NCBI GenBank assembly: GCA_020845455.1
Contig: JADLFO010000091.1
Location: forward strand, 1-48,536
Length of the DNA stretch: 48,536 nucleotides
Direction: 5' to 3'
Origin: Caldilineaceae bacterium
GTDB taxonomy: Bacteria > Chloroflexota > Anaerolineae > Caldilineales > Caldilineaceae
Below the pieces are notes generated by a model. That model searched no databases. It had not been told where the DNA came from and saw only the letters and a program-made list of their open reading frames with translations. The position numbers and the translations under genes were made by a program. Below, one piece after another: positions 1 through 48,536 of the stretch; positions within the stretch are counted from its first letter, which is position 1, and the number at the start of each line of letters is the position of its first letter.

Positions 1-3000
1 AGCGCGCTGCCGGTGCTGGCGCTGCCGGTGACGGCGGGCGTTCTGTGGTTGAGCCGGGAGGCGCACGCCGGCCGCGGTGACGGGCGCAGCCAGTTTCGTG
101 CCGTCGCCGGCGTACTATTGGCGTTGGCGCTGGCGGGCGTTAGCTTTTTCGTGACCTCCCCCTATGCCGTGTTGGATTGGCGCAACTTTGTGCAGGCCAC
201 GCTGGTGGAGCAGGGGCAGATGGTGCGCGGGGTAGCGGATATGCCGTTTACGCGCCAGTATCGCAACACGACGCCCTATCTCTATTTTGTCCAGCAGCAG
301 GTGCAGTGGGGGCTGGGATGGCCGCTGGGGCTGGCCGGGCTGGCGGGCAGCCTCTATATGCTGGGCGAGTTGGCGCGCAGCCTTACTACACTGGTCAGAC
401 AGTGGTTTGGACGCGGGCAGGGCGGGCGTCCATTGGCGGACTATGAGGTTGCCAATGTGTTGATGTGGGCCTGGATCGTGCCCTATTTTGGGCTGACGGG
501 CGCGTTCCTGGCGAAATTCAACCGCTACATGAGTCCGATCCTGCCCTTTGTGGCGCTCTTTGCGGCGGCGCTGGTGTGGCGGCTGTGGCGGGGCTGGGGG
601 GTGTGGGAACATCGGCCCATTGTCCCCAGAGTGCGGCGCTGGGCGGCGATTGGCGTGGCTGCCGTGGCGCTGGGCGGGGGGCTTTTCTGGTCGCTGGCCT
701 ATGTCAACGGTGTGTATCGCAGCGAGCACCCGTGGATCACGGCCAGCCGCTGGATTTATCAACATGCGCCGCGCGGGTCGGTGATCCTCTGGGAGCTTTG
801 GGACGACCCGCTGCCGAAGTCGATCCCCGGCGAGCCGGGGATGGATATGGGCAGCACAGGTCTGAGCAATATTGACTGGAGTCCATACGAAGAGGATACC
901 GCCGAGAAGTTTGAGATCCTGAAGGCGAAGCTGCGCGAGGCGGACTATGTGGCCTATAGCTCCAAGCGCATTTATGACAGCGTGGACGAACTGCCCGAAC
1001 GCTACCCTATGACGAACCTCTATTATGAGGCGATGTGGGATAGACGGCTGGGGTTTGAGTTGGCGGCGGAGTTCACCACGCCGCCGCGCCTGTTTGGGCG
1101 GGAGTTTGACGACCGGCACGCCGATGAAAGCTGGAGCCTGTATGACCATCCGCAGGTGACGGTCTTCCGCAAGGTGCGCGATCTGAGCGATGCGGAATAT
1201 GACGCGCTGTTGGGTGGAACATGGGAGACGGCCATCCCGCACTATCGGGGCAAGGATTCGCCGCTGAGTCCCCTGTTAGAAGTGTTGGGGCTGGGCAGCA
1301 GCCCGTCCGGCGCGGAACACGGCTTGGTCAGTGCGCTTATTGGTTTGTTGGCGGGTAGCGAGACAGGCGCGGATGCGCCCCAAGTGCAGGCAGACTTGAT
1401 GCTCGACACGCCGCCGGGTGCGCTGCCCGTGGTAGACAACTACCGCTGGAACCGGGCTGCGAGCGAGTCGCCCTGGCTTGCGGTCGGCGTGTGGTGGCTG
1501 GCGGTGACGGTGCTGGGCTGGGCGGCCTGGCCGCTGGTCTTTCCGCTGGCCGGGGCGCTGCGCGACCGCGGCTATCTGATCGGCAAGACGGCGGGCTGGT
1601 TGATCGCCGGGTGGCTGATGTGGGTCGCAGCCAGCGTGGGGCTGATGCAGAACACGGTGGTCAATGCCTGGCTGATGGCGCTGCTGTTGGCTGTGGCGGG
1701 CGGTCTGGCGGCGTGGCGGCAGTGGGCGGCGCTGGGCGCTTTTGTGCGGCGCAATTGGGGTCTGCTGATCGCAGGGGAGGCGCTGTGGGTTGCGGCGTAC
1801 CTAGCCTTTGTGCTGGTGCGGATGGCGAACCCGGACTTGTGGCAGCCGTGGTTTGGCGGCGAGAAGTTTATGGAGTTTGCCTTTCTCAACGGCATCCTGC
1901 GCAGCCCGACTTTCCCGCCGCTCGACCCGCACTTTGCCGGCGGGATCATCAACTACTACTACTATGGCATCTACCTGGTCGGCTATCTGATCAAGCTGAC
2001 GGGCATCTACGCCGAGGTGGCGTTCAACCTGGCGATCCCGATGTTGTTTGCCATGGCGGTGGGCAACAGCTTTGCGCTGGCCCATTCGGCTTGGGCGCTG
2101 GCGCGCCCGGCGGGACGCTGGCGGGATGGGCTGGCCGCGGCGTTGCTCGCGCCACTCTTCATCACGGTCTTAGGAAACTTGGACGGACTGGGCCAGGTAG
2201 TGCGGGCCTTGAGCGAGCGCAGTGCGATCCAGGTGCAGAGTGCGCTGCCGCTCTTTTCCACTGTGGCCGAGGCGGGTTTGGGGCTGGTGCGGGTGATGCG
2301 CGGCCAGGCGACGCTGCCGGCCTATGATTTTTGGGGGCCGAGCCGGGTCATCCCAAACACGATCAACGAATTTCCCTACTGGAGTTTTCTGTTTGCCGAC
2401 CTGCACCCGCATTTGATCGGGATACCGCTGTCGCTGGTCTTCCTGGCCGTGATCTTTGTGCTGCTGGCAGACTATCATCCTGAGTGGCGGCGCTGGGGTA
2501 GGCGCGGGCTGGGCGTGGCGGTGGCCGGGGCGTTCTTGCTGGGCACATTGGCCAGCGTCAACCTGTGGGAGCTTCCCACCTATTTTGGGTTGGGCGTGTT
2601 GGCGCTGCTTGTGGCCGAATTCCGCGCCATGGGGCGCATCCGCTGGCCGCGCATCTTGGCGGTGGCGGCGCTGTACTTGGCGGTGGCGCTGGTCTGTTAC
2701 TGGCCGTTCTTTGCTAGCTATGTGAACGTGGGCGCGTCTGGGGTCGGCTGGGTGCGCGCGGGGGACAGTCTGGGTACATGGCTGCTGATCTGGGGGTTCC
2801 TGGGGTTTGTGATCGGCAGTTGGCTGCTCTACAGCGGAGCGCAGCGGCCTGATAGGGAGAGGGCGGGCCAAGCGAGCGGGGCAGACACCGCGCTAGTATC
2901 CGCACTGCCGGCAGAAGGCGACAGCGTCGACGAACTTGAGCAGATCGCGGCGCTGGAAGAAGAGGCGATCTGGGATGATCTGGAGGGCGCCGCGGCCGTC

Positions 3001-4284
3001 GCAGGCGTGGAACTGCCTGCGGCGCGTACACGTCAGCACGCGTCGCGGCCTACGGGCATCGAGCGGTTTTTGTCCACCTTGCTGCGCCGCTTCGACCGGC
3101 TGCCGCGCTTTTTGTATTTGCACAGCTGTTTGGTGCGCCGCCCGACCTTTGGCTATCTGCTGGGCGTGGCGGTGCTGCCGCTGGCGGCGCTGGCAAGCAT
3201 CGGCGCGCTGCTGTGGGGGCGGGAGGTGCTGGCGCTCTGTCTGCCCTTGCTGGGGATCGCGCTGCTGACGCTGTGGCGGCGCGGCAGCCAGGCCGACCCC
3301 GCCGCGGTCTTTGCCGGCGTGCTGGCGGCGACGGGGTTGGCGATCTTGGCGGGCACGCAGGTCGTCTATCTCAAGGACTTTCTGCAGGGCGGCGACTGGT
3401 ACCGCATGAATACACTCTTTAAGTTCTTTATCCAGGTGTGGGTGCTGTGGGGGCTGGCCGCGGCGGTCGCGCTGCCGCGGCTGTGGCAGGCGGCGACCGC
3501 AAGCCTGGCACAGCCTGCGCTGCCACGGGAACGTTCCCCGTCTGTCGACGCGGCGGGGGCTGAGACGCCGCGGCCCGCGCCCTGGTGGGATGGGCGGCGC
3601 TGGCCCGCGCTGTGGCAGACCGGCGTTGTGGTGCTGCTGGTAGCCAGCCTGACCTATGTGGCGCTCGGCACGCCGGCGCGTTTGAGCCAGCGCCTGACCG
3701 GCTGGCGGCCCGCCTTTGGCACGTTGAACGCTCTGGACTATATGGGCCAGGGCAGCTACACCTGGCCGGACGACAGCCACCGTATTCTGTTGGCCGCCGA
3801 CCATGCGGCGATCGAGTGGCTGCTGGCGCATGTGCGCGGCAACCCGGTGATCGTCGAAACCTCGGAGCTTGACTACTATCGCGCGGGCAGTTCACGCGTG
3901 GCGAGCTTGACGGGGTTGAGCGGGCTGCTGGGGATGCACAAATCGGAGCAGCGACCAGGGGAGCAGGTGGGGGCGCGCGATGGTCTGCTGCGCGAGTTTT
4001 GGGCCACGCCCGATATCGACCGGACGCAGGCGATCATCGACGAGTTGGGGATCGGGCTGGTCTATGTGGGGCAGTTGGAGCGATATCTGCATCCTGAGGG
4101 GGTGAACAAGCTGGCGGAGATGGCGGCGCTCGGGATGCTCGGCCCGATCTATGAGCATGAGGGCGTCGTGATCTACGCCGTCCCAGGGCGGCTTATCCAA
4201 GAGGATGGCCTCTATTTCCCACAACAGGCCCCGACTGGCCAGGACGTGGGCGAGCAGGTCGGCCGGAAGACGCACGCGGGCTGA
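1..4284 (+). CDS. Glycosyltransferase-like / DUF2298 (Chlor_Arch_YYY) fusion membrane protein, 5' partial
   Basis: This is a very large polytopic membrane protein. Its frame is open to the first base of the window, so the true start lies upstream; the first possible internal start is a GTG at 13. Residue numbers below count from that GTG. The first ~400 residues resemble the C-terminal half of a GT39/ArnT-type glycosyltransferase: hydrophobic helices, an SPYAVLDW motif, then a soluble domain. Residues ~490-1400 form a DUF2298 (PF10060, TIGR03662) domain with the diagnostic tyrosine run Y648-Y651, the D796-LHPH motif and an RMNTLFKFF motif near 1133. The last two recur in the next gene. The family is known from Chloroflexi and archaea, and its function is unproven. 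Association with TIGR03663 genes suggests glycan assembly at the membrane (inference). The fusion of the two halves is unusual. Confidence 0.85.
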   Translation, partial: SALPVLALPVTAGVLWLSREAHAGRGDGRSQFRAVAGVLLALALAGVSFFVTSPYAVLDWRNFVQATLVEQGQMVRGVADMPFTRQYRNTTPYLYFVQQQVQWGLGWPLGLAGLAGSLYMLGELARSLTTLVRQWFGRGQGGRPLADYEVANVLMWAWIVPYFGLTGAFLAKFNRYMSPILPFVALFAAALVWRLWRGWGVWEHRPIVPRVRRWAAIGVAAVALGGGLFWSLAYVNGVYRSEHPWITASRWIYQHAPRGSVILWELWDDPLPKSIPGEPGMDMGSTGLSNIDWSPYEEDTAEKFEILKAKLREADYVAYSSKRIYDSVDELPERYPMTNLYYEAMWDRRLGFELAAEFTTPPRLFGREFDDRHADESWSLYDHPQVTVFRKVRDLSDAEYDALLGGTWETAIPHYRGKDSPLSPLLEVLGLGSSPSGAEHGLVSALIGLLAGSETGADAPQVQADLMLDTPPGALPVVDNYRWNRAASESPWLAVGVWWLAVTVLGWAAWPLVFPLAGALRDRGYLIGKTAGWLIAGWLMWVAASVGLMQNTVVNAWLMALLLAVAGGLAAWRQWAALGAFVRRNWGLLIAGEALWVAAYLAFVLVRMANPDLWQPWFGGEKFMEFAFLNGILRSPTFPPLDPHFAGGIINYYYYGIYLVGYLIKLTGIYAEVAFNLAIPMLFAMAVGNSFALAHSAWALARPAGRWRDGLAAALLAPLFITVLGNLDGLGQVVRALSERSAIQVQSALPLFSTVAEAGLGLVRVMRGQATLPAYDFWGPSRVIPNTINEFPYWSFLFADLHPHLIGIPLSLVFLAVIFVLLADYHPEWRRWGRRGLGVAVAGAFLLGTLASVNLWELPTYFGLGVLALLVAEFRAMGRIRWPRILAVAALYLAVALVCYWPFFASYVNVGASGVGWVRAGDSLGTWLLIWGFLGFVIGSWLLYSGAQRPDRERAGQASGADTALVSALPAEGDSVDELEQIAALEEEAIWDDLEGAAAVAGVELPAARTRQHASRPTGIERFLSTLLRRFDRLPRFLYLHSCLVRRPTFGYLLGVAVLPLAALASIGALLWGREVLALCLPLLGIALLTLWRRGSQADPAAVFAGVLAATGLAILAGTQVVYLKDFLQGGDWYRMNTLFKFFIQVWVLWGLAAAVALPRLWQAATASLAQPALPRERSPSVDAAGAETPRPAPWWDGRRWPALWQTGVVVLLVASLTYVALGTPARLSQRLTGWRPAFGTLNALDYMGQGSYTWPDDSHRILLAADHAAIEWLLAHVRGNPVIVETSELDYYRAGSSRVASLTGLSGLLGMHKSEQRPGEQVGARDGLLREFWATPDIDRTQAIIDELGIGLVYVGQLERYLHPEGVNKLAEMAALGMLGPIYEHEGVVIYAVPGRLIQEDGLYFPQQAPTGQDVGEQVGRKTHAG

Positions 4285-4336
4285 CGCTGCGCGGCATTCG
4301 GCCGGCATCCGGCGCACGACAAAGGGTAATGCATTG

Positions 4337-6850
4337 ATGCTAGGCGCGTTGGCGGCATGGTATGCGGTGATGCAGGTTGTGACCTTGGCGGCGCTGCCGC
4401 TGACGCTGCGCTTGTTTGACGAACTGCCGGATCGCGGCTATGCCTTGGCGAAAACGTCGGCGGTGGTGGTCACGGGCGTCCTGTTCTGGCTGGGCTACAG
4501 CGTTGGACTGCTGCGCAACGAGGTGGGCGCGGCCTGGCTGGCAGTGGCGCTCGTCGCCGGGGCTTCTTATGCGCTGGGCCGGAACGCGCTGCGCCGATAT
4601 TGGCGGGAAGTGCGTGTGGCCGGCAACTGGCGTGTGATCATAGCGGTAGAGGCGCTCTTTTTGGCGGGGTTTGTGTTGTGGGCCGTGGTGCGGGCCTACG
4701 ACCCGGCGGCGAACCATACGGAGAAGCCGATGGACCTGATGTTTATGAACAGCATCTGGGCCGGCACGACCTTTCCGCCGCAGGACGCGTGGTTCGCAGG
4801 TTATCCGATCAGCTACTACTATCTCGGCTACTGGCTGTTGACGGCGCTGGGACGGTTAGCAGGCCAGCCGCCGGCGATCGCCTATAATGTGGGGCAGGCG
4901 GCCTGGTTTGGGCTGCTGCTGATCGGCTGCTTTGGCGTGGTGACGAACCTGCTGGCTTTGGGATATGACCGCCGCGCGCCGCTCGCCGTGGCACGATCAG
5001 AGGGAACTGCTGGGGAAGGCCATGCCTGGGTGATCTCGGCGGCGAGCATGGCCGGCGGTGTGCTGGCAGCCTTGGCCGTGGGGGTAATCGGCAATCTGAT
5101 GATGGTGTTGGAGTGGCTCTATGCCATGGGCTTCCATGTGATGCCGCTGGCTCGATGGGTAGGCGTGCCGGGCTTCCCGGAGCGCGCGATCCAAAGCGGC
5201 AACTGGTATATCGGCATGGACTGGTGGTGGTGGCGCTCCAGCCGGGTGATCGGGGACCTGAACCTGTTGGGGCAGCATTTGGAAGTGATCGACGAGTTCC
5301 CCATGTTCAGTTATGTGCTGGGTGACAATCACCCGCATGTGCTGGCGATGCCGGTGGTGCTGGTGGTGATTGGGCTGGCGCTGCAGACATTGATCGGCGT
5401 GGCGAAACGCAGAGCCGATGCGCCGGAAACGGGGTGGAGAGGCTGGGCGCGCTGGGCGTATCTGCCGCTCGGCAAGTTGCGGGTGGGGTTCATTGCGCTC
5501 TTTGCCGGGGCCTTGCTCTTTTTGAACACCTGGGATTTTCCGCCCTATTGGGCGCTGTTGGTTGGCTGCTGTGCGGCGGGGCTGTGGCTGGCGTCCGGGG
5601 GCCGTGACCGATGGTGGCAGCCTGCGCTGGTCGTTGGGGCGGTATGGTTGGTTGGGCCTTTGCTGATCTATTTGCCCTATTTTTTGAGCGCGCAGAGCCA
5701 GGTGGGTGGGATCGTCCCCAATCTGTTTAACCCAACGCGGCTGCCCCAGCTTTTGTTGATGTTTGGGCAGTTCGTGCCGGGGATCATCACGCTGGCGCTG
5801 CTGGCGCGCTCGGACGGCAAGCCGGCGCGGCGCACAGTAGGCAGGGTGGCGCTGCTCGTCTGGGGGCTGCCGCTGCTCTTCCTGGGACTAATGGCGTTTC
5901 TGGCCTTAAATACCGGCGCGGGGGCGGAGCAGTTGGCCGGAATAGCGCTGCCTGACGGCGCGACCGGCTATGCGCCGTTTATGTGGGCGCGCTGGGGCCG
6001 CCACTTTTGGACGGCGCTGCTGGTGGGCGCGGGGCTGACGGCGACGCTGAGTCTGCTGGCGGACACGCTGCGCTGCGGAGGGGCTGCACAGTATGCCGGG
6101 CAATATACCGGATTCGCGCGAGTGTTTGCGCTTTTGCTCGCCGCGCTGGGCCTGGCGCTGGTTTATACGCCGGAGTTTGTGTTTCTGAAAGACAACTTCG
6201 GCATGCGCATGAACACGGTTTTTAAGTTCTACTATCAGGGCTGGCTGCTCTTGGGGCTGGCGAGTGCGTTCGCGGTGGCGGCGGCTTGGCGTGCGGATGA
6301 GGCGTCACGGCCTGCGGCGCGTGTCGCCAGCGTGCTGGCGCTGGTTTTGATGGCAAGCGGCCTACTCTTTCCTGTGGCCGCGACCTACGCCAAGACAGGC
6401 GGGTTTCGTGCCGAGCAGCCCACGCTGGACGCGACCGCCTATATTGCGCCGGACGAGCAGGCGGCGGTGGCGTGGGTGCGCACTCACACCGCACTGGACA
6501 GTGTGGTGCTGGAGGGTCGGGGCGGCAGCTACAACGCAGGCGACAACCGCATCAGCGCCATGACTGGGCGACCGACGCTGATCGGCTGGGAAGGGCATGA
6601 GTCGCAGTGGCGCGGGCGTGCCTATTCAGAGATGCGCGCGGGACGACCGGAGGCGCTGGAGATCGTTTACCGCAGTGGGACGCCGGACCAGATCCGCGCC
6701 ACGCTGGCGGCGTGGGGGATCGACTATGTCTATGTAGGGCCGGCGGAGACCGAGGAATATGGCATTTCACCGGGGCGGCTGCGTCTGCTGGAGGAGACGC
6801 TCGAATTGGCATTCGAGCAGGGGCAGGTCCGGGTTTTTCGGCGGCGTTGA
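4337..6850 (+). CDS. DUF2298 (Chlor_Arch_YYY) membrane protein, stand-alone copy
   Basis: This 838-residue polytopic membrane protein is homologous to the C-terminal part of the preceding gene. Visible shared motifs are Y160-Y162 in a SYYYLGYW context, D330-NHPH after an EFP motif, and RMNTVFKFYYQGW near residue 625. The last ~130 residues are soluble and carry a GRGGSYN stretch. The frame is open from 4205, but ATG 4337 is preferred because AAAGGG lies about 10 bases upstream and the alternative start would overlap the previous gene. Only 52 bases separate it from that gene, so co-transcription is likely. DUF2298 is a family of unknown function that accompanies TIGR03663 proteins; a role in transferring or handling lipid-linked sugars is inference. 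Two paralogues side by side, one of them fused, suggest duplication. Confidence 0.9.
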   Translation: MLGALAAWYAVMQVVTLAALPLTLRLFDELPDRGYALAKTSAVVVTGVLFWLGYSVGLLRNEVGAAWLAVALVAGASYALGRNALRRYWREVRVAGNWRVIIAVEALFLAGFVLWAVVRAYDPAANHTEKPMDLMFMNSIWAGTTFPPQDAWFAGYPISYYYLGYWLLTALGRLAGQPPAIAYNVGQAAWFGLLLIGCFGVVTNLLALGYDRRAPLAVARSEGTAGEGHAWVISAASMAGGVLAALAVGVIGNLMMVLEWLYAMGFHVMPLARWVGVPGFPERAIQSGNWYIGMDWWWWRSSRVIGDLNLLGQHLEVIDEFPMFSYVLGDNHPHVLAMPVVLVVIGLALQTLIGVAKRRADAPETGWRGWARWAYLPLGKLRVGFIALFAGALLFLNTWDFPPYWALLVGCCAAGLWLASGGRDRWWQPALVVGAVWLVGPLLIYLPYFLSAQSQVGGIVPNLFNPTRLPQLLLMFGQFVPGIITLALLARSDGKPARRTVGRVALLVWGLPLLFLGLMAFLALNTGAGAEQLAGIALPDGATGYAPFMWARWGRHFWTALLVGAGLTATLSLLADTLRCGGAAQYAGQYTGFARVFALLLAALGLALVYTPEFVFLKDNFGMRMNTVFKFYYQGWLLLGLASAFAVAAAWRADEASRPAARVASVLALVLMASGLLFPVAATYAKTGGFRAEQPTLDATAYIAPDEQAAVAWVRTHTALDSVVLEGRGGSYNAGDNRISAMTGRPTLIGWEGHESQWRGRAYSEMRAGRPEALEIVYRSGTPDQIRATLAAWGIDYVYVGPAETEEYGISPGRLRLLEETLELAFEQGQVRVFRRR

Positions 6851-6862
6851 CAGTTAGGCAGT

Positions 6863-8782
6863 GTGACGATGGCGGTTTTGACGCATGAGGTGGAGAAGAG
6901 AGACGGGGCCGCGCTGCCGGGTGTGGCCGCCTGGCTGACGGTCGAGCGGCTGCTCTATGCGGCGGCGTTGGGCGTGGGCGCTTTCTTGCGTTTTCGGCAG
7001 TTGGGCGTGATGCCCTTGCTGCCGTGGGAGGCGGCCAACACCTGGCCTGCCTATCTGGCGGCGCACGCCCAACAGATTGCCGACGCGCCTGCGCCCAGCA
7101 GCGCGCTGTTGTATGGCCTGCAATGGCTGCTGTTTTGGATCGGCGCGGACGGCGATGCGGCGGCGCGCCTGGTGAGCGCGGCGGCGGGCAGCCTGCTCGT
7201 GCTGTGGCCGTGGGCCTGGCGGGGCTGGGTGGGCCGCGGTGCGGCGCTGGCGCTGGCCTGGCTGGCAGCCTTTGACCCCTGGCTGGTGGCGTTAAGCCGG
7301 CTGGCCGACGGCGCGGTCTTGGGGCTGGCGCTCGGCCTGTTGGCGCTGACCGGGTTGATGCGGCTGACAGCAGAGGACGACATTCGCAGCCAAGAGTGGT
7401 GGCGGCGGTGGACGGCGGTTGCCATCGGGCTGCTGCTGGTGAGCGGTGCGCTGGCGTGGAGTTGGCTGCCGGTGCTGCTGCTCTTTGGCGTGCTGTATGG
7501 AGAGCCGCTGCGACGGGCCGGCTTGTTTACGCCATCCATGTTGCTGTGGGCCGGTCTCAGCGCCGCGCTGGGGGCGACGCTTGGCTTGATGCGGTTGGAC
7601 GGCGCAGCGTGGGTCGGCACGAGCCTGAGCGTCTGGCTGGGACAGTTCACCGGCGCGGCGAGCTATGACCCTGGCTGGCCGTGGGTGCGGCTGTTGGTCG
7701 ACCAACCGTTGCTTGCAGTGTTGGGCGTGCTGGGGTTGGCGGTGATGGCGGTGCGGCCTGCGCAAGCCATGCCGCAGCCGAAAGCGTGGGTTGTATTTCT
7801 GTGGTCATGGCTGGCGTGGGGCGGCGTGCTGTCTCTGCTGCCGGGCCGGGGACCGCTGGCGCTGCCGATGCTGGGGCTGCCGCTGTCGATCGGTGCGGCG
7901 TGGCTGCTGGCGCTGCTGGCGGCGCGGCGCCCGCGCAATTTGGAATGGCGCGAGACGGGCGCGATCTATGCGACCTTGGCGATCCTTGTGATTTCGGGGA
8001 GCTTTTGGGCGGCGGCGCTGGTCTACAGCCGTGTGTTTGACCTGGTGATGGCGCAGGCGACTGCGGTGATCTTCCTGTTGGCGGCGGCGATCCTTATTGT
8101 CTATGCCGTGTGGGCGGACCGGCGTCATGCGGCCTGGATCGCGCTGTCGGCGCTGGCAATCGTGCTGATCATGACAGGGCTGCGCAGCGGCTGGCAACTC
8201 AACCAGAGGGAGGAGCCGGGGCAGATGGACGGCTTCTTTGCGCGCCAGACCCACCCGGAGATCCGCTTGCTGGTCGACGATATCGAGACTTTGAGCGCGC
8301 ACCGCGCGGGGACGCCGCATCAACTGCCCGTGCTGGTGCAGGTCGCAAGCTATACGACAGCGGCGGGTGAACTGATCCCGGCGCTGCCTGACCCGGTGCT
8401 GGGTTGGTATCTGCGGGCGATGCGCGACGTCGCTTGGGTTCCCGTGCCGTCGCCGGGGGATATGGTACAAGAGGCCGGGGGCGAGGGCAACCGGCCCCAG
8501 CCGGTCGCGATCACGTTGGCGCAAAGCGCGCCCGATGGGGCGAGTGAAGACGGCTATGGGCTGCCGGAGGGGTATGTCGGCAGCGCCTACCCTGTGGAGT
8601 TCTCCTGGCTGCCCCAGGCATTGGGGCGGCAGAGCGGGGCGAGCGACACCGGCCAATCCGGGGTGGCGCGCCTGTGGACGCCGTGGCTGCAACCGTTGGC
8701 GCGCTGGGTGATCTATCGCGCCGCGCCCGCCCCGGCGGCCTCGCGCGATGTGATTTTGTGGGTGGACCAGACGCCCCAATGA
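6863..8782 (+). CDS. GT39/PMT-like integral membrane glycosyltransferase
   Basis: This ~639-residue protein has about a dozen hydrophobic segments and a soluble C-terminal third. The N-terminal helix is followed by LPWEAANTW, where E56 stands in the place of the acidic loop residue of the GT39/ArnT (PMT) fold. A short helix-rich stretch after it (ARLVSAAAG) also matches the family pattern. The start is either GTG 6863 or ATG 6869; TAGG at 6855-6858 fits both. It lies 12 bases after the upstream DUF2298 gene and on the same strand as the next glycan genes. GT39 members transfer a sugar from a polyprenyl-phosphate donor on the outer face of the membrane; donor and acceptor here are unknown. The catalytic DE pair is reduced to a single Glu, so activity is not certain. 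Confidence 0.75.
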   Translation: MTMAVLTHEVEKRDGAALPGVAAWLTVERLLYAAALGVGAFLRFRQLGVMPLLPWEAANTWPAYLAAHAQQIADAPAPSSALLYGLQWLLFWIGADGDAAARLVSAAAGSLLVLWPWAWRGWVGRGAALALAWLAAFDPWLVALSRLADGAVLGLALGLLALTGLMRLTAEDDIRSQEWWRRWTAVAIGLLLVSGALAWSWLPVLLLFGVLYGEPLRRAGLFTPSMLLWAGLSAALGATLGLMRLDGAAWVGTSLSVWLGQFTGAASYDPGWPWVRLLVDQPLLAVLGVLGLAVMAVRPAQAMPQPKAWVVFLWSWLAWGGVLSLLPGRGPLALPMLGLPLSIGAAWLLALLAARRPRNLEWRETGAIYATLAILVISGSFWAAALVYSRVFDLVMAQATAVIFLLAAAILIVYAVWADRRHAAWIALSALAIVLIMTGLRSGWQLNQREEPGQMDGFFARQTHPEIRLLVDDIETLSAHRAGTPHQLPVLVQVASYTTAAGELIPALPDPVLGWYLRAMRDVAWVPVPSPGDMVQEAGGEGNRPQPVAITLAQSAPDGASEDGYGLPEGYVGSAYPVEFSWLPQALGRQSGASDTGQSGVARLWTPWLQPLARWVIYRAAPAPAASRDVILWVDQTPQ

Positions 8783-8800
8783 TGGGCCATCTTCTGTATG

Positions 8801-8834
8801 GTACGAACATGATATGGATATGTCGTGTCCGTAC
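8801..8834. repeat. 15-bp imperfect inverted repeat in the gap before the Agl23-like gene
   Basis: The arms GTACGAACATGATAT and ATGTCGTGTCCGTAC flank a GGAT tetraloop. Twelve of fifteen pairs are Watson-Crick, two are G-U and one is a mismatch. It lies between the stop at 8782 and the start at 8870. There is no U-run, so it could be a processing or attenuation hairpin or an operator rather than a classic terminator. Confidence 0.5.
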
Positions 8835-8869
8835 GAATTGAGAGTGGATGGAAAAGGAATAGATAACGC

Positions 8870-11800
8870 ATGAGCGAACGCCTAATGGATGCGAGTCCGC
8901 ACGCGGAGATGGCCGCTGCACCTGCGGCGGTGGCCTTGCCCCCGGCGCAGCCGCACGCGCTGTTGGATCGTCCGGTGCTCTCGCTGGTGCGGGTGAATTG
9001 GGAGACGGTGGCTTGGGTGCTGCTGTTTGCCGTGGGTGGGGTCGCGCGCTTTTATCATCTGGGCGTGCGCGCTATGAGTCACGACGAGAGCCTGCATGCG
9101 CTCTATTCCTATTACCTGTATAACGCAGGCAACTATGAACACAACCCCATGATGCATGGGCCGTTCCTGTTCCACATGAACGCGCTGATGTACTTTCTGT
9201 TTGGCGATACTGACACGACGGCCCGGCTGATGCCTGCGCTGCTGGGGTTGGGCGTGATCGGGATGGCCTATCTGTACCGGCGCTATATTGGCCGCATGGG
9301 CGCGCTGTTGGCCGGTGTAATGGTCACGATCAGCCCCAGCCTGCTGTTTCACAGCCGCTACATCCGCAACGATATTTACATTTCATTGTTCACGATGGTG
9401 TGGGTGTATGGGGCGATGCGTTATTTGGACGCTCGCGCCGAGCCGGTGGCCGCGGCCAAGCGGATGCGCTGGTTGACCCTCATGGTGTTGGGGATGGCGC
9501 TTGGCTTTATCACCAAAGAGAACCATTTTATGCACGGCGCGATCTTGGGGGTATTTTTCGCGGGGCTGGCGCTGCGGCAGGTGATCGGGCGGCGGGTTTT
9601 TCTGGCGGCTGCGGCGGGGCTGTTTGGCGCAAGCATCGGCTTTTATCTCTTTGAGATCGGCCAAACGGCGGCGGCGTTGATCCTGGCTGGTCTGGGGATC
9701 GCCGCCGCGCTGGGGCTGCTGGCGATGTGGCTGATGGGGCCGGCGTGGGCCAGGCTGCGCCACAGCGACGCCGCCGATCTGGCGGTGATGATGGCGACCG
9801 CAGTGATGCCGTTTCTTGCGCCGTTCGGCCATCTGCTCTTTGGCTGGGACGCGATGGCCTATGCGACGACAACCGACCTGCTGCGTTCCGCCGGGCTGGT
9901 GCTGGTCATGGTGGCGGTGAGCGCCGGCATCGCCTATTTCTGGTTTGAGATGCGCGAGCCGCGCACGGCCGGCGAGGGTACGCTGCGCTTCGGCCAGTGG
10001 GCGCAGATGATGGGGCTGTTCTGGTTGATTCAGGTGCTGTTCTTTACGACCTTTTTGACCAACACGCGCAACGGCCTAGCCAGCGGCATTATAGGCAGTT
10101 TGGGCTATTGGCTGGAGCAGCAGGAGGTGGCGCGCGGCGGCCAGCCGTGGTACTACTACATCATGCTGGGCTGGCTGTATGAGTTTTTGCCGCTGCTGCT
10201 GACGGTCGGGGGCGGCGTGACGGTGGTCTATTGGCTGCGGCGCGACCCGGCCTGGGACCCGGTGGTGGAGTCTGACCTGCCTGCCGAGGTGCAGCCCAGC
10301 GCCACGCTCGACGAGCCAGGCGCGGCATTGCTGCGCCAGAACCGAGTGGTCTTTGTGGCGCTGGTGCTGTGGTGGTCGCTGGGAACATGGCTGGCATATA
10401 CGATTGCCGGGGAAAAGATGCCCTGGCTGTTGACGCACATTGCGCTGCCGATGTGTATCCTGGGCGGCTGGTGGTTGGGGCGGGTGATCCGCCAGATCCC
10501 TTGGGCCGCGGTACGTGCGTCGGGGGCGGTGTGGCTGATCGGGGGGGGGCCTGCGCTGCTGGTGCTGGCGGCGGCGCTGTTGGGCAGCCGCCCGGACGGC
10601 GGGCGCAGCTTGGATGCCGTGGGGCAGGTGATGCAGTGGCTGGTGATGGCCGTGCTGGCCGGCGGGCTGGGCTATCTGGCGTGGCGCTGGGTCGCACGCA
10701 CCGATACCGCCACGGCGCTGCGGCTGTTGGCCGTGGGCGGCGCGGGGCTGCTGCTGCTGTTGACGGTGCGCTTCACCTATATGCTGAACTATGTCAACTA
10801 TGACCTGGTGACCGAGTATCTAGTCTATGCGCATGGCTCGCCGGACATCAAGCGCTCGCTGAATGAGATCGACTTGATCAGCGAGCGGACGGTGGGGGCG
10901 CACAATATCACGGTAGCCTATGACGACGACAGCTCTTGGCCGCTGAGTTGGTATATGCGCCAGTATCCGAATGCGCGCTTCTATGGGGACAACCCGACGA
11001 GTGATGCGATGGCCGCGCCGGTGGTGATCGTGGGGCCGAAGAACTATGACAAGGTACACCCCTATGTAGAGCGAGACTATATCCGCCGCACCTACCGGCT
11101 GGTCTGGTGGCCCGACCAGGGCTATTTTGGGCTGACGCCGCAGCGTTTCTTCGGCACGCTGATGGACCGTGCGAAGATGCGCCGTATCTTTGATATCGTC
11201 TTCTACCGGCGCTATGCCGACAGCGAGAACCCGGCCAAGGAGCGAGACCTGACACAGTGGCCGAACCGGCATGATTTTGAGATGTGGGTGCGCAAGGACA
11301 TCGCCGACCAGATTTGGAACCTCAACGTGACTCCGCTGGTGACCGAGGCGAGCGTGCAAGAGGAGGCAGTGCGGGCGCGGTCGGTCGACGTGGCGGCGGT
11401 GGCGAGCTACAGCGGCCAGATAGGCAGGTTGCCGCTGTCGGCGCCGCGCGCCGTGGCGGTAGGGCCGGAAGGCAGTTTGGTGATCGCCGACAGCGGCAAC
11501 AACCGCATCGTCGTACTCGACCCGGCGGGCAATTTCTTGTTCGAGGTGGGCAGCGTGTGCCGGCTGAGTGAGGGCGAGGCGGGCGGCTGTGTGGATCCCG
11601 ACGGCAGCGGGCCGCTGCAGCTTGGCGACGGGCAGTTCAACGAGCCGTGGGGAGTGGCGGTCGACGAGGCGGGGCAGATTTATGTGGCCGATACCTGGAA
11701 TGGGCGCATCCAAGTGTTTGCGCCCGACGGCGCTTTCTTGCGTAAGTGGGGCTATTTCAACACGACGCAGGGCGAGTTGGGCGACCCGTTGGCGCTGTTT

Positions 11801-12322
11801 GGCCCACGTGGGCTGGCCGTGGACCCGAACGGGAATCTATTGGTGGCCGATACCGGCAACAAGCGCATCCTGCTGTTTACGCCTACAGGCGAGTTGATCC
11901 AGCAGGTGGGCGGCGGCGGTGTGACCTTGGGTCGGTTTGAGGAGCCGACTGCGGTGGCAATCGACGGCCGCGACGGCAGCATCTTTGTGGCGGATGCATG
12001 GAACCGGCGCATCCAGAAGCTAGACGCCGCGCTGCAGCCTCTGGCCGAATGGCCGGTGGCGAGCTGGAGCAGCCAGCATTTGCATCACAAGCCCTATCTG
12101 GCGGTGACGGGCAGCGGCGATGTCTATGCCACCGACCCGGCCAATTATCGCGTCCTGGTCTATAACAGCGCGGGCGGGTTGAAGGCGGCGTTTGGCAGCT
12201 TTGGCGCCGAGATGAACCGGCTGGCGCTGCCCAACGGCATCGCCTGGGACGGGCTGTCGAACCGGGTCGTCATCGCCGACGCCGACAATCAGCGGGTGCA
12301 GGTGTTCCCCGCGCTCCCCTAG
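8870..12322 (+). CDS. TIGR03663 (Agl23-like) membrane protein with C-terminal NHL beta-propeller
   Basis: This protein has 1150 residues. The N-terminal ~650 are polytopic and match the TIGR03663 family, annotated as 'flippase activity-associated protein Agl23' and related to PMT glycosyltransferases. The family's invariant features are visible: the acidic pair D72-E73 in MSHDESLH and H96-G-P98 in MMHGPF. A soluble stretch follows, and from about residue 840 to the end there are NHL repeats (for example IADSGNNRIVVLD, VADTWNGRIQVF, VADTGNKRILLF, VADAWNRRIQKL), enough for a six-bladed propeller. ATG 8870 is preceded by AAAAGGA with suitable spacing. Agl23 acts in archaeal protein glycosylation; a glycan role here is inferred from family and neighbours. 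The propeller fusion probably gives an extracytoplasmic binding surface. Confidence 0.88.
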   Translation: MSERLMDASPHAEMAAAPAAVALPPAQPHALLDRPVLSLVRVNWETVAWVLLFAVGGVARFYHLGVRAMSHDESLHALYSYYLYNAGNYEHNPMMHGPFLFHMNALMYFLFGDTDTTARLMPALLGLGVIGMAYLYRRYIGRMGALLAGVMVTISPSLLFHSRYIRNDIYISLFTMVWVYGAMRYLDARAEPVAAAKRMRWLTLMVLGMALGFITKENHFMHGAILGVFFAGLALRQVIGRRVFLAAAAGLFGASIGFYLFEIGQTAAALILAGLGIAAALGLLAMWLMGPAWARLRHSDAADLAVMMATAVMPFLAPFGHLLFGWDAMAYATTTDLLRSAGLVLVMVAVSAGIAYFWFEMREPRTAGEGTLRFGQWAQMMGLFWLIQVLFFTTFLTNTRNGLASGIIGSLGYWLEQQEVARGGQPWYYYIMLGWLYEFLPLLLTVGGGVTVVYWLRRDPAWDPVVESDLPAEVQPSATLDEPGAALLRQNRVVFVALVLWWSLGTWLAYTIAGEKMPWLLTHIALPMCILGGWWLGRVIRQIPWAAVRASGAVWLIGGGPALLVLAAALLGSRPDGGRSLDAVGQVMQWLVMAVLAGGLGYLAWRWVARTDTATALRLLAVGGAGLLLLLTVRFTYMLNYVNYDLVTEYLVYAHGSPDIKRSLNEIDLISERTVGAHNITVAYDDDSSWPLSWYMRQYPNARFYGDNPTSDAMAAPVVIVGPKNYDKVHPYVERDYIRRTYRLVWWPDQGYFGLTPQRFFGTLMDRAKMRRIFDIVFYRRYADSENPAKERDLTQWPNRHDFEMWVRKDIADQIWNLNVTPLVTEASVQEEAVRARSVDVAAVASYSGQIGRLPLSAPRAVAVGPEGSLVIADSGNNRIVVLDPAGNFLFEVGSVCRLSEGEAGGCVDPDGSGPLQLGDGQFNEPWGVAVDEAGQIYVADTWNGRIQVFAPDGAFLRKWGYFNTTQGELGDPLALFGPRGLAVDPNGNLLVADTGNKRILLFTPTGELIQQVGGGGVTLGRFEEPTAVAIDGRDGSIFVADAWNRRIQKLDAALQPLAEWPVASWSSQHLHHKPYLAVTGSGDVYATDPANYRVLVYNSAGGLKAAFGSFGAEMNRLALPNGIAWDGLSNRVVIADADNQRVQVFPALP

Positions 12323-12337
12323 ATGCGCTCCCTAGAG

Positions 12338-12363
12338 GATGCATCCGAGCACGCAGTGCGTGC
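12338..12363. repeat. Two short perfect palindromes between two NHL-fusion genes
   Basis: GGATGCATCC at 12338-12347 is followed by GCACGCA-G-TGCGTGC at 12349-12363. Both sit in the 53-base gap between adjacent plus-strand genes. They could be protein-binding sites or a processing structure; there is no poly-T tail. Confidence 0.4.
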
Positions 12364-12375
12364 GTTAGCACGAGC

Positions 12376-15300
12376 ATGAACAGCATGGGACCGGCGTGGA
12401 CGCAGGCAACGCTACTGAGACGGGTTGATGGGGCACGCTGCAGCGTGCCGCGCCTGTGGCGGCTGCTGGGCGGGCTGGTCGCCGTGGGGTTGGCCGTCGC
12501 CGCCCAACGGGCGATCAACCAGCGTCTGGCGTTCGACGCCGGGCTGCTGGGGGCCGCGGCGCTCGCCCTGTGGCTGTGGCTCTATGGTGCGCCGCGCCGC
12601 CCGGCGCATGTGTGGGTCGACGTCGCGGCCCCGGGCTGGCGCAGAGGGTGGCTGGGCGCGGCAGGGCTGTTGATGGCGTGTGGGCTGGCGGTGTGGGGCT
12701 GGCGCAGGCTGGACGTAGGCGCGGTGACCACGCGCGATTGGCAGTGGTATGCGGCCGGCGTGCTGGCAGGCGTCGTCGCCGGCGCGGTGATGCAGCCATG
12801 GGGAGCCAGACCGCGGTTGCGGCCTACCGGGTGGGCCTTCTGGTTTCTCCTGATCGGCGTAGCGGCTGGGCTGCGGCTGTGGCGGCTGGGCGAGATCCCG
12901 CTGGGGACCTGGTATGACGAGGCCGCCAATGGGCTGGAGGCGCTGCGTGTGCTGCGCGAACCGGCCTATCGCCCGATCTATACGGACGGTGTCAACGCCA
13001 CGGGCCATTATCTGTGGTTGATCGTCGGCGCGTTCCGGCTCTTGGGGGTCGGGACTGTGGCGCTGCGTGTGATCAGCGCGCTGATGGGCGTGGCGACCGT
13101 GGCGGCAGCCTATGGCCTGGGCAAAGAGGTCTATGGCCGGGCGGTGGGGCTGGCCGCTGCGGGGCTGGTGGCGACGGCGCATTGGTCGGTGACCTTTAGC
13201 CGCATGGGCATGTATAACAGCGCCACGCCGCTGGCCGAACTGGCGGTGCTGTGGTTCTTGGCGCGCGCGGTACGGCGCAACGCGCCGCTCGACTATGGGC
13301 TGGCGGGGTTGGCGCTGGGGTTGGGGTTATGCTTTTATTCGGCCTTTCAGTTGTTTGTGGTCGTCCTGGGCTTGTTTGTCGCGTGGCTGCTGTGGTGCGA
13401 ACGGGCGCAGTGGCGGCGGATCGCACCCGGCTTGGGGGTGATGTTGGTTGTCGCCGCGCTGGTGATAGCGCCGGTGGCGAAGCTTGCCTTGGTCAAGCCG
13501 GAGATGTATTTTGCGCGTGTGCAGAGCACGTCACTGCTGCGCGACCGCGATGTACACCGTCTGCTGCCCGCGCTGGCGGAGAATACGCGCAGGCATCTGT
13601 TGATGTTCAATGGGGCGGGCGACCCTAATGGGCGGCACAACCTGCCCGGCGCGCCGCTGCTCGACACGATCTCCGGCGGGCTGCTGATTTTGGGACTAGG
13701 ATTGGCCTTGCGCCGCGCCAATCGGCTGGAGATGGCGCTGCTGCCGGTCTGGGCGGTGGTGGGGCTGCTCGGCGGCATTCTCTCATTGGGGTTTGAAGCG
13801 CCGCAGTCGCTGCGTTCGATCGCTGCGCTGCCTGCGGTCTATTTCATAGTGGCGCTGCCTCTGGGGGAATTGGCGCGGGAATGGGTCACAGGGCCGGGGC
13901 GTACGGTTCCCGCGCTGGGCGCGTGGATCGTGCTGCTCTTTTTGCTGCCGATCGGGCTGCTGAACACACGCCTCTATTTCGCGCGCCAGACTTCCGACTT
14001 TGCCTCTTGGAATGCGTATTCGACCGCGGAGACGTGGACCGCCGAAGAACTGCGCCATCTGGACGGCGCGCGGGCCTATGTGGTCTCGCTCTATGACCGG
14101 CACCCCACGGTGCGCTTCTTGGCCCCCGGCGTGTCCTATGCGCGTTTGGAGACCAACGCCACGCTGCCGCTGCTGCAACCCGCGGTTTGGAACAGAGACG
14201 GCCTCTTGGGGCCGAGCGATCAGGACATAGTGTTGATCCTCGATATCGAACGCCGTGAGTTGTTTGAGGAGGCGCGGCGGCTCTATCCGCACGCGGTCTT
14301 TGAGGAGCGCCGCCCACCGTTCGGGGGGCCGGTGGTGATCTATGTGGCGCGCCTCAGTGCGGCAGATCAGGCGAGCGTGCAGGGGTTGGTCGCGACCTAT
14401 CATCGGCCCGGTGACGCCGGGCCTGGGATCGCGCGCGACGAGCCAACGCTGGACAGCCACTGGCCGGAGGATGCGCCGTTGGCGCTGCCCTTTAGGGCAG
14501 AGTGGCAAGGAGTGCTGGCCGTGGACAGCTATGGGCCGCACCAACTTGTGCTGCAAGCGCCGGGTGAGGCGGCGCTCTACCTCGGCGAGGAGCCGGTGCT
14601 GCAAGGGGACGCGAGTCAGGGGAATGGGTTGAGCGCGGCGGTGATGCTGCCGCGCGGCAACCACAACCTGCGTGTGTGGGCCGAGGGGGGCGAAGGGCGT
14701 GTGGTCCTAGCTTGGCGCGCGCCCGACGGCGAAGCGGAGGTCATCCCGCCGTGGATGCTGTACAGGCCGCCCGTGCGCGGCAATGGCCTGCTGGGGCACT
14801 ATTTTGGCAACGGCGAGTGGGCCGGGCCGGAGAGTTTCGCGCAGATTGACCCGCGGATCGGGATGTATTTTCATGTGCCGGTGCTGCCGCGCCCCTATAC
14901 CGTGGTGTGGACGGGCAAACTGGCGATCCCGCAAGAGGGCGTCTATGGCTTTGCGCTGGAATCGGTCGACGAGTCGCTGCTCAAGATCGACGGCAGCGAG
15001 GTCGCGGCCAGCCGCACGCGCGGCGAGTTCAGTACAGGTGAGGCGGCGCTTTCCAGTGGGCTGCACGATATCGAAGTGCGCTATGCCGACCGTACGGATC
15101 ATACCTTTGTCAATCTCTATTGGAACAGGGTCGGCCTCTTGGGGCCGAGCCATTGGCGTCCGCCGGGGCAGGAGGGGGGCGGCTATCAGATCATCCCAAG
15201 CGACTTTCTGTTTCCGCCGCAGAAGGACTATACTCGCATAGAGATGCCTGCGCTGCCGCTGCCTGCGGACGCCGCCGAGCCGGTTGTGGCCGGTATGGAT

Positions 15301-16155
15301 AGGGCTGCCGTGCAGCCGGCGGAGGTCGAGGTCGTGATGTCGGGGCTGAACGCGCCGCGCGGGATCGCGGCGGGTGATGGCCGCATCTATGTGGCGGAGA
15401 GCGGCGCAGGGCGCGCGCTGATGTTGGACGTGACAAGCGGGGAAACGGTCGAGTTGCGGCCTGGAGAGCAGCCCTTTGTGGAGCCGATGGACATGGCGGT
15501 CGACGGTGCGGGCCGCGTCTATGTGCTGGATGCGGCCACGGCGCGCATCGAGCGGTTTGACGCGCAGGGCAACTATCAGGCCACGCTGGGCGCGCCGCCG
15601 GAGTTGGCGAACCGAGCGCGCGGCATTGGCGTCGACGCGCAGGGGCGCATTTGGGTGGCAAGCACGCCGGCGCAGCGGGTCGTGGCGCTGGATATGAACG
15701 GCGCGGTGGTAGCCGAGGTCCTGCGTCCAGCGGTGAGCGGTACGCTCCAGGCGATGCAGCCCGTGGACGTGGCCGGGATGGATGACGGCTCGGTCTATGT
15801 GACCGACGCGGGCAACCACCGGCTGATCTGGTTTGATTGGAACAGGGCCGGCCTCTTGGAGCCGAGCCATGCGGCGAGCTTTATCCTGAGCAGCATTGCC
15901 CTGCCTATGGCGAACAGCCTGGACGGGCCGCATTTGGCAGTGGACAACGCGGGCCGTGTCTATGTTACGCAGCCGGAGATGGGCCAGGTCCTGCGGCTAA
16001 ACGCGCAGGGGGGTGTGGACGCGCTGTGGTCGCTGCGCACGGCGGCGACGCCGGACGTGAAACCGGTGGGGATCGCGGTGGATGGGTCAGGGCGGCTCTG
16101 GGTGGTGGATGTGCAGGGAGGCCGGGTGCTGCGCGTGACGCCGGGAGGGCCGTAA
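12376..16155 (+). CDS. Giant GT39-like glycosyltransferase with PA14-like and NHL propeller domains
   Basis: This 1259-residue protein has a helical N-terminal half (~30-560) of GT39/PMT type, with the acidic loop motif WYDEAANG at D181-E182 and HYLW after it. From ~700 to ~950 there are two PA14-like beta domains: the second begins near LLGHYFGNGEW and contains VWTGKLAIPQEG and ESVDESLLKIDG, and it ends in LYW. From ~980 to the end NHL repeats form a propeller. The expected role is sugar transfer at the outer membrane face with carbohydrate- or protein-binding domains attached (inference). Three copies of a 33-bp element sit in frame at residues 605-615, 916-926 and 1155-1165, and each seems to interrupt the domain it lies in. 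The start ATG 12376 has no clear ribosome site, so a different start is possible. Confidence 0.85.
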   Translation: MNSMGPAWTQATLLRRVDGARCSVPRLWRLLGGLVAVGLAVAAQRAINQRLAFDAGLLGAAALALWLWLYGAPRRPAHVWVDVAAPGWRRGWLGAAGLLMACGLAVWGWRRLDVGAVTTRDWQWYAAGVLAGVVAGAVMQPWGARPRLRPTGWAFWFLLIGVAAGLRLWRLGEIPLGTWYDEAANGLEALRVLREPAYRPIYTDGVNATGHYLWLIVGAFRLLGVGTVALRVISALMGVATVAAAYGLGKEVYGRAVGLAAAGLVATAHWSVTFSRMGMYNSATPLAELAVLWFLARAVRRNAPLDYGLAGLALGLGLCFYSAFQLFVVVLGLFVAWLLWCERAQWRRIAPGLGVMLVVAALVIAPVAKLALVKPEMYFARVQSTSLLRDRDVHRLLPALAENTRRHLLMFNGAGDPNGRHNLPGAPLLDTISGGLLILGLGLALRRANRLEMALLPVWAVVGLLGGILSLGFEAPQSLRSIAALPAVYFIVALPLGELAREWVTGPGRTVPALGAWIVLLFLLPIGLLNTRLYFARQTSDFASWNAYSTAETWTAEELRHLDGARAYVVSLYDRHPTVRFLAPGVSYARLETNATLPLLQPAVWNRDGLLGPSDQDIVLILDIERRELFEEARRLYPHAVFEERRPPFGGPVVIYVARLSAADQASVQGLVATYHRPGDAGPGIARDEPTLDSHWPEDAPLALPFRAEWQGVLAVDSYGPHQLVLQAPGEAALYLGEEPVLQGDASQGNGLSAAVMLPRGNHNLRVWAEGGEGRVVLAWRAPDGEAEVIPPWMLYRPPVRGNGLLGHYFGNGEWAGPESFAQIDPRIGMYFHVPVLPRPYTVVWTGKLAIPQEGVYGFALESVDESLLKIDGSEVAASRTRGEFSTGEAALSSGLHDIEVRYADRTDHTFVNLYWNRVGLLGPSHWRPPGQEGGGYQIIPSDFLFPPQKDYTRIEMPALPLPADAAEPVVAGMDRAAVQPAEVEVVMSGLNAPRGIAAGDGRIYVAESGAGRALMLDVTSGETVELRPGEQPFVEPMDMAVDGAGRVYVLDAATARIERFDAQGNYQATLGAPPELANRARGIGVDAQGRIWVASTPAQRVVALDMNGAVVAEVLRPAVSGTLQAMQPVDVAGMDDGSVYVTDAGNHRLIWFDWNRAGLLEPSHAASFILSSIALPMANSLDGPHLAVDNAGRVYVTQPEMGQVLRLNAQGGVDALWSLRTAATPDVKPVGIAVDGSGRLWVVDVQGGRVLRVTPGGP
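14188..14220 (+). repeat. In-frame 33-bp palindromic element, copy 1
   Basis: It reads TGGAACAGAGACGG then CCTCTTGGGGCCGAGCGAT and encodes WNRDGLLGPSD. The core CGGCC-TCTTGG-GGCCG is an inverted repeat. It lies in the linker after the membrane part and keeps the frame open. It differs from copy 2 at only three or four bases. Confidence 0.75.
15121..15153 (+). repeat. In-frame 33-bp palindromic element, copy 2
   Basis: It encodes WNRVGLLGPSH and has the same CGGCC-TCTTGG-GGCCG core. It sits at the end of the second PA14-like domain, exactly where family members usually read LYW followed by a PPG stretch. Here the W is repeated on both sides of the element (LYW...HWRPPG), as expected for an insertion. 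Confidence 0.78.
15838..15870 (+). repeat. In-frame 33-bp palindromic element, copy 3
   Basis: It encodes WNRAGLLEPSH, with one change in the right arm (GAGCCG instead of GGGCCG). It splits an NHL repeat just after DAGNHRLIWFD, where family repeats normally continue with a short Gly-rich turn. The frame is preserved. Confidence 0.78.
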
Positions 16156-16156
16156 G

Positions 16157-17203
16157 ATGTGCGCTTGCGGAAAGGGCCGGCTGTTGGCCGCGCTGCTCTG
16201 CTGCGCCCTGGCGGTGGCGCTCTGGGGCGAGAGCGGATGGGGAAGGGCACGGGCGCAAGCGCCGATCTTGCGCCCGGAGGATGTTGCTACGCCGACCCCA
16301 ACGCAAGCCGTGATCCTGCTGCCGACCCCTACGCCGCCGGCCGGTACGCCGCCCGCGCAGTCACCTGTGGAGCCTCAAGTGCGAGCGCGGGGCTATACAG
16401 TGCAGCCGGATGATACGCTGTGGACGGTGGCGCTGGAGATGGGTGTTGACTTAGAGGACGCGCCCTGTTTGGTCACACCGGATTTTCGCTTGCAGGAGCC
16501 GTTGGTGATAGGGGATTGGCTGGAGCCGCTGCCGGTAGGCTGGCGCTGCCATCGTGTGGCGGAAGGCGAGAACTTAGCCCAGGTGGCGGCGCAGTACGGC
16601 GTAGATACGCTGCAGGTTCGCGCTGTCGCCTGGAACCGGTTGCCGGCCAACGCCGCGCCGGACTCGCCCTTAGCGCCGGACAGCTATGTGCGTGTGCCTG
16701 GGCAGCCGGCGCAGGCGTCGGGCGGGTTTATGGCGTTTATGCTGGATCAACCGCTGGCGGTTTCACCCTATATGGCGTATGCCGTGGGCGGGTCGGGGGT
16801 CACGGCGGCGGTAGCTGTGCCTGCGGCATGGCCGTATGGCAGCGGGCGCTTTACCTGGCCGGTCTATGGCTGGCTGAGCCAAGGCTATCGTGAGGACCAT
16901 CCTGCGCTCGACATCGCCGCGCCGGCGGGGGCCTTTGTGACGGCGGCGGACCGGGGGGTGGTGATCCGCGCCGGGTGGAACGAGCAAGGCTACGGCAATT
17001 TTGTGGTGATCGACCATCATATCGACTATGTGACGCTCTATTCGCATTTGGCCGATGTGCTGGTGAAGGAAGGCGAAGTGGTTGCCCAGGGGCAGATCAT
17101 CGGCGCCGTCGGATCGACGGGGAACAGCACCGGGGCGCATCTGCATTTTGAGATCCGCGATTTTGGGCGGCGCGCCAACCCGTTGGAACTGTTGATGCGC
17201 TGA
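16157..17203 (+). CDS. Secreted LysM / M23 (LytM) family peptidase
   Basis: This 348-residue protein has an N-terminal hydrophobic signal segment (residues ~8-34, LLAALLCCALAVALWG), a Pro/Thr-rich linker, and two LysM repeats (YTVQPDDTLWTVAL near 75 and HRVAEGENLAQVAAQYG near 133). It ends in an M23 domain. The zinc-site residues H248 and D252 (HPALD) and the H328/H330 motif GAHLHFEIR are all present, so the domain should be an active glycyl-glycyl or D-Ala endopeptidase, or an envelope remodelling factor. Its ATG follows the previous stop after one base, which indicates translational coupling with the giant glycosyltransferase gene. It closes the plus-strand glycan row. The two cysteines in the signal region do not form a convincing lipobox, so Sec secretion is more likely than lipidation. 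Confidence 0.9.
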   Translation: MCACGKGRLLAALLCCALAVALWGESGWGRARAQAPILRPEDVATPTPTQAVILLPTPTPPAGTPPAQSPVEPQVRARGYTVQPDDTLWTVALEMGVDLEDAPCLVTPDFRLQEPLVIGDWLEPLPVGWRCHRVAEGENLAQVAAQYGVDTLQVRAVAWNRLPANAAPDSPLAPDSYVRVPGQPAQASGGFMAFMLDQPLAVSPYMAYAVGGSGVTAAVAVPAAWPYGSGRFTWPVYGWLSQGYREDHPALDIAAPAGAFVTAADRGVVIRAGWNEQGYGNFVVIDHHIDYVTLYSHLADVLVKEGEVVAQGQIIGAVGSTGNSTGAHLHFEIRDFGRRANPLELLMR

Positions 17204-17235
17204 ATGGATGGTCGGCCCCAAGCGAAAGCGGCGGG

Positions 17236-18081
17236 CTAGACGGTGACGCGCTCGAGGGGGAAGATGGGGCCGTGTTGACAGGCGCGGGTCATGCCGCCGT
17301 CGGGCAGCGGCACGGCGCAGGCCAGGCAAGCGCCGAAACCGCAGGCGAGGTCGGCTTCTAGATACACATGGGCGAAGCCTGGGTCGACGCGAAAGCGCAC
17401 GCGGCGTATCTCATCGGCGAGGGGTTGATAGTGGGAGGCAGGCAGCGCGGCGCAGAGATGGTCGGCCCAGCGTACGGTCTCGGCCAGGTGTTGCGACCAA
17501 TCGACGGCATCGCGCGCGGCGCGCAGTTCGACGGCTAGGGGCAGCCGTGCGCGCAGGCTTTCGGCAGCGGCCGTGGGAGGGGTCACGAGGGTGACGCGCC
17601 CGCCCCGGTCCAGCATGTCGTGGATGGCGGGAAGCCAGAGAGGGGCGTAGGCAGGGAGCGTGAGGACAAGCAGCGCCCGGCTGTTGGGCGGCAGCGCAAA
17701 CGGACGCCCAAAGGGGCCGAGCAGATTGACGGTGCTGCCGGGAGGGCGCGCCGCCAGCCAGGCTGCGCCTAGGTCGGCATCATGGCCGAGCAGAAGGTCG
17801 AGCCGCTCACCCGCGCCGGCTGCGATTGTCTCCGGCACACCGGCGGCCGGCAGAGGACGGCGCAGATAGATCGACCAGTCTTGGGCGCGGGCCAAGGGGG
17901 TATCCTCGGCGCAGCGGGCCATCCAGAAGCGGCCACAGGCGGGGGTTTCGGCGGCCCCTGGCGGCAGCCAGAGGCGGAGCAGCCGGAAAGGGGCGTCGGG
18001 CGGGCTGACGCTCAACACGACGGCGGAGATGGTTCCGTCGGGGTTGTGTATGGGCGATGGGCCGGCAGGTGTGTTCGGCAT
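17236..18081 (-). CDS. PyrK-like [2Fe-2S] / FAD electron-transfer protein (orphan)
   Basis: This 281-residue protein resembles the electron-transfer subunit of dihydroorotate dehydrogenase type B and related sulfide/ferredoxin-NADP reductase subunits. The N-terminal half is a flavin-binding beta-barrel with DWSIYLRRPLP in the FAD-contact position, and LLGPFGRPF follows. The C-terminus has the classic iron-sulfur pattern CGFGACLAC...RACQHGPIF, with four cysteines that would hold a [2Fe-2S] cluster. The usual nucleotide-binding GGxG motif is weak. No pyrD or other partner lies beside it, so the physiological electron partner is unknown. Transcription probably starts from an extended -10 site just upstream (18174-18182). 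The start ATG at 18081 lacks a clear ribosome site. Confidence 0.8.
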   Translation of the reverse strand: MPNTPAGPSPIHNPDGTISAVVLSVSPPDAPFRLLRLWLPPGAAETPACGRFWMARCAEDTPLARAQDWSIYLRRPLPAAGVPETIAAGAGERLDLLLGHDADLGAAWLAARPPGSTVNLLGPFGRPFALPPNSRALLVLTLPAYAPLWLPAIHDMLDRGGRVTLVTPPTAAAESLRARLPLAVELRAARDAVDWSQHLAETVRWADHLCAALPASHYQPLADEIRRVRFRVDPGFAHVYLEADLACGFGACLACAVPLPDGGMTRACQHGPIFPLERVTV

Positions 18082-18173
18082 TGGCGCTGACCGGCGGTGA
18101 GCCCGGTCTCGTCTGGGATGGGGCGCGGGATGATCGACATACGGATTGTGGCATATTCGCTTGGACGGGGCAA

Positions 18174-18182
18174 ATTATAGCA
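18174..18182 (-). promoter_or_regulatory. Extended -10 promoter for the PyrK-like gene
   Basis: Read on the minus strand this is TGCTATAAT, a TGn motif joined to a perfect TATAAT. No good -35 box lies 17 bases further up, as is common for extended -10 promoters. The start point would be near 18167, giving a leader of about 85 bases. Confidence 0.5.
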
Positions 18183-18244
18183 CGGTGCAGGGCGCACGAC
18201 GGGGCATACGAAGATGGGGGCGACCGAGGGGATGGGGCGCGGCG

Positions 18245-19603
18245 GTGCGGCGTCTGTTAAACCGCGGTCTGCCGGAGCAGAGCCGGATCGATCTGCGGAT
18301 CGGATGGCCGCTGCTGCTGCTGCCGATCGTGCTGCTCAACCAGATATTTGCGCCGCACCCGGTCTGGGTGGTGTTGAGCGTGACCTTGGCGGGTCTCTAT
18401 GCCCTGGGCTATTTGTGGGTGCGGAGCTTGGGGCCTGCGCTGGATGTGGCGCGGGCGCGCGTCAGCACGATCTTGGTGGCGGGCGATCTGCTGCAAGAGG
18501 AATTCGAGCTGCGCAACCTGAGCCGTCTGCCTGTATTGTGGGCAGAGTTCGTAGATCAGTCTGACTTGCCGGGCTATGAGGCGGGGCGTGTGATCGCGTG
18601 CGGGGCGCTTTCGTCATATCGCTGGCGCGCCGAGGTGGAATGCAAACAGCGCGGCGTCTTTCGGCTGGGGCCGCATAGGCTGCATCTGCAGGACCCGCTG
18701 GGGCTATTTGACCTGCAGGTCGATTTCCCACATCACGACGTTGTGTTGATCTATCCGCGCGTGGTGGAACTGCCGCGGCTGGCGCTGCCGCACGGCAATA
18801 CGCAGGGGAGCGACCGGCGGCGGCGTCCGCTGCGCGGGGTGCAACCGGCGGCGACGGTGACCGAGTACCGGCCTGGGGACAGCCTGCGCCATATCCACTG
18901 GCGGACTTCGGCTCACCGCGGGCGTCTGATGGTCAAGGAACTGGAGACGGAGCCAAGCGGTGATGTCTGGGTCGTGCTGGACCTTTGTGGCCGGGTACAC
19001 TCCGGCAGCGGGCCGTCTAGCACGCTGGAGACGAGCATTATCCTGGCGGCCAGTTTGGCGGCGGAACTGCTGGCGGGGCGTGAGCAGCGGGCCGTGGGGC
19101 TGCTGGTCGCAGGCAGCGAGGCCGCATCCGGCGAAACGCAGCCGTGGCTGATCTCCCCGCTGCCTGGGCAAGCGCAGTTGTGGCAGATGATGGCGGCCCT
19201 GGCGCGCATCGACGCCGGCAATGTGCCGCTGGCGGATCTGCTGTCAAGCAATGGGCCGGCATTGGGCCGCCGCGGCAGCCTGATCGTGATCACGCCGCAG
19301 GTGGACATTGGGCAGGCGGGGGATTGGCCGGCGCAACTGCTGCACCTGAAGGGGTTGGGGTTGGAAAGCAGCGCGGTATTGGTGTCGCCTGCATCGGGCG
19401 AGCCGGGCGCGGACGAAGAGGCGCTGCGGGCCAGGCTAGGGACAACCCAAGCGCTGCTGGCGCGCGTCGAGATCCCATCGGCGGTGGTCGAAGCGGGCAG
19501 CCCACTGCGCTCGGTGCTGCGCTTCCGGCGTAAACGCACGGTGATCCGCAGCACGCCGACGGGCGGGGTCGTCACCTATGAGGTAGAGGAGGAGGTCGGC
19601 TGA
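18245..19603 (+). CDS. DUF58 domain protein
   Basis: This protein has about 452 residues. Two hydrophobic helices near the N-terminus (WPLLLLPIVLLNQIF and the next segment) are followed by a beta-rich region and the diagnostic DUF58 motif YRPGDSLRHIHWRTSAHRG, then LMVKELE and a vWA-like domain (VWVVLDLCG). DUF58 proteins usually travel with MoxR ATPases and transglutaminase-like proteins; here only the transglutaminase gene follows, 17 bases downstream, and no MoxR gene is visible. The frame is open back to a TTG at 18146. GTG 18245 is chosen because a GGGG-rich site precedes it and because the residues before it are Arg/Gly-rich and unlike a signal or membrane start. Other in-frame starts at 18161 and 18185 cannot be excluded. 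The exact role is unknown, probably envelope-associated. Confidence 0.85.
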   Translation: MRRLLNRGLPEQSRIDLRIGWPLLLLPIVLLNQIFAPHPVWVVLSVTLAGLYALGYLWVRSLGPALDVARARVSTILVAGDLLQEEFELRNLSRLPVLWAEFVDQSDLPGYEAGRVIACGALSSYRWRAEVECKQRGVFRLGPHRLHLQDPLGLFDLQVDFPHHDVVLIYPRVVELPRLALPHGNTQGSDRRRRPLRGVQPAATVTEYRPGDSLRHIHWRTSAHRGRLMVKELETEPSGDVWVVLDLCGRVHSGSGPSSTLETSIILAASLAAELLAGREQRAVGLLVAGSEAASGETQPWLISPLPGQAQLWQMMAALARIDAGNVPLADLLSSNGPALGRRGSLIVITPQVDIGQAGDWPAQLLHLKGLGLESSAVLVSPASGEPGADEEALRARLGTTQALLARVEIPSAVVEAGSPLRSVLRFRRKRTVIRSTPTGGVVTYEVEEEVG

Positions 19604-19613
19604 CGGTCAGCCG
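19597..19613. repeat. Palindrome spanning the DUF58 stop codon
   Basis: CGGCTGAC-G-GTCAGCCG is a perfect 8-bp inverted repeat around one base, and the TGA stop lies within the left arm. It separates two co-directional genes and might tune downstream translation. Confidence 0.4.
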
Positions 19614-19620
19614 TGACGCT

Positions 19621-21984
19621 ATGGCAGCGCACTCATCGCAGGATTTCAGCTATACCCCCGCAGATGCACCGGTCTGGCCGCTGCGGGCGCTGCTTTGGCT
19701 GGAGCGATGGGCGCGGCCTGTGTTGGGGTGGGGGGTGCTGCTCGCTTGTATGGCGTTGAGTGCGCTGCCCGCGGTGGCGCTGCGCTCCAGCCGCTGGCTG
19801 GCGCTGGGGCCGACGCAAACGGTCATGGAGTGGAGCGGCCCGCTGGCGGTGATGGCGGTCTGGTGGCTGTGGGGGTGGCGGCAGAGCGCCGCGCCGCGCC
19901 GGTCTTGGGGGCTGGGGGCTGGACGTGCGCTGGCGGTGGCGGCGCTGGGGTTGATCGCCATCAGCCAACTGCTGCTGGGCTGGATCCCCGGCCCGGCACG
20001 GCTGTGGCAGGCGTTGTGGGCCAACTCCTGGGCGGCGATTCCGAGTGAGGTTGTGGGAAGCTGGCGTGGGTTCGGCGAGCGCGCCCTGCTGTGGTGGTCA
20101 GGGGTGCAGGCAGGAGGCGCGGCGCAGGACAATCTGGTATTTGGCGCGCTGGCGTGCAGCGTGCTGTGGATGGTTGGCGCGGTCTCGGCGTGGCTGGCGA
20201 GACGCAGCCGGCAGGGCTATCTGGCGGCTGCGCCGAGCCTATGGCTGCTGGGCACGATCCTGCTCTACAGCAGCGGCGGGAAGTATCTGTTGGTGGTGGG
20301 GTTGGCGCTGACGATTCTGTTGCAACTGCTGCTCGACCATGATCTGCTGGTCGAGCGGTGGACGCGGCTGCATTTGGATTACAGCCCTGGGCTGCTGACG
20401 GACCGGGTACTGAGCGTGTTGAGCGCGGGGGTTCTGGTACTGACGCTGGCCGCGGTGATGCCCAACCTCTACTTCACGCCGTTGGTGCGCCAGTATTACG
20501 CCTGGATTGCGCCGCTCAACGAACGCGCCGAGGACCTGGCGGAGCGTCTCTTTCCAGACCTGCACGCTACGTCCCGGCTGCGTGGCGGCGGGCTGGGCGG
20601 CGGGCTGCCCAATGCATTCTTGTTGCAAGGCGGGCCTGAGGTGAGCCGCGTGGAGGTGATGCGTGTGCGCACCAATGAGGCGGCGGCTAGCTATGCTGCG
20701 CCCTATGAGGAAGCGCCCCCGCCGGGCCGCACGATGCGCGGCGGGACCTTGGCGGTCTACGACGGCCACGGCTGGAGCAATCCGGCGGCGTTGGCGCGCG
20801 AGGAGATAGAGGCCAACACGCGCTTGGTTGCGGATGAGCGCTGGGGCCGCAAGCTGGTAGTGCAAAGCGTGATTCTGGAGTTCGGGAGCACGATCCTCTA
20901 TGCGGCGGCGGAGCCGCTGGAGGTGTCGACTGTGGTCCAGATGGAGCAGCGGGGCCAGGATGACCTGGTGGCGCTCTACAGCCGGGAGCGCAGCTATACG
21001 GTCGTCTCCGCGGTGATGGCGGTGGACGAGGCGATGCTGCGAGGGCTGCCGGAGTGGGGAGCGGCCATACCTTTACCTGCGGAGATGGAGATCCACCGTG
21101 CGCTGCCGGAGACGATCACGCAGCGCACGCGCGACTTGGCCGCCGAGATCGTGGTCGGGCAGCCCAGCGCGTTTGACCGCATGGCCGCGATCGAGAGCTT
21201 TCTGCGCCAGTACGAATATGATCTCGATGTGCCGCCACCGCCCAGTGATGTGGCCGATGTGGCCGACTATTTTCTGTTTGACCTGCGGCGCGGTTACTGC
21301 GACTACTATGCGACGGCCTTTGTCGTGCTGGCGCGGTTGGCGGGGATGCCGGCGCGCTTTGCCACGGGGTTCGCTGCGGGGAGTTGGGACCCGGCGGAGA
21401 ATGTGTGGGTTGTGACCGAGGCCGAGGCGCACTCGTGGCCGGAGGTCTATTTTCCACAGGTGGGGTGGGTCCCCTTTGAACCCACAGCCGGACGCCCCGC
21501 CTTGGTGCGCGTGGCTGACCCCCGGTTTGCGGCAGGGGCAGGCATACGCCCGCAAGTTCCACCCGTGCCGGCGCTGCCGGAAGTGCAGTCGGCGTGGAAT
21601 TGGCAGACTGCGCTGTGGCTGCTGCCATTGGCGCTGGTGATCTGGGCGCTGGCCGGGGCGCTGCTGCGCCGGCAGCAGCGGCGCGAGGACCCATGGATGG
21701 CGCTGCTGCGCTGGGGGCGGCGGGCCGGACGGCCCATCGCGCCGGGCGAGACAGTGCTGGAGTATGGCAGCGGGTTGGCCGACTATGTCGTGGACCGCGC
21801 CGTGCAGGAGGCCGACACGCGCCGGATCGTGGCGCGCGAGATGCGGGCCTTGAGCGGCGAGGTGAGTGTGCTGCGCTATGGGCCGGAAGCTGTGAAGGCG
21901 GCAGCCCAGGCGCGCTCGCTGGCCCATTGGCAGCGGCTGCGCCACTATCTGCGGCGCGTGCGCGGCCGGGGGGAGAGCGGGTAG
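19621..21984 (+). CDS. TgpA-like membrane transglutaminase-family protein
   Basis: This 787-residue protein has several hydrophobic helices in the first ~240 residues (the DUF3488/TgpA-type N-terminus), a long extracytoplasmic region, a transglutaminase-like core and a last helix near 665-690 followed by a cytoplasmic tail. The core shows C560 in RRGYCDYYATAFV, H604 in EAEAHSWPEVYF and an acidic residue in WVPFEPTAG, which match the Cys-His-Asp/Glu site of the superfamily. The pairing with DUF58 is common in bacteria, where the products act in envelope assembly or peptide cross-linking; the true substrate is not known. It starts 17 bases after the DUF58 stop and ends 6 bases from the convergent acyltransferase gene. 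Confidence 0.88.
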   Translation: MAAHSSQDFSYTPADAPVWPLRALLWLERWARPVLGWGVLLACMALSALPAVALRSSRWLALGPTQTVMEWSGPLAVMAVWWLWGWRQSAAPRRSWGLGAGRALAVAALGLIAISQLLLGWIPGPARLWQALWANSWAAIPSEVVGSWRGFGERALLWWSGVQAGGAAQDNLVFGALACSVLWMVGAVSAWLARRSRQGYLAAAPSLWLLGTILLYSSGGKYLLVVGLALTILLQLLLDHDLLVERWTRLHLDYSPGLLTDRVLSVLSAGVLVLTLAAVMPNLYFTPLVRQYYAWIAPLNERAEDLAERLFPDLHATSRLRGGGLGGGLPNAFLLQGGPEVSRVEVMRVRTNEAAASYAAPYEEAPPPGRTMRGGTLAVYDGHGWSNPAALAREEIEANTRLVADERWGRKLVVQSVILEFGSTILYAAAEPLEVSTVVQMEQRGQDDLVALYSRERSYTVVSAVMAVDEAMLRGLPEWGAAIPLPAEMEIHRALPETITQRTRDLAAEIVVGQPSAFDRMAAIESFLRQYEYDLDVPPPPSDVADVADYFLFDLRRGYCDYYATAFVVLARLAGMPARFATGFAAGSWDPAENVWVVTEAEAHSWPEVYFPQVGWVPFEPTAGRPALVRVADPRFAAGAGIRPQVPPVPALPEVQSAWNWQTALWLLPLALVIWALAGALLRRQQRREDPWMALLRWGRRAGRPIAPGETVLEYGSGLADYVVDRAVQEADTRRIVAREMRALSGEVSVLRYGPEAVKAAAQARSLAHWQRLRHYLRRVRGRGESG

Positions 21985-21990
21985 CGCGGT

Positions 21991-22779
21991 CTAGAGCGTT
22001 GCGCTGCCCCAGCTTTGCAGCATAGTGCGGATAAAGTCGACGGCGGCGTGGTGTTCGGCGCTGCCGCGACCGTGCAGGGTGATGGGGTCGCCAAAGGCCA
22101 GACGCACGGGCAGCGCGGGGTTGATGCGCCCGAACTCTTTGACAAAGCGCCCGATGCCCCAAGCGTCCGAGCGCACGGCGACCGGGACGATGGGGACGCC
22201 CGCCTGGCGCGCCAGTTTTACCCCGATCGAATTGAACTGGGCAGGGTCAAAGACGTGTGTGCGGGTCGTCTGGGGGAAGACGACGATCGAGCGCCCGCTC
22301 TGCAGGATGCGCGGGCCTTCCTCCAGGACACGCGCCAGGTCGGCGCGCGGGCTGATGCGGTCGACGACGATCGGGTCGCGGGCGCGCATGATATGCTTGA
22401 AGACGGGATATTCGACGATGCCGCGCTTGACGACAAAGGTGACGTCCTTGTAGGGCTGGACAATGCCGGGGAGGACGATGGTCTCCAGCGTGCTCATGTG
22501 ATTGGCGACCAGCACGCAGGGTCCCTCGACCGTGTTGAGGATGGGAAGACCGCTGATCTGAATCTGGACGCCGACGCTTTCGAGCGCGTGGAGCACGGCC
22601 AGGCTGCTGGCGTGCCACGCGGCGGCGTCATACTGGTTGCGCCGGGCGACCGCGCTGTAGTGGAAGACAGTGCGCAGAAGCTTGGTATAGAAGACCCAAG
22701 AAGGCAAAAGCCGCGCTGCGAGGCCCGGCGGGCGAGTATTGGTGACGTAGGTGGCGGCTGTTCCGGCGATCGGTTCCAT
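21991..22779 (-). CDS. PlsC-like lysophospholipid acyltransferase, variant motifs
   Basis: This 262-residue protein has the LPLAT/PlsC fold. Motif I reads NHMSTLE: H94 is present, but the canonical Asp of HX4D is Glu (E99). Motif III reads FPQTTRT (168-174) where most members have FPEGTR. A further conserved block (IGVKLARQAGVPIVPVAV) matches the family. Related bacterial acyltransferases with the same variant motifs exist, so it may still acylate a lysophosphatidate or another lipid acceptor, but activity should not be assumed. The ATG at 22779 is the first in frame, and no strong ribosome site is seen. It is convergent with the transglutaminase-like gene and divergent from a pseudogene. Membrane-associated lipid metabolism is the likely role. 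Confidence 0.85.
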   Translation of the reverse strand: MEPIAGTAATYVTNTRPPGLAARLLPSWVFYTKLLRTVFHYSAVARRNQYDAAAWHASSLAVLHALESVGVQIQISGLPILNTVEGPCVLVANHMSTLETIVLPGIVQPYKDVTFVVKRGIVEYPVFKHIMRARDPIVVDRISPRADLARVLEEGPRILQSGRSIVVFPQTTRTHVFDPAQFNSIGVKLARQAGVPIVPVAVRSDAWGIGRFVKEFGRINPALPVRLAFGDPITLHGRGSAEHHAAVDFIRTMLQSWGSATL

Positions 22780-22902
22780 GGGCGCTGTGTTTCCGGGCGG
22801 TTATCCAAATCGAGACGGCGGCAGTGTGAGGCTCCAATCATAGCCAGGCGGCGGCTGCACGTCAAAGATGGAGAATGGCAAGATTCGCCATGAGGCGTCT
22901 AG

Positions 22903-23429
22903 CCGATCCTGGTGGTGAGCGCCGGGTCGGGAACGGCGATGGTGGCGGCGGATGGGGCGAGCTTCCGGCATGTCACCGGGACGGGGGTCGGCGGCGGGAC
23001 GCTGTTGGGTTTGGGCCGGCTCCTGCTGGAGACAACGCGGCCACAGGAGATCGACCGGTTGGCGGCGCAGGGCGATGCGGCGGCTGTGGATCTGGGGTTG
23101 CAGGATGTCGTGACCGGGCCGATCGGGAGCCTGCCGTCCGATGCGACGGCGGTGAACTTTGGGCGCGTGGCGGTGGGGCGGCGCGGCGCGAGGATCTGGC
23201 GGCGGCCCTGGTGACGATGGTGGGCCAGGTGATCGCGACGCTGGCGATCAACGCCGGGCGCGCGGCGCAGGTGGAGCGGATCGTCGTGACGGGTCATCTG
23301 ACCGATATGGCGACGATGCGCGCAGTGATGACGCGGGTGGGCGAGTTCTTTGGCTTTCCCGTCGAGGTGCGGGCCAAGGCGGGGTGTGCTACGGTGACGG
23401 GGGCGCTGCTGTGGGCGCTGGAGCGCTGA
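22903..23429 (+). pseudogene. Broken type II pantothenate kinase (CoaW-like) remnant
   Basis: Two reading frames together resemble the last two thirds of a type II pantothenate kinase. The first, following an in-frame TAG at 22900, reads ILVVSAGSGTAMV, then GTGVGGGTLLGLGRLLL and ATAVNFGRVA, which match the Gly-rich phosphate-binding segment and the conserved NFG block of CoaW. The second frame takes over near 23165-23190 and reads REDLAAALVTMVGQVIATLA and a C-terminal TGALLWALER. The N-terminal quarter with the DxGGT nucleotide motif is absent from the 120 bases before it. Loss of the N-terminus plus a frameshift make it non-functional as encoded, unless the frameshift is a sequencing error. 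Its end overlaps the convergent adenosine deaminase gene by about 40 bases. Confidence 0.72.
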
Positions 23430-24552
23430 GGCCCTGGGCGGCGCGCCAGGTGTCGAAATGGGCGAGCATGCCGGCTTTGAGGCCGGCAGGCGCGGCAGCC
23501 GCCCGGAAGGCGTTGGCCGCAATGCGGGCGATGGCGCTTGGGTCATAGCCGAACTCGGCGGCGAGGATGGCGTATTCGTGCAGCAGGGTGGTGTTGAAGA
23601 GCGGCGGGTCGTCGCTGTTGACGGTGAGCAGCAGCCCCATGCGGTCGAGGTGGGGGAAGGGGTGTTCGGCGAGCCGGCGATAAACATGCAGGCAGATGTT
23701 GCTGGTGGGGTTGATTTCCAGCGGGATCTGGTGGTCGCGCAGATAGAGCAGGAGCGCCGGGTCTTCAATGGCGCGCACGCCATGGCCCAGGCGCTGGGCG
23801 TGCAAGGCGTGCAGCGCGCCCCAGATGCTGTCGGGGCCTGCGATTTCGCCGGCATGAGGCACGGAGATGAGGCCGGCGGCGCGGGCCGCGGCAAAGGCGG
23901 GGGCAAAGGGTTCGGGCGGTGCGCCCACCTCGAGGCCGCCGAGGCCGAAGCCGACGACGCCGTGGTCGCGGCCTGCCAGCGCGTATTGCAGCGTGATCTC
24001 CGCCGGGGCCGGGTCGTAGGCGTGCTTGGCGTGGGGTGGGAAGGCAGCGTGGCGCGGGATGTCGAAGACCCAGCGCATCTCGACGTCGAAGTCGGTCTGG
24101 GCGCGGCGGCGTCCTGCGTCGAGGCCGGCCACGAGGTCGACAATCGTCAAGCCCTTGTCCTGCAGGTGGATGTGGGTGTAGGGCGTGAAGGTGAGTTCAC
24201 GATAGCGGATGTTTTGGGCCGCCATATCTGCGCCGCAGGCATAGGTGATCAGCGCGAAGTCGTCGGGCGTGCGCAGCAGGTCGGAGATGGTGAGATAGAT
24301 CTCGACGAAGTGCGGGAAATCGATGAAGGTGAACCAGCGCAGCAACCCCTCCTCATCCTGGGCGGGCAGGGAGTACAGGCGCCGGTGGCGGCGCGCCAAC
24401 TCCAGAAGCGTGGCCGGTTGGATCGAGCCTTCGAGGTGGATATGAAGTTCCGCCTTGGGCATAGTGTGAAGGAAGTGGCCGAGCGCTTGCGGCGATGACC
24501 ATGTGGGGGGCAGCATAGACGCTGATATGGCTGGTAACACGGTTGGCGACAT
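23389..24552 (-). CDS. add: Adenosine deaminase family protein
   Basis: This 387-residue protein hydrolyses adenosine or a related purine nucleoside to inosine in the cytoplasm (purine salvage). All zinc and catalytic motifs are visible: H37 and H39 in ELHIHLEGS, the HAGE motif, RLGHGVRAI, the EINPTSN block and VNSDDP before the C-terminal helices. The conserved start region suggests that translation may begin at ATG 24462 (MPKAELHIH) or at 24516 rather than at the first ATG; none has a convincing ribosome site. Related deaminases act on adenine or on futalosine-type nucleosides, so the precise substrate is uncertain. Its 3' end overlaps the pantothenate kinase remnant. Confidence 0.9.
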   Translation of the reverse strand: MSPTVLPAISASMLPPTWSSPQALGHFLHTMPKAELHIHLEGSIQPATLLELARRHRRLYSLPAQDEEGLLRWFTFIDFPHFVEIYLTISDLLRTPDDFALITYACGADMAAQNIRYRELTFTPYTHIHLQDKGLTIVDLVAGLDAGRRRAQTDFDVEMRWVFDIPRHAAFPPHAKHAYDPAPAEITLQYALAGRDHGVVGFGLGGLEVGAPPEPFAPAFAAARAAGLISVPHAGEIAGPDSIWGALHALHAQRLGHGVRAIEDPALLLYLRDHQIPLEINPTSNICLHVYRRLAEHPFPHLDRMGLLLTVNSDDPPLFNTTLLHEYAILAAEFGYDPSAIARIAANAFRAAAAPAGLKAGMLAHFDTWRAAQGLSAPAPTAAPPSP

Positions 24553-24683
24553 GGGATTCTAGACAACGGCGGCAGCGGGAGGGCGCAAGTACGCTGTGTA
24601 TCTGGGTGTGCTTGGATAGGCTGCGCCGGCCTGTCGGGATCTTTGTGCGGCGCGGGTCTAATAGACGCATTGTATGGCAGAGT

Positions 24684-26063
24684 ATGAACATTGAACAAAC
24701 GCCGCGCGCCCAGGCTGTGATGGGCGGCGTCCGATGGAATGTGCGGATCGGATGGTTCGGCCTAACCTTTCGCGTAGTCACAATTTGGGCGGCACTGGTC
24801 TTACTGGGGGGAAGCGCCCTACCGGCAGACATGACGCGCACGCGGCGAATGGCGATGGCCGTCGCCGGCTGGGGGTTCGACTTGGTGGAATGGGAGGTCG
24901 ACGCGCTGGCGCGCAAGGCGACGGCGTCTATCCAGCGGCCCGCTGCCGGGCTGGATGTCGAGGCCGGGGCGGCGCTGGTGCGCGCATACATGGCGGATGC
25001 GGCGCGCGTGGGCGAATTGGAGGGGCGGATCAGGCGTTTGCGCAGTGAGGGGGGCGATGCGGCGCAGGGCCAGGCGGAACTAACGGCGCTGCGCGTACGG
25101 CAGGAGGATCTGCGGCCCGCCGTCGAGCAGGTGATCGAGCGGCAGGTGGGGTCAGTGCTGCGTGAAGCGGGATTTGGGGTGGGGCCGTGGCTTGCGCCGC
25201 CGCTGCAGTTCGCCTTTACCGACCCGCCAAAGACGTTGGTCGTAAGCCCACGCGACGAGATCATGACGGTCTACAGCCGTATGGTGGATGGGGCGATACC
25301 GCTCGGACAGATCGAGCAATCGGAGGCCGCGATTGACAAACTGCCCAACGCCAGCGCCTATATCACCGAAATTGGCGGGTTGGGCGCATATCCGACGATG
25401 GTGATAGACCAGGCGAGCCTGCCCTGGGTGTTGAGCACGGTGGCGCATGAGTGGGTACATAACTATTTGACTTTTTTCCCGTTAGGGTGGTCGTACTTTT
25501 CGAGTCAGGACATGAAGACGATCAACGAGACGGTGGCGAATATTGTAGGCGATGAGATCGGCGCGCGTACCTTGCGTCGCTATTATCCCGAACTGATCTG
25601 GTCTGAGGTCGGCGGCAGAGAGAGCGGCGCGCAGAGGGCGCTCAAGTTGCCCAAGACGCTAGAGATGGCGGAAGAGGAATTTATCTTTGACTTTGGCAAA
25701 GAGATGCGCCTCACGCGGCTGGAGGTCGATCGTCTGTTGGCGCAGGGCAAGGTGGGCGAGGCCGAGCGGTATATGGAGATGCGCCGGCAGGTGTTTGTGA
25801 AGGCCGGATATCCGCTGCGGGTGCTGAACCAGGCCTATTTTGCATTTCATGGGAGCTATGGCACGAGCGCAGCCAGCAGCAGCCCGATCGGCCCAAAGCT
25901 GGAGGAACTGCACAGCCGGGTGGAGGATATCGCGCAGTTGCACGGTCAGATGCAGGATATTGGACAGTTTCTGCGGTTGGTGCGCTGGTTCACATCGGTG
26001 GATGACCTGGACGATGCGCTGGCGCGCTGGGCGATAGACAGCCCGTCCCTGACCGCCCCTTAG
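24684..26063 (+). CDS. Putative membrane-anchored HExxH zinc metallopeptidase
   Basis: This ~459-residue protein has one N-terminal hydrophobic segment (~residues 25-45), a helical, possibly coiled-coil region (~90-160, LEGRIRRLRSEGG...) and a catalytic domain. The motif H255-E-W-V-H259 lies in an STVAHEWVHNYL context. The NETVANIVGDEIG stretch contains E282, a plausible third zinc ligand of the gluzincin type. I do not recognise a named family. ATG 24684 is used because the upstream part of the frame (open from 24543) overlaps the divergent adenosine deaminase start and lacks coding character. A strong hairpin overlaps its stop codon. It could process envelope or secreted proteins; no partner is suggested by the neighbours. 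Confidence 0.75.
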   Translation: MNIEQTPRAQAVMGGVRWNVRIGWFGLTFRVVTIWAALVLLGGSALPADMTRTRRMAMAVAGWGFDLVEWEVDALARKATASIQRPAAGLDVEAGAALVRAYMADAARVGELEGRIRRLRSEGGDAAQGQAELTALRVRQEDLRPAVEQVIERQVGSVLREAGFGVGPWLAPPLQFAFTDPPKTLVVSPRDEIMTVYSRMVDGAIPLGQIEQSEAAIDKLPNASAYITEIGGLGAYPTMVIDQASLPWVLSTVAHEWVHNYLTFFPLGWSYFSSQDMKTINETVANIVGDEIGARTLRRYYPELIWSEVGGRESGAQRALKLPKTLEMAEEEFIFDFGKEMRLTRLEVDRLLAQGKVGEAERYMEMRRQVFVKAGYPLRVLNQAYFAFHGSYGTSAASSSPIGPKLEELHSRVEDIAQLHGQMQDIGQFLRLVRWFTSVDDLDDALARWAIDSPSLTAP

Positions 26064-26078
26064 GCGCGGTCAGGGACG
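26044..26078 (+). terminator. Perfect 13-bp hairpin over the metallopeptidase stop codon
   Basis: The left arm CGTCCCTGACCGC (26044-26056) pairs with GCGGTCAGGGACG (26066-26078) around a nine-base loop that contains the TAG stop. The stem is very GC-rich; the tail GTTGG has no T-run, so intrinsic termination would be weak. Confidence 0.6.
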
Positions 26079-26258
26079 TTGGAAAGGAGTGCGGCGAGCG
26101 CGGATCGCGGATTATGTGCTCCTCAATGCCTACAGTGGGGCGCTGACCGTGGATCATGAGGTCTCGATGGGCAGCCCGCTCCATCGCCAGGCCCAAATTT
26201 GCCTGATCTGCATGGGGTGGCGTGCAGGGCAGCTTCAAGAACGTCTATCCCTCTGATG

Positions 26259-26264
26259 AAGGAG
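26259..26264 (+). promoter_or_regulatory. Ribosome binding site that fixes a GTG start
   Basis: AAGGAG lies six bases before GTG 26271. The in-frame ATG at 26256 is upstream of this site and would place the AAGGAG inside the coding region, so GTG 26271 is the preferred start of the sigma factor. Confidence 0.7.
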
Positions 26265-26270
26265 ATATGG

Positions 26271-26900
26271 GTGGCAGTCAAAACAGACAACTGGACAGCG
26301 GAGGATTCCGCGACCACTTCTACCCTAGTCAGACGCTGCCTGCAGGGCAGCGCCGAGGCCTGGCGCGACTTGGTGGAGCGCTATTCCCGGCTGGTCCATG
26401 CTGTGCCGGCACGCTATGGTCTGAGCAGTGCAGAGGTGGACGACGTGGGCCAAGAGGTGTTTTTGGCGCTGGCGCAGAATCTGCATCGTATTGAAGACCC
26501 CGAACGCCTGCCGGGTTGGTTGGTCACTACGGCGCGACGTATGACCTGGCGTATTGTGCAGCAGCGCAAACGGGAATCCCCTGGCGCAGAAGCCGATCTG
26601 ATGGATGGAGAGACGCTGGCCGCGGAGCCTGTGACTGTAGTGCGCGTGCCCAGCATGCACGACCTGCTGATGGGTTGGGAGCGACAGCGTGTGCTGGCCG
26701 TAGGCATGGAACGCCTGGGGGATCGTTGTCGCGATCTGCTCACGTTGCTTTTTCTCGATCTCTCTGAGCCGAGCTATGACTCGATAAGCGTGCAGTTGGG
26801 GCTGCCCAAGGGCAGCATCGGGCCAACGCGCAACCGCTGTCTTGAACAACTGCGGTCGATCCTGGAGGGATTGGGCTTCCATGAAATGGATCGGCCATAG
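26271..26900 (+). CDS. ECF-type RNA polymerase sigma factor
   Basis: This ~209-residue sigma-70 family protein has region 2 near residues 25-85 (LVERYSRLVHAVPARYG, VDDVGQEVFLAL, then LPGWLVTTARRMTWRI for promoter melting). Region 4 lies near 145-205 (LGDRCRDLLTLLFLDLSE followed by a helix-turn-helix ending in a LEQLRSIL segment). It lacks region 1 and 3 and has the size of an ECF factor. The start is GTG 26271, set by a strong AAGGAG site. A zinc anti-sigma-type protein follows 101 bases downstream, then a CHAT protein and a subtilase, an arrangement that suggests an induced regulatory and protease module. The target promoter is unknown; no clear autoregulatory ECF promoter was found upstream. 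Confidence 0.9.
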   Translation: MAVKTDNWTAEDSATTSTLVRRCLQGSAEAWRDLVERYSRLVHAVPARYGLSSAEVDDVGQEVFLALAQNLHRIEDPERLPGWLVTTARRMTWRIVQQRKRESPGAEADLMDGETLAAEPVTVVRVPSMHDLLMGWERQRVLAVGMERLGDRCRDLLTLLFLDLSEPSYDSISVQLGLPKGSIGPTRNRCLEQLRSILEGLGFHEMDRP

Positions 26901-27001
26901 ACCACGGCTAGCCTAGCGTTCCGCGTATTTTCCGGCGCAGAATATGCCACTCTATAGAATAGACAGATAGAAGACGAGTCGCAGCCGGTGGAGAGCCAAT
27001 C

Positions 27002-27610
27002 ATGGAACATTTGCAGGACGAACCCCTATTCAACCTAGTATTTGATGGCATGATGCTGTCTTCTCAGGCTGCAGAGCATCTGGACGTCTGTGACGCCTGC
27101 CAACAGCGCATGGAAGAGTTGGGCCGATTGCACGAAGAACTGGCCGTTGCGCGGCGCAGCACGGTCTCACCTGCCGCGCACGCGCGCTATGTGGCGCTGT
27201 TTGCAGAGGTTGAGCAGCAGGCCCAAAGCACTGCGGCCCGGCTAGGAGCCTGGCTGTCGGCTGCCCTGACCTGGGACAGCCGATCTGCGGCGCCGGCCGC
27301 GGGGATACGCAGCGGCGCCGGAGCTGCCTACCGCCTACTCTACGCAGCGGGCGAACTCGAAGTTGAGTTGATGGTGGAGCCGGAGCGAGGGATGCGCCGC
27401 GTTGAGGGTGAAGTCATCGGTCTGGACGACAGCGGCGGTGTCGCGCTGATTGATCTGGCGCCGGTGAGTGCGGCCGGTCCGCACTGGAGTGTGCAGGGTA
27501 CATCTCAGGGGCGTTTTGGGCTGGGCCAGATTGAGCCGGGTGTTTACCGGCTGACGGTTACGCCTGTCTCCGGCGCGGTGGTCGAGATCGAGCCGCTGGA
27601 CCTTACTTAA
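27002..27610 (+). CDS. Zinc-type anti-sigma-like regulator
   Basis: This 202-residue soluble protein has an N-terminal ZAS-like zinc motif, H28xxxC32xxC35 (EHLDVCDACQQRM), typical of anti-sigma factors that sense stress through a zinc site. A helical region follows, and the C-terminal half (~100-200) is beta-rich with no recognised domain. No membrane helix is visible, so it would be a cytoplasmic partner of the sigma factor encoded just upstream. ATG 27002 is preceded by GGTGGAG at good spacing. The C-terminal domain is unlike standard anti-sigma factors and may sense or bind the CHAT protein encoded 10 bases downstream (inference). The assignment rests on the zinc motif and the gene order. 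Confidence 0.72.
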   Translation: MEHLQDEPLFNLVFDGMMLSSQAAEHLDVCDACQQRMEELGRLHEELAVARRSTVSPAAHARYVALFAEVEQQAQSTAARLGAWLSAALTWDSRSAAPAAGIRSGAGAAYRLLYAAGELEVELMVEPERGMRRVEGEVIGLDDSGGVALIDLAPVSAAGPHWSVQGTSQGRFGLGQIEPGVYRLTVTPVSGAVVEIEPLDLT

Positions 27611-27620
27611 GCCATACGTC

Positions 27621-30578
27621 ATGAGCGAGATGCTACCACCTGCCGGCGAGGCTCTAACCTCTGAACTTCTGATCCAACTCGGCGCTATGTCTCAGGAGGA
27701 TGCAGCGCAACGTCTTTCCGAGGCAGGCCTATGGAATGAAAATGGCGCGGTTGGGCTGGCGCAAGCTGCGCTGGAACAGGGAGAGGCCGCGCCGGAAATT
27801 GCTGGGCGCTGGCTGGCATTAGCTGCTTCAATTGGCGAAGCCATTCCGCTTGGCCCCGTTGTTACAGGCCAGGTTGCCTATGCCGAGGCCCGGCAGCGGG
27901 TACAGGCGGGCGATCTGGCCGAAGCCGAAGCGGCGCTTCGTTATGCACAAGCGATATGGCAAACCGCCGATGCCGGGGAGTGGTTGGCGCGCAGCGACCT
28001 GGGGCTGACACAAGTGTTGGCGATGCAGGGCCGCTATGCCGAGGCTGAGGCGGCTATTCGTCGCGCCATCGTGGCGCTGACATCTGCTGCCGGATCTGAC
28101 CCCAGCAGCCTACTGCTGCTCAGTCGCGCTCAGCGCAATTTGGCTACACTCCTGGTCTATCAAGAGCGGCACGGGGCTGCTCTTGCCGCGTATGACACAG
28201 CGGAAAACGCGCTGCACGAACTGCAAACGCAGCTTAGCGCAGACGGCCAGGATAGTCTGGCGGGCGAGTTCGCGCATGTGGCCCTGAACCGGGCCAGTGC
28301 ATTGACGTTTTTGGACAGGCCAGACGAGGCTGAGGCCGCATTAGCGGCCGCGGTGCGCAGCTTTGACCGTGCGGGGGAGCCGGTGAATCGAGCGCGCGCC
28401 CAGACCAATCTGGGCCGGCTTTTGTTACGCATGGGACGCTATGCGGCTGCGCTGGAGGCGTTTGACCAAGCTGCCGCCGTGTTGGTCGGCGACCTTCCCA
28501 GCGACGAGGAGGCCGCCCTAGACACGCTGCGCCAAGCGGATGAACTGCTGCTGGAACATGCGTTGGCTTATGTCGCGCTCAACTTGCTGCCGGAGGCGCA
28601 ACATGCGCTCGACCGCGCCGAGAGGTTGTTTCGTCGTTCACGCCAGCCCTATGAACTGGCGCAAAGCCTGTATACGCGCGGGCTGCTGGAGATCGATCGG
28701 CGCAACGATGCCGCGGCGATAACTGCCCTAGGGGAAGCCGCGCAACTCTGTGTGGAGTTGAGGAACCCCTATTGGCTCCGGCGCGTGCAGGTAGCACAAG
28801 CTGTCCTGGCCGAACGCACGGGCGATACGAACGCGGCTTGGGCACAGGTAGAGGCTTTATTGGGTGAGGGCGCCTCTACGTCTGCACAGTTATGGGATGT
28901 CGCCGGGCAGGTGGAAGCGTGGCTGCTGCGGCTTCGCCTGGCGTTGGGCCGTGCTGACCTGCCCGGCGCGCGCGCCGCTGCAGATCAGGTCGAGGCATAC
29001 CTGGGTGGGTCTTTGCCTCTAGAGTCATCCGCTCAGCCCATCTTGCCGCATTTATGGTTGCGTCTGCTCCATGCCAGGGGGCAGATCGAGCAGGTCGCAG
29101 GCAATGCGCAGGTTGCGCGGCGTCACTTTGGCGCGGCGCTTGCGCTTTTGGAACAGCAGCGGTCTAGCCTCGCTCTGGAGGAGATTCGTACTGCGTTTCT
29201 AGAGAATAAGGCTGCTCTTTATAGTGATCTTGTCTTGAGCTTGTTGGATGCGCCGTCACCCGGCGAGGATGAAGTGGACGCGGCATTCGCCGTGGTGGAG
29301 CGGGCACGTTCACGCGCGCTGCTGGAACGGCTGCTTGCCAGTGTTGATCCTCAGCCTGCAGACACAGACCCTGCGCGTGTGGCCCTGCGTCGCCAACTTC
29401 ATTGGCTGTATAACCAGTTGCTAGGTGAGAGCGATAGCCGGCGATCTACAGGGGAGATCACACGCCAAGTGCAGGCAGCCGAGGCCGCCATCCAGGAGCT
29501 GGAGAGGCGTGCGATGCTCCCACTTGCCCAGGCCGAACCAGTCCGGTTGGCCGGGCTGCAGGCCGCGCTGGCAGAGAATCAGCAAGCCCTGGTCTACTAT
29601 TACGCGGGGGATGAGGTTCTGGCCTTTGTAGTTGGGCCGCGGCGCGCCGCGGTGGTGCGGCGGTTGGCGCAGGTGGACGAAGTCGAGCATGCCCAGGCGG
29701 AGTTGCGTTTTCAGTTGGGCCGTGCCGAACTTGGCCCTGACTACCTGATGCGGCATAGCGCTCGCCTGACGCGTCAGTTGACCCAGGCTCTGGCCCAACT
29801 TTACGATCTGTTGATCGCGCCCCTGCGTGCGCATATCGAGACGGACCGCTGGTTGATTGTTCCCTATGGGGGGCTGCATCTGCTGCCTTTTCATGCACTA
29901 TGGCACGCCGGTCGCTATTTGGTGCAAGATGTAGATATTTCATATGCACCGAGCGCCAGTGTGGCGGCGTACACGTTGCCGGCTGGGCGGCGTGGCAATC
30001 TAGCGAGCTTTGCCGGAGTGGCCCCATTCGACCCGTCCATTCCCTTCGCGTCGCGTGAAGTCGAAGCGTGCGCCCATTTGTTTGAGACCGCACAGCTACA
30101 CCTGGGCGCACAGGCCGACCGCGCGTGTCTCCATGGAACCGCCGCGGCTGCCGATGTGCTGCATTTGGCTACCCATGGGCTGTTCCGTCCTGACAACTCA
30201 TTTTTTTCGGCGTTGAGGCTAGCCGATGGCTGGATCGACGTGCGTGAGATCTATCGGCTGCCGCTGACCGCGCGGCTCGTGGTACTCAGCGCCTGTGAAA
30301 GTGGGGCCGGTGAGGTGCGCGGCGGCGATGAGGTGATTGGGCTGACGCGCGGCTTCTTGGGGGCAGGCGCGGCCGGTGTAGTTGCGAGTCTGTGGAATGT
30401 ACACGATGAAAGCGCGTCGGGGCTAATGGTGGAGTTCTACCGCACGCTGCTGGACAAGAACCAGGCAGGAGCCGGCCTCGCCAGTGACCCCGCGCAGGCC
30501 ATGGCCGCTACCCAGCGTCACGCAATTGTCTCCGGTACGCACCCGTATTACTGGGCGCCCTTTGTCGTCATCGGCTGA
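27621..30578 (+). CDS. TPR-CHAT protease-like protein
   Basis: This 985-residue protein has an N-terminal two thirds built of TPR-type helical repeats, for example ALRYAQAIWQTADAGEWLA and AEAEAAIRRAIVALTSA. The CHAT (caspase HetF-associated) domain spans about residues 690-985. Catalytic residues are visible: H852 in LATHGLF and C892 in SACESGAG, followed by GLTRGFLGAGAAGVVASLW. CHAT domains are caspase-fold proteases that cleave specific partners, often coupled to sensors; TPR repeats would bind the partner or regulator. It starts 10 bases after the anti-sigma gene, and a secreted subtilase follows, so an ordered signalling cascade is plausible. Its substrate is not known. A small inverted repeat surrounds its stop codon (30571-30590). 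Confidence 0.92.
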   Translation: MSEMLPPAGEALTSELLIQLGAMSQEDAAQRLSEAGLWNENGAVGLAQAALEQGEAAPEIAGRWLALAASIGEAIPLGPVVTGQVAYAEARQRVQAGDLAEAEAALRYAQAIWQTADAGEWLARSDLGLTQVLAMQGRYAEAEAAIRRAIVALTSAAGSDPSSLLLLSRAQRNLATLLVYQERHGAALAAYDTAENALHELQTQLSADGQDSLAGEFAHVALNRASALTFLDRPDEAEAALAAAVRSFDRAGEPVNRARAQTNLGRLLLRMGRYAAALEAFDQAAAVLVGDLPSDEEAALDTLRQADELLLEHALAYVALNLLPEAQHALDRAERLFRRSRQPYELAQSLYTRGLLEIDRRNDAAAITALGEAAQLCVELRNPYWLRRVQVAQAVLAERTGDTNAAWAQVEALLGEGASTSAQLWDVAGQVEAWLLRLRLALGRADLPGARAAADQVEAYLGGSLPLESSAQPILPHLWLRLLHARGQIEQVAGNAQVARRHFGAALALLEQQRSSLALEEIRTAFLENKAALYSDLVLSLLDAPSPGEDEVDAAFAVVERARSRALLERLLASVDPQPADTDPARVALRRQLHWLYNQLLGESDSRRSTGEITRQVQAAEAAIQELERRAMLPLAQAEPVRLAGLQAALAENQQALVYYYAGDEVLAFVVGPRRAAVVRRLAQVDEVEHAQAELRFQLGRAELGPDYLMRHSARLTRQLTQALAQLYDLLIAPLRAHIETDRWLIVPYGGLHLLPFHALWHAGRYLVQDVDISYAPSASVAAYTLPAGRRGNLASFAGVAPFDPSIPFASREVEACAHLFETAQLHLGAQADRACLHGTAAAADVLHLATHGLFRPDNSFFSALRLADGWIDVREIYRLPLTARLVVLSACESGAGEVRGGDEVIGLTRGFLGAGAAGVVASLWNVHDESASGLMVEFYRTLLDKNQAGAGLASDPAQAMAATQRHAIVSGTHPYYWAPFVVIG

Positions 30579-30632
30579 TCTTGAGGCCGAGAGTTGAAGC
30601 GCCGAAATATGAAGTGGAAAGGACCCTGCGCA

Positions 30633-32243
30633 ATGAACCAGCGCGTTATCCAACCGATCTTCCGTCCGCAGGCTCTACCGGTTTTGGTCGCCATTCTGTT
30701 GTCCGCCCTGCTGTTGCTCACAGCGAGCGGGATCAGCGACAACGTGGCGGCGGTGCACGCTTCGTCCTCCATGACGCAGCGTGCGCTCCCGCAACAATAC
30801 GAGAGTAACGGCGGCTCTGGGGACGAATGGGAAGGTTGGGTGTTGGACCTACCTGCCGGCGGGCTGGCCGGCACATGGAAAGTGCTTGCGGGCGACGGCA
30901 CGACGTTGACGATCACGTCCGATGCGGCAACAGTCTTTGACCCGGTCGACCCGGCTCGATATACGACCGATGTATGGGTGGAGGTACGTGGCGTCCTCTT
31001 GGCGAATGGTACGATCCAGGCGACGGAGATTGATCTGGACGAATACGAGGACGGCGAGATCGTAGTACGCATGCAGAGCGCAGCCGATTTGGATCGACTC
31101 ATCGAGGCCGCTGAATTTGACAGCGCGGATCTGAATGTCAAGAGCACGTTGCTGGCGTCGGCCCATATCTATCTGCTGAGTACCGACGATGGCGAACCGG
31201 ACCTGGTGGATCGCATCCGCGCGGTGAAGCAGAACTATGGCGTCGTCTGGGTAGAATTAAACTATGTCCAGAGTGTGCCCGAAGATGACGGCTATAAGAC
31301 GTGGGGATGGGGTGGACCGAAAGAGCCGGCAGGCTATGGCACGCAGGATGCCTACCGGCAGGTCGGGCTGCCGCCTGTGTTGGGTTCGTATAGCGGTCAA
31401 GGCGAGACCATTTCGATCCTCGATACCGGCGTCTACAGCGCGCATGAGCAGTTTGCGGGTCGCCTGATCTGGCCTGGCCTGGATGTAATCGACGACGACA
31501 TGGCTCCGGACGACACCGGTCCTGGGTTGGCGTGGGGCCACGGCACCCATGTGGCGGGGATTGTGGCCCGGATGGCGCCCAAGGCCAAGCTCCTACCGGT
31601 GCGTGTGCTGGACAGCAGTGGTCGCGGGAACACCTTCTTGCTGGCCTATGCTATCGAGTGGGCTGTGGCGAATGGCGCGACCGTCATCAACATGAGTTTG
31701 GGAACCGAATTTGACTCTCAGATTTTGCGTGATGCGGTAGCCAACGCCGTGCAAGCGGGGGTTGTACTGGTTGCCGCGTCCGGCAACCAGGGTACGGAAC
31801 AGGTGCATTATCCTGCTGGGTATGACCGTGTGCTGGGTGTCACGTCTGTAACTTATCTGCAGGCAGAACTTCGCTTTGTGAAGTCAAGCTTTGCCAATTA
31901 TGGCGAACTGTGGGTGGACTTGGCCGCGCCGGGTGATGGTGTCATATCGGCGATGATCAACCAGCAAGGCGCCGGCTATGCTACATGGAGCGGCACATCT
32001 ATGGCCACGGCCTTTGCCGGCGGCGCGGCTGCGCTGGCGCAACAAAAGCTGCGTAAGCAAAGCAGCACGAGCGCAACACTTGTCGACCCCGTGCTCGAAT
32101 TGTTGGTGGGTAAGGGGGCCGTGATAGACGGCCAAGGCGCGGTGTGGGATCAAAAGATAGGTCGCTTGCTGGATGTCGACGCGGCGCTGCTGCCGGACCC
32201 CCGAAATTTACTGTACTTGCCGGCACTCATGCAATCGCCTTGA
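30633..32243 (+). CDS. Secreted subtilisin-like serine protease (S8)
   Basis: This 536-residue protein begins with a clear signal segment (VLVAILLSALLLLTASG). A DUF5666-like beta domain (~50-140) and a prodomain-like segment follow, then the S8 catalytic domain with Asp264 (SILDTGV), His303 (GHGTHVAG) and Ser456 (GTSMATAFAGG). All three residues are present. The start is ATG 30633, preceded by GGAAAGGA nine bases upstream; the frame is open to earlier starts at 30594 and 30609, but those precede the ribosome site. It is the last gene of the sigma/anti-sigma/CHAT row. The expected role is protein cleavage outside the membrane, perhaps of a substrate exposed by the regulatory module. Two hairpins follow its stop codon. 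Confidence 0.9.
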   Translation: MNQRVIQPIFRPQALPVLVAILLSALLLLTASGISDNVAAVHASSSMTQRALPQQYESNGGSGDEWEGWVLDLPAGGLAGTWKVLAGDGTTLTITSDAATVFDPVDPARYTTDVWVEVRGVLLANGTIQATEIDLDEYEDGEIVVRMQSAADLDRLIEAAEFDSADLNVKSTLLASAHIYLLSTDDGEPDLVDRIRAVKQNYGVVWVELNYVQSVPEDDGYKTWGWGGPKEPAGYGTQDAYRQVGLPPVLGSYSGQGETISILDTGVYSAHEQFAGRLIWPGLDVIDDDMAPDDTGPGLAWGHGTHVAGIVARMAPKAKLLPVRVLDSSGRGNTFLLAYAIEWAVANGATVINMSLGTEFDSQILRDAVANAVQAGVVLVAASGNQGTEQVHYPAGYDRVLGVTSVTYLQAELRFVKSSFANYGELWVDLAAPGDGVISAMINQQGAGYATWSGTSMATAFAGGAAALAQQKLRKQSSTSATLVDPVLELLVGKGAVIDGQGAVWDQKIGRLLDVDAALLPDPRNLLYLPALMQSP

Positions 32244-32312
32244 TGTGTACACGGCATCAATTGGATCTGTCCGCCTGGGGACAGGATGCGTGGATCGTGT
32301 CCTGTCCCCAGG
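32240..32312 (+). terminator. Two hairpins after the subtilase gene
   Basis: The first, TTGATG...CATCAA (32240-32260), encloses the TGA stop and a GTGTACAC palindrome. The second is a perfect 13-bp stem, CCTGGGGACAGGA (32274-32286) with TCCTGTCCCCAGG (32300-32312) and a 13-base loop. The following bases (TTCGCGTTTG) carry only short T-runs, so termination is likely but not classic. The rest of the 385-base gap to 32629 shows nothing I can name beyond a ribosome site. Confidence 0.55.
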
Positions 32313-32628
32313 TTCGCGTTTGCGCCGGGAGAACCTTGCGGTGTCCATCATGAGGTCCATCGCGCGTTTGATGTATTTTCGAGACCTTGTGTCTGCACTT
32401 ATAGGTAACGCGAGTTGGTCATAAGTCCTCCGTGAATTGAGGAACATCAAACGACGTGCGTATCACGAAGGAGAACGAACGGCATAAAACCTGCCACATG
32501 TAGCCTACAGCGATCTTCTCCCCTAGACCTTCTTGTGAAAGCGGAGCCGGCTGTTCGAAGTGGGCGCGTCGAGACGGAAGGCAGAATTGGGTGAAGACAC
32601 AGCATGGATGTTTGGAGAGGAAACCATA

Positions 32629-33933
32629 ATGGACGAGCCTCAGCATGGAGAGGGGCTGCGAGTTGCTTTCTACTCGCATGATACGCAGGGTTTGGGCCAC
32701 ATTCGCCGCAATCTAGCCATTGCTGCGGCCTTCGCTCAAATGGCCGATCCCCCGACCAACTTGATGATTTCCGGTACGGCAATAGCGGGCAGCTTTCAAC
32801 TGCCGTCCAAGACGGATATGCTGGCGCTGCCTGCTGTGGGCAAGGATGCTCACGGTCGCTATCACTCTTCGGGGCTGAGCCTGCCCTTGGAAAGTGTGAT
32901 CCGGTTGCGCGCCCATACCATGCGCGCTGCGCTGGAAGATTTCGCCCCCCATGTTTTGATCGTGGATAAGGTGGCCGGTGGGCTGCAGGACGAACTGCTG
33001 CCCGCACTGCGTATGCTACGCCGCCGCGGAACGCGCTGTGTCTTGGGGTTGCGCGATGTGCTGGACGATGCCCTGACGGCGCGGCGGGAATGGGCTGCCA
33101 TGCGTACCAGCGAGATGATCGATGCCTATTACGGGGCGGTCTGGATCTACGGCGACCCCAAGGTCTATAACCCCATCCAGGAGTATCAGTTGCCGCCTGC
33201 CGTTGCGGCCAAGGTGCGCTTCACAGGTTACATTGATCGAACCCGCGCGCAGACGGCCCGTGCTCGAGCGGCCGACCAGGCAGCGATTCGAGACCTTTTG
33301 CCCCGGCCTGGAACGCGGCTGGCGTTATGCATGGTGGGCGGGGGGGAGGATGGGGAACGGCTTGCCACTGCCTTTGCGCATGCCCCTCTGCCGGATGACA
33401 TGCAAGGGCTGCTCATCACGGGCCCCTATATGCCGCAAGCCGCCCAGGCCCAGCTTGATCTGCACGCGCAGCAGCGTGACGACCTAGCCGTGGTGCAGTT
33501 CTTGCCCGCGCCCGAAGCGCTTTTGCCCCATGCCGACGCTGTTATCTCGATGGGCGGCTACAACACGGTCAGCGAAATACTCGCCCATCGTAAACGCTCC
33601 TTGATTGTGCCGCGCGTAGCGCCGCGACGTGAACAGTGGGAGCGGGCGCAGCGTCTCACAGACCTGGGTGCGCTCGACATGCTGGCCCCCGAACAGGTCA
33701 ATCCTGTACGTTTGGGGGACTGGCTGGCCGCCACTCTACATGATTCGGCGCCCCTGCAGTGCGACATTGACCTAGAGGGGCTGGAACGTCTGCCGGGGCT
33801 GCTCGCCGAAGTGGCAGCGACCGCAGCGCGCCGTTCCCCTGTATATTTGCCGGGTAGCCGCCGGATCTCCGTTCTGGCGCAGCACGCGCCTGCCCAATGG
33901 CAGCCTGCGCTCTTGCACGGTACGCCGTCGTAA
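32629..33933 (+). CDS. COG4671-type glycosyltransferase
   Basis: This 434-residue protein matches the family of predicted MurG/UGT-like glycosyltransferases (COG4671). Conserved blocks are AFYSHDTQGLGHIRRN near residues 14-28, VLGLRDVLDD in the middle, and SMGGYNTVSE in the C-terminal nucleotide-sugar domain. ATG 32629 follows GGAGAGG with eight bases of spacing. The frame is open upstream from a GTG at 32560, but that stretch has no coding character. It begins a five-gene plus-strand row containing two more glycosyltransferase domains, an ABC exporter domain and two APH-fold kinases, so it probably adds a sugar to a small lipid or polyketide-like acceptor, which remains unidentified. The protein is expected to be cytoplasmic or peripheral. 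Confidence 0.86.
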   Translation: MDEPQHGEGLRVAFYSHDTQGLGHIRRNLAIAAAFAQMADPPTNLMISGTAIAGSFQLPSKTDMLALPAVGKDAHGRYHSSGLSLPLESVIRLRAHTMRAALEDFAPHVLIVDKVAGGLQDELLPALRMLRRRGTRCVLGLRDVLDDALTARREWAAMRTSEMIDAYYGAVWIYGDPKVYNPIQEYQLPPAVAAKVRFTGYIDRTRAQTARARAADQAAIRDLLPRPGTRLALCMVGGGEDGERLATAFAHAPLPDDMQGLLITGPYMPQAAQAQLDLHAQQRDDLAVVQFLPAPEALLPHADAVISMGGYNTVSEILAHRKRSLIVPRVAPRREQWERAQRLTDLGALDMLAPEQVNPVRLGDWLAATLHDSAPLQCDIDLEGLERLPGLLAEVAATAARRSPVYLPGSRRISVLAQHAPAQWQPALLHGTPS

Positions 33934-33965
33934 CGCAGTGTGAGGAGAGATAGGAGAGCTTTCGT

Positions 33966-35216
33966 ATGAATACCCAAAGCGCACAGCGCATCGGCTATGT
34001 ACTCAAGATGTACCCGCGCTTCTCCGAGACATTTATCGTCAATGAGATTTTGGCCCACGAGTCTGCCGGCACGCTGGTGCAGATTTTCTCGTTGCGCGCG
34101 CCCATCGACGGGCGCTTTCACGCCGCCTATGCCCAGGTCCAGGCGTCGGTCCACTATGTGCCACTGGAGCCTATGAAGCACACCGAGTTCTGGGCCGCGC
34201 TTCAGCATGCGACCAGCGAGTTCCCCAGCCTGTGGGAGATTCTTCAGGCCACGCCCTATCTGACGGCGCGTGATATCCTCCAGGGCCTCTGGTTGGCCCG
34301 CTTCATCCGGACAGAGCGGTTGGACTGCCTGCATGCTCACTTCGGCTCAGTGGCGACCACGGTGGCCTGGCTGGCAGGCGCGCTGACCGGCGTCCCCTAT
34401 GTCTTCACAGCCCATGCCAAGGATATCTTTCATCAGGAGGTCATCCCCGACGACCTGCGCCACAAGGTGGAACATGCGGCTGCGGTCATCACCGTCAGCG
34501 ATTTCAACGTGGACTATCTCATCCGCACCATCGGCAGTACACCGCACAAGGTGACACGCATCTATAACGGGCTTGACCTGACGCGCTTTGCGTATCTCTC
34601 ACCCGCCGAACGCCCTGCCCAGATTGTGGCTGTGGGGCGCCTGGTCGAGAAAAAGGGCTTCGACGACCTGGTTGCTGCCTGCGGCCTGCTGCGCGATGCG
34701 GGCCGGCCCATCCCATGCGCCATCATTGGCGCCGGCCCACTGGAAGACTCGCTGCGCTGCCAGGTTCAGGAACTGGGGCTAGAGGAATGGGTCACTCTAC
34801 AGGGGCCTCAGCCACAGGATGAGATCATCCGCGCTGTGCAGCAGGCTGCAGTCTTTGCAGCGCCCTGTGTGGTGGGCAGTGACGGCAACCGCGACGGCCT
34901 ACCCACGGTGCTGCTGGAAGCCATGGCGCTTGGCGCCCCTTGCGTCTCCACCGATGTGACCGGCATCCCTGAACTGGTGCATCATAACCGCACCGGGCTG
35001 ATCGTGCCGCAACGCAGCCCTGCTGACCTGGCCGCGGCCATACAGTTGCTGGTGGACGATGGGGCGCTGCGCGTGCGCTTGGCCCAAGCGGCGCGCGCCA
35101 TGATCGAAGATCAGTTTGACATCCATCGCAACACGGTCCGGATCCGCGATATCTACCGAGGGGCACAGGGCATCGAGTTCCCCGTAGAGACGGCTCTGCC
35201 CCAGGGGGTCGCCTAG
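33966..35216 (+). CDS. GT4 family glycosyltransferase
   Basis: This 416-residue retaining glycosyltransferase has a GT-B fold. The N-terminal domain starts with YVLKMYPRFSETFIVNE, typical of exopolysaccharide or colanic-acid type GT4 enzymes. The C-terminal domain shows GRLVEKKGFDDLVAA, then EAMALGAPCVSTDVTGIPELV, which contains the conserved EX7E-type donor-site segment. ATG 33966 follows a purine-rich region (GAGGAGAGATAGGAGAG). The next gene starts immediately after its stop codon, so translation of the two is probably coupled. The sugar donor and acceptor cannot be read from sequence. Confidence 0.92.
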   Translation: MNTQSAQRIGYVLKMYPRFSETFIVNEILAHESAGTLVQIFSLRAPIDGRFHAAYAQVQASVHYVPLEPMKHTEFWAALQHATSEFPSLWEILQATPYLTARDILQGLWLARFIRTERLDCLHAHFGSVATTVAWLAGALTGVPYVFTAHAKDIFHQEVIPDDLRHKVEHAAAVITVSDFNVDYLIRTIGSTPHKVTRIYNGLDLTRFAYLSPAERPAQIVAVGRLVEKKGFDDLVAACGLLRDAGRPIPCAIIGAGPLEDSLRCQVQELGLEEWVTLQGPQPQDEIIRAVQQAAVFAAPCVVGSDGNRDGLPTVLLEAMALGAPCVSTDVTGIPELVHHNRTGLIVPQRSPADLAAAIQLLVDDGALRVRLAQAARAMIEDQFDIHRNTVRIRDIYRGAQGIEFPVETALPQGVA

Positions 35217-38200
35217 ATGCGCCTGGCCTATATTTGTGCGGACCCTGGCGTGCCCGTCTTTGGCTGCAAAGGGGCTTCCATCCACGTTCAAGAGGTCATT
35301 CGCGCCCTGCTGCGGGCCGGCGTCCAGGTCGAGTTGTTTGCCCGGCGTTTCGACGGCGACCCACCCGCCGGCTTGGAAGCGGCGCCGGTGCATGCTCTGC
35401 CCGCCGCACCCAAGGGCAGAGACGTGGCAGCGCGTGAGCAAATACTCTTACAGAGCAATGCCGTACTCAGGGCGCAGTTGGAGACAGCGGGACCCTTTGA
35501 TGCCGTCTACGAGCGCTATTCGCTGTGGAGCTACGGCGCCATGGACTATGCCCGATCTATGGGTATCCCAGGGCTGCTGGAGGTAAACGCGCCCCTGATC
35601 GACGAGGAACGCACCCATCGCACGTTGATCCACGAGCCAGAGGCGGAAGAGGTCGCCCGCACCCTGTTTGGCGCGGCGACTGCGCTGCTTCCGGTCTCGG
35701 ACAGCGTGGCAGCCTATATACGGCGCTTCGTGCCGGATGCGGCCATCCATGTGACACCTAATGGTGTGGACCCTATGCGCTTTGCCGACGTGGTGCCTGC
35801 CTACGTCTTCCCGTCTAAACGCTTTACCGTCGGATTTATCGGCACGCTCAAGCCGTGGCACGGGCTGGAAACGCTGGTCGAGGCGTTCTGCCGACTGCGT
35901 CAGGACCTACCCGCGGTGAAGTTGTTGATCGTGGGGGACGGTCCGTGCCGCGCCGATCTCGAGACGCAGATCGCCGCGCAGGGCATTGAGGCCGATGTAC
36001 ACTTCACCGGCGCGGTGCCGCACGACGAGGTGTCCGCCTATCTGGCGGTGATGGATGTAGCGGTTGCGCCCTATCCCCCTCTGGATGACTTCTACTTCTC
36101 ACCGCTTAAACTCTATGAATATATGGCCGCAGGGCTGCCCATCGTTGCCAGCCGCATCGGCCAGGTTCAGGACGCGGTCGAGCACGAGCGCACGGCCCTG
36201 CTGGTGACCCCAGGAGACAGCGGTGAACTGGCTGCGGCGCTGCGCCGTCTGTACGAAGACGAGGCGTTGGCGGCGCGCCTCAGTACCGCGGCGCTGTACC
36301 AAGTTCGCGCTGCCCACACCTGGGATCATATCGCGCAGCGCATCGTCGACCTGTGCGCCCAAGCGCAGCGGGATGTAGCGTCTGTCGACCAGCCGGATGC
36401 ATCGTTGGCCGCGCCCGATGCCGCGGGCGACGCTTCCATCCAGAAGGCCATTCCCGGCCTGGGGCGCATTCTGCACCGTCTGCGCGGTCCGATTCGCCAA
36501 GAATGGCGACTGCTGACGGCAGCGCTGCTGTCCATGCTGGCAAGCATCGGGCTGCGGCTATTAGAACCATGGCCGCTCAAGTTTGTCTTCGACTATCTGA
36601 GTGCAGGCACGGCCCAGGGTCTGCCAGGGTGGATGGCGGCTCAACCCACTGCGCTCAGCGGTAACATGCTCCTGATCTTGGCGGGTGCGGCCCTTCTTAT
36701 CGTGGGTATGGCGCGTGCAGGGGCCGGTTATCTCAACACCGTGACCCTGGCATTGGCCGGCAACCGGGTGCTGATGCGCGTGCGCGGCGATCTCTTTCGC
36801 CATCTGCTGCGCCTGCCCCTCTCCTTCCACGAACAGCGGCGCACTGGCGACCTGCTCAATCACCTGACCGGCGACATCGGTCGTCTGCAGGAGGTCGCGG
36901 TCACCGCCGTACTTCCCCTCGTCGTCAATGTGCTGACGCTGATGAGCATGGTGGGCATCATGTTTTGGATGAACTGGCGGTTGGCGCTGTTGGCGCTGCT
37001 TGCAATGCCGCTTTCGCTGCTGACCATGCGCCGCTTCGCCGGGCGCATCCGTACGGCCGCGCGCAAGCAACGTAAGCGGGAAGGCGCGCTCGCCGCCGAC
37101 GCCGGGGAGGCGCTCAACGCTATCCGTGTCGTGCAGACCTACTCGCTGGAGTCCGTGCTGGAGATGAGCTTTACAGCCCATGACCGCAAAAACCTCAAGG
37201 AAGGCGTGCGTGCCACGCGGCTGGCTGCGGGGATGGAACGCACTGTGGATGTGCTGATAGCGGCCGGCACCGGCGGCGTGCTCTGGTATGGCGCGACCTT
37301 GGTGCAAAACGGCGTACTGAGCGTGGGTGATCTGGTTGTCTTTCTCAATTACCTGAAAGCAGCTTTCCGACCCATGAACGATCTGGCCAAATATACGGGC
37401 CGCATCGCCAAGGCCGCGGCTTCCGGCGAGCGCGTTTTGAGTCTGCTTGATACGCCGCTGACCATCGCCGACCGCCCGGGTGCGCCGGCTGCCCCTGCCT
37501 TCCAAGGCGGGGTACGATTTGAGAATGTCGTCTTCAGCTATCTCCCCGGCCATCCCATCCTGCAGGATGCTGACTTTGTCGTACATCCCGGCCAACGTGT
37601 CGCGCTGGTCGGCCCATCGGGCGAAGGCAAGTCCACCATCGCCGGGCTGCTGCTGCGGCTATATGAACCCCAGGCTGGACGAATCACAATTGACGGCCAG
37701 GATATCCGCAGCTTTACCCTCGAGTCGCTGCGCCGCCAGGTGGGGGTCGTCATGCAGGAGAGTCTGCTTTTTGGCGTTAGCATACGCGAGAACATCGCCT
37801 ATGGGGCTGCGGGCGCAAGCAACGCCGAAGTGGAAGCCGCTGCCAAGTTGGCCAATGCCCACGACTTCATTCTGGCCCTGCCCCAAGGCTATGACACCGT
37901 CTTGGGTGAACGCGGCGCGACCCTGTCGGGCGGGCAGCGCCAGCGCATAGCCATCGCGCGTGCCGCCGTGCGCCAGGCTCCGCTGCTGATCTATGACGAG
38001 CCGACTACTAGCCTCGACAACGAAAACGAACAGGCTGTGGTGTCGGCGTTGCTCCAAATCGCCACAGGCCGCACTACCTTCTGGATCACCCATGACCTGA
38101 CCCTGGCTGAAGATGCCGACCTGATCCTTTATATCCAGGATGGTCGCGTGCAGGAGCAGGGCGCCCATGCCGAACTGATGGCGCGCGATGGACGCTATGC

Positions 38201-38348
38201 CGCTCTCTACCGCATCCAGCTTGGGTCGGCCGCACAGTCCTTGGCCGACGAGTATGGGAATGACGAGTGTGGGCATGATGAGTGTGGAGATTCGGAATTC
38301 ACTGGAGACATGGAAGGGGTAAAGACCACTTATGCTTTCACCCGGTGA
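35217..38348 (+). CDS. GT4 glycosyltransferase fused to an ABC exporter
   Basis: This 1043-residue fusion has a GT4 glycosyltransferase at residues ~1-390, with ICADPGVPVFGCKGASIHVQE at the N-terminus and the donor segment LYEYMAAGLPIVAS. After a linker there is a six-helix ABC exporter membrane domain (~415-730) and a nucleotide-binding domain. The ABC motifs are complete: Walker A GPSGEGKST from residue 799, QES in the Q-loop, signature LSGGQ near 903, Walker B LLIYDEPTTSLD and the H-loop in WITHDL. The polypeptide could therefore glycosylate a molecule and move it across the membrane, most likely as a homodimer. The gene starts at the base following the previous stop. The tail after the ABC domain is Asp/Glu-rich and low-complexity. 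The fusion is uncommon. Confidence 0.92.
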   Translation: MRLAYICADPGVPVFGCKGASIHVQEVIRALLRAGVQVELFARRFDGDPPAGLEAAPVHALPAAPKGRDVAAREQILLQSNAVLRAQLETAGPFDAVYERYSLWSYGAMDYARSMGIPGLLEVNAPLIDEERTHRTLIHEPEAEEVARTLFGAATALLPVSDSVAAYIRRFVPDAAIHVTPNGVDPMRFADVVPAYVFPSKRFTVGFIGTLKPWHGLETLVEAFCRLRQDLPAVKLLIVGDGPCRADLETQIAAQGIEADVHFTGAVPHDEVSAYLAVMDVAVAPYPPLDDFYFSPLKLYEYMAAGLPIVASRIGQVQDAVEHERTALLVTPGDSGELAAALRRLYEDEALAARLSTAALYQVRAAHTWDHIAQRIVDLCAQAQRDVASVDQPDASLAAPDAAGDASIQKAIPGLGRILHRLRGPIRQEWRLLTAALLSMLASIGLRLLEPWPLKFVFDYLSAGTAQGLPGWMAAQPTALSGNMLLILAGAALLIVGMARAGAGYLNTVTLALAGNRVLMRVRGDLFRHLLRLPLSFHEQRRTGDLLNHLTGDIGRLQEVAVTAVLPLVVNVLTLMSMVGIMFWMNWRLALLALLAMPLSLLTMRRFAGRIRTAARKQRKREGALAADAGEALNAIRVVQTYSLESVLEMSFTAHDRKNLKEGVRATRLAAGMERTVDVLIAAGTGGVLWYGATLVQNGVLSVGDLVVFLNYLKAAFRPMNDLAKYTGRIAKAAASGERVLSLLDTPLTIADRPGAPAAPAFQGGVRFENVVFSYLPGHPILQDADFVVHPGQRVALVGPSGEGKSTIAGLLLRLYEPQAGRITIDGQDIRSFTLESLRRQVGVVMQESLLFGVSIRENIAYGAAGASNAEVEAAAKLANAHDFILALPQGYDTVLGERGATLSGGQRQRIAIARAAVRQAPLLIYDEPTTSLDNENEQAVVSALLQIATGRTTFWITHDLTLAEDADLILYIQDGRVQEQGAHAELMARDGRYAALYRIQLGSAAQSLADEYGNDECGHDECGDSEFTGDMEGVKTTYAFTR

Positions 38349-39576
38349 CGCCTGGTTGGTGCGCCAGGAGCCGGATCTGCTGGGGCTGGGCCTGCTGCTC
38401 GACCCGGAGCGGCTGCAGACAGAGTTGGCAACGCGCGTACCGCATCAAGCCGTGGGCAAGGTACATGCCGTCTATACGCGCTACAAACCCCACACCTCCT
38501 GCCTCGTCGCTTATCGTATCCGGACCCAGGGACAGGAGAATTGGGCCTACGCTACCGCCTATCGCCGCCGCGCTGCCGAGCAGTTGTATACGGCGCGGCC
38601 ATTTGATGATCCCCGTGCCCATATCTGGCACGATATGGCTGTGGTTTGGCGCTTTTTTCCCGCCGACCGCAAGTTGCGCGGGTTAGCCCACCTCTCCACC
38701 CATCACCTAGACGCGGAGTTGGCTGCCGCGCTTGGGTTGGGCGAAACGCCCCTCCCGTTGGTCCCGTTGCGCTACAAACCCGAACGGCGTTTTGTAGGCC
38801 GGGTGAACGATGGCGATCGCTGCTGGAGTCTGCGCTGCTACAGCCGCGATGAATATAAAACGGCCAAGGCTGCGTACCACGGCCTGACACATATCGATCT
38901 CCCGTTAGCCCGCCGTGTGGGGCGCGCCAAATTCGCCTATGCCCTCGCGCTGGAATGGCGCACAGGCCAACCCTTGGATATGATGGCGACATCCAGCCCG
39001 GGATGGGAAGCCGCGGGCCGCGTCTTGCGCCGTCTACATGGTCAGAGCGCGAGCAAACTGCACCAGGTCGCGCCGGCGCCATCCAGCGGCGTAGATGCTG
39101 TGGCTGTGCTGCGCCCGGACCAGAGAGAGCGCGCCGCTGCAATCGCCGCCCGAGCGTTGTTCACGCTGGCCGCGTCCCCCGCCCAGACAGCACTGATCCA
39201 CGGGGACTTTTCCGCTGACCAATGCTTAGTGGAACCGGATGGCAGCGTGGCCCTACTGGATCTGGATAATGCCGCCTGGGGTGATCCCATGTCCGACTTG
39301 GGCAGCTTTGCGGCATACCTGGACCAAGCGGTTGCGCTGGGGATCCGGGACGCTGCCGCCGCCGCCCAGGCATTGGAACAGTGCGTCGCCGGGTACGCCG
39401 AAGAGGACCGGCGGCACCCGTTGACCTTATACCATTCGGCGCACTTTGAAGCCCAACGGGTGTTGAGCCTGCTGCGGCGTGCTCCCGAACCCTTCCGCTA
39501 TCGTCATGTCGACTGGCCCAAGGTTTGTGATGCCATCTTGTCCCTTGCCGAACGGAGAGCCTATGTGGCCGCCTAA
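38332..39576 (+). CDS. APH-fold phosphotransferase, copy 1
   Basis: This 414-residue protein has an aminoglycoside-phosphotransferase/choline-kinase fold. The catalytic block H290-G-D292-FSADQ matches HGDxxxxN with Gln where Asn usually binds metal. The metal motif LLDLDNAAWGDPMSDLG follows. ATG 38332 overlaps the end of the GT4-ABC gene by 17 bases, which indicates translational coupling. A second APH-fold gene follows, also overlapping. Two kinases next to glycosyltransferases and an exporter suggest phosphorylation of a sugar, an amino-alcohol or a final product, or self-protection against it. The Asn to Gln change may alter activity. It is not recognised as a known resistance enzyme. Confidence 0.82.
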   Translation: MLSPGDAWLVRQEPDLLGLGLLLDPERLQTELATRVPHQAVGKVHAVYTRYKPHTSCLVAYRIRTQGQENWAYATAYRRRAAEQLYTARPFDDPRAHIWHDMAVVWRFFPADRKLRGLAHLSTHHLDAELAAALGLGETPLPLVPLRYKPERRFVGRVNDGDRCWSLRCYSRDEYKTAKAAYHGLTHIDLPLARRVGRAKFAYALALEWRTGQPLDMMATSSPGWEAAGRVLRRLHGQSASKLHQVAPAPSSGVDAVAVLRPDQRERAAAIAARALFTLAASPAQTALIHGDFSADQCLVEPDGSVALLDLDNAAWGDPMSDLGSFAAYLDQAVALGIRDAAAAAQALEQCVAGYAEEDRRHPLTLYHSAHFEAQRVLSLLRRAPEPFRYRHVDWPKVCDAILSLAERRAYVAA

Positions 39577-40792
39577 CCCACCCATCAGCCTTTTACCCCA
39601 TGCCGAGACGTCCCAGGGTGGCTACGCTGCGCCGGTTGCGGCCCTATGCCAGATCATGTTGGACGCACCATGCGCCGCGCACGCCGGCCTGCCTGCGGGG
39701 GCATGGACGCTGTCCCGAATTGCTCTGAGCAGCACAGACCAAGTTCAGGTCCGCTATGTGCATCCAAGCGGACAGGAGGTGGTGGGCCAGTGGTTTGCCG
39801 ACGAAGCCAGCTTTGTCAAGGTCGTCCACGCCACGCGCAATGTTGCTGCCTCACCCTCGCAGGTTGTGACGCTGCCTTCCCACCGGCTCATGTGGCAGCT
39901 TGGCGGCGCAGACCGCCGTCTGCCCAAGCTGGCCGCGCTCTGCCAGTCCGGCGCAACCTTGGTCGTCCACCATCCTGAACGGCGCGCGGTCGTGCGGCTA
40001 CCTGACGCATCGCATTATGTCAAAGTGGTGCGGCCTGAACGCACTGCGGCCTTAGCCGTAGGGTTGCAGACCGTTCACCAAGCGCTGGCTGCCAGCGGAG
40101 CGCGCGCCCCCCAAGTTGTTTCAGTAGACGCGGATGCAGGGCTGGTGACCATGACCGCGCTGCCGGGGCGGGCGCTTCTCAGCGGGCTTGCCGATGACAC
40201 GCTTAGCCCCATACAATTGGCCGAGCTGGGCCGTCGAGCAGGTGAAACGTTGGCCGCACTGCATGGCAGTCAACTGCCCCCCGGCGCGCCCCACGATGCG
40301 TCTTCCGAAGCAACCGTGTTGGATCGGTGGCTACAGCGGCTATGTTGGATCGCGCCAGACCTGCACGCCGCGCTTACCCCCTTCGCACCGTCCGTCCAGA
40401 CAGCGTTGCTTGAAGGCAGCGGCGCCCCCCCGGTCCCGCTGCATCGCGACTGTTACGATAAGCAGTTCATCGGGGACGCAACGGGTATGGGGCTGCTCGA
40501 TTTTGATACATTCTCCTGGGGAGAAGCCGCCCTCGACGTTGCCAACTTCCTGGTGCATTGCGATCTGCGCGTCTGGCAGGGACGCTGCGCCTGGGCACAG
40601 GCAGCCACGTTGGCTACGGCCTTTCTGCAGGGTTATGGCGCGCAGACGATGGCGCACGACCGGCTGCTTGCCTATGCCGACGCCACGCGGCTGCGGCTCG
40701 CCTGTGTCTATGGCTGTCGCCCGCCGCAGCGCGCCACGGTCGCACGCCTGGTCGAGAGCATCGGCGCATCGTTGATTGGACTAATGCAGTGA
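39563..40792 (+). CDS. APH-fold phosphotransferase, copy 2
   Basis: This ~409-residue protein has the same fold as its neighbour. The catalytic motif is H294-R-D296 in PLHRDCYDKQF, and LLDFDTFSWGEAALDVANFLVH carries the metal-binding Asp. The start ATG 39563 is chosen because GGAG lies just upstream and because it overlaps the previous gene by only 14 bases; the earlier start in the same frame (39479) would lie deep inside that gene. The central ligand-binding part differs from copy 1, so the substrates are probably different. As the last gene of the glycosyltransferase-exporter row it probably acts on the same product or precursor. Confidence 0.8.
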   Translation: MWPPNPPISLLPHAETSQGGYAAPVAALCQIMLDAPCAAHAGLPAGAWTLSRIALSSTDQVQVRYVHPSGQEVVGQWFADEASFVKVVHATRNVAASPSQVVTLPSHRLMWQLGGADRRLPKLAALCQSGATLVVHHPERRAVVRLPDASHYVKVVRPERTAALAVGLQTVHQALAASGARAPQVVSVDADAGLVTMTALPGRALLSGLADDTLSPIQLAELGRRAGETLAALHGSQLPPGAPHDASSEATVLDRWLQRLCWIAPDLHAALTPFAPSVQTALLEGSGAPPVPLHRDCYDKQFIGDATGMGLLDFDTFSWGEAALDVANFLVHCDLRVWQGRCAWAQAATLATAFLQGYGAQTMAHDRLLAYADATRLRLACVYGCRPPQRATVARLVESIGASLIGLMQ

Positions 40793-40830
40793 CATGTAAT
40801 TCCTGTAGACTGACGGGCCTGAACACCCGT

Positions 40831-41550
40831 ATGATACGGCGGGCGCAAAGCGCAGTCAACAGCAGAACGAAGAGCGCGCGGGCGTGGTTCCGCCGCGGCG
40901 CGGGGCGGATCTATGGCTGGGCATGTGAGCGGCTCTACCGCGAGCTTGCCTGGAGCTATGAGGGCGTGGCGGCGGCGGTGAGTCTGGGGCGTTGGGGTGC
41001 ATGGCGGCGCATGGCGCTGGCGGAGGCGGTAGGGCCGCGTGTGCTGGAGTTGGGCTTTGGCACGGGCGCGCTGTTGGTGGAAGGCAGCCGCCGTTTTCAG
41101 ATGGTGGGGCTGGACCCGTCGCCGGAGATGCAGCGGGTCGCCGGGCGGCGGCTGGCGGCGCACGGTCTGCAGGGACTGCGCGTGGCCGGATGCGCCCAGG
41201 CGCTGCCTTTTGCGGACGGCTGTATGGACACGGTGCTGGCGACCTTTCCGGCCGAGTATATCCTGGAGCGGGCGACGCTGGCCGAATGCGCGCGGGTGTT
41301 GGTCCTCGGCGGGCGGCTGGTGATTGGCGGGCTGTGGGTGAGCGCGGAATTGGGCGGATGGGAGCGCTGGATCCCGGTCTTTTTCGGCGCGCCGCCCGAG
41401 GCGGGGCGTGCGGCGTGGCCGGCGCGGCTGGGGGAGGCCGGGTTTGCGGCGCGGATCGTGGAGCCATGCGACGGTAGATTTCGCGTAGGCATGATCATCG
41501 GCGAGCGGATGAGGACGTCTCCATGCGTAGAGGGCGATACTCATGCATAG
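40831..41550 (+). CDS. Class I SAM-dependent methyltransferase
   Basis: This ~239-residue protein has the class I methyltransferase core. Motif I is VLELGFGTGALL, followed by the acidic second strand with GLDPSPEM, a catalytic-side segment ALPFADGCMDTVLATFP and ARVLVLGGRLVIGGLW. The pattern is UbiE/type-11 like. The start is ATG 40831; the frame is open further upstream, but that region overlaps the kinase gene and lacks the family's features. The last bases overlap the following gene by eight, suggesting co-translation. Substrate unknown. The two genes have a much higher GC style than the kinases before them and the RiPP genes after them. Confidence 0.85.
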   Translation: MIRRAQSAVNSRTKSARAWFRRGAGRIYGWACERLYRELAWSYEGVAAAVSLGRWGAWRRMALAEAVGPRVLELGFGTGALLVEGSRRFQMVGLDPSPEMQRVAGRRLAAHGLQGLRVAGCAQALPFADGCMDTVLATFPAEYILERATLAECARVLVLGGRLVIGGLWVSAELGGWERWIPVFFGAPPEAGRAAWPARLGEAGFAARIVEPCDGRFRVGMIIGERMRTSPCVEGDTHA

Positions 41551-42328
41551 GCCGAACAAGCGGCCCAATTTTGATCTGCTTGCTGCGCCGTCGGCTCCCC
41601 TCATACTCGAGGTGGGATCGGGCCGCGTGACGGAGCAAGATCGCACTGTGCGGCTGGAGATCGGCGCGCAAGAGGGGACGCACTATGCCAATGCCCAGGC
41701 GGACGACTATCACCAGGGTGGGGCGAGGTTCCGCTGGCGTCCCCCGCTGCGGCTGCAGGTCGAGGCGCGGTTCTCGCATGGCGCAGAGGAATTGCGCGGC
41801 ACGGCGGGCTTCGGTTTTTGGAACGATCCGTTTGGCATGGCGGGCAGGGCGCGGTGGGACCTGCCGCGCACGCTCTGGTTTTTCTTTGCGGGGCCGCCGA
41901 GCGATCTGCCGTTGGCAGCCGGCGTGGCGGGGCGCGGATGGAAGGCGGCGACGCTCGACGCGCGGCGCTGGGGGGCGCTGGCGACGCTGCCGGCGGCTCC
42001 GCTGATCGCGCCGATGCTGCGGATCCACCGGCTGTATCACTGGTGGTGGCGGCGTGTGCAGCGGCGGTTACGCATTGGCGAGGCGCTGATTCCGGTTGAC
42101 CTGCGAGCGTGGCATCACTACGAGATCGAATGGGGTGTGGCGCAGTGCCGGTTTTGGGTGGACGACCGGCTTCTCCTCAGCCTGCCGTTTGCGCCGGGCG
42201 GGCCGATGGGGTTAGTGACGTGGATCGATAACCAGTTTATGGTGATGACGCCGCAGGGCCGGTTTCGCCATGGGGTGGTGGCGGCGGAGGCGCAGTGGCT
42301 GGAGATCAGGGCGCTGCGCATCATCTGA
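41543..42328 (+). CDS. Beta-rich protein resembling GH16/concanavalin-type domains
   Basis: This 261-residue protein has alternating beta strands and features like those of jelly-roll proteins of GH16-like type: GFGFWNDPFGM, a helix-rich insertion around LIAPMLRIHRLYHWWW, HHYEIEWGVAQCRFWVDD and a C-terminal strand. The catalytic ExDxxE motif of true GH16 enzymes is not visible, so a hydrolase function is not supported; a carbohydrate- or lipid-binding role is possible. The gene overlaps the preceding methyltransferase gene by eight bases. It is convergent with the RiPP operon and ends 34 bases from that operon's last gene. Confidence 0.6.
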   Translation: MHRPNKRPNFDLLAAPSAPLILEVGSGRVTEQDRTVRLEIGAQEGTHYANAQADDYHQGGARFRWRPPLRLQVEARFSHGAEELRGTAGFGFWNDPFGMAGRARWDLPRTLWFFFAGPPSDLPLAAGVAGRGWKAATLDARRWGALATLPAAPLIAPMLRIHRLYHWWWRRVQRRLRIGEALIPVDLRAWHHYEIEWGVAQCRFWVDDRLLLSLPFAPGGPMGLVTWIDNQFMVMTPQGRFRHGVVAAEAQWLEIRALRII

Positions 42329-42339
42329 ATCTAGCCCCT

Positions 42340-42354
42340 GCACGCAAATCGTGC
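42340..42354. terminator. Weak bidirectional hairpin between convergent operons
   Basis: GCACG-CAAAT-CGTGC is a 5-bp stem between two converging stop codons. There is no T-run on either strand, so it is only a weak candidate. Confidence 0.3.
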
Positions 42355-42362
42355 GCTACAAC

Positions 42363-43319
42363 TCACTCATCGCCCGCCCTGAAGAGCATCTGAACTAGAT
42401 TGCTCATAGCTGTTTCCAAGTCATACTGGCCATGGATCCAGGGCAACCAAATCCTGTCCAACATCTCAGGCAAAACCTTTGCTCTCAGCATGGAACCTAC
42501 TCTAGTATAGATATTTCTTGATTCTGCATAGGGTACATAATCGGACGCAATCACCTCGCGCACCAGGCTGCCGCTCGAATAAAACAGTAAGAGATGAAAT
42601 AGGTGCAATGCGTCGTGCTGGGATCGTCCTTTCAGTTCACACTGACGTTTTATGAATCCGTAAGCGGACTGTTGATCACGCTTGTTTAGCTCTGCCATGA
42701 CGTGGGTTAGCTCGTGTACGATAGCCTCGACAAGCGCTGGCCCGCGAAATTTCGCAATACTAATCACGGTTGGGTGGCTGTAACCGCCTGTTCGTTGGTA
42801 TGTAATTGGGACTAAGGTTACCTGATAGGAGGATAAGTGTCTCTTGAGACCCAGCCGTTCTGCCTGAAGTGATAGCAGTCGATCCTTGTGGGGGAGCAGC
42901 AACGTCTCCAACTCTTCCAGAGCAAGCAGCAACAGCCTGTGGCTATCGGGCCACAGGCTGTTGCGATACAGTGTCTCTACTTTGTCTAGCGCGTCAGCTA
43001 TCTCGCCGGCCAACGCCGCCGCCCGCGCCTGAAGTTTCACACTCAGTTCTGCAATTGTTTTGGACTCTACAACAGGATACTCGAAGAAGTTGAGCGGCCC
43101 CAGAGCGGTGGTCATGGGTGATATCCTCTCCGCCTGTTGTCGCCAGTGGGGATCTGCGGGGTAATCCGTCGAATCGGGAGGCAGTTGTGACAGGTATACC
43201 AGATATTGGTACAGAGACGATACGAGAGAAAATGAAACCGTCACTTGAGGCGTGTATCGCTCAGGGATGACTAACGTCCCGCTGTCACCCAAGGGATCGT
43301 ACATGGCCGCTGGACTCAC
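42363..43319 (-). CDS. HExxH protein of the RiPP operon (possible peptide-modifying or leader-processing enzyme)
   Basis: This 318-residue protein carries HELTH (H202-H206) in an EAIVHELTHVMAELN context, with further histidines in LHLFHLL (H239, H242) that could supply a third metal ligand. Such HExxH proteins (mod_HExxH, TIGR04267-like) recur in peptide-modification clusters, and some relatives are reported to be iron/2-oxoglutarate hydroxylases rather than peptidases. Which applies here is open. The start GTG 43319 follows GGAG at seven bases, and the gene overlaps the partner-protein gene by 35 bases, so co-translation is likely. An alternative ATG lies at 43304. It is the last gene of the minus-strand operon. 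Confidence 0.7.
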   Translation of the reverse strand: MSPAAMYDPLGDSGTLVIPERYTPQVTVSFSLVSSLYQYLVYLSQLPPDSTDYPADPHWRQQAERISPMTTALGPLNFFEYPVVESKTIAELSVKLQARAAALAGEIADALDKVETLYRNSLWPDSHRLLLLALEELETLLLPHKDRLLSLQAERLGLKRHLSSYQVTLVPITYQRTGGYSHPTVISIAKFRGPALVEAIVHELTHVMAELNKRDQQSAYGFIKRQCELKGRSQHDALHLFHLLLFYSSGSLVREVIASDYVPYAESRNIYTRVGSMLRAKVLPEMLDRIWLPWIHGQYDLETAMSNLVQMLFRAGDE

Positions 43320-44196
43320 CGCTCTGCTCCGAGAAAGCGCCGTATCCCAAACCTATAACACCCTGTTCGACCAGTGATTTGCACAGGCTCAGACACTGAC
43401 CCCTGAACCCTGGCATACGTCTGGGGGTATCCTCGTGAAATTCGCGTGCCAGACTGTACACAATCGCCCCGAATGGCGTGGAACCGTCACATGCCTGGAT
43501 AAACGCAAATGTGCGGTAGTTGATTCTCGTCTGCACGACTGACCCAGAAGAATCAACTTTGAGGAGGACAAGCATGGCCTGTTTCTTGACCGCCGGACGC
43601 GTTTTGCCTCTTTCAAGGTCCCTGCCGAGCGATTCAACATCGTAGTTGAGCGCGACGATCCGGATATTCAGCCTGAAGGGTATGAGGTTTTCCGATGTGC
43701 CAGCACTACGCAATAGGTGAAGGTAGGCGGCAGGATTCTTGGAGGAACTGACAGTACGGTATCCGTCAGCGTCAAAACGGATCTCCAACACGCTCATCTC
43801 GTAATTCAATACATCCTGCAAATACGGTGGTGTCGGTGGTATATGGCGGAATCTCTCCTGAAGATATACTCCAAAGGCCATCGCTTCACGATACTTCTTG
43901 GCATCCTTGGGTGGTGAAGCCTGATTAAACTCATAGGCGATTTGACCTAGCTCACTGCCCAGAATCTTGGTCGTCCAGGGTAACCCATCCATGGCCTTGC
44001 CAAGCCGATTGGTGACCAGCAATCTCGAAAAGATTTCCACTCGCTTGTGGTCCATCTGCAAAAAGTATTGCTGCTGCTCAGCGGAAAGACCTAGCTCGGC
44101 CAACGGCCGGGTGTCGCCGGCAAAGACAACCTGACGCATCTCCGCATCGGTGACCAAGCGCGCAAATGCCTTTTGATAAGTAAGCAGTTGGGACAA
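43285..44196 (-). CDS. MNIO partner protein with RRE-like C-terminal domain
   Basis: This 303-residue protein resembles the accessory subunits encoded beside DUF692/MNIO oxidases (MbnC, TglI, ChrI type). Its N-terminal helical part contains a precursor-like AFARLVTDAEMRQVV segment and YLQDVLNYEMSVLEI near residue 130. The C-terminal ~100 residues (FAFIQACDGSTPFGAIVYSL through LVEQGVIGLGYG) resemble a PqqD-like winged helix that binds leader peptides. The same organisation recurs at the C-terminus of the glycosyltransferase fusion in this operon. The start codon is TTG, supported by the strong AAGGGAGGT site. It is expected to hold the precursor and deliver it to the MNIO enzyme. It overlaps the HExxH gene. 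Confidence 0.78.
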   Translation of the reverse strand: MSQLLTYQKAFARLVTDAEMRQVVFAGDTRPLAELGLSAEQQQYFLQMDHKRVEIFSRLLVTNRLGKAMDGLPWTTKILGSELGQIAYEFNQASPPKDAKKYREAMAFGVYLQERFRHIPPTPPYLQDVLNYEMSVLEIRFDADGYRTVSSSKNPAAYLHLLRSAGTSENLIPFRLNIRIVALNYDVESLGRDLERGKTRPAVKKQAMLVLLKVDSSGSVVQTRINYRTFAFIQACDGSTPFGAIVYSLAREFHEDTPRRMPGFRGQCLSLCKSLVEQGVIGLGYGAFSEQSGESSGHVRSLG

Positions 44197-44200
44197 AATA

Positions 44201-44207
44201 ACCTCCC
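44201..44207 (-). promoter_or_regulatory. Strong ribosome site supporting a TTG start
   Basis: GGGAGGT on the minus strand lies four bases before TTG 44196. No ATG in that frame is placed as well, so the partner protein probably starts at TTG. Confidence 0.75.
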
Positions 44208-44230
44208 TTCTGAGTTTGAAGGGTATTGAT

Positions 44231-45115
44231 TCACTTTAGAGAACCACTTAGCAGCAATTCGCTTGCCGATTGTGAGGCGTGATATGGGGCCCAGTCCCTG
44301 AGCAATATCTCGCGCACATGATCCAATTCTGCCAATAGCTCACTCATCGGCGGGTACTCTTGATCGCGTTCGATCATGACGCATTTCAGATTTGGCATTT
44401 GCGGTGCGACATACTGGAGCATGTCAAACACATCGGGTGGGACTGGATGACTGTGCGTGTCAAGCAGAATCCCCTCGAAGGTGTCACCACCGGCCAGATG
44501 GATCTGGATCACATGATCGAGTGGAATATGATCCAGGAAATCGAGGTGATCCAACTGATTATTCACCGCGTTATTTTGTACGTTGGTCAAATCCAGCAGA
44601 AGCCAACAGCCTGATTCATCCACGACTCTGCTGATAAACTCAGCTTCAGTCATCGTCGTGGGCGGTACGAGAAAGTAGTAGGAGATGTTCTCGACGGCAA
44701 AAGGGCAGGTGAAGGTAGATGCCACATGCCGTATGTTGTGAACTGTCGCAGCTACAGTAGCTTCGTTAAATGACAGAGGGGTGAGCTGGCCGATGTTGAG
44801 TCCTGGAACCTGCGTATAGGCAATGTGCTCACTGACGAACTTCGGATTTGTCCAACTGGCGACCTGATGGACTTTATCTAGGTACTCTTCGCTGATAGGG
44901 CTATCGGTCCCCACCGAAAGCTCAATTCCATGCAAAATCACCGGAAAGCGTTCGGCCAACAGCCGGGCTTCTTTTTCCTTGTAGGGCGGCATATCGAGAT
45001 ATTGATCGATGACAAGCTCGAGAAAATCAATACGCTCCGCCGAGGAAAGAATACCCTCTGCCATTTCCTGCCGGTAGCCAAGACCAACACCCAGGAAAGG
45101 TATATTCTCCAACAT
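44231..45115 (-). CDS. DUF692 / MNIO multinuclear iron oxidase
   Basis: This 294-residue TIM-barrel enzyme of the MNIO family (the MbnB, TglH, ChrH group) uses two or three iron ions to oxidise cysteine or nearby residues in RiPP precursors. Expected iron ligands are visible: H62 (LHGIELS), H97 (SEHIAY), E142 (VENISYY), D175 and N178 (LLLDLTNVQNN), H206 (IHLAGG), D219 and H221 (LLDTHSHPV), and E249-R-D251 near the C-terminus. A purine-rich ribosome site (GGGGAGGGG) precedes its ATG. It follows the Cys-rich precursor gene and precedes the partner protein gene, the standard MNIO arrangement. It most likely modifies the five-cysteine core of that precursor. The exact chemistry is not predictable. 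Confidence 0.93.
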   Translation of the reverse strand: MLENIPFLGVGLGYRQEMAEGILSSAERIDFLELVIDQYLDMPPYKEKEARLLAERFPVILHGIELSVGTDSPISEEYLDKVHQVASWTNPKFVSEHIAYTQVPGLNIGQLTPLSFNEATVAATVHNIRHVASTFTCPFAVENISYYFLVPPTTMTEAEFISRVVDESGCWLLLDLTNVQNNAVNNQLDHLDFLDHIPLDHVIQIHLAGGDTFEGILLDTHSHPVPPDVFDMLQYVAPQMPNLKCVMIERDQEYPPMSELLAELDHVREILLRDWAPYHASQSASELLLSGSLK

Positions 45116-45262
45116 TGTGGCCCCCCTCCCCTACAAAGATATCCAGGCTCTGTCAGGTGGTAACGCCAGGTGGGTAACAGTCGAACATTTTGCAGGCGCC
45201 GCTCCAGAAGATTTGGATACCGTAATCCTCTGGAGCACGCTGCACACGTGGATTGGGCCGGT

Positions 45263-45496
45263 CTACGTCGGTAGTGGACGCAATCCAACAAGCTTATTCT
45301 CCTCCGCCACCCGAGCAGAGCAGACGACACAAATGATACAGATCAGACAGATGATGCAGCTTGACGCCAAGTTGCCGCCGCGCACCGGTTTCATAGCACG
45401 CAGTTCGAACTTCGTGTCGTTTCCGCCAAGCGTTTTCGCTGCTCTGAACTTCTCCATATCAATTTCGCCGCGGACCTGCAGTTTCGTCTCCGCCAT
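45263..45496 (-). CDS. RiPP precursor peptide with a five-cysteine CxxCxxCxxCxxC core
   Basis: This 77-residue peptide has an N-terminal leader (KLQVRGEIDMEKF) that shares its T-[KR]-L-x-V-x-G-E pattern with the leader-like peptide at 45692. A GG pair at 40-41 is followed by the core NLASSCIICLICIICVVCSA, with cysteines at 47, 50, 53, 56 and 59, each three apart and separated by hydrophobic pairs. A polar tail follows (RVAEENKL). The gene has an ideal ribosome site (GAAGGAG) before ATG 45496, sits directly upstream of the MNIO gene on the same strand and is expected to be modified by it. The GG could be a cleavage point for leader removal, but no leader protease of the PCAT type is encoded here. 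The peptide's final form is unknown. Confidence 0.88.
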   Translation of the reverse strand: MAETKLQVRGEIDMEKFRAAKTLGGNDTKFELRAMKPVRGGNLASSCIICLICIICVVCSARVAEENKLVGLRPLPT

Positions 45497-45691
45497 GGTG
45501 TTTCTCCTTCGGCCACTGCCGAACTCTGGACAGCAAAAACAACGCGTTCAGAAGCTCAGATCATCCGGCCATCTCCTTTCGGGTGTTCTGTGAACTGCGG
45601 CGCAATGCTGATACCTGCATTGCACCCATGAAGCGACATCAATACAGCACGAAGGGATCTCTGCAACGACCGTAGAGAACAGGGACACGCA

Positions 45692-45904
45692 TCAGACGTC
45701 GTATCGCTGGCGCGGGGTCGATGCCACGATCATGATTTTATAGGCCTTACGCCGGGCGCTTTTCGTTACTGTCAGAAAACGCTGTAAGTTCACCTCTCCA
45801 ACGACTCTAAGACGCGTCGTAGCTCGCGAATCATCCGTCGGCGTCTTATCACCAGAATGCTGACCTTCTGGAAAAGGATACTGCTTAGGTTGCTCGCTGT
45901 TCAT
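45692..45904 (-). CDS. Leader-like small peptide without a cysteine core
   Basis: This 70-residue peptide contains TRLRVVGEVNLQRF (30-43), aligned with TKLQVRGEIDMEKF of the Cys-rich precursor: T, L, V, G, E and F are identical and other positions are conservative. No cysteine follows. The C-terminal part is basic (TKSARRKAYKIMIV) and ends in RQRYDV. It starts 16 bases after the glycosyltransferase-fusion stop, with CAGGA as ribosome site. It may be a decayed second precursor, a core of another chemistry, or a decoy/regulatory leader. A shifted frame downstream reads SDACPCS, which hints at a lost Cys core but is too weak to annotate. Confidence 0.65.
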   Translation of the reverse strand: MNSEQPKQYPFPEGQHSGDKTPTDDSRATTRLRVVGEVNLQRFLTVTKSARRKAYKIMIVASTPRQRYDV

Positions 45905-45919
45905 GACTCTATCCTGCCC

Positions 45920-47935
45920 CTATATGCCAGCGCTGTTTGTTTCGCCACAAGATTTGAACCCAATAACGCCTTCCCAGTACAAACCCTCCAAGACTGAGAC
46001 ACAGCTTTGAAGCAGTTGCGTCTCTGCGGCAGCATCTTCACAAGGGTAATGATTCGATACTGCTGTAAATACCTCCTCCATGGTCATGGAAGTGGAGGCG
46101 AGTAAGCGAAGCAAATACTCGGTCGGCTCGTTCACTCTTAAGGGCAGGGAACTGGGATGGAATAGCACTTTGGTTGGTTCCCCTATGGGGGATACCGTTT
46201 CCTTGTTTTCAATTGCCATCATGATGGTCTCGACGTCACAGGTAAATTGCACAACTTCGATGCCGTCTCGAACCGTGGGTATCAGAGAACTCAGACCTTG
46301 AAGCGAGAAAGTAATACCATCAACGCTTTGGGTCTCTTTCACCCCCATGCTTCGGGCGGCCAGTTCATGCAGCTTCATTTCATAGCGGCATACTTCGTGA
46401 ATCATCGCCAACTCGACATCGGGATCGGCCTCAAGCGCGGATAGAATTTCCTGCCCTAATGTGACCGCAAGCTGACGGCGGTCGTGAATACCCTGCCCAA
46501 TCGCGCTCCCTGCGACTACTTCACGAATCCGCCTTTGTGCCTCGGCAGTCAAAAGGGCGTGGGTGTATGGAAACAACCCACTCATCATTTCGAAGACATC
46601 TCTACGGCCGATTGGATCTTCGGGCCGCGTAACAATTAGCCTCTGGGCGCGCGGCTCATTCGCCACCTCTCTGAGCAGATTTTCCAAGTCATCAATATAT
46701 CGATTATGGAAATCACCTAGATGAAGGTCCTGGAAACCCCGGTGGCCAATTCTGTCAGCACGGTGAGCATCCTCGAGCGCAAAGCGTATACATGCGGCGA
46801 GCTCATCATGCTGCTGCGGGTTGGGAACGATCACGATGTTTTCGCGGTTGCGGATTTGCATACGAAACAACTGCTTGTGCGCCACTTCCTGAGAGAGAAT
46901 TAGGCACGTTCCACAGGCGATCACTTCTGTGGGAATCGTGGGTCCGTGGGTTGCAATCGGAAAGTCACGCTCCAAAAACGCAATTGCTGTACAACTGCGG
47001 ATGAAAGCAGGAATTTTCCAGTGAGGCAGAAACGGTAGGAAGCGAACGTACGCCGCTAGGCCTAGTTCTTCAATCAACTGCCGCACCCGATGCTCTTGCC
47101 AGCCGTGAGCAAGCAACACCACGTAAAACTGAAACCCGTCGCGGATCAGCCGGGCCATGGCATGGAAAAGGTCAAAGGTTCCCTTGTACTCTCCCAACTT
47201 GCCATATACGCCAAGCACAGGCCACCCTTTGGCAAGGGGCCATCCGTGCAGATCTGTGCTTCCTTCAGTCTCGTCAGCCAGTTCCAAAAAAAATCCGTTC
47301 AAGTCAACCGGCTGCACATCCGGGTGAAAGTGTTCTAAAGGGATGCCGAAGGCGATATGGGAGCTGATGCGCTCCTCGGCAACCCCGTAGCTGATCAATT
47401 TCTCGCGCGAGCGCCCATGCGAAATGACCCTGTTCGCGCGCGCCAGTACCTCTACATAGGCGGTCTGCAACTCCTCCAGAGGCATCAGGCGGTTCAAGTC
47501 ACTGCCCGCATGTTTCAGAATATAGGGGATCCCTGTCCAATAGCTGGCGAGATGGGCGGCCAAAGCATAGGGTTCAAAATAGTATGTGAAGATAACCTCA
47601 CAGCGCTCTTTGCGTATCGTATCGGCGGCGATGGTTGCCAGTCGAGTCACCGTCGGGTTGTTGAGGGGAATGTAATACATCTGGCTCCGATCGGGCGGTT
47701 GTGTGCTGTACACATGGACAGAACCGGACGATTCTGGAAATGCTGGGGCATATGCCCCGCCAGCGGCACGGTCAGACTGCGAAAGATGGATTCGATAGGC
47801 AGGTTCGACCTCGTCCGCATTTGTGACGACGAAAACCTTGTGACCCTTCTTCGCCAGCCCGCGTGCAGACCAGTAGCATTGCACGCTGACGCCGCCTTGA
47901 ATCGGTGGATATTTGCAGATAAAGCAGATGTTCAT
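45920..47935 (-). CDS. GT4 glycosyltransferase fused to an MNIO-partner / RRE-like domain
   Basis: This protein has 671 residues. Residues 1-~430 are a GT-B glycosyltransferase of family 4 type (FICKYPPIQGGVSVQCYWSARGLA at the N-terminus, GVYGKLGEYKGTFDLFHAMA, and the donor segment HGPTIPTEVIACGTCLILS). Residues ~440-671 resemble the stand-alone partner protein of this operon: EVCRYEMKLHEL aligns with DVLNYEMSVLEI, a following LIP...DVE segment aligns with LIP...DVE, and the C-terminal winged-helix segment ends in EGVIGF as the partner ends in QGVIGL. It thus joins a sugar transferase to a leader-binding module, implying leader-guided glycosylation of the RiPP (inference). It is the first long gene of the operon and starts at ATG 47935, overlapping a short upstream frame by four bases. 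Confidence 0.85.
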   Translation of the reverse strand: MNICFICKYPPIQGGVSVQCYWSARGLAKKGHKVFVVTNADEVEPAYRIHLSQSDRAAGGAYAPAFPESSGSVHVYSTQPPDRSQMYYIPLNNPTVTRLATIAADTIRKERCEVIFTYYFEPYALAAHLASYWTGIPYILKHAGSDLNRLMPLEELQTAYVEVLARANRVISHGRSREKLISYGVAEERISSHIAFGIPLEHFHPDVQPVDLNGFFLELADETEGSTDLHGWPLAKGWPVLGVYGKLGEYKGTFDLFHAMARLIRDGFQFYVVLLAHGWQEHRVRQLIEELGLAAYVRFLPFLPHWKIPAFIRSCTAIAFLERDFPIATHGPTIPTEVIACGTCLILSQEVAHKQLFRMQIRNRENIVIVPNPQQHDELAACIRFALEDAHRADRIGHRGFQDLHLGDFHNRYIDDLENLLREVANEPRAQRLIVTRPEDPIGRRDVFEMMSGLFPYTHALLTAEAQRRIREVVAGSAIGQGIHDRRQLAVTLGQEILSALEADPDVELAMIHEVCRYEMKLHELAARSMGVKETQSVDGITFSLQGLSSLIPTVRDGIEVVQFTCDVETIMMAIENKETVSPIGEPTKVLFHPSSLPLRVNEPTEYLLRLLASTSMTMEEVFTAVSNHYPCEDAAAETQLLQSCVSVLEGLYWEGVIGFKSCGETNSAGI

Positions 47936-48156
47936 AGGTCACCGTGTTCGCGCATCGTGGCCGCGGCGATATCCAACTTCTGGACTTCTGCCTGTCCAAA
48001 AGTATGGGCAAACCTACGAGCCGAAAACTCCGGTCGGGGTCTACGCGCGTCTACTGTCGATGAGGGCTTGGTGTCAAGCTGCTGGAGCACTTCGAAACCG
48101 AAGTGACTTTCCAGTGCAAGCGAACCGCTATACCGTTGCGTACCGACCGATCTTCG
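47932..48156 (-). pseudogene. ATGA-coupled ORF fragment before the glycosyltransferase fusion
   Basis: A 74-codon open stretch ends in TGA overlapping the ATG of the next gene. It reads LALESHFGFEVLQQLDTKPS, then ARRPRPEFSARRF, and has protein-like composition, but no good start codon follows the in-frame stops TGA and TAG at 48157-48162. The ARRPRPEFS block faintly recalls the C-terminus of dTDP-4-dehydrorhamnose reductase (RmlD). It may be a gene remnant or merely a leader-RNA stretch. The identity is a guess. Confidence 0.25.
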
Positions 48157-48242
48157 CTATCACGGCGAGTCGAGACAGGATGCTCCGCAATATCGGCACG
48201 CACAGAGGAAGAGCGCCGCTGTTGGGGGATGCCCGAGGACAC

Positions 48243-48283
48243 GATCAGGACCTGATCAGCCTCAGCTCACATTCGTGTGAGCT
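48243..48283. promoter_or_regulatory. Tandem operator-like palindromes in the operon leader
   Basis: GATCAGG-A-CCTGATC (48243-48257) is a perfect palindrome. It is followed by AGCTCACA-TTCG-TGTGAGCT (48264-48283), a perfect 8-bp stem with a tetraloop. Both lie about 75-115 bases downstream of the predicted transcription start. They may be repressor sites or RNA hairpins that control the operon. Confidence 0.5.
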
Positions 48284-48364
48284 ATCTGGCGATGAACGGC
48301 AGTGAGGTGGAGCGTGCGGTGATGCTAGGAATATCGAGCGTGTGATGCTTCGTCAGATGGACAC

Positions 48365-48393
48365 AATATAAACACATACAACCCACTTGTCAA
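48365..48393 (-). promoter_or_regulatory. Near-consensus sigma-70 promoter of the RiPP operon
   Basis: On the minus strand TTGACA (48388-48393) is separated by exactly 17 bases from TATATT (48365-48370). Transcription would begin near 48358 and run into the glycosyltransferase-fusion gene after a leader of about 420 bases. It is the best promoter match in the window. Confidence 0.75.
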
Positions 48394-48407
48394 CATTGCT
48401 CCCATTT

Positions 48408-48536
48408 TCACTTAACCGGCTGCCGGTCACATTCTGCTCTTGCATCGTCAAGACCGCTGCCCACCGTGTCGGCGTGCAGATAGGTGTGGATGTTGCTCCC
48501 GCCTCGCGCAGGGCGATCGGTATGTCGCCCAAATGG
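48408..48536 (-). pseudogene. Possible tyrosine-recombinase C-terminal remnant (cut by window end)
   Basis: The frame ending in TGA at 48408 reads FGRHTDRPARGG then SNIHTYLHADTVGSGLDDARA. The TYLHAD motif resembles the catalytic Tyr region (YLHAD followed by an acidic/Ala helix) of site-specific integrases. The upstream part does not fit well and may be frameshifted. A remnant is possible, not proven. Confidence 0.28.

Follow-up and report, generated by a model that had tools for sequence, protein, structure and literature searches.

The window analysed here, a 48,536-nucleotide stretch of a Caldilineaceae (Chloroflexota) contig, contains a gene set whose start is 600 bases from the end of the contig and which raises a specific question: can a glycosyltransferase and an MNIO, an oxidative enzyme of the DUF692 type, be directed to one and the same RiPP precursor? 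A preliminary description had proposed a minus-strand operon of six genes, and we find all six ORFs, named A to F, where it placed them. We conclude that this operon probably makes a RiPP from the peptide encoded by gene C, through leader-guided oxidation by the MNIO, glycosylation by a GT4 domain and processing of a C-terminal follower by F, a chemistry that we infer from the proteins described below.

Gene D (44231..45115, minus strand) encodes the MNIO, as had been recognized: it matches PF05114 with 264 bits (cut-off 25, E 1.2e-78) over residues 9-271 of 294, and it is the sole MNIO of the genome, present in a single copy. Residues H62, H97, E142, N143, D175, H206, D219, H221, and E249 are invariant in the MNIO alignment, and most of them align with identical residues of 3bww, TglH, and MbnB; these metal-site residues include the expected iron ligands.

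Two of the other genes encode partner proteins. Gene A (45920..47935, minus strand) joins a divergent GT4 glycosyltransferase (approximately residues 1-424) to a TglI-like MNIO partner whose C-terminal domain is an RRE (approximately residues 440-671), and gene E (43285..44196, minus strand), with a TTG start codon preceded by AGGGAGG, is a stand-alone partner that also ends in an RRE. The GT4 part of A matches PF00534, PF13439, and PF13579 (two-domain GT4), all above cut-off. The partner nature of its C-terminal part and of E is invisible to Pfam, which finds no DUF2063 signature (PME-type 1) in A or E, and comes instead from NCBIfam, profile-profile comparison, and structure. Modelled with AlphaFold2 (pLDDT 85), the C-terminal part of A shows a helical N-terminal domain followed by an RRE-type fold, the TglI/NGO1945-like arrangement of PME-type 2 partners, and its first PDB matches in Foldseek are the TglI chains 8hi7_A (E 1.6e-5, prob 1.00) and 8hci_A, then PqqD 5sxy (prob 1.00). 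This part of A is homologous to E from end to end (hhalign 99.9%, E 9e-31). E itself matches the HvfC model NF050145 (E 2.5e-5), as do 8 of its 9 homologues (best 1.3e-14), and the partners of the relatives match the HvfC, ApyI, and PqqD families of NCBIfam. A search with E across 400 genomes of the phylum gave weak matches alone, too divergent to be of use, and PDB sequence searches with the E and F profiles gave nothing usable. Both the GT4-partner fusion and the stand-alone partner of the preliminary description are thus borne out.

The proposed Cys-rich precursor is equally well founded. Gene C (45263..45496, minus strand), with an RBS-like AAGGAG ahead of its ATG, encodes a 77-residue peptide composed of a leader (VRGEIDMEKFRAAKTLGGNDTKFELRAMKP), a core (SSCIICLICIICVVC), and a follower (SARVAEENKLVGLRPLPT), in which the motif VRG..K..AA..LGG....FELRAMKP precedes the CxxC repeats CIICLICIICVVC. 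Among the 702 small ORFs of the window, C alone contains a CxxC run of at least 4, and none of 200,000 shuffles reproduces its five-Cys run. The peptide has no match in Pfam or NCBIfam, and by inspection its N-terminus is hydrophilic and charged, with no evident Sec signal peptide. Its family extends across three further phyla with 48-56% identity, with FELRAMKP and the CxxC core conserved, and a precursor profile recovers it across loci with E values from 1e-32 to 1e-45. In the closest group, every precursor has Ser, Thr, or Asn directly before the first Cys.

Gene B (45692..45904, minus strand) encodes a 70-residue peptide that had been described as leader-like. Its segment ATTRLRVVGEVNLQRF does resemble the leader segment AETKLQVRGEIDMEKF of C (pairwise shuffle p = 0.0002), a likeness limited to 16 residues; a firm identity as leader or precursor does not follow. 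B has no Cys core, is not detected by the precursor profile, and has no counterpart seen at the other loci. Judged from its sequence, B may be a leader-only peptide or a decayed precursor paralogue. Past the TGA of B, 47 in-frame codons remain open and include several Cys, a reading that no relative supports.

As for non-coding elements, an RNA hairpin with a 13-bp stem (GCTCCAGAGGATT / AATCTTCTGGAGC; 45201..45236, minus strand) lies between C and D (z -2.1 from folding of 45116-45262) and may control the expression ratio of these genes. The near-consensus promoter of the preliminary description exists as TTGACA-17-TATATT (48365..48393, minus strand), about 430 bases upstream of A; its significance does not hold, with one occurrence observed and 3.9 expected in shuffles. 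An Rfam scan of the window gave no matches.

The regular CxxC spacing would suit metal binding, and the product could accordingly be a bufferin- or methanobactin-like chelator used against copper or other metal stress, with the sugar as a minor addition, and not a glycopeptide for signalling or antimicrobial action. The best NCBIfam scores of D are indeed those of the BufB and HvfB maturases, and the products of MNIOs acting on Cys motifs are mostly metal-related (PMC12452194). Nevertheless, D scores well below the curated cut-offs (215.5 bits against 310 for BufB, 201.3 against 360 for HvfB), for which reason we reject membership of the bufferin family; moreover, the partner is TglI-like and not of the DUF2063 type, and the operon shows no metal-transport features and no evident signal peptide. 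We consider such a chelator possible but somewhat doubtful; it concerns the role of the product and leaves the gene assignment untouched.

Co-occurrence of the fusion with MNIO genes at other loci, which had been named as the supporting test, was observed in at least four phyla. The gene set and its precursor family recur in Streptomyces, Kitasatospora, Bryobacteraceae, and Acetobacteraceae, and looser versions occur in Ktedonobacteria, Nocardia, Actinoplanes, and Pseudoalteromonas, with Cys-repeat peptides beside all of them. Of the 23 loci from a search made with the MNIO only, 14 have the fusion next to the MNIO, and every locus closest to the window is among them. Every locus of a clade of seven MNIOs (support 100/99) has the fusion, a FELRAMKP precursor, and E; fusion, MNIO, and this precursor occur together in the window and in L043 (where the fusion gene is frameshifted), L044, L045, L046, L047, and L079. 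The set stays together even where gene order varies, the precursor gene standing before A in Bryobacteraceae and Acetobacteraceae and between A and D in the window and the streptomycetes. Mapped on the complete MNIO tree, the association with the GT requires several gains or losses (five changes), and the gene set seems to have spread horizontally among bacteria, with transfer between phyla. No viral contigs with it were found, and in plasmids none of the 13 MNIO records coincided with either of the 2 GT records (E 1e-40), indicating that MNIOs do not generally come paired with this GT.

Whether the GT4 domain acts on the peptide is less evident. The canonical EX7E motif is absent: all 14 aligned fusions have instead an invariant ERxF-x4-H-x-P-x4-E loop, in which 14 residues separate the two Glu and whose conserved residues include E322, H330, and E337, together with an invariant KG motif, which makes the donor and activity of the domain uncertain. 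This alteration, the lack of a close solved GT4 relative, and the presence of the GT-free partner E alongside the fusion would all suit an operon in which the GT serves as a scaffold that keeps the proteins together, or glycosylates another molecule, for instance an acceptor on the cell surface or a co-substrate of low molecular weight. We regard this as unlikely, given that conservation within the fusions is highest in the GT domain (35-57% identity between A and the others, against 12-32% in the partner part), that polar loop residues are invariant, that the RRE tether points to the precursor pathway, and that all nearest loci retain the fusion. Identity and invariant motifs together suggest that selection probably maintains the GT domain as an enzyme.

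Gene F (42363..43319, minus strand) shares 35 bases with the end of E and encodes the HExxH protein that had been noted. Its VHELTH motif and a downstream His and Arg are invariant among homologues, which occupy the same position at L045, L046, and L047. All four loci with F have precursors with a follower of 18-21 residues past the last Cys, whereas in three streptomycete-type loci, with F missing from the whole genomes, the precursors end 7-8 residues past it; this association (4/4 against 0/3) corresponds to one evolutionary event on the tree. The co-occurrence of F and follower is new here and suggests that F probably processes the precursor. F has no family match in Pfam or NCBIfam, and its predicted structure (four sequences, pLDDT 44) is unusable. 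Neither F nor its homologues match TIGR04267, so that membership of the known aKG-HExxH family is rejected; a TIGR04267 search of genome G000 was negative, and a set of 61 genomes provided no members for comparison. F could thus be an ordinary zinc metalloprotease that removes leader or follower, consistent with its classic zincin motif, its tracking with the follower, and the lack of a peptidase in the rest of the operon, which has no transporter for export either. An oxygenase is suggested, on the other hand, by the aKG dependence of the characterised HExxH proteins of MNIO clusters, BpmH, PflC, and PosC (PMC12636437), and by the invariant His and Arg, which would suit an iron/aKG site; we give the protease reading slightly less than an even chance.

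The operon differs sharply from its surroundings (GC 0.52 vs 0.65, with an abrupt change on the contig at 42.4 kb) and was not found in relatives of the genus or family. Taken together with a bin contamination estimate of 5.7% and the location near the end of a contig in a metagenome bin, this might indicate contamination or misassembly. Such an origin is very improbable, since, some 26 kb from the operon, the contig carries a gene with 91% identity to a same-genus genome, the adjoining gene pair 40558-42325 is retained in another congener without the operon, and the operon is intact with gene-for-gene counterparts elsewhere. Horizontal acquisition accounts for the GC step and for the absence from relatives.

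In the pathway that we favor, E and A would each bind the conserved leader (VRG...FELRAMKP) through the C-terminal RRE domain, and E would present the CxxC-repeat core to D. By analogy with other MNIOs that act on Cys, the MNIO would oxidise the cysteines, most likely to groups of the thiooxazole or oxazolone/thioamide type. The GT4 domain, which its attachment to another copy of the partner would aim at the same leader, would transfer a sugar to the core, possibly at the Ser, Thr, or Asn directly ahead of the first Cys or at a Cys. Processing of the follower would fall to F, acting either as a hydrolase or through an oxidative cut of the kind made by PflC and PosC. Ktedonobacteria and Pseudoalteromonas loci have the fusion only, which is there probably the sole partner of the MNIO and would thus unite GT and MNIO in a single complex. 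That the operon in the window has neither a peptidase for removal of the leader nor a transporter for export counts against the pathway. We tentatively propose an undescribed RiPP class, a reading in which a linked RRE-guided assembly both glycosylates and oxidises one CxxC-repeat peptide and an enzyme of an unassigned HExxH family trims the follower; its product would be a glycosylated chain with cysteine-derived groups at regular intervals.

The earlier suggestion of an MNIO RiPP set outside the described classes is supported by the co-occurrence above and by the absence of any description of the system in the literature searched, which consisted mostly of open-access papers. Within this literature, we found neither the combination of GT-partner fusion, MNIO, and Cys-repeat peptide nor an MNIO pathway that glycosylates its peptide, and MNIO partners are known only as recognition subunits. 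A partner-GT fusion would identify the partner as a docking platform of general use, through which a second enzyme can reach the same peptide. The precursors are simple substrates, with regular CxxC repeats and a conserved leader, and orthologous sets exist in cultured Streptomyces, among them Streptomyces endophytica, and in cultured Kitasatospora, which makes the cysteine chemistry, the sugar transfer, and the new HExxH family directly testable. With this locus, the range of MNIO RiPPs comes to include Chloroflexota, and there is evidence that the genes have passed between phyla.

Several known systems share parts of this organization. TglHI, of the 3-thiaglutamate/pearlin pathway, likewise combines an MNIO with a partner that has a helical domain and an RRE; the C-terminus of the fusion matches the TglI fold and D aligns with TglH, whereas TglI is stand-alone, without a GT, shows 11% identity to the partner here, and serves a precursor that, together with its Cys site, is unlike the CxxC-repeat core. 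The bufferin/HvfBC systems (BufB, HvfB, DUF2063 partners) are the nearest MNIO families by score, and the partner is weakly HvfC-like, but D falls below their cut-offs, the partners lack the DUF2063 signature, the precursor is unrelated in sequence and has no evident Sec signal peptide, and the GT fusion and HExxH enzyme are additional. ApyHI (aminopyruvatide) and other PME-type 2 systems have a precursor without signal peptide, none being evident by inspection here either, and, as here, a PME-type 2-like partner (PMC12452194), and the ApyI model of NCBIfam matches several of the fusions; they differ by the lack of a GT, another precursor, and other tailoring enzymes. In the pfl and pos clusters, the aKG-HEXXH enzymes PflC and PosC occur with an MNIO-nitroreductase fusion (PMC12636437), and the HExxH enzyme cuts a C-terminal tail of the precursor, but there is no GT, precursor and core are unlike, and F is not detectably of the aKG-HEXXH family. 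Glycocins are RiPPs with sugars on Cys or Ser/Thr, made by GT2-type S/O-glycosyltransferases on a disulphide-rich core with no MNIO; the present operon has no GT2 and its GT is a GT4, so we reject membership of this class. Finally, RRE-glycosyltransferase fusions are mentioned solely as survey items in RRE-Finder surveys (PMC7470986, PMC12710340), in the later of the two as GT family 2 (PF00535); the text of these surveys states no MNIO linkage for them, whereas here a GT4 is joined to a full MNIO partner.

The operon consists of six minus-strand genes in a head-to-tail array between positions 47935 and 42363, which encode a fusion of a GT4 glycosyltransferase with an MNIO partner (A, 671 aa, matching GT4 models), a 70-aa peptide (B), the precursor (C, 77 aa), the MNIO (D, 294 aa, PF05114, E = 1e-78), a stand-alone partner (E, 303 aa, with a TTG start preceded by AGGGAGG) and an HExxH protein (F, 318 aa). 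The successive intergenic gaps are 15, 195, 147, 34 and -35 bases, the last being the overlap of E and F. A strong hairpin with a 13-bp stem lies between C and D (region z -2.1) and could control how much precursor is made relative to the enzymes. The near-consensus promoter noted in the preliminary description is present, about 430 bases from A, although such sites are no more frequent than expected by chance.

Searched alone, the C-terminal part of A gave only weak matches to PqqD-type models. Its structural model, built from an alignment of 13 fusion C-termini (mean pLDDT 85, pTM 0.81), places an RRE-type fold after a helical domain, and its only significant similarity in the PDB is to TglI, in two chains of the TglHI holoenzyme (E = 1.6e-5 and 2.1e-4, probability 1.00), with PqqD ranking next. 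E is homologous to this region across its whole length (hhalign 99.9%, E = 9e-31), and E-type relatives match the HvfC model (8/9, best 1.3e-14) as well as the ApyI and PqqD models. A thus combines a glycosyltransferase with an entire MNIO partner, which gives the operon two partners, as initially proposed. The glycosyltransferase domain is the most conserved portion of the fusion and retains the PPIQGGVS loop and YGK.G..KG motif in a 14-member alignment, while the usual EX7E of GT4 is replaced by ERxF....H.P....E in all 14; no solved GT4 structure is a close relative. This conservation argues for an active enzyme.

All loci of the closest clade retain C (profile E-values 1e-32 to 1e-45), with the pattern VRG (or IRG), K, AA, LGG, FELRAMKP, then S/T/N and C[IV][IV]C[LF][IV]C... 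Streptomycete members have four Cys in the core; those of the window, Bryobacteraceae and Acetobacteraceae have five. The CxxC run was never reproduced by 200,000 shuffles, and no other small ORF of the window, out of 702, has such a run. B is the least certain part; its likeness to the C leader is limited to 16 residues. Past its TGA stop, the reading frame of B runs on through 47 open codons that include several Cys (45548-45691, minus strand), probably a decayed precursor or chance.

Among looser relatives, different Cys-repeat peptides adjoin the fusion and MNIO: CCSCGGCCMC in Nocardia, CGGCTGCSGC in Pseudoalteromonas byunsanensis, CSGCDGCMGC in Actinoplanes, CQRCQQC in Ktedonobacter and CTGCSCCNAGGCNGCKGC in a Rhodococcus-labelled MAG. 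Three Nocardia species (L048, L049, L050) share a 49-aa peptide directly 5' of the MNIO, ending LPCC(S/M)CGGCC(M/R)CYA, which is a second conserved Cys-rich precursor family. The Actinoplanes locus (L052, 2022-12575) has two Cys-repeat precursors, a stand-alone partner, MNIO and fusion and, assigned by eye, a carbamoyltransferase-like and two asparagine-synthetase-like proteins; in P. byunsanensis (L051, 8907-12639), ABC exporter-like and asparagine-synthetase-like genes, also by eye, follow the fusion and MNIO. Ktedonobacteria (L027-L031, L053, L054, L057, L064) carry the fusion, a CxxCxxC peptide and MNIO, followed in several loci by a PP2C-like phosphatase gene (by eye). Several Ktedonobacter copies (L029, L030/L064, L032/L065) look disrupted, with the fusion split or truncated beside transposase- or maturase-like ORFs and the MNIO broken by a stop.

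Conserved co-occurrence of fusion and MNIO is borne out. When the MNIO alone was used to search the genome collection, 23 loci were recovered, 14 with a glycosyltransferase homologue within 8 kb and one more with a fusion remnant; six (L058-L063) have no such homologue within 8 kb, and of the other two, one lies on a contig that is too short and one has a decayed MNIO. Seven MNIOs, that of the window among them, group in one clade (100/99 support), and each is accompanied by the fusion, a FELRAMKP precursor and E. On the whole MNIO tree, glycosyltransferase presence requires five changes, versus 8.8 in shuffles. The precursor lies ahead of A or between A and D depending on the subclade, and this varying order indicates that the set is not simply inherited as one block. 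In Kitasatospora humi (L043, 5496-7446) the fusion gene is frameshifted in the draft, and intact in a related genome (G618, L079). On plasmids, 13 MNIO and 2 glycosyltransferase records showed no overlap. The system is rare: good matches to the precursor probe, loci already known included, numbered 3 among 395 Streptomycetaceae, 2 among 250 genomes from the order that contains Acetobacteraceae and 1 among 297 from the phylum Acidobacteriota.

GC drops from 0.65 to 0.52 at the operon, and no close MNIO occurs in 80 relatives. The contig itself is native, since a gene some 26 kb distant has a 91% identical counterpart in a congener and the gene pair adjoining the operon is present in another congener lacking it. 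Horizontal acquisition of the operon is the simplest reading. Elsewhere in the window, a 1043-aa ORF (35217-38348, plus strand) fuses an ABC exporter (PF00664 and PF00005) with a GT4 glycosyltransferase. Together with its neighbors, which are two APH-fold kinases, a methyltransferase, a GT28-type gene and a further GT4 gene, it forms a glycosylation and export cluster that is unusual and distinct from the operon.

F matched no family in Pfam, NCBIfam or PDB and was not detected as TIGR04267. Its homologues occupy the same position in three relatives (L045, L046, L047); the HExxH is invariant among them, as are a His and an Arg further downstream. Homologues are missing from the whole genomes of the three streptomycete-type loci, whose precursors extend 7-8 residues past the last Cys; precursors in loci with F have an 18-21-residue follower. 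The correlation, a single change, points to the follower as the target of F. PflC and PosC, HEXXH enzymes of MNIO clusters, oxidatively remove a C-terminal tail (PMC12636437) and are thus a close analogy, though F is not detected as a member of their family, sharing with F the HEXXH motif, the MNIO cluster and a precursor tail.

The gene-level claims are well supported. As to mechanism, the best-supported explanation, which we favor with moderate confidence, is that D would oxidize the CxxC repeat of C, the precursor would be glycosylated under RRE guidance, and F would process the follower. FELRAMKP was not found in the mostly open-access literature searched, so novelty is provisional. The main text of a 2025 MNIO landscape paper names neither glycosyltransferases nor Chloroflexota (PMC12452194), and passages in two other papers mention RRE-glycosyltransferase fusions without MNIO linkage (PMC7470986, PMC12710340). 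The operon belongs among MNIO RiPP clusters, as a variant with a glycosyltransferase fusion, and there is a fair chance that its product represents a new RiPP class.
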